The translations under genes and the position numbers were made by a program. This document shows, in pieces, positions 1-24,377 of a stretch of 24,377 bases of DNA (positions are counted from its first letter, which is position 1; every line of letters starts with the position of its first letter). Below the pieces are notes generated by a model. It worked only from the letters and a program-made list of their open reading frames with translations, was not told the DNA's origin and made no database searches. The stretch is from a virus, in IMG/VR virus record IMGVR_UViG_3300044678_000259, positions 1 through 24,377 of that record; one strand, given 5' to 3'.

Positions 1-665
1 ATCGTGTAGACACGATTTCTGACTTCTGCTTCACCCATTTCTAAAGATATGATCAGTGGAGATTTGCCTTGTTTCCAGGCCTGTACGGCAAAATAAAGGG
101 CTAACCAAGACTTACCTATACCTGGGTATGCAAGAAACACTCCCAGTTGCCCTGGCATGATTCCTGACGGTAAGTAGTTATCAAACCCTGGAAGCCCAGT
201 GGTAATTCCTACCAAACCAAGTTCTTGTTGCTTTTTAAGATTTTCAAAATATGCAATAGCAGACTGTAAGTCAGTGACATCAATATCACGTATTGCAGAA
301 GTGTTCTTTTTTAATTCTGAAGTTTTTGTAATAAGATTATTTAAGGCTTCTGTACCTTTGTTATCTGAAACATCAGATGCAGCAGATCTTAATATATCTT
401 TAAGACTATCGTTTAAATATTCAATTTGTAATTCTTCTAAATGATGTTTTGTTGATCCTACATTTTCTACTGGCTTAAAGTCTCTAAATTTTTCTACGAC
501 AAGGGATACTGGTGGAACTGAGGAGTTTTGTTCAAAGTATATTCTAATAAAGTTCCAAATATCATTATGGGTTTTTAATAGATTGTCAACATTGTTTTGA
601 AGCAGAACATGTAATTGCTTGTCTTGTAATACTGCAGAAATTACTTTTGCTTCAACATTATTCAC
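1..665 (-). CDS. DnaB-type replicative helicase, N-terminal half (partial, runs off the window)
   Basis: A reading frame open from a GTG at 665 to the window edge gives 221 residues with no stop. RecA-fold helicase signatures are visible: LPGFDNYLPSG (159-168 region), the Walker A loop YPGIGKS with K185, and SLEMGE with the expected catalytic glutamate E209. In this family the protein unwinds DNA at the phage replication fork as a hexamer, using ATP. The GTG is well supported: AAAGGAG lies 7 bases upstream, and the start overlaps the end of the preceding gene by 8 bases. The ATG two bases further on reads into a stop after five codons. The N-terminal 150 residues match the usual DnaB N-domain only loosely. 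Whether it is a replicative DnaB or another RecA-fold phage helicase depends on the missing C-terminal half. Confidence 0.88.
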   Translation of the reverse strand, partial: MNNVEAKVISAVLQDKQLHVLLQNNVDNLLKTHNDIWNFIRIYFEQNSSVPPVSLVVEKFRDFKPVENVGSTKHHLEELQIEYLNDSLKDILRSAASDVSDNKGTEALNNLITKTSELKKNTSAIRDIDVTDLQSAIAYFENLKKQQELGLVGITTGLPGFDNYLPSGIMPGQLGVFLAYPGIGKSWLALYFAVQAWKQGKSPLIISLEMGEAEVRNRVYT

Positions 666-966
666 TTAACCACTCCTTTGCTTTTTTTCGTCTTTCTAAT
701 CTTTCAAAGTTATCTTTTTCTTTATCTATTTTAGCATTCCAAATTTTTTCAGCATTGTATGAAAAATAGTTCCAACTAGGACTTTGTGCTACCTTGAAAT
801 AATATTCAAGCAAATCATAGCATGTACCTAAACCGTATGATTCTATAAGAGCATCAGCAGACCACTGCTCTGTCCATTTATTTATTGATGGCTGTTGCCC
901 ATACTTAACCTTATGGTGTTTAGCGTATGTTCCTAGCAAAGCCATTCGGTCTTTGCGTTCAGCCAC
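658..966 (-). CDS. Small protein upstream of the helicase, possible helicase-loading partner
   Basis: A 102-residue protein starting at a GTG that overlaps the upstream TAG stop (TAGTG), with no clear ribosome site, so translation is probably coupled. An ATG at codon 8 (945) is an alternative start. It is rich in aromatic residues in the middle (YDLLEYYFKV, SPSWNYFSYNAE) and ends in a strongly charged helix (KIDKEKDNFERLERRKK). The segment around QPSINKWTEQWSADALI resembles small proteins I associate with phage replication modules, but I cannot name the family. Its position directly before the DnaB-type gene, overlapping it by 8 bases, suggests a helper of the helicase such as a loader. That role is inferred from position only. 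Confidence 0.7.
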   Translation of the reverse strand: MAERKDRMALLGTYAKHHKVKYGQQPSINKWTEQWSADALIESYGLGTCYDLLEYYFKVAQSPSWNYFSYNAEKIWNAKIDKEKDNFERLERRKKAKEWLSE

Positions 967-1175
967 TAATCGATTATTTCTGCTTTTGCTTCGTTAATTT
1001 TTTCAGTAAGTTTACTTTCAACAAAACCATAAACTCTTTCAAATGCTTCGCTAGTAGTTTCTCCGTCTTTCTTAGAATCTACCACACCAAGATCTAATCT
1101 TAGTGATTGAAAATTACCTAGATTTAATGTATAACCAAGAGTAATAGAAACCTTGGTATTATCGTTTTCTTGCAT
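966..1175 (-). CDS. Conserved-looking small phage protein of unknown function
   Basis: A 69-residue protein. I chose the ATG at 1175 because AAGGAG ends 5 bases before it. The in-frame GTG at 1181 would sit on that ribosome site. The first half looks like a beta hairpin (KVSITLGYTLNLGNFQSLRLDLGV has alternating hydrophobics), followed by a long amphipathic helix (EAFERVYGFVESKLTEKINEAKAE). The 'LGYTLNLGNFQS-R-D' pattern recalls small proteins found near phage and plasmid replication genes, but I do not know a function. It sits between the DNA-binding protein and the putative helicase partner, so it probably belongs to the replication/regulation block rather than to the virion. Confidence 0.68.
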   Translation of the reverse strand: MQENDNTKVSITLGYTLNLGNFQSLRLDLGVVDSKKDGETTSEAFERVYGFVESKLTEKINEAKAEIID

Positions 1176-1190
1176 ACCCACTCCTTATTG

Positions 1191-1736
1191 CTAGTTAATC
1201 GATTCGTTCCAAATTGGAATAAATCTACCGTCTTCTGTCTTCGTATATTTAAGTATACCATCACCCATTCTTCTAGTCAACTCTTGCGTACTAGGAGTAA
1301 TATCATTTGTAATTAAATTATCTTTCCTTGGTCTACCTATATGGTACGAAGCAAGTATATCACGTATGTCTTTTACTTGTGATTCTGAATAATATGATCT
1401 TACTTGCCATCCTCGTGCCCCGCCTTTTTGTGATCCAGTAGGGAATGGTATAATCCCTCGTCTCATTAAAGATGGCATATATTTTTTATGTCTATTTACT
1501 AGTTCAGCCGTTTCTCTAACTGTATATGCACGTTCTCTTTTATTTTTAAAATCAGAAATTAAACAACTTTCAATTCTATCTTTATTAATATTATATACAG
1601 ACATAATTCCATTAGATTTATTAAAATGATGAATCCTTACTAAATCACCGTTTAAAAACCAAACCTTTTTATTGCCAGGTATTACAGGGGCGAGATTGTA
1701 TGCTTCGCTCTCAAGATTTCCTTTTCTAACAGCCAT
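1191..1736 (-). CDS. MerR-like winged-helix DNA-binding protein with AT-hook-like segment
   Basis: 181 residues from an ATG at 1736 that follows AGGAGG by 3 bases. A longer in-frame start at 1796 has no such site. Residues about 70-115 look like a MerR/excisionase-type winged helix: YTVRETAELV, then RRGIIPFPTG (turn and wing), then GWQVRSYYSESQVKDIRDIL. At about 133-139, GRPRKDN resembles the core of an AT-hook, which binds the minor groove of AT-rich DNA. Residues 20-60 (KKVWFLNGDLVRIHHF) look like a small beta domain. It probably binds phage DNA as a regulator of the late-to-early switch or as a replication accessory. The first 55 bases of the gene overlap the zinc-ribbon gene in another frame. 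The fold is fairly sure; the role is inferred. Confidence 0.72.
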   Translation of the reverse strand: MAVRKGNLESEAYNLAPVIPGNKKVWFLNGDLVRIHHFNKSNGIMSVYNINKDRIESCLISDFKNKRERAYTVRETAELVNRHKKYMPSLMRRGIIPFPTGSQKGGARGWQVRSYYSESQVKDIRDILASYHIGRPRKDNLITNDITPSTQELTRRMGDGILKYTKTEDGRFIPIWNESIN

Positions 1737-1873
1737 GATCCTCCTATGACGCTCTGTGGTGGGTTCATAAACTCTCTTGTCCCACAAGACATGCAATATA
1801 ATTCTAGATGAAGACGTGAACTATAAAGTCTGTCAAGAAACATTCTTCCCTTACATTTTTTACACTGTAACAT
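1682..1873 (-). CDS. Small zinc-ribbon protein
   Basis: A 63-residue protein starting at an ATG that overlaps the upstream stop (TAATG). Four cysteines are spaced as C4-x2-C7 and C27-x2-C30, the classic zinc-ribbon arrangement with two knuckles about 20 residues apart. Between them is a basic segment (MFLDRLYSSRLHLELY) that would form the ribbon strands. Such mini zinc ribbons are frequent in phages and usually bind nucleic acid or a protein partner, with no agreed function. Its 3' end overlaps the winged-helix gene by 55 bases, and the strong ribosome site for that gene lies inside this coding sequence, so the two are probably translated together. Little codon evidence is available because it is so short. 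Confidence 0.65.
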   Translation of the reverse strand: MLQCKKCKGRMFLDRLYSSRLHLELYCMSCGTREFMNPPQSVIGGSWLLEKEILRAKHTISPL

Positions 1874-2313
1874 TAATTAGGAATTCCAAGTGCAATTATA
1901 TTGATACCAATAGAAACATTGCCACTTGTTTTAAACTTTACAACTCCATCCACTTTTGACACTGTAACATTTTTTAACACTACAGAAATGTCAGATCCAG
2001 CAGAAGTACCATCAATATTTATTGGGGTAGCAGTAACAATTGGGGCATACTTAAATCCAGAATAACTTAAAGAAAATGGAAGTTCGTTTCCAGCACTAAC
2101 TGTACTATTATTTGCAACCTCTACATATCCACCAACCATTCTCATTTCAGATGATTTCACATCTTGTTTTCCAGAAGATATAGTATCTATTGTTAAATAT
2201 TTATTAAGTGAAGGGGAAACTTGAGTAGACAATGTATTTAAAGTATCTGCTATTTGATACATATAGGCAACATCAAGTGGTTGACCACGATTTGGGAGAG
2301 GTATTCTAGCCAT
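1873..2313 (-). CDS. Small tail-tip or fibre-associated virion protein
   Basis: A 146-residue protein. The N-terminus (MARIPLPNRGQPLDVAYMYQIADTLNTLS, interrupted) looks like a short helical adaptor of the sort that mounts fibre proteins. The rest is beta-rich with many Ser, Thr, Val and Gly residues and regular alternation, ending in SIGINIIALGIPN, which fits a trimeric or jelly-roll receptor-contacting tip. It is the last gene of the tail block and is preceded by its own promoter-like motif (2323-2331). There is no good ribosome site: only GGA near the start. I infer a minor tail protein or receptor-binding tip from position and composition. No diagnostic motif is visible. Confidence 0.62.
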   Translation of the reverse strand: MARIPLPNRGQPLDVAYMYQIADTLNTLSTQVSPSLNKYLTIDTISSGKQDVKSSEMRMVGGYVEVANNSTVSAGNELPFSLSYSGFKYAPIVTATPINIDGTSAGSDISVVLKNVTVSKVDGVVKFKTSGNVSIGINIIALGIPN

Positions 2314-2322
2314 AGTTATTCC

Positions 2323-2331
2323 ATTATACCA
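2323..2331 (-). promoter_or_regulatory. Extended -10 promoter-like element (TGGTATAAT)
   Basis: On the minus strand TGGTATAAT matches the extended -10 consensus TGnTATAAT exactly. It ends 9 bases before the ATG at 2313, so transcription starting about 7 bases downstream would leave a leader of only 2 or 3 bases. The element overlaps the stop codon of the upstream gene. No -35 box is evident, which is acceptable for extended -10 promoters. Confidence 0.5.
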
Positions 2332-2877
2332 TTAAAGGGTTTGTTCACTACTAATTAGATATGTAGCAGCATCAAAAGCCTGTTTAACTTGTGTAATCTT
2401 TTGTACTCTAAACTTCATATGTGTTGGCCCTGTAGATGGATATGTCATAGAGTATTGAGTACCCTGCGAAACTCCAACCCATGTCCAATTTCCATATGTT
2501 CCACCTGTTTTCCATTGAACATAAATATCAAAGTTTTTTATTGACGCTTGCTTTTCTTGTAATATTTTTTCTTCATTGGTTGGATTAGTTATTAAAAGTG
2601 CTGGCATAGTCCAAGAAATTCCTGCAAGATGTGCTACATCGTTTATAATAACATTATGAGGAATACTCGTTCCTGCAATATCTTCAATGTCAAAACCAAC
2701 TTCTTCAAAGGTACTAGTTTCTCCAACTTTATAAATTGGTGACCAGTGTGAGGTTCTGTTTTTATCTTCTGAAACAACCCTGTATCTTATTTGATAAGAC
2801 AAACTATCGTTATCTCCTATATAATCAGGAAGATCTTTTTTAAGAATTGTTATTTTTTTAATATTGCTATCAACCAT
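2332..2877 (-). CDS. Minor tail protein with fibronectin-III-like domain
   Basis: 181 residues, start overlapping the upstream stop (TAATG at 2877). The sequence shows the pattern of fibronectin-III/Ig-like beta sandwiches: SYQIRYRVVSEDKNRTSHWSP (a strand pair followed by the common 'S.WSP' ending) and, after about 90 residues, NFDIYVQWKTG and GNWTWVGVSQGTQYSM, then HMKFRVQ. These modules are common in phage tail-tip and fibre proteins, where they aid weak binding to cell-surface sugars or act as spacers. The ending QAFDAATYLISSEQTL looks like a packing helix. It lies among tail-tip genes and shares their AT-rich codons. The virion role is likely; the exact position is inferred. Confidence 0.65.
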   Translation of the reverse strand: MVDSNIKKITILKKDLPDYIGDNDSLSYQIRYRVVSEDKNRTSHWSPIYKVGETSTFEEVGFDIEDIAGTSIPHNVIINDVAHLAGISWTMPALLITNPTNEEKILQEKQASIKNFDIYVQWKTGGTYGNWTWVGVSQGTQYSMTYPSTGPTHMKFRVQKITQVKQAFDAATYLISSEQTL

Positions 2878-4040
2878 TACTCAACATCCACACTAAATCT
2901 AAACTCTATGTAGTTGCTAGTATTAGGACTTTTAATTATAGGTAAAGAATCAGCATTTCTTATTACTGAATATCCAGTTAGTCCGTATGCTGGATTTAAA
3001 TTATTTTTGCTTTCTATTCTCAAAGCATCTATTGCTACATAATAAGAATCATCTACAGTATTAGCAGTTGATGCACCAGTAAGAACTTGAGCATAAACCT
3101 TAATTGTATCAACAGATTTCCAAGGAAAACCCTGAGTTATGTTTATATCCTTAAGTTCTTTATTTACAACAAAATATCTGTTTACATCAAAATCAGAAGC
3201 AGAGTCATCATTAACATGATCAACCCTTGCTTCCATTCTTGCATAAGCACTAGGAACAGTTGAAGCCAAAAACTCTACTAAAATTCTTACTGCAATTTTT
3301 GAAGTGTCAATATCTGCATCATTTCCATCTTTATTTAATACACTAAATGCTAACCTAAGTTCATCAGATGTAGAATATTTAGATAAGTCCATTGATGTAC
3401 CAGACAATTGAATAAAGTTACCCGCTCCAACAAGAGATCCTGCTGACCCAGTAAAAGTTGAAGAGTCTCCTCTCATAACAACCATGTTGTTTAAAAATCT
3501 TGATCTTTCATTTCTAAGATATCTAGAGTCATTTAAAAATATAGGGTTATCAGCGTTTGTTTGAAAAATATCTAACTCTAGGGATTGACTGTTTATAGTA
3601 AAAAAATCTTTTATTATATTTAAAATCAAAGGATCGTCTAGTGGCTCTGCAACAAAGTTTAGTGTAGTAGAACCATTAACTTTCCAATTTTCAAACTGAG
3701 TAAAGGATAGCAAAGATTTGCTATTTGATGATCCAGTTATAGGATTAAATCCTGCAGAGTAAAGGCCAACCTCTGTTATTTCATATCTTTCTTCTGTTGG
3801 TAATTCTGCAGTAAGAACAATTTTTGATATACCGTCTTCATTTACTATGCCCTTTGATGAAACTGGAACCCTTAACATCTCAAAATCTAATTCAGTTTTA
3901 GATGAGTAGTCTGGTAATGTACCACTTACGTATGGTTCTAATGGTCGTGCTCCACATCCAACTGCTATGTAAGAACCATAAGAGGGAATTTGTCCAAGCA
4001 AATATTTAGACATTATGCTTTTGCCTTTATCGGTAATCAT
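2877..4040 (-). CDS. Tail fibre or tail-tip protein
   Basis: 387 residues, start at an ATG with AGGAG 6 bases upstream. The N-terminus (MITDKGKSIMSKYLLGQ, then SYIAVGCGARPLEP) resembles the attachment part of phage tail-tip proteins: a short helix then a strand carrying 'YIAVG.GA.P'. The region around RYEITEVGLYSAG is the pattern seen in baseplate and fibre proteins that dock on the hub. Residues 180-387 are beta-rich (e.g. ELRLAFSVLNKDGND, SVDTIKVYAQVLTG) and could be a jelly-roll or carbohydrate-binding module. An extended -10-like TGATACAAT lies at 4059-4067, but it overlaps the end of the previous gene and may be chance. I infer a virion fibre component from location and overall pattern. 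Confidence 0.66.
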   Translation of the reverse strand: MITDKGKSIMSKYLLGQIPSYGSYIAVGCGARPLEPYVSGTLPDYSSKTELDFEMLRVPVSSKGIVNEDGISKIVLTAELPTEERYEITEVGLYSAGFNPITGSSNSKSLLSFTQFENWKVNGSTTLNFVAEPLDDPLILNIIKDFFTINSQSLELDIFQTNADNPIFLNDSRYLRNERSRFLNNMVVMRGDSSTFTGSAGSLVGAGNFIQLSGTSMDLSKYSTSDELRLAFSVLNKDGNDADIDTSKIAVRILVEFLASTVPSAYARMEARVDHVNDDSASDFDVNRYFVVNKELKDINITQGFPWKSVDTIKVYAQVLTGASTANTVDDSYYVAIDALRIESKNNLNPAYGLTGYSVIRNADSLPIIKSPNTSNYIEFRFSVDVE

Positions 4041-4054
4041 TGAAATCTCCTAAG

Positions 4055-4534
4055 TTATATTGTATCATAATACCCAGTTCCTGAAATTAAGATATTTATT
4101 TCTATCTGTTCATCACTTTCTATGTTTACTAATTCTATAACTAAACTTTCATTAGAAGCATCTATGTATATGTTTTCTCCATTTGGTCCATTACCAACAT
4201 TAGGTACTTTTTTACCTAAATCAATTGTAAAGTTTTTAAAATACTCATAAGAGGTTCCAGACACAGGAGCCATAGTATATGAGTTATAGTTTTGTAAGAT
4301 TTTGTTATTATTTTGAATTCCTTCATGCAGCAGAGTAGATCCAAAAACAGTATCATTTCTATCAATATTAATAATTTCTTGACTACCAATTTCTTCAAAT
4401 ATAATGTTAGACATTATGTCTATTGATACTTCTTGATCTCCAACAATTATATATTGTGGATCTGCAACTTTAACTAATGAATTATTTTTAGAATCATAAA
4501 TTACCTGTGGTGTATTAGGGGTTGCGTCACTCAT
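4055..4534 (-). CDS. Small tail-tip protein of unknown role
   Basis: 159 residues from the ATG at 4534, which has GAGGT 5 bases upstream. An in-frame ATG four codons earlier (4546) lies before that site and is less likely. The gene overlaps the end of the hub gene by 8 bases. The protein is acidic and Asn/Ile-rich, with alternating hydrophobic strands (DPQYIIVGDQEVSIDI, SLVIELVNIESDEQIEINILIS), suggesting a beta-sandwich. I do not recognise a family. Its place between the tail hub and the fibre gene suggests a structural connector or a small tip protein made in fixed proportion with its neighbours. Confidence 0.6.
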   Translation of the reverse strand: MSDATPNTPQVIYDSKNNSLVKVADPQYIIVGDQEVSIDIMSNIIFEEIGSQEIINIDRNDTVFGSTLLHEGIQNNNKILQNYNSYTMAPVSGTSYEYFKNFTIDLGKKVPNVGNGPNGENIYIDASNESLVIELVNIESDEQIEINILISGTGYYDTI

Positions 4535-7500
4535 CTGAAACCTCATAACAGAATATCTTCATTGTTGGTCCAACTGAAGATCTTGAATATGTAATATTAT
4601 ATACAACAAACCTTTTATCTTCTGCTGCTATAACACTTTCGTCATTTAAATCTTTATAATATATACTTATCAAATCTCCTAATTGAATTATTGGTGTAGC
4701 AAAAATATCTAGGCTAATTGCACTCTTAGGATCTATTGTTTTGTCAACAATCCAGCCAAGCAAAGACTCTGCTTCATCACGTGATTGCACGTAGGGAACA
4801 TCAATAGTAAATTCTTTTGTTCCATACTTTGATTTACTATTTTTTAATTTATCATATTTATTTTTTGAAACTACATTTGATTGTATAGTTGCATCATCCA
4901 AGTATTGTGTTTTAATATTATTTGAATTTTCTTTGTAGTAATCATCTACAGTTAATGTGTTGTTAGTTGATTGAGTAAAGGCAACTCCCTGAATTCTTAA
5001 ATAGTTTCCAGATGTTTCATCCAAAGACAAAGCCGTATCAGTAGCATTAAAAATTAAAAACTCTGCTCCATAAGCATCTGGTACAAATCCTGAAACAGTA
5101 TATCCCTTAATTTGATTAAAGGTTGGAGATATTCTTGAATATAATGCTGGATATGCTTTATCAAATTTAACATTAAAGTAAGCACATTCTCTCATTATTG
5201 ATCCAAATTCATCAAAATAAAAATTGTAAGATGGTGGCTCTGCTGGACTAATTCCAGATAGATGTGTAGACTGAACTACTGAACTAAGAGCATGTTTTCT
5301 AAATGCTTCATTAGAAGTTAACTCTTGATTGTCAAATATTTTATTAAAAGGAACATCTAAATTTTCTTCCATATTTTTTGCATAGTTACTGCCAAGTGCA
5401 AATATGTTTTCAAACATAACCTTTGATGTTCCTCTAGTAAAAATACACATATTGTTATAGATTGGAAGTGGGCTTGCATCATCTACAATAGCAACTATGT
5501 TATTATTTATATACAAATAAAATTTTCTTGTTTGGTTTATATCTAAATATTCAACTGCTATATCGTATACTGTTGGATTTTCTTCACCTGTCATTCTATA
5601 TTGACCAGTAAAGTTACCGTCGTCAACTAAAATATTTGTTGAACCAGACCAAAGTTTTACTGGCACTCCAAGGTTTCCTTCGCTATCTTTTCCTACTTTA
5701 TAAAACAATAAATTAGCAATGTTAGATCCATTACTATATTTTTCTATATTGTTTTCTGTTAATGCAACTATTTCAAAATAATATCCAACGTTGGTTGATG
5801 GATTAACCATAATTCCTAACCCGCCAGAACCACCACCAATACTGATATTTTGAGATGGCTCACTTCCTGGAGATACGTAATATGTCATACTTCCTACAGG
5901 TGATTGACCTCGAACTTCATTGTTTTCAATATTACCGATTATCCTTAGTCTAGTTCCAAAATGTTTAAACTTGTTGTTTAATGGCTTATACACATAGTTA
6001 ATGTAATCAATAGGTTTCTGTTCAAAAGTAAATGAAGGGCCAGTCATAACTAAAGCAGAAGACTGAACACTGCCAGACTTGTTATTTATTGAATTCTTAT
6101 TATCATATTCTGAAACATAAGAACTTGACAAAAAGTTTTTAATCTTACTTGTTCTTGTAGTTTGTTTTGCTATATTATTACTTATTCCAGCAGGGCCAAC
6201 AACAACAGTTTTATCTAAATCTTTATCTGAAAACAAGTACTCAGAATACATATTGCATCCTCTAACGTTATCGTTATTAACCCAATATGGATCTAGTCCT
6301 GCATAATGATTAGTTATTTCTGTACCAAATTGTGCTCTTCCATTTTTAATAACATTGCCATTTTTTAAAATCTTAATTCCATTTTTTTCTACATAGTCTA
6401 GTTCTGTATAAATTCTTATTAATCCAGTTGGATACATTTTTCCATTAAATGGAAGTTGTGAAAAATAATTTTCATAATCTTGAACGTTTGTTATCCATAG
6501 ATTACCAAATCCTGAAACATTATATTCAACAGCATCGTATCTTATAACTTCTCCGTTTGAATAAAAATAACCATTATAGTTTCCTAACCAATATACATTT
6601 TCTCCAAGATCTATTGTGTTATTAATTAAAGTATTGTTTTCAATTACTGGAGCAATATCATTTAATGAAGACGCAAGTGGTATTGCTGAAAGAATATAAG
6701 AAGACATAGTGCTTGCTGATTCATTAACAGTTTTAGTATTATTTTTTCCAGACACTTCCCACAAAAGTGTTGGCTTGTATACCCAAGTTTTTTCTTTATC
6801 TAAAAGAGTTGCTTGCTTTATTGATCCTAAAGTTTTTTGAATGTATCTAGTTGTATAGTTAATGTTTCCTGAATTTAAAACTTTTGTATCTACAAGAGAT
6901 GCATTAATTATACTTTCTTTTTTATTAACAAGGACATTGTTTGAACCGTAAAGAACCATATCTACTGATCTATCATTTATTTTTGGAACAGTATAGTTTT
7001 TACTCATTACGACTAAATCATTTTCTTCATTAAAAAACATTGCAGACTGAGAAGATACTGCTAAATCATTTAAAACTTGTGCAATATTTTTTTCGTCATT
7101 ACAAAAAAAGAAAGGGATTACTAACTCTTTTTCATCGTCAATTTTTTTAAATTTATAATTAGAAAATCCAGCATAATCTAATAAAAGAGAAATTGCAAAA
7201 TTAACAGAAACGTTAGTTAAAAATAAGTTAGGGGCATTTATTTGTTCTAAGTAAAAATATAAATCTCTTAACTCTACAGAAGTTTTTCCATTTTTTATGT
7301 CTGTTTGTGGTATGTTATCTGAATAAAACTTTTTTAGTGGTATGTAGTTATTATCGTTAGATCCAGTGAATACCTCTTCATAAAAACTAAACTTAACATT
7401 ATTATTTAAATATTGAGAAATTATGCTTAAGTTATTATTTTTATTGAATGCTAAAGATGGATCAATAATTTCTAAGTTTCCACCAGAAGCCAACAATTGG

Positions 7501-8786
7501 CCAACTGGTAAGCCGTTTAAATTTAAATCAGATATTGATTTGTTTAATGTGTAGTTAATAACATTATCAGTAATATCTGCTACCAGTCTAGGGGATAATT
7601 CTATTAACTCAAAAACACTATCAAATTTATTCATGGTTGTTACAATAACTCTTAAACCATCTATATATTCAAATTGGTTATACTTAATATTTTTTTCATT
7701 ATTATCAAAATAAGAAAATGGTGAAGACAACTCTGTAACCAAAGATGATTTATCTACTTCTTTTTCTAATAAAGACCAACCATAATTTGCTGCAAATTCG
7801 TCATACCCTAGTCCATTGTATACATACAAAGTTCCTACTTCTCCACTAAAATTATCTCTTACTAAAAATGCATCTCCATAATTTCCTGTTAGTGGTAACT
7901 GTGAACTAGATAATAAAATTGTTATAAAATTAAAACTGTCTTTATATTTTAATGGAGTAACAATTCCATACTTTAACTCAACATGTCCATCAGATTTGAT
8001 TACTTTACTTCCATCACTTCTTGTAGAATTTTGATCAAAACTAATTAAATCTGTCCAAATGTTATTTCTTAGTTTTTGTACTTTCCATACTAAAGGTGTT
8101 GTTTGATTTTCATATCCATAAAAAGGATCACTTATAGTTCCTGAAACTGTAGAAAACGATCCAAGATCAGTGCTTCCTACGTTAGTTTGCATTTTGATAA
8201 CTATTCTGTTAGTTGGTATACTATTTTTATATACTACAAATGGTGCAACATCATCTATATAATTTTTACCATTTGATATATTTTTTGCTATACCTCTTTC
8301 AATTCCATCTTCAGTTCTATAAGAACTCCAATATTTAAAATAATCTCTTTTGTCTGACATATAATATCTTGGTCTATCTGATAAATATGAATTAGGATTA
8401 TGAAAATATTTGTTATTAAAATATCTTATTTTATTAATTCCAGATCGTGGTCTAAATTTACCAAAACAATCTTCTAATGAAAATAGTTGAGATTCTTTTT
8501 CTCTATTTGAAATAAATAGTTGTGGTTCGTTATCATCATCAACACCACCATCTACAATAATATCTGCATCCGTTGCATTAGTATAAAAGTTTCCAGTATC
8601 CTTATAATCATATGAATCAAAAATTTGTTTATATTTAGATAAGTTTTCTAATGGTCTATATCTATAGTTGCCTATTTTTAATAAATTTTCTGAACTATTT
8701 AAATTCCATTCTGCTAAAACTAAACCTTTTACACCTACAGTATTTGAAGTTTCAAAAACTTCTTTTATGTTTTCTTTTACAAACAT
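4527..8786 (-). CDS. Large tail-tip hub protein with lectin-like insertion
   Basis: 1419 residues from the ATG at 8786, which overlaps the upstream stop (TAATG). An in-frame ATG 11 codons earlier would overlap the Dit-position gene by 33 bases, and I reject it. Position after Dit and size fit the central tail-tip protein (Tal/gpJ-like) that closes the tail tube and contacts the host. Residues about 480-600 (YIPLKKFYSDNIPQTD, DLYFYLEQINAPNLF, AISLLLDYAGFSNYKF) and the C-terminal 90 (AESLLGWIVDKTIDP, IIQLGDLISIYYKD, KRFVVYNITYS) look like baseplate-hub modules. Between them, about 910-1135 resembles a concanavalin/LamG-type beta sandwich (GYYFEIVAL, NLLFYKVGK, YDIAVEYL, KFYLYINNNIVAIVDD). The gene is very AT-rich. 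The tail-tip role is likely; domain borders are approximate. Confidence 0.78.
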   Translation of the reverse strand: MFVKENIKEVFETSNTVGVKGLVLAEWNLNSSENLLKIGNYRYRPLENLSKYKQIFDSYDYKDTGNFYTNATDADIIVDGGVDDDNEPQLFISNREKESQLFSLEDCFGKFRPRSGINKIRYFNNKYFHNPNSYLSDRPRYYMSDKRDYFKYWSSYRTEDGIERGIAKNISNGKNYIDDVAPFVVYKNSIPTNRIVIKMQTNVGSTDLGSFSTVSGTISDPFYGYENQTTPLVWKVQKLRNNIWTDLISFDQNSTRSDGSKVIKSDGHVELKYGIVTPLKYKDSFNFITILLSSSQLPLTGNYGDAFLVRDNFSGEVGTLYVYNGLGYDEFAANYGWSLLEKEVDKSSLVTELSSPFSYFDNNEKNIKYNQFEYIDGLRVIVTTMNKFDSVFELIELSPRLVADITDNVINYTLNKSISDLNLNGLPVGQLLASGGNLEIIDPSLAFNKNNNLSIISQYLNNNVKFSFYEEVFTGSNDNNYIPLKKFYSDNIPQTDIKNGKTSVELRDLYFYLEQINAPNLFLTNVSVNFAISLLLDYAGFSNYKFKKIDDEKELVIPFFFCNDEKNIAQVLNDLAVSSQSAMFFNEENDLVVMSKNYTVPKINDRSVDMVLYGSNNVLVNKKESIINASLVDTKVLNSGNINYTTRYIQKTLGSIKQATLLDKEKTWVYKPTLLWEVSGKNNTKTVNESASTMSSYILSAIPLASSLNDIAPVIENNTLINNTIDLGENVYWLGNYNGYFYSNGEVIRYDAVEYNVSGFGNLWITNVQDYENYFSQLPFNGKMYPTGLIRIYTELDYVEKNGIKILKNGNVIKNGRAQFGTEITNHYAGLDPYWVNNDNVRGCNMYSEYLFSDKDLDKTVVVGPAGISNNIAKQTTRTSKIKNFLSSSYVSEYDNKNSINNKSGSVQSSALVMTGPSFTFEQKPIDYINYVYKPLNNKFKHFGTRLRIIGNIENNEVRGQSPVGSMTYYVSPGSEPSQNISIGGGSGGLGIMVNPSTNVGYYFEIVALTENNIEKYSNGSNIANLLFYKVGKDSEGNLGVPVKLWSGSTNILVDDGNFTGQYRMTGEENPTVYDIAVEYLDINQTRKFYLYINNNIVAIVDDASPLPIYNNMCIFTRGTSKVMFENIFALGSNYAKNMEENLDVPFNKIFDNQELTSNEAFRKHALSSVVQSTHLSGISPAEPPSYNFYFDEFGSIMRECAYFNVKFDKAYPALYSRISPTFNQIKGYTVSGFVPDAYGAEFLIFNATDTALSLDETSGNYLRIQGVAFTQSTNNTLTVDDYYKENSNNIKTQYLDDATIQSNVVSKNKYDKLKNSKSKYGTKEFTIDVPYVQSRDEAESLLGWIVDKTIDPKSAISLDIFATPIIQLGDLISIYYKDLNDESVIAAEDKRFVVYNITYSRSSVGPTMKIFCYEVSDE

Positions 8787-9418
8787 TATACTTCTTCCAA
8801 AGATAAACTTATATCCCACAAATCATGTTTGCTATATCCTCTTTTATTTACGCTGTATGAAAAATCTGAGAATAATACTTCTATAACTTCTTGATACTCA
8901 CCAAGTCTATTGTATGTATTGTTTTGATCTTTTAATTTAATATAATTATCATAAGCAACAAATAGATAAAAAGAACCTTTGTGATTTAAGTACCAATCTA
9001 ATAACTCATTTCCTCCTGCTCCACCATCTACAGTATAGTTATCTAAACCAGCATCGTTTGCTCCAGTGCTGTTGTTAAAATTTGCAAGATTAGAAAAAGA
9101 TCTAGATGGTAAGTTTTGCCAACTTACAGAAAAAGTATTTTTATCTGCAATATAAAATGATCTCATTTTGCCATTAATGGTTCTTTCTTTTTGCTCAAGT
9201 CTATTATTTTTAATATCTATTGGACCACGATTATGATCTGACAAAATCAAAAATCTTTCATTTTGATTAGCATCTGGAACTGCGTTTATCTCAATTCCAT
9301 CTGGAACGTGAGTCATCCCATTTGCACCCTGTATGAGGGTTCCAGGGGTATCTGCAAACAAGAGTGCTTGGGGTCTACCATATTTCTTTCTACCAGCAAG
9401 GTAATTTAAAGTTGCCAT
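8786..9418 (-). CDS. Distal tail protein (Dit position)
   Basis: 210 residues, start overlapping the tape measure stop (TAATG at 9418). Gene order tape measure, this gene, giant hub is the standard siphovirus order in which this slot is the distal tail protein, the ring joining the tail tube to the tip. Recognisable segments are GKMRSFYIADKNTFSVSWQN with LPSRSF, then a C-terminal beta region (EVIEVLFSDFSYSVNKRG, LWDISLSLEEV) typical of minor tail proteins in actinophages. An internal Gly/Asp/Asn-rich loop (about 120-140) may be flexible. The slot assignment is mostly from context. The sequence itself supports a tail protein but not Dit specifically. Confidence 0.68.
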   Translation of the reverse strand: MATLNYLAGRKKYGRPQALLFADTPGTLIQGANGMTHVPDGIEINAVPDANQNERFLILSDHNRGPIDIKNNRLEQKERTINGKMRSFYIADKNTFSVSWQNLPSRSFSNLANFNNSTGANDAGLDNYTVDGGAGGNELLDWYLNHKGSFYLFVAYDNYIKLKDQNNTYNRLGEYQEVIEVLFSDFSYSVNKRGYSKHDLWDISLSLEEV

Positions 9419-12400
9419 TATATTCTATTCCCCTTAATTCTTTGAGAATCTATTTGCTTAATCTGCATCATTACCGTTCTAGCAATCTCGTTAGGGTTTG
9501 CATCAGACTTAACATTAACACTCAAGTTATAATTATACACTGAAGATGATTTAGGGTTTTCACCTTTATTGATTGCTCTTAAGTTATCTACCCCAAATTT
9601 ATCTACACCATATTTACTTACAATAAATTCACCAGGAGTTAGCATTGCTGGCACGGTATCTGTACCAACTGCAAAACCACCAAAAGCAAATTTTTTAATC
9701 ATTCCACCCATGTAATTCTTTTTAATTGGTTTTGATACTGGTGGAACATATTGTTTTTTAGGCATAGGGGTTATATATTTTTGAGGAATATAACTTGAAG
9801 TTCCACTACCATAAATATTTGACAAAGTTGCAGTAGTTAACTTAGATTGTTTACCACCCATCACACCTGGTATAGTCATTGATAATGGTGCGTATTTGTT
9901 TGATGACAAAAATGATGAACTTAATTTATTTGTTTTAGTTGATGTTGAACCTTTGTCTTTACCCGTTGGTTTTTTATCATCAGGTTTTTTATCATCTGGT
10001 GGAGGTGGTCCTGAGTCACCACTAAAACCACTAAATGTCATTGTTGACAATGTTCTCATGGTTTCAAGAATTTGATCATAAGTAGTCTTTATTGTTTCTA
10101 CTACACCAAGTGCTCCATCTAATGCATCTTTATATTTACCTGTTGCTACTTCAGCACCTTCAATTCTAAGTTTTTGCTCTTCCCATTCCGTCTTAGTCAT
10201 GTTAGCAACTTTAAATACTTCGGTTACTGCTTTAATTTCTTCATTAATAAGATCAACTTTAACTTGTGCCAATCTTGCCTGTTCTTGTAGTGGTGCAATA
10301 GTGTCTTGATCAATTCTATAATTTTGTTCTTTTAATAGTTTTACTTTTTCTTCTAGTTGGTCCCTAGTTAACCCATTAGCACTTAGTCTACCTATCTGTG
10401 CATCTCTAGATGCTTCCATTCCAGTTCTTTGTTGATCTATTGCATCTTGAGCATTTTGAGCACGAAGTTCTTGTGCTGCTCTTGCTGCAGCGTATATATC
10501 TCCTTGAGACAATGCCTCAGCAATTGATATTCTACTTTTTTCTTGTCTAGATATTACTTCATTAATTTTAGAAATTTTATCAAGTGCTGCAAATTGTTTA
10601 TCGTACTTTTCTGTAATTGCTTCTGCTTGATCACTAATACTCTTTAACCCATCTTCGTATCTAGCAATTTGATAATTGTTGGCATCTTGAATATTTCTTG
10701 CTAACTTAATTTGTTTATTGCTATTATCAATAATTAGTTGTTGTGCATCAAGTTCGCCTTTTCTTTTTTGTCTAATTAATTTTTCTTGTATTTCAAAAAG
10801 TTTCATAGCAGCATCAAACCCAGGATCAAACTGATTAGAATATTGACCAGTGCTTATGTCTCTATTAAATATTTCTTTAAGGGTTAGTTGCCTTTCTTTA
10901 ACTAATTTAAGAACATCTGCTCCTTTTGCTTGTGCCACTGCTGCTGCAAACGAACTATCTTTTATTGCATCATAGGCACCAGCAAGAGACATTCCAGACT
11001 TAGTTAATACATTAAATGCAATTGCTTGATTTTTACTATCTGCAACACTCTTTCTTTGATTTTCTACATAGTCACCAATTGCAATACTATTAAGAGACTG
11101 TTGCAAAACCTTTGTATCTTTAAACATTGATTTGTATTTATCATAGTCTTCTGCGGATAGTCCAGTGATGAAGTCAATAGTATTTTGTCCAGCACCTTCT
11201 CCTCTAAGTTTTTGTGCTAAGCCACCAAACCCTAGTGTTTCTTTAGCAAGTTTCTTTAAGGCGTTTCCTGAGTCGTTCCAGCCCATTGTCATTTCTTGTG
11301 TGGCTTTTCTTACATCTCTTAGTTTCTTTACTATGTCGTCTAATGGTGACCCTGTTGGTCCCCCGCCACTTTCTGACTCTTGTTCTGCATCTGCTCCCAC
11401 GGATGTGTCTGCTAACTTTTGTTCTGTTACTTTATATCCACCATAACCAATAAAATCTTCAATTGATTTTCCTATGTTACCTGCTTGCAATGACCAATTC
11501 TTATAAGCCTTAACAAATGTAGGATCTCCTTTAAGATTTAACATTGCTGTTGAGGCAGCCAAGAAGTTTCTTTTTTGATCTTCTGGCATCATCTTCCAAT
11601 CTTGACCCCTGGCTACAAGTTCGTCAAGTGCTTTCTGTCCAACTGTTTTTACCGCAAATTCTAATGTTAAATCTTTAGCACTAGTGTTATTTATTTTTTC
11701 TAACATTTCAGAAATTTTTGCAGAAGCACCAGAAGTTTGTGCATAATCTAACAATACTGGAACTTCTACTCCTTCACCAACCATAGCAAGTTGTCTAATA
11801 GCATTAAAAGCCTCTAACTCTTTTCTTGATTCTTCTGGAGTCTTTGTTTCAAAACTATATATAAACTCTAATGCCTTATCTGAACTAGCAAAATTATCTG
11901 CTAAATCATAAATTAAGTTTGCATCTTTGCCACCAACTTTTGGCATAATGCTTAAAATCTTATCTATGTCTTTTCCATCTGTAAATTTAGTTAAAATATT
12001 GGCTACTGTTTCTGGATTTAAATCTTGAGTAGCCATACCCAATTCTATATTTAATTTTGTTGCTTCGCTTACCTTTGCTTTATTTAATTTTGAACCTGTT
12101 TCAGCAGCAAGTGCTGATAATAAAGGACTGTCCATATAAACTTGTTTAATTGATTCTTGTGCAGCAGTCCTCATTGCTTTAATAGTTGAAGGATCTGCAC
12201 CCTCTAATCTATTTTGTATAACATCATAATTTTGTCTGCTTTCATTTAATAATGCTGCTTTCTTTTCTTCTCTTTCTAATATTAATTTATTAACTTCATT
12301 AAGATCTCCAGCAATTTTTGCAGCCTCTATTTTTTTGCTATATTCTACCTCTGTTACATCCAACATTTGTTGTTGTGTTTCTAACAAAACTTTCATTCTT

Positions 12401-15400
12401 GCAAAAACAGCAGCACCACTTTCATTAGAAGATTCTGGCCTATATCCTCTTGCCCTTGCTATTTTTTCTTGTGCACTCATTGAATTATAATCAACCAATG
12501 TGGAATTACTTGCACTAATAAGTCTATTTCTTTGTTCTTCAATAAGTTTAGTTTGAATTGTTATTCCATCTTTTAATACATTCTCTCCACCTGGACCCAA
12601 CATACTAATAAGTTTTGTGTTAACAGCAATAGAGAAATCATAATCCTGTATCGCATCTCCAATGTTTGCTGCTATACTACGTGCTTGTTTATAATCTAAT
12701 GCACCAGATACAACTGATCCAATAAGTTGATTAGACAGATCTGAAATAGCACCCTCTTTACCAGATTTAGAAATTGTTTTTTGAATAGACTCAACCCTTG
12801 CTTTTCCTTCATCTGATGCAACAAAACTTTCACCAAATGTTGTTTTCCCTGTTTTTATTGGGAAAGGAGATGCAAAGTTAGCACGTCTTCTGTTCATAAT
12901 TTCTGTTGCTGTTACAGTACCAGCAAATTTAGAAAATTCTTGCATAGGCTTTATACCTGTACCCATTGAATCAATAAGTTTTAAGGTAGCCTTCATTTCG
13001 TCTTTCTTTGCTTTATTTAATTTAAATATACCAAAAGCAAGTAAACCTATTAGTGATACAACTGCTGCAAGTGGTGCAGACATCATTCCAAATAACATTG
13101 ATACCATCATTATTGGTCCCATTAGTTGTTGTGCTGTATCTCCAACCTTACCGCCCATCATTGATGCTCCCATGACTGCTGTAGATGCTGCCATACCAAT
13201 CATTCCAGCACGTGGACCTTTTGCATCACCTGCAACCTTACCTTTGCCACCATTGCTACCAGCCATCATCTGGTTTTGTTTGGATAATTTTTCTTGTTGT
13301 CTTCTAATTGATTTATCTGTTGCTGTAATACCAGTTGATTTTCCATACAAAGCATTTGCTGATTGTGAAGTTGTTAAATTACTTACATAAGCATTTCCTG
13401 TTTTTCTTCCTGCCATTGCTGCGTCGTCAACAGATTCATTTAATCCTATTAGATAACCTTTTCCACTTTGAGTTCCAGCAATTTGTGGTTCTTTTGCTGG
13501 TGAATTAATTTTTAATACTTTTTTTAAACCTTCAACATAACCTTGTTTTCCAGCAATTCCAATTTTTTCAGCATACTGCATACTTTTTCTTTGAAGGTCT
13601 TGTAGTGCTTCTCGCAATAAATTACTTGGTAGACTCATTGCACCACCTTTAAGTGGAAGTATTGATCCAGGTAACGATCTATCTTGTGCAGTAACATGTG
13701 CTCTTGTTAATGATTTGGGGTCTAAATCTTCAAGAGGATTCCTTTCTGTTAATGTTTTAATTTTTGTATCAAATGACCTAGCACTTCCAAAAAGTCTTTT
13801 ATACCAAGTAGATCTCACTACTTTTCCAGATTCTGGATTTATCGTTGCTGCAGGAACCCTAAAATTACCACCTTTTAAAATATCTTCATCTGTTGGATAA
13901 AATGTTTTTTGTAATCCAGTTGCAGCACTTGCTGTTTTTCCACCTACTGCCTGCATTTGTGCAAGAATTGGATCAATCTTAACTCTGGCCTTTTCAAAAG
14001 CCTGACTAATATGTGTTGTATCTTTTGCAGACTCCTTTAATGCATCAGCAATTTGTTGTGTATATGGAACTAGTTCTGTTTGCAAATCTGCTACTAGTTT
14101 AGGAGATAATCTAAAACTACCTTCTATCGAGCCTGCAGCAATTGCAGTATTTCTAATTGATTGTTCAAATGCTTTTGTGTCTACAAATGATCTACTCATT
14201 CCATATCCACCAGAAGTATTTCCTGGTGCCATCAATGTGTAAGGGGCAAGTGCTCTAGACTGACCACCTTCTAAACGTGGAGTTTTTCCTTCTGCAAACC
14301 CTGGTATGTTATCAGCAATCATTCCGCTAATTAGTGGTGCGTATTTTTTAGCCATTGGTGCAGGAATTACTGCTTCTTTTGGTGAAAGCATTGCTGGAAC
14401 TTTATCTCCAGTACCACTTCCTGGAACACTGACTACACCTTTTGCATAACCCTTTGGCTGTTGAGCAGTACCACCTTTACCTCTAACAGCACCCAAACCA
14501 AACATGCTTTGTGTTGCTATTGCTTGTTGATATGCTAATGATAGATTTCTAACTGCCGCTGTTTCAGATGTAAACCTTTGTGTTAATTTCATGTGTGCTT
14601 GATCTAATGATGCAGCAACTCCTGCAGCCCTTAATTGTTCTTGTGTTAAATAACTAGTTTGTTCACCTAAAATTTGAGTAGAACTTCCAGTTTTATTGAA
14701 TAATGATTTTACTGCAGTAAAGCCTTTGATTATATTTGCAATACCATTAGCCAACAAACCAAATGACATTAATGCTAATGGACCTATACCTGCTAACACT
14801 GCTGTTAATAAGACCATTACTCTTTTTGTACCGTCTCCAAAATTTTCAAAATTTGCAAAAACATTACCAAAAAATTTAACAATTGGAGTTAAAGCCTTTA
14901 AAAATTCTGCACCAACAGGAGCAATTGCTGTTTTAAGATCTTGGACTTCTTTCTTAAATTTGTATAAAGGAGAATCCTCTACCTTTTTTAATTCTCTTTC
15001 AGATAAAACAGCCAACTCTTCTACAGTTGCTTGTGTCAATCCAGCAACAGTTTGAGCCTGACTACCCTCTTTAATAACATTTTGAAACAATGTAGAAATA
15101 CGAGCAAACTGAAACTTACCAAACAACTGTTCAATTGCTCTAGCACGATTTAATGGATCTAGTTGATCAAATGCTTTAGCCATACCAATAACAAGATTTC
15201 TCACATCACCTTGGTTTGCTTCAACAATACCTTTAATATTTATACCCATTTTGCCAAGTGATTTTGCTGCTTTTTCAGTTGGATTAATCATAGATGCCAG
15301 ACCAGACTTAAGTGCGTTAGCACCTTCTCCAGCCTGAATACCACCTTCACGCATTGCAGTCATAAAGAATGCTAAGTCTTGAACATCTCCACCAAGTTGT

Positions 15401-16446
15401 TTAATTACTGGTGCTGCTTTAGGAATTGCAGTTGTTAAATCATCAATGTTTAAAATTGTTTGGTTTTCCACTGCGTTTAAGAAGTTAATATCTTCTGACA
15501 ACGCCCTAGTTTCTTTTCCAAATGCAGATGTTAAAGAAATAATAGTATCAAGAGATTTTTGCTGATCAATTCCACCAAGTACGGCTAATTTATTTGCTTG
15601 CTTTACTTGCTCTAATAAGTCTGTTCCCATTTTGCCTGTTGCTGCAACATCTGCAGCCATCTTCATAGTATCTGCTACTGCTACCCCATATTTAGTAAAC
15701 TCATTAGCAAGTGCTTGAACATCTTTTAATGCTTTTGCTGTTTCTGTATTTGTTGTAAAAAGATCACCATAAACACGTTTAAATCTAATTGCCTGTTCTT
15801 CTAAATCCATAAATATTTTTGATGCAATTGTGCCAAAAGATACTAATGGAATTGTAAAACCAACCATAAGTTGACGACCAGCCCACTGTGTATTCTTACC
15901 AAAGTTTAATAGATTGGTAGAACCCTGTCTTAATAATTGATTAAGCAATGCTTGGCGTTGAGCAGCCATTGCTACCTTAGTACCATAATCGTTCATGTCC
16001 AAAGTTAATGGACGAACTGACATTGCTTTAAGAGCACCACTTGCATCTCTACCCATTTTAATATATTGGGTTTGTAATGTTTTTACATTTTCTCTTGCAA
16101 CTTTATTGATAGTATCAAATTCAGATTTAAATAATTTTCCAAAAGTTCTTGTAGAAGCACCAGCATACCTAAAATACTCTCTCATTGAGAGTTGATTTTT
16201 TTCTAGTGCTGTATTAAATGCGTCAGTTGTTGTTCTGATCTTTTTCATTTCGGCATAGAATTTGCCGCCAGCGTTTATTTGATTTGCTAGGTTTTGAGAA
16301 AGGTTATTAGATACTGCAACACCTGCAGCACCTGTTTTTGCCATTGAGGTGTGAAAGGCTGATATCTGGCGTTGTAACGCTTTTAATTGCGTTAACGCTT
16401 CACCAGTGTCAATACCAATTTTTATATTGGACTCTACATCAGCCAT
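9418..16446 (-). CDS. Tape measure protein, TP901-like core
   Basis: 2342 residues, start at the ATG at 16446 with AGAGGT 8 bases upstream. It sets tail length and in the family is ejected through the tube at infection. Order: N-terminal helical segment (1-180); TP901-type core (about 190-470, including TNTETAKALKDV, KMAADVAATGKMG and AMREGGIQAGEGANALKSGL); hydrophobic stretches at about 543-575 and 1080-1143 that could insert in a membrane; long charged coiled coil (about 1880-2130); Pro/Lys linker (about 2143-2175); and a C-terminal tail resembling other actinophage tape measures (NVKSDANPNEIARTV). A VPAML-type motif occurs twice (678-694 and 2261-2276), and a KINSPAKE segment near 980 is another common tape-measure module. 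At about 1.5 angstrom per residue the tail would be near 350 nm. Confidence 0.95.
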   Translation of the reverse strand: MADVESNIKIGIDTGEALTQLKALQRQISAFHTSMAKTGAAGVAVSNNLSQNLANQINAGGKFYAEMKKIRTTTDAFNTALEKNQLSMREYFRYAGASTRTFGKLFKSEFDTINKVARENVKTLQTQYIKMGRDASGALKAMSVRPLTLDMNDYGTKVAMAAQRQALLNQLLRQGSTNLLNFGKNTQWAGRQLMVGFTIPLVSFGTIASKIFMDLEEQAIRFKRVYGDLFTTNTETAKALKDVQALANEFTKYGVAVADTMKMAADVAATGKMGTDLLEQVKQANKLAVLGGIDQQKSLDTIISLTSAFGKETRALSEDINFLNAVENQTILNIDDLTTAIPKAAPVIKQLGGDVQDLAFFMTAMREGGIQAGEGANALKSGLASMINPTEKAAKSLGKMGINIKGIVEANQGDVRNLVIGMAKAFDQLDPLNRARAIEQLFGKFQFARISTLFQNVIKEGSQAQTVAGLTQATVEELAVLSERELKKVEDSPLYKFKKEVQDLKTAIAPVGAEFLKALTPIVKFFGNVFANFENFGDGTKRVMVLLTAVLAGIGPLALMSFGLLANGIANIIKGFTAVKSLFNKTGSSTQILGEQTSYLTQEQLRAAGVAASLDQAHMKLTQRFTSETAAVRNLSLAYQQAIATQSMFGLGAVRGKGGTAQQPKGYAKGVVSVPGSGTGDKVPAMLSPKEAVIPAPMAKKYAPLISGMIADNIPGFAEGKTPRLEGGQSRALAPYTLMAPGNTSGGYGMSRSFVDTKAFEQSIRNTAIAAGSIEGSFRLSPKLVADLQTELVPYTQQIADALKESAKDTTHISQAFEKARVKIDPILAQMQAVGGKTASAATGLQKTFYPTDEDILKGGNFRVPAATINPESGKVVRSTWYKRLFGSARSFDTKIKTLTERNPLEDLDPKSLTRAHVTAQDRSLPGSILPLKGGAMSLPSNLLREALQDLQRKSMQYAEKIGIAGKQGYVEGLKKVLKINSPAKEPQIAGTQSGKGYLIGLNESVDDAAMAGRKTGNAYVSNLTTSQSANALYGKSTGITATDKSIRRQQEKLSKQNQMMAGSNGGKGKVAGDAKGPRAGMIGMAASTAVMGASMMGGKVGDTAQQLMGPIMMVSMLFGMMSAPLAAVVSLIGLLAFGIFKLNKAKKDEMKATLKLIDSMGTGIKPMQEFSKFAGTVTATEIMNRRRANFASPFPIKTGKTTFGESFVASDEGKARVESIQKTISKSGKEGAISDLSNQLIGSVVSGALDYKQARSIAANIGDAIQDYDFSIAVNTKLISMLGPGGENVLKDGITIQTKLIEEQRNRLISASNSTLVDYNSMSAQEKIARARGYRPESSNESGAAVFARMKVLLETQQQMLDVTEVEYSKKIEAAKIAGDLNEVNKLILEREEKKAALLNESRQNYDVIQNRLEGADPSTIKAMRTAAQESIKQVYMDSPLLSALAAETGSKLNKAKVSEATKLNIELGMATQDLNPETVANILTKFTDGKDIDKILSIMPKVGGKDANLIYDLADNFASSDKALEFIYSFETKTPEESRKELEAFNAIRQLAMVGEGVEVPVLLDYAQTSGASAKISEMLEKINNTSAKDLTLEFAVKTVGQKALDELVARGQDWKMMPEDQKRNFLAASTAMLNLKGDPTFVKAYKNWSLQAGNIGKSIEDFIGYGGYKVTEQKLADTSVGADAEQESESGGGPTGSPLDDIVKKLRDVRKATQEMTMGWNDSGNALKKLAKETLGFGGLAQKLRGEGAGQNTIDFITGLSAEDYDKYKSMFKDTKVLQQSLNSIAIGDYVENQRKSVADSKNQAIAFNVLTKSGMSLAGAYDAIKDSSFAAAVAQAKGADVLKLVKERQLTLKEIFNRDISTGQYSNQFDPGFDAAMKLFEIQEKLIRQKRKGELDAQQLIIDNSNKQIKLARNIQDANNYQIARYEDGLKSISDQAEAITEKYDKQFAALDKISKINEVISRQEKSRISIAEALSQGDIYAAARAAQELRAQNAQDAIDQQRTGMEASRDAQIGRLSANGLTRDQLEEKVKLLKEQNYRIDQDTIAPLQEQARLAQVKVDLINEEIKAVTEVFKVANMTKTEWEEQKLRIEGAEVATGKYKDALDGALGVVETIKTTYDQILETMRTLSTMTFSGFSGDSGPPPPDDKKPDDKKPTGKDKGSTSTKTNKLSSSFLSSNKYAPLSMTIPGVMGGKQSKLTTATLSNIYGSGTSSYIPQKYITPMPKKQYVPPVSKPIKKNYMGGMIKKFAFGGFAVGTDTVPAMLTPGEFIVSKYGVDKFGVDNLRAINKGENPKSSSVYNYNLSVNVKSDANPNEIARTVMMQIKQIDSQRIKGNRI
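9619..9666 (-). repeat. Second copy of a VPAML-type motif in the tape measure
   Basis: Codes GTDTVPAMLTPGEFIV (residues 2261-2276) near the C-terminus. It is a relative of the segment at 14365-14415. It is a protein-level repeat, not a DNA repeat. Confidence 0.75.
9968..9997 (-). repeat. Two tandem 15-base units in the tape measure linker
   Basis: The plus strand reads ggttttttatcatca then ggttttttatcatct. It codes the repeated acidic/basic unit PDDKK inside the Pro/Lys-rich linker. Such short tandem units can expand or shrink by slippage and change linker length. Confidence 0.8.
14365..14415 (-). repeat. First copy of a VPAML-type motif in the tape measure
   Basis: Codes GTGDKVPAMLSPKEAVI (residues 678-694), similar to the C-terminal copy at 9619-9666. 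In other tape measures this motif is generally near the C-terminus, so an internal copy suggests a fused or duplicated module. Confidence 0.75.
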
Positions 16447-16471
16447 TCATTAGTACCTCTTTATTTAGTTT

Positions 16472-16792
16472 TTATGGTAGATTATTAAGAAGTGCTGCAT
16501 CTGCTAATTTAACTCCAGATGCTTCTTCTATAATCTGATATACCGTTGGAAGATCCATATTTTCTTCTAACGCTGCTAAGTCTTCTGCAAGTTCTGGTTT
16601 GTATTGTTTCATTGCAATTTGAATACATTCCATTAATATGTTCATTGATTTTTCGTTATCTTCTGCGACCGCTGCTACACCTTCGAATTTCTTCATGAAA
16701 GGACGTAGGAGAGAAATTTTCAGTGGTCTTACTTTGATTTTTGTGCCGTCAATAAGCGTAACTGTTTTTTCTTCGTTAACAGTAGTTGCCAT
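16472..16792 (-). CDS. Tail assembly chaperone, short paralog (G-like)
   Basis: 106 residues with a strong ribosome site (AAGGAGG, 4 bases before the ATG). It aligns along its whole length with residues 1-95 of the upstream 227-residue gene: identical MAT, EE, LIDGT, V, P, KI, LR, then matching IAM, P, EEN/EDN, D, TVY and E-G-K positions, about one third identical with one single-residue gap. It sits directly before the tape measure, where tail chaperones always lie. In this family the protein coats the tape measure and brings tail tube subunits to it. Only 25 bases separate its stop from the tape measure start, so no frameshifted extension is possible. I infer that it plays the part of lambda gpG. 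Confidence 0.85.
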   Translation of the reverse strand: MATTVNEEKTVTLIDGTKIKVRPLKISLLRPFMKKFEGVAAVAEDNEKSMNILMECIQIAMKQYKPELAEDLAALEENMDLPTVYQIIEEASGVKLADAALLNNLP

Positions 16793-16799
16793 TTTTCCT

Positions 16800-16817
16800 C
16801 CTTATAAGGTTAACCTT
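16800..16817. promoter_or_regulatory. Overlapping palindromes ahead of the short chaperone gene
   Basis: CCTTATAAGG (16800-16809) and AAGGTTAACCTT (16806-16817) are perfect palindromes sharing four bases. They lie between the -10-like box and the start codon and overlap the ribosome site. They could be a protein operator, or two competing small RNA hairpins, one of which would cover the AAGG of the ribosome site. Confidence 0.4.
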
Positions 16818-16818
16818 A

Positions 16819-16827
16819 ATTATATCA
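16819..16827 (-). promoter_or_regulatory. Extended -10 promoter-like element (TGATATAAT)
   Basis: An exact TGnTATAAT on the minus strand in the 50-base gap between the two chaperone genes. Transcription from about 16812 would give a leader of roughly 20 bases containing the strong ribosome site of the short paralog. Confidence 0.55.
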
Positions 16828-16842
16828 CAGAGGACCTATATT

Positions 16843-17526
16843 TTAACCAACAACCTCTTCATACCCCAAACCATTCCCAATACCAAACCCTGCTTTCTGT
16901 GCTCTTGCTCCACGAAGGTTTGTTATGTCATTGGCGTCTTTTCCTTTGTATAATACTCTTTTTTTCATATCTTCCCAAGCATTATCATTTTTATCTTTAT
17001 CAAGATCTACTCCTTGCATTGCCGCCGCAAATTTTTTATCACCATAATCTAATTCTCTTTTTACTTCTAATAAAGATATTAATTCTGGCATTGATATAGA
17101 GTTTTCTAAATCGTCAAAGTTCTTCCAAGCACCTATTAAAAAAGCCTCAGACTCTAACTTTACAAGATCTAGGTCTTGCCAGTTTGATCCATCGCTTTGA
17201 GACTTTGCTTGATTCTCAACAGTCTCTTCTTGATCGATATTTATCTTTATTCCAGCACAATATTCCAAAACCTTATATACTGTTTTTATATCTAAGTTAT
17301 CTTCTATCAGTTCTACTGAATCAGAAATAGATGGATAAAACTCTTGCATTGCAATTCTAACAGACTCAACCATCATCTCTATGGCTTCATCTTCTGTGCT
17401 ATCTTTATTTATTTTATTAAAACTGTCTAATATACCTCTTAGGTATTTTATTTTTGATGGGCCAACTGTTATTTCTGTACCGTCGATTAATTCGATAACA
17501 TTTTCTTCATAAACTTTTGTGGCCAT
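16843..17526 (-). CDS. Tail assembly chaperone, long paralog (GT-like, single frame)
   Basis: 227 residues. The first 95 match the following 106-residue gene (MAT, LIDGT, KI, LR, IAM, TVY shared), which marks it as a tail chaperone. The extra part, about 115-190 (WQDLDLVKLESEAFLIGAW, SMPELISLLEVKRELDYGDKKFAAAMQG), is an alpha-helical region like the T part of lambda gpGT and related actinophage chaperones, which binds tail tube protein. In most siphophages the G to GT extension needs a -1 frameshift. Here it is one continuous frame with no slippery run seen near the junction. The ATG at 17526 sits 7 bases after a TATAAT with no ribosome site, so translation is probably leaderless. The C-terminus is Gly-rich (GFGIGNGLGYEEVVG). 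Confidence 0.82.
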   Translation of the reverse strand: MATKVYEENVIELIDGTEITVGPSKIKYLRGILDSFNKINKDSTEDEAIEMMVESVRIAMQEFYPSISDSVELIEDNLDIKTVYKVLEYCAGIKINIDQEETVENQAKSQSDGSNWQDLDLVKLESEAFLIGAWKNFDDLENSISMPELISLLEVKRELDYGDKKFAAAMQGVDLDKDKNDNAWEDMKKRVLYKGKDANDITNLRGARAQKAGFGIGNGLGYEEVVG

Positions 17527-17532
17527 TAAACC

Positions 17533-17541
17533 ATTATATCA
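17533..17541 (-). promoter_or_regulatory. Extended -10 element placed for a leaderless transcript (TGATATAAT)
   Basis: An exact TGnTATAAT on the minus strand. The last T of TATAAT (17533) is 6 bases from the A of the start codon (17526), so the expected transcription start is that A. No ribosome site lies upstream. This geometry is well known in actinobacterial leaderless genes. It lies just beyond the terminator at 17550-17573. Confidence 0.62.
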
Positions 17542-17573
17542 AATAGAAAAGCCCACCGTTTTATGGGTGGGCT
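17542..17573 (-). terminator. Rho-independent terminator after the major tail protein
   Basis: On the minus strand an 8-pair GC-rich stem, AGCCCACC with GGTGGGCT (17573-17566 and 17557-17550), encloses an 8-base loop and is followed at once by TTTCTATTT. It begins 20 bases after the stop of the major tail protein gene. Confidence 0.9.
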
Positions 17574-17592
17574 AATCTTGTAAAATTACTTA

Positions 17593-18237
17593 CTAAGCAA
17601 TTGTACGATCAACAATCTTACCATACATACCGTCATCTAACGGTAACATACGGAAAGTTACGTCAAACATAGATGCTGCATCACGTTTTGCTGATGCTAC
17701 TACGTTTTCGATTGACAAAGCACGGTATCCGATATAGATACGTTCCTTATCGATTGATGGGTCACCAGTTCCTGGACCAACGGCTACTATACCACGTTCT
17801 AGAGGAACGTCGCCTAATTCACCTGAGTTGATGTCGAAACTTTGGCTTCCTGTACCAATACCTGTTGCGGTTGATAATTCATCTAAATCATTTACGTTTG
17901 CTGCTACTGCCACTAGAAGGTTTTCTAGTGTTGCTTCTGCAAATGATGTTGCCAAAGATACTTGCATGCCGTCTTTGAAAAGACGAGCAACGTCAAGAAC
18001 TTGATCAACTTGAACTTCACCGAAAGATGGTTGGAATGTAAGTTCGATACCATTGCTGGTATAACCTACGTTTGTAAAGTCAACGTCATCAGCCAAAGTA
18101 TCTTTGTATGATGTTGCTGCTTCAAATGCTGGTAGTGGTCCACTTCCAATTGCGTTGGCTAGAGCACCGTTATTATATGTAAACAATGCGGCTGCACCAA
18201 CGATAATGTTGTTGGACGATCCACGAGAATATGCCAT
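17593..18237 (-). CDS. Major tail tube protein
   Basis: 214 residues, start at an ATG with GAGGT 7 bases upstream. It is the expected tail tube subunit: it lies between the tail terminator and the tail chaperones, has the right length, and its pattern fits (GIELTFQPSFGEVQVDQVLDVARLF split by short loops, and a C-terminal SMFDVTFRMLPLDDGMYGKI). In tail tube proteins this beta-sandwich stacks as hexameric rings around the tape measure. The gene is in its own cassette: an 85-base leader with promoter-like boxes ahead and a strong terminator behind. Its codons are visibly richer in G and C than its neighbours' (for instance CGT for arginine), fitting a protein made in hundreds of copies per virion. 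Confidence 0.9.
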   Translation of the reverse strand: MAYSRGSSNNIIVGAAALFTYNNGALANAIGSGPLPAFEAATSYKDTLADDVDFTNVGYTSNGIELTFQPSFGEVQVDQVLDVARLFKDGMQVSLATSFAEATLENLLVAVAANVNDLDELSTATGIGTGSQSFDINSGELGDVPLERGIVAVGPGTGDPSIDKERIYIGYRALSIENVVASAKRDAASMFDVTFRMLPLDDGMYGKIVDRTIA

Positions 18238-18274
18238 TTATTTCACCTCTCCTTGTAAAGGGTTTTCTTATTTA

Positions 18275-18311
18275 GTTGTAAAGCGATGTTTCCTCAAGGT
18301 CAAGTATAACA
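18275..18311 (-). promoter_or_regulatory. Promoter region of the major tail protein gene
   Basis: Two overlapping candidates on the minus strand. TGTTATACT (18311-18303) is an extended -10 with one mismatch in the hexamer, giving a leader near 59 bases. TTGACC (18303-18298), 17 bases, then TACAAC (18280-18275) is a -35/-10 pair with weaker -10. The 85-base gap is the widest in the tail block. I cannot decide between them from sequence. Confidence 0.5.
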
Positions 18312-18322
18312 CCATTTTGTTA

Positions 18323-18901
18323 TTAGAATCTAGAGGAAAACTGCCCTTTATCTTCTTCTGAAATGTTTGAATATTTATGCCAATCGTAATCTAAGATAAT
18401 CTTGTTTCCCGCAAAGGTTCTGGCTGTTCCAAAGTCTATGATGTCTCTAGTCTCTTGAAGTTGGTAGGTTTTAAAGGTGTGAAAATATAGGGGAAGGGAC
18501 ATATCCTTAAGTGCTATGTTTGGGCCAGGGATTTCTGTTTCTTGGTTATCCCTTATCCATTTATTTATATCAACTGCAGACTCATCCAGTGCGTTTAAGA
18601 GATCTTGAATTTTTTGACTTATAATGATTGTTCTTTCAACTGCGTCGTCACCAAAGTTATAAAAATAGTACATTATTTGTTCACTATATGTATGAGGAAA
18701 ATTCTTTCTATTCATTCTAAACATTCTGTCATATACTGCAAATGTTCCTTCAGAGTTTGGAAATGATTCAGTCAGAGCAGCAATGTCTGTTGGGCTAGTA
18801 GGAAAAAACGGTATAGTAAAATCTTGATCAAAAAACTCACTAATCTTATTTTGTAAATAAGCATTAATCAATGAAGGTGGATGATGTATCGTAGCAGCCA
18901 T
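18323..18901 (-). CDS. Putative tail terminator protein
   Basis: 192 residues, start overlapping the upstream stop (TAATG at 18901). It is a mixed alpha/beta protein: an N-terminal helix (SLINAYLQNKISEFF), strands with SEGTFAVYDRMFRMN, aromatic MYYFYNF, then helices (AVERTIIISQKIQDLLNALDES) and a beta C-terminus (PLYFHTFKTYQLQET). It lies between the neck protein and the tail tube gene. In siphoviruses this slot is the tail terminator, a hexameric ring that stops tube growth and joins tail to head. The call rests on gene order, length and the overall fold pattern. No single motif proves it. Confidence 0.66.
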   Translation of the reverse strand: MAATIHHPPSLINAYLQNKISEFFDQDFTIPFFPTSPTDIAALTESFPNSEGTFAVYDRMFRMNRKNFPHTYSEQIMYYFYNFGDDAVERTIIISQKIQDLLNALDESAVDINKWIRDNQETEIPGPNIALKDMSLPLYFHTFKTYQLQETRDIIDFGTARTFAGNKIILDYDWHKYSNISEEDKGQFSSRF

Positions 18902-19569
18902 TATGCAATCACCGCATTAGAAATCCACTTATATCCAGTTGAATACCCAACACCTTTACCACTACGTTTTCCTGCTGCCATATTAGTTTTAAATACTTGT
19001 GGTCTTTTTATATAATCATATAGACCAGATGCTTTTAAAAATGATTGTTTAAAATATTGTAGAAAGAACATATCTATAGTTGACTCAAAACTACCCTGTG
19101 CATCTTCTCCACCAGGGCTAGATACTGAAACTGGATTTCTAGTAAACACTGTTTCTCCATCTTGCTCAAAAACCAATACAGGTGATTTCTTAGGTCTTAT
19201 TATAACTGGAATACCGTTTTCCATTATTTTTGCTTTATTATAAAAAGGAGTTGTTGATCCATCTTTTACTTGAGATGATTGTGTAAATGTGGACATCACT
19301 GATAATCCTAATCCACTAACAGTATATTGTATATCAAATAATCTTGCATCTGGACTTCCAGACTTATACCACTCATAAACATGTTGCAATGCTGCTGGAT
19401 CTATTCTAGCGTTGGTGTCAACAAATTGTTTCAAAACCTCTATCGTTTGTTTTCCAAGATTATTTAAAAATAACTTTTTGCCACCCTCAACTCCTTCTAA
19501 AAACCCCATAGAGTATTTTACAATATTGTCCATATCTTTTTTAAACTGTCTTGTATCAAATCTTATCAT
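18901..19569 (-). CDS. HK97 gp10-like neck / tail completion protein
   Basis: 222 residues, overlapping the upstream gene by the ATGA of 19566-19569. The N-terminus fits gp10-type neck proteins: a long amphipathic helix (FDTRQFKKDMDNIVKYSM, then KLFLNNLGKQTIEVLKQFVDT) followed by VDTNARIDPAALQHVYEWYK, where the family has a similar 'D.GALR.SW' turn. The rest is beta-rich with basic loops (RPKKSPVLVFEQDGE) and a lysine/glycine-rich C-terminal stretch (AAGKRSGKGVGYSTGYKW). In the family the protein completes the head-tail joint on the tail side. Position after the stopper and before the tail terminator agrees. Longer than typical gp10 proteins by some 70 residues. Confidence 0.7.
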   Translation of the reverse strand: MIRFDTRQFKKDMDNIVKYSMGFLEGVEGGKKLFLNNLGKQTIEVLKQFVDTNARIDPAALQHVYEWYKSGSPDARLFDIQYTVSGLGLSVMSTFTQSSQVKDGSTTPFYNKAKIMENGIPVIIRPKKSPVLVFEQDGETVFTRNPVSVSSPGGEDAQGSFESTIDMFFLQYFKQSFLKASGLYDYIKRPQVFKTNMAAGKRSGKGVGYSTGYKWISNAVIA

Positions 19570-20015
19570 AAATCTATCGCCTGACTATCAGACCTTTTAA
19601 TTACAATCTTATAATATTCTGTTTTTCCAAACAAACCAGAGTATGGGCTTAGTGTTGCAATTTCAAAAAGACTTGATTTACCAGCACGAACCCCACCTGT
19701 TTCAACATATATAGGGTTACCTTCTCCATCTGATATATTTGTTATAATAAGATTAGTTAATGCAATTCCACCATTCATATCATCAAATCTAATGTCTGTT
19801 GGAACTCTACCGCTCAAAACTTTGTCAAACAAGATTGCTACATTTTGTACTTGTTGCTCTTCTTTATTTCTAAGGTTGCCAGATGCAAAGTAACATTTTA
19901 TATCTTTAAATTTTGACCATTGCTTTTTAATATTACCGTACTGACCTTGCTCAACAGATGAATAATACACTTCTGCTGTCATGGGATATAAAAAGTTGTC
20001 GTCTAAACATGTCAT
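19566..20015 (-). CDS. Head closure / stopper-like protein
   Basis: 149 residues, start in a 4-base ATGA overlap with the connector gene. The pattern PMTAEVYYSSVEQGQYGNIKKQW, broken by short loops, with DIKCYFASG after it is the beta-barrel opening seen in head-tail joining proteins of the SPP1 gp16 / HK97 stopper type, which plug the portal channel and receive the tail. The C-terminal half has strands and a flexible GGVRAGKSSLFEI loop. It is in the canonical order: connector, stopper, neck, tail terminator. No catalytic role is expected. Confidence is higher for 'head-tail joining protein' than for the exact type. Confidence 0.72.
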   Translation of the reverse strand: MTCLDDNFLYPMTAEVYYSSVEQGQYGNIKKQWSKFKDIKCYFASGNLRNKEEQQVQNVAILFDKVLSGRVPTDIRFDDMNGGIALTNLIITNISDGEGNPIYVETGGVRAGKSSLFEIATLSPYSGLFGKTEYYKIVIKRSDSQAIDL

Positions 20016-20923
20016 AGTATTCCTAGTCTAGTAATGTTTTTAGTATATTTTGATAGTATTTGATCAACTATGATATTACCTGTACCGCTAAATAATTTAC
20101 TAGCATTAAATTTAACCTTGTATTGGTCTGTTTGATATTCTTCAACATATCTTTTATATTGATCAAGTCTTCCACATTTAATATCATTAACTAACATTTC
20201 TGTTGCTGCCTGAATATCTGATGGAACTGTTTTATATCCAGCATCTAGAACTAATGTATAGTCATATCCTGTAGGAAAGGTAACAGTGTCCCAACCGTAA
20301 TACCCTAAATCACCGTATGATACTGGAAGATTTGGTAGCGTTTTTTCTAATCTATTTAATGATTCTGTTGAATTGGGAATATATTCTTGTACAGCAGAGT
20401 TATCTAATGATAATTTAAAATATCTATCGTTTGTTTCTTCATCAACATCAAAAATTAAAACATCGTTTTCATAAACTCTCAATACCTTGTAAGCATTTAC
20501 CCACAAAGGTATATAGTCTAATCCTTCTCCAACTGTTTGAACAATAACTTTTTGATTATAAAAACCATCAACAACGAATGAGTCAATAATTGATCTTGCA
20601 ATAAGTTCGTTATATTTTGCTTCTGTTATTTCTGAAGCGGTAGTTCCAAGTTTATTGGGGTCAGTATATGGTCTTACTATGTCTAAATTATCTTCAAACA
20701 CTATTTCTTCATCTGAATTTAAAATCTTAACTTCATATTTTCTGTCAAATTCTATTTTTGATAATGGTATTACATATGTTATTTGTAAGTTTGCTGAAGT
20801 TATATTTGATTCTTCAACAAAGTGTTCCACCAAATCCTGTAATCTAAGAGTGTAGATATCTCCACTTGTTGGGACATCAAACTTTAGTGTTAGTGGGTAT
20901 GGTGGAACCCTTAATGCTTCCAT
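20012..20923 (-). CDS. Head-tail connector (adaptor-like) protein
   Basis: 303 residues, start 3 bases after the upstream stop with no clear ribosome site, so probably coupled. The C-terminal part looks like the helical adaptor that binds the portal: TVPSDIQAATEMLVNDIKCG and LDQYKRYVEEYQTDQYKVKF, then NIIVDQILSKYTKN, a pattern typical of gp6/gp15-like connectors (helices with 'P.DI..A...L...'). The first about 190 residues are beta-rich (YTLRLQDLVEHF, ANLQITYVIPLSKIEF, YKVLRVYENDVLIFDVDEE) and make the protein longer than the 100-150 residues of classic adaptors, so an extra N-terminal domain decorates the connector. The connector role is likely; the extra domain is unassigned. Confidence 0.74.
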   Translation of the reverse strand: MEALRVPPYPLTLKFDVPTSGDIYTLRLQDLVEHFVEESNITSANLQITYVIPLSKIEFDRKYEVKILNSDEEIVFEDNLDIVRPYTDPNKLGTTASEITEAKYNELIARSIIDSFVVDGFYNQKVIVQTVGEGLDYIPLWVNAYKVLRVYENDVLIFDVDEETNDRYFKLSLDNSAVQEYIPNSTESLNRLEKTLPNLPVSYGDLGYYGWDTVTFPTGYDYTLVLDAGYKTVPSDIQAATEMLVNDIKCGRLDQYKRYVEEYQTDQYKVKFNASKLFSGTGNIIVDQILSKYTKNITRLGIL

Positions 20924-20926
20924 TGT

Positions 20927-21367
20927 TTATAAGCCGTATTCCCTTGCAACGTCTTCTGGTTTCAAAACTGTAATGTGATTACGTGTTGACCATTCTTTTG
21001 CTTGCTCTGCGGATACGTAGTTGATACCAACTTTTACTTGGCCTACACCCATCCAGGATACGTTCTTAGTTGACTTAATTGCAACTTTTTCTTTACCTTG
21101 TTTAGGTTCAGCAGGTTTTTCTTTTTTAGTTCTTGGTTGTTTTCCAACACCAATGGCACCAGTTGATAATGGAGCAAGTCCTTCAACAAGGTCTTCAACT
21201 GCTTGTTTTTTATCTTCTGGAATTAATGCTTCGCCTGGGGCTAACAATGCTGGTTGGATTTCTTCTATAACTTCTTCTACAATATCTTCAACAATTGCGT
21301 CTTGAATAGTATTTTCTTCAACTGTTTCTGGTGTTTGTAGATCTAAATCTTTGTCTAATTCTGACAT
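20927..21367 (-). CDS. Small head-region protein, acidic N-terminus and compact C-terminal domain
   Basis: 146 residues with a good ribosome site (AAGGAGG, 5 bases before the ATG). Three parts are visible: a strongly acidic first 70 residues (ELDKDLDLQTPETVEEN, VEDIVEEVIEEI), a lysine-rich linker (about 80-100, KEKPAEPKQGKEK), and a C-terminal compact domain (VSWMGVGQVKVGINYVSAEQ, then AKEWSTRNHITVLKPEDVAREYGL in pieces). Proteins with an ending like 'VG.LKVGYN.V....A..W......V...TPEEVAREY' occur beside capsid genes in many phages, role unclear. It could be a capsid decoration or an assembly factor. It sits just after the capsid gene and the hairpin at 21409-21439, with its own -10-like box. 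Confidence 0.66.
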   Translation of the reverse strand: MSELDKDLDLQTPETVEENTIQDAIVEDIVEEVIEEIQPALLAPGEALIPEDKKQAVEDLVEGLAPLSTGAIGVGKQPRTKKEKPAEPKQGKEKVAIKSTKNVSWMGVGQVKVGINYVSAEQAKEWSTRNHITVLKPEDVAREYGL

Positions 21368-21384
21368 ATATTCCTCCTTGTAGT

Positions 21385-21393
21385 ATTATATCA
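21385..21393 (-). promoter_or_regulatory. Extended -10 promoter-like element (TGATATAAT)
   Basis: An exact TGnTATAAT on the minus strand, downstream of the capsid gene's hairpin. The predicted start near 21378 would put only about 11 bases before the ATG at 21367, just enough for the AGGAGG ribosome site. No -35 box is evident. Confidence 0.5.
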
Positions 21394-21408
21394 TTTAATT
21401 AAATATTA

Positions 21409-21439
21409 AAGGGAGTAAGAAATTAATCCTACTCCCCTT
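21409..21439 (-). terminator. Hairpin after the major capsid gene, probable (partial) terminator
   Basis: On the minus strand a 12-pair stem with one bulged G and one G-T pair, 6-base loop (21421-21426), then TTTAATATTTAATT. It starts 22 bases after the capsid stop. The U-rich tail is interrupted, so termination may be incomplete. Confidence 0.65.
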
Positions 21440-21460
21440 AAAATTGTATTACAGATTAGG

Positions 21461-22606
21461 CTATTCGCCTGCTGCATCCGCATAAGCGACTGCATCTAGT
21501 TCTTCCCATTGAATACCGAAACGAACGAAAACTGTATATTCTACAGTATCTTTCTTTGGTCTGTATTCGCGGTTAACTGTGATGTCGCGTTGGAAACCCC
21601 ATACACGGTTAGCAGGGAATGTCAAATCGACATATCCTGCAGGGTAGTAAGGAACTTCTTGAACATCAATTCCGAGTACACGTGTTGTACGTGCTCCTCC
21701 GAATGTTTGTGCGTTACCATCAAGGTATGCTTGACGATTTGCTTCTGTACCTGGACCTTTATTTACAAAGGCTTCGGCAATTGCATCGGCAAGAGTACCA
21801 TTGTTTTTAACAATACCTTGGAAAACGTCTGTACCTGCGTAGAACTTAAGATTATTCTTAAGTGCACGGTACTTACGTGGCATTGCAAGAATTATATCTT
21901 GCAGTGTGCTTGTTGTCCAAGCGTTTGATACTACGTTGGCTACTGACTCGTGTGCTGCTGAAGTGTTCGCTGTTACTTGATTTACGAAACCGTTCATGAT
22001 GCTAGTGAAAGCATTATTTCCTGTTCCTGTTCCGTTAATTGCAAGGTCTTCGATATCATTACCGAATGCGTTGGTCATCAATCTTACGATATGATCTTCC
22101 AATGCTGCACCTTCAATATTGTCTTCAAGTGCTTCTGATGATACTTCCCAGTCTAAGCGAATTTTCTTTGTAGTTAATTCAACTTTTGAGAATGTTGCAC
22201 CAGCGTTTGTGTATTCGCCCAAGCCTTGTGAGGCTGCACGGATTACACGTTCTCCAACGTTAACTTTTTCAAGTTCCATTGTGTTTGCTTTCATGGTCAC
22301 TCTGCGACCATCTTTAGCCAATACAGTTGCGTCCCACACATAGTCTATAAAACGACGTGCTTGTTCAGGGCGTAAGATACCGCTTCCAGTATCACCTGAA
22401 GGATTTACTGCGTTAACTCCTGATGTAGAGCCAAATGATGCTTCTGCGATGTTACCTATAACACCACCGTTTGCATAGTTGCCTGCTACGTTTTCACCAG
22501 CATCAGAACCAGATGCGAATGCACCTTGTGCTTGAAACGTTCCAGGTTGTGTTCCACCTAGATCGCCTGATGTTCCTGGCTGATTTTTAATTATTTCTTC
22601 CGACAT
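21461..22606 (-). CDS. Major capsid protein, HK97 fold
   Basis: 381 residues. I start at the ATG at 22606, because GGAGGT lies 7 bases upstream. An in-frame GTG five codons earlier is itself part of that ribosome site. The protein has the HK97-type pattern: a Gly-rich N-terminal arm (GTSGDLGGTQPGTF), then the E-loop/P-domain region (NTMELEKVNVGERVIRAASQ, KIRLDWEVSSEALEDNIEG), the spine helix (LEDHIVRLMTNAFGNDIEDL), and a C-terminal A-domain (VQEVPYYPAGYVDLTF, WGFQRDITVNREYRPK). It forms the icosahedral shell. The codons use far more CGT and GC-ending triplets than the tail genes, as expected for the most abundant virion protein. It sits after the protease-scaffold and before a hairpin. Confidence 0.92.
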   Translation of the reverse strand: MSEEIIKNQPGTSGDLGGTQPGTFQAQGAFASGSDAGENVAGNYANGGVIGNIAEASFGSTSGVNAVNPSGDTGSGILRPEQARRFIDYVWDATVLAKDGRRVTMKANTMELEKVNVGERVIRAASQGLGEYTNAGATFSKVELTTKKIRLDWEVSSEALEDNIEGAALEDHIVRLMTNAFGNDIEDLAINGTGTGNNAFTSIMNGFVNQVTANTSAAHESVANVVSNAWTTSTLQDIILAMPRKYRALKNNLKFYAGTDVFQGIVKNNGTLADAIAEAFVNKGPGTEANRQAYLDGNAQTFGGARTTRVLGIDVQEVPYYPAGYVDLTFPANRVWGFQRDITVNREYRPKKDTVEYTVFVRFGIQWEELDAVAYADAAGE

Positions 22607-22630
22607 ATATTTCACCTCCACGTGATTTTT

Positions 22631-23194
22631 CTATCTGAATAGATCGGCTGTTTTGAGGAAACGTCCGCCCCATAGGGATTTCTCAACCATTACTGGTTGT
22701 AACTGTACGACCTCGCCGAGATCGCCAGACTTTCGGAAAGCGGTATCAGATTCTACTGATTCCATTCTCTTTCCAAACTCGTTAACTGCACCGTTTGTTT
22801 CAACTAGTGCATTTTGTGTATTAACAATTTGTGACTTTGTGTCAGCAACTTGTTTGTTTAAATCTGCAACTTCTGTCTGTAAAGACTTTACTGTTGCAAG
22901 TAGATCGCTAAAGGCTGATGTAAGAGTATTCTTAACTTCTGTTACTGCCTCAACAATAACATCGTCTGCTTTAGATACTTCTGTAGCAACTTCTTCAATA
23001 ACTTCTGCTACTGCTTCAACTGTGTCTGCTTTTTCTGCTTCCACAACTGTTTCCGCTGCTGGTGCATCTTCTGCAACAACTTCTGTAACAGGAGCATCAA
23101 CTACGGCATCTGCCTCTGGAGCAACCTCAACATTTTCAACTGCAATATCAGATTTTTCAACAATCTCTGCTACTACTTCTGTTGTTTCTGTCAT
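22631..23194 (-). CDS. Nested scaffold protein, internal start inside the protease gene
   Basis: An in-frame ATG at codon 256 of the protease gene has AAGGAGGT (23202-23209) exactly 7 bases ahead, the best ribosome site in the window. It would make a free 187-residue protein: an acidic Glu/Val/Ala-rich segment (about 1-85), then a coiled coil (LLATVKSLQTEVADLNKQVA), and a short basic C-terminus (WGGRFLKTADLF). That is the design of capsid scaffolds: a helical rod and a basic foot that binds the capsid protein. In phage lambda the scaffold Nu3 is made from the end of the protease gene C in the same way. The internal start is strongly supported; the role is known from the family. Confidence 0.78.
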   Translation of the reverse strand: MTETTEVVAEIVEKSDIAVENVEVAPEADAVVDAPVTEVVAEDAPAAETVVEAEKADTVEAVAEVIEEVATEVSKADDVIVEAVTEVKNTLTSAFSDLLATVKSLQTEVADLNKQVADTKSQIVNTQNALVETNGAVNEFGKRMESVESDTAFRKSGDLGEVVQLQPVMVEKSLWGGRFLKTADLFR

Positions 23195-23959
23195 AGGACT
23201 TACCTCCTTGGTAATCTTAGAAGTGGTAATGCCTTTAGCACTATCGACTAAGAACTTTATCATATTGATTTTTTCATTATCCGTTTTTTCAACGAATCCT
23301 ATATTTTTCATTTCATTACCAGTTGTTGGACTGATTTCTTTTTCATTTTCTGAAACCATAACAATTCCAGTTTCTGAATCCCAAAAAACATTTTCTAAGG
23401 TTGTATTATCACCTTTAATTACTGCAACTCCGTCTACTTTTTCAACAGATATAATGTTTGCAAATTCATTTGCTGGAGAGTCTACAAGACTTAACTCAAC
23501 AAGATCATAATCTTTAATAATTCTAATTTGAGAATCTAACTTCTCATCAAAAGCGTCGTCCCATTTGTTCATTCTTCCACCAATAGAAAAACCTGTTAGT
23601 GTGCCATCCAAAACCTTTTCCCATGTGCTTTGGGCACCTTTAGAAACATAGGCAGAAACGAAAACACCGTTATAAAATTTCTTTGACTCTGAATCAAAAT
23701 ACTTGTCTTGTTTAAATGAAACCATTTTGCCTACTGCTAATGGTTGATGCATTTCTCTTATGTTACCTCGAAAGTTTTCAAATGCTTTCATGCTGGCCTC
23801 TGTGGTTACAATATCCATTTGGCGATCTAAGTTATCTAATGAGGCAAAGCCTGAAACAATGCGGCGTTCTTTATCAACCTTACTAAAGGGCATAGAAAGG
23901 CGGACATTCTCGCCTTCTGTATTCCATTGGGCTTTTAATATAGACATCGTACTATACAT
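22631..23959 (-). CDS. Prohead protease fused to scaffold domain
   Basis: 442 residues. The first 170 show a serine protease of the prohead / XkdF type: RRIVSGFASLDNLDRQMDIV, H71 in MHQP, S125 in GFSIGG and SLVDSPANEF. In this family the protein clips scaffold and capsid during head maturation. The remaining residues form a scaffold domain that can also be made alone from an internal ATG (23194). The start at 23959 has AAAAGGG 7 bases upstream. A second ATG at 23947 is less supported by ribosome binding, but a TATAAT (23963-23958) lies on the first ATG and could make a short transcript starting just ahead of it. The two domains keep protease and scaffold in one reading frame, as in lambda C/Nu3. 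Confidence 0.85.
   Translation of the reverse strand: MYSTMSILKAQWNTEGENVRLSMPFSKVDKERRIVSGFASLDNLDRQMDIVTTEASMKAFENFRGNIREMHQPLAVGKMVSFKQDKYFDSESKKFYNGVFVSAYVSKGAQSTWEKVLDGTLTGFSIGGRMNKWDDAFDEKLDSQIRIIKDYDLVELSLVDSPANEFANIISVEKVDGVAVIKGDNTTLENVFWDSETGIVMVSENEKEISPTTGNEMKNIGFVEKTDNEKINMIKFLVDSAKGITTSKITKEVSPMTETTEVVAEIVEKSDIAVENVEVAPEADAVVDAPVTEVVAEDAPAAETVVEAEKADTVEAVAEVIEEVATEVSKADDVIVEAVTEVKNTLTSAFSDLLATVKSLQTEVADLNKQVADTKSQIVNTQNALVETNGAVNEFGKRMESVESDTAFRKSGDLGEVVQLQPVMVEKSLWGGRFLKTADLFR
23202..23209 (-). promoter_or_regulatory. Strong internal ribosome binding site (AAGGAGGT)
   Basis: It is a perfect anti-16S match on the minus strand with a 7-base spacer to the in-frame ATG at 23194. 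It decides the nested scaffold start. Confidence 0.85.
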
Positions 23960-23981
23960 TATAGAGCCCTTTTATACACAA

Positions 23982-24001
23982 GTTATAAACATGTTATAAA
24001 C
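23982..24001. repeat. Two direct copies of gttataaac, 2 bases apart
   Basis: Identical 9-base units at 23982-23990 and 23993-24001, in the 49-base gap between portal and protease. Their spacing of 11 bases, near one helical turn, would suit a DNA-binding dimer. The stretch also precedes the protease ribosome site. Function not known. Confidence 0.5.
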
Positions 24002-24008
24002 AGTGTAA

Positions 24009-24377
24009 CTAGGTTGAAGATCTACCCTCGCCCTTTGGATTTCTACCACTTACAGTTGCAGATCCATCGGACTGATTGTTAAGTCTTTCGCCATCTCTTG
24101 CACGATTGGCATCATTATTCATAGTCTCTGGTTTGGCTACAAAAGGTTCATCTCCACCGTCTCTTTGTGGAAGACCCAGTGCCACCCTTGCCTCATTAGG
24201 CATCATAATCTGTGTTTTTACATATCTTTCAAGAATTTGTGATTGTGCTATTTCATCTGTCAAAGTAAGTTCATTAAACTTAAACTCTAGTACGTCTTGT
24301 TTCTCGCGTATGATCTTATTAATTTGTTTTTCTAGTTGAGCCTGTGCTGGTCTGGCTACCTGCTCTTTAAATGTTCT
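24009..24377 (-). CDS. Portal protein, C-terminal 122 residues (partial at window edge)
   Basis: The frame is open from the window edge (24377) to the TAG at 24011-24009. The sequence FKEQVARPAQAQLEKQ, then EFKFNELTLTDEIAQSQ and ILERYVKTQIMMPNEAR with VALGLPQRDGGDE is the C-terminal helical part of HK97-type portal proteins, where the family has 'LT.NE.R...GLPP..GGD'. The last 45 residues are a polar, unstructured tail (NDANRARDGERLNNQSDG). The portal is the dodecamer through which DNA enters and leaves. A TTG at 24263 could be read as a start, but the frame continues upstream and the homologous pattern begins before it, so this is an internal codon. Confidence 0.86.
   Translation of the reverse strand, partial: RTFKEQVARPAQAQLEKQINKIIREKQDVLEFKFNELTLTDEIAQSQILERYVKTQIMMPNEARVALGLPQRDGGDEPFVAKPETMNNDANRARDGERLNNQSDGSATVSGRNPKGEGRSST

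Follow-up and report, generated by a model that had tools for sequence, protein, structure and literature searches.

Tail assembly chaperones related to the G and GT proteins of the Stanwilliamsviridae are probably produced, in the virus studied here, without the usual programmed frameshift, which gene duplication and retuned expression would have replaced. In the 24,377 nucleotides that were analysed (hereafter the window, positions 1 to 24,377 of the IMG/VR virus record IMGVR_UViG_3300044678_000259), a long gene carries a G domain and a T domain in one frame, and is followed by a short gene that carries a G domain only. The homology of the two genes, the fusion, the loss of the slip site, the grouping of such loci in a single clade and the conserved start signals form the basis of this reading, and these can be read from the sequences themselves.

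Gene order and domains of the two chaperone genes

The genes of the region are located on the minus strand in the order tail tube, long gene, short gene and tape measure. The gene for the major tail (tube) protein (17593..18237, 214 aa) lies directly upstream of the long gene; its product matches phrog_2175 (2.1e-28) and, at 0.0088, the major tail protein family phrog_885, and the gene at this position in a Streptomyces phage is annotated as major tail protein. The long gene (16843..17526, 227 aa) and the short gene (16472..16792, 106 aa) had both been given their correct coordinates in the initial annotation, as had the distance of 25 nt between the stop of the short gene and the start of the tape measure gene (9418..16446, minus strand, 2342 aa). 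The tape measure protein itself contains two short motifs that resemble each other (around DKVPAMLSPKEAVIP and DTVPAMLTPGEFIV); one is internal and the other lies near the C-terminus.

The N-domains of the two proteins had been estimated by eye to be about one third identical with one gap, which agrees with BLASTP, where 34 of 96 residues (35%) are identical across a single gap (E 2e-22 in this single comparison). Searching the window with the long protein recovers the short one at E 4.3e-18. Over the N-domain both proteins match the same PHROG family, phrog_10504 (3.9e-19 for the short and 1.3e-19 for the long protein), so that the homology supposed between them proves to be strong. In the long gene the G-like N-domain (17209..17526, minus strand) is followed by a T-like C-domain (16867..17181, minus strand), whose profile match of E 5e-43 has to be read with the window being one of the three seeds of that profile; the C-terminal part of the long protein also matches phrog_10474 (4.4e-17). 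G and T profiles both fall on a single open frame, as had been described. As this C-terminal extension is homologous to the open reading frame that relatives carry in the -1 frame as T, the long gene is, by its sequence, an in-frame GT and the short gene a second G. In every part that could be checked, the earlier description of the locus turned out to be accurate.

Weak fold matches, the synteny and the annotation of homologues suggest that the long and short proteins act as chaperones. For the short protein, modelled with AlphaFold (mean pLDDT 74), the best BFVD row carries the name tail assembly chaperone (E 3.4e-7, 28% identical); it may belong to the same family and would then not be independent evidence. 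The first PDB row found by Foldseek is the HK97 tail assembly chaperone 2ob9 (gp13), at the weak values of E 0.91 and TM 0.46, and in a second comparison 2ob9 is second by Z (Z 4.3, rmsd 5.2, 85 aligned), beside unrelated proteins at 3.8-4.7. The whole long model (mean pLDDT 64) gave nothing useful against the PDB by Foldseek, profile searches against solved structures each yielded a single row (E 0.28 and 0.93), in both cases an unrelated enzyme, and NCBIfam gave scattered weak matches only. Neither of the two window chaperones has a Pfam match above the cut-off. Among 50 G rows, Pfam gave weak matches to tail families, namely GP24_25 in three (best E 0.017), T4_baseplate in one (0.0022) and Phage_TAC_19 in one (0.082), and also to unrelated families, such as Rubis-subs-bind in 13. 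All 50 of these rows match phrog_10504; five match phrog_1932, a tail assembly chaperone family (best E 0.0015), and one each phrog_344 and phrog_330, matches that are no more than suggestive.

Two layouts among the relatives and their start signals

A tblastn search of annotated phages matched 130 records, 127 from Streptomyces and three from Rhodococcus. In EGole and Coruscant, the stretch from the major tail protein gene to the tape measure gene encodes G and, after it, T in the -1 frame. The annotations of this locus vary: Francob, Sham, NiceHouse and Yaboi have a joined tail assembly chaperone, and other relatives have a chaperone gene and behind it either another chaperone or a hypothetical protein. 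Seven scans of viral contigs, 12 phage records (13 regions), one genome scan and the window together yielded 531 sequences, and after identical DNA stretches were counted once, 352 distinct loci could be classified with G and T profiles; L001 and L002, from the window's own record, were dropped throughout before counting. The counts that follow are among the matches listed by the scans and are therefore not estimates of prevalence. GT in one frame followed by G is the layout of 233 of the 352 loci, the window included (the duplicated type), and in 109 (the frameshift type) only one G was found, with T in its -1 frame; the other 10 comprise loci cut by a sequence end, one match to T only (L530) and one damaged copy (L086). 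The reversed order that had been noted in the window, GT before G, is found with two paralogous genes in all 233 classified loci of the duplicated type, and true intermediates between the layouts were not seen among the 352 loci. Of the 218 duplicated loci with a complete short gene, 212 have a next long open frame that could be found, 13-33 nt after the short stop.

Rough clustering of the T-domains at 90% identity gives 96 clusters from 216 duplicated loci and 64 from 106 frameshift loci. The two types cannot be told apart by their G+C content, with a median of 0.38 for duplicated loci (n = 216) and 0.39 for environmental frameshift loci (n = 94); for cultured frameshift phages it is 0.48 (n = 12). 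The scan of GTDB genomes gave two loci, the weak T-only match L530 and the frameshift-type L529, and a plasmid search with the long protein gave no locus. L529 (CAINGU010000031.1) has its G/T genes in a metagenome-assembled genome labelled as an uncultured cyanobacterium, and its contig of 110 kb may be a phage that was binned with this genome. In L086 (positions 1-760) the long copy is out of frame and has one base fewer than L085, near the contig end, which may be either an assembly error or a broken copy.

The initial annotation had described very different start signals for the two genes, and this contrast proves to be conserved throughout the clade. In the window the long gene has a TG-extended TATAAT box of leaderless type (17533..17538, minus strand) that ends 6 nt before the ATG, and no Shine-Dalgarno sequence, whereas the short gene has a TG-extended TATAAT (16819..16824, minus strand) 26 nt before its ATG and the Shine-Dalgarno sequence AAGGAGG (16797..16803, minus strand; duplex energy -12.2). 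A -10 hexamer with at least five of six matches is found 5-8 nt before the long start in 146 of 177 distinct upstream regions (mean 4.4 and maximum 9 after shuffling), and at none of the short genes or frameshift-type single genes; among the 20 window genes checked, the long gene is the only one with a 5/6 match at 6-nt spacing. Matches resembling a Shine-Dalgarno site are present, counting distinct upstream regions, in none of 177 long genes, in all 182 short genes and in 91 of 93 frameshift-type single genes. At 20-40 nt, all 182 distinct short upstream regions have a -10 box (4/6 or better), and the frameshift-type single genes commonly have theirs at 23-30 nt, like the short genes. The TG extension of a -10 box (4/6 or better) is common to all three groups (166 of 177 long, 180 of 182 short and 88 of 93 single genes). 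With a -10 box about 6 nt before the ATG and no Shine-Dalgarno-like site, the mRNA of the long gene looks leaderless. Elsewhere in the window, a gene at 1873-2313 (minus strand) has TATAAT 9 nt from its ATG and a weak Shine-Dalgarno sequence, and is possibly a second leaderless gene.

Between the tube gene and the long gene, the window has a predicted intrinsic terminator hairpin (17550..17573, minus strand) with an 8-pair stem and a T run; for the whole intergenic region of 66 nt, the folding energy is -19.5 kcal/mol (z -3.68). A terminator-like hairpin is present within 80 nt upstream of the long gene in all 176 distinct regions, and in 54 of the 176 when each is shuffled once by mononucleotides. 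Such hairpins precede 50 of 91 frameshift-type single genes (12 after shuffling) and lie between the long and short genes in 30 of 175 cases (9 after shuffling), where read-through would be limited.

For dN/dS, 400 pairs from 216 loci were drawn by a T-domain dS of 0.1-0.9, of which 357 were usable for long G, 400 for T and 343 for short G. The medians are 0.079, 0.082 and 0.095 in this order, with 90th percentiles of 0.258, 0.228 and 0.171, values that speak for purifying selection on all three domains. Decay of the long copy was considered and rejected on the median of its G domain, and neither copy looks to be decaying.

The G domain of the long gene diverges faster than that of the short gene, with a median identity between random pairs of 0.55 against 0.69 (0.72 for T), and within one genome the two are only 29-53% identical (median 41%, n = 216). 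Paralogues so deeply diverged, with the long G more variable than the short, could have taken different roles, for example the short protein as a tape measure chaperone and the long one as an adaptor that recruits the tube, so that no ratio of G to GT would be regulated. However, such roles are near to what the G and GT forms of lambda already do, several conserved positions are common to both copies and to the G of the frameshift type, and the contrast in signals is uniform throughout the clade; I consider a division of roles without a regulated ratio rather unlikely.

Probable origin by duplication and fate of the slippery site

In the tree of tube proteins, made from 88 of 120 tubes longer than 150 aa from the first 210 sequences, all 39 rows of the duplicated type form one clade (support 100/100) beside Streptomyces phages, with several frameshift lineages outside; its root is the midpoint on a long branch. 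The order in this tree agrees with the wide conservation of the G/GT frameshift reported in the available text of PMC5009743. The two trees of G domains were made from cluster representatives (95 of 198 rows in the first, 95 of 538 in the second); the first omits L086, L115 and L030 and has L039 on a long branch of 4.08, and the second leaves out L039 and all rows shorter than 85 aa. Both separate the single copies from the long and short copies together, at 100 (first tree) and 100/99 (second tree), and the short copies form one clade at 91 and 100/100, respectively. The first tree unites the long copies in a clade (support 93). The free search of the second does not, and 4% of its bootstrap trees have them together, in a bootstrap that had not settled; constraining them together, however, gave a tree 4.48 log units higher (p-AU 0.574). 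The switch from frameshift to duplication can be placed once on these trees, the simplest reading being a single duplication before the radiation of the clade, and frameshifting was most likely the ancestral state.

The low identity of the two G domains within a genome, together with the long branch that leads to the long and short pair (1.01 in the first G tree, 1.06 in the run of the constrained tree), could also mean that the short gene was acquired horizontally from another relative and did not arise by duplication within the lineage. Yet both G trees join long and short copies against the frameshift-type G at the support given above, and a complete locus with a lone G and no T was not found among the 352, which makes horizontal acquisition unlikely, and a duplication within the lineage is the reading that I follow below.

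At the overlap of G and T in the frameshift type (n = 109), the in-frame heptamer is CCCAAAC in 91 loci, CCCAAAT in 10 and GGGAAAA in one (NiceHouse), and is absent from seven; CCCAAAC/T thus accounts for 101 of the 109, the Streptomyces Stanwilliamsviridae being among the carriers. The seven without a heptamer are the Streptomyces phages L003, L004, L203, L204, L206, L207 and L208, which have C CCG GAA at the position of the slip site, possibly a non-canonical slip site. Ahead of the conserved motif, the T frame offers no start codon in 102 of 108 frameshift-type loci (one of the 109 was not scored), and none of the remaining six has a Shine-Dalgarno-like site, so that T is hardly a separate gene in this type.

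In the duplicated type this site is lost. The counts at the long gene cover 232 loci, as L064, which is among the 233, is truncated on its left side. At the junction of the long gene, one of the 232 has an in-frame CCCAAAN (L369, CCCAAAT); four more loci have this heptamer elsewhere in the long gene, and it is absent from the last 75 nt of all 218 short genes, of which 14 have TTTAAAC/T near the end. In the window, the junction of the long gene has no in-frame heptamer, and the codons of the slip site (D-P-N) align with D-A-A in the short gene. The +1 and -1 frames across the stop of the short gene in the window are shut within 11 nt, so that a T extension reached by frameshifting is impossible there, as had been stated, and the idea that the short gene retains a remnant frameshift was dismissed for the same reason. 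A conserved frameshift at the junction of the long gene was likewise rejected, with 202 of 232 loci having no in-frame X XXY YYZ, 29 having lineage-specific heptamers and one having CCCAAAT. As to a frameshift product from either gene, neither has retained a conserved slippery site, although in-frame heptamers that are not conserved do exist.

These heptamers bear on the possibility that a cryptic, truncating frameshift (as in dnaX) in the long gene remains the source of both proteins, with the short gene as an accessory. In the long gene of the window, codon 129 is the site of an in-frame T TTT TTA, from which a -1 shift would run for 9 aa before it ends, and codon 220 that of T TTG GGG; T TTT TTA/G is found in the T domain of 44 of the 228 long genes scored, the window included. 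In-frame heptamers recur at several positions of the long genes, most often at T position 49 (43 of 232), T position 14 (36) and G position 42 (35). A scan of codon bias over 85 columns in 101 representatives of the duplicated clade found synonymous codon use to be biased at residues 130-131 (KL 0.76 and 1.05 bits, versus a median of 0.09), within codons 128-131 of the window's long gene (17134-17145, minus strand); the use of Ser codons at residue 193 is biased as well (KL 1.40). Some members of the duplicated type might conceivably use an in-frame heptamer of the long gene. However, a slippery heptamer is lacking at the T-domain site in 184 of 228 long genes and at the junction in most, and the short gene has a strong and conserved Shine-Dalgarno sequence, adjoins the tape measure gene and carries the slower-evolving G domain, under purifying selection. 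A cryptic frameshift as the source of both proteins is hence very unlikely. That the layout is an artefact of assembly or annotation can be set aside almost entirely: all duplicated-type loci seen are from uncultured viral contigs, and L086 has a damaged copy near a contig end, but 233 distinct loci on many contigs are concordant, and the median dN/dS is 0.08-0.095 in all three domains.

Known systems and a proposed history

The locus of the window reads as a non-frameshifting branch that is homologous to the chaperones of Stanwilliamsviridae type (EGole, Coruscant, Sham, Circinus and others, with phrog_10504 and phrog_10474). It has in common with these the homologous G and T domains and a position preceded by the major tail protein gene and followed by that of the tape measure. 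In the Stanwilliamsviridae, however, T lies in the -1 frame of the only G, whereas the window has T in frame with one copy of G and a second gene for G. At the level of genes it also resembles gpG/gpGT of lambda and the analogues in HK97, TP901-1 and SPP1, where short and long chaperones with a common N-domain likewise precede the tape measure. In lambda, a G:GT molar ratio of 30:1 is reported to be crucial, with G binding the tape measure and T the tube subunit (available text of PMC5009743). The lambda type differs in that a programmed -1 frameshift makes both forms from one gene, whereas the window has separate genes with GT in one frame.

In 2022, Vladimirov et al. reportedly proposed gp26 and gp51 of T4 as separately encoded chaperones, so that the principle of separate genes for the short and long chaperone was already known. 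As in the window, two separate paralogous genes stand there in place of a frameshift; gp26 and gp51 are identical at 33 of 161 positions (20%, E 2e-6), and both match PF12322 over the whole model. They differ from the window, where the copies are in tandem on the same strand and have frameshift-type relatives, in that the genes of gp26 and gp51 lie back to back on opposite strands in a phage with a contractile tail. PF12322 gave no match up to E 1 with either window protein and matched one of 50 G relatives at E 0.0022; a profile comparison of the window family with gp51 gave a probability of 1.9%. In the literature searched, mostly other than subscription journals and available in part, no in-frame GT with a separate G paralogue was found in siphophage-like genomes. 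What is new here, as far as this literature goes, is that homologous genes of one lineage show both types, with frameshift and with duplication, and that the duplicated copies have lost the slip site and carry different start signals. According to the available text on PRFect, 342 of 3679 SEA-PHAGES genomes have two chaperone genes without a join, many of which were suggested to be incompletely annotated (PMC10885494), and Gordonia cluster DJ was reported, in the available text of PMC12859696, without an identified chaperone gene.

From these observations I infer a history, including the order of its steps, leaderless transcription and an expression ratio, in which the ancestor would have made both products from one gene, most ribosomes stopping at the end of G and a few reaching T by a -1 slip at CCCAAAC/T. 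A duplication of this gene would have followed in one lineage. The upstream copy would have become a permanent in-frame GT fusion and lost its Shine-Dalgarno sequence, its ATG now sitting where transcription should begin, with the terminator shielding GT from the transcript of the tail tube gene. The downstream copy would have retained a promoter of the ancestral type and a strong Shine-Dalgarno sequence, and lost T and the slippery codons, so as to make G only. As G lies downstream of the GT promoter and has a promoter of its own, it would be expected to be transcribed from both, by read-through and directly, which should favour G over GT, and the signals taken together should give an excess of G. 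Leaderless mRNAs can be well translated in actinobacteria, and a low output of GT is therefore not assured. As in lambda, G would coat the tape measure and T would recruit tube subunits in the finished system.

A permanent fusion of gpG to gpT in TP901-1, without separate G, was reported to give complete-looking but non-infectious particles (available text of PMC4493119). By analogy, a phage that fuses G to T probably needs a second source of G, which the short gene would supply.

The frameshift of G and GT is among the best conserved recoding events in phages. This clade apparently dispensed with it once, and related lineages still have CCCAAAC/T. It is fairly probable that a single event ended the widely conserved frameshift and moved the control of dosage from decoding to the strength of promoters and ribosome sites, with the minor product GT leaderless and the major product G strongly leadered, in a clade whose sisters keep the ancestral state. 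For annotators the locus is a caution, as a second gene before the tape measure may be a true paralogue of G and not the shifted half of a chaperone gene. Comparing the two types makes it possible to ask what the frameshift is for, be it a fixed ratio, co-translational assembly or economy of the genome, and whether leaderless translation can be a setting for low output.
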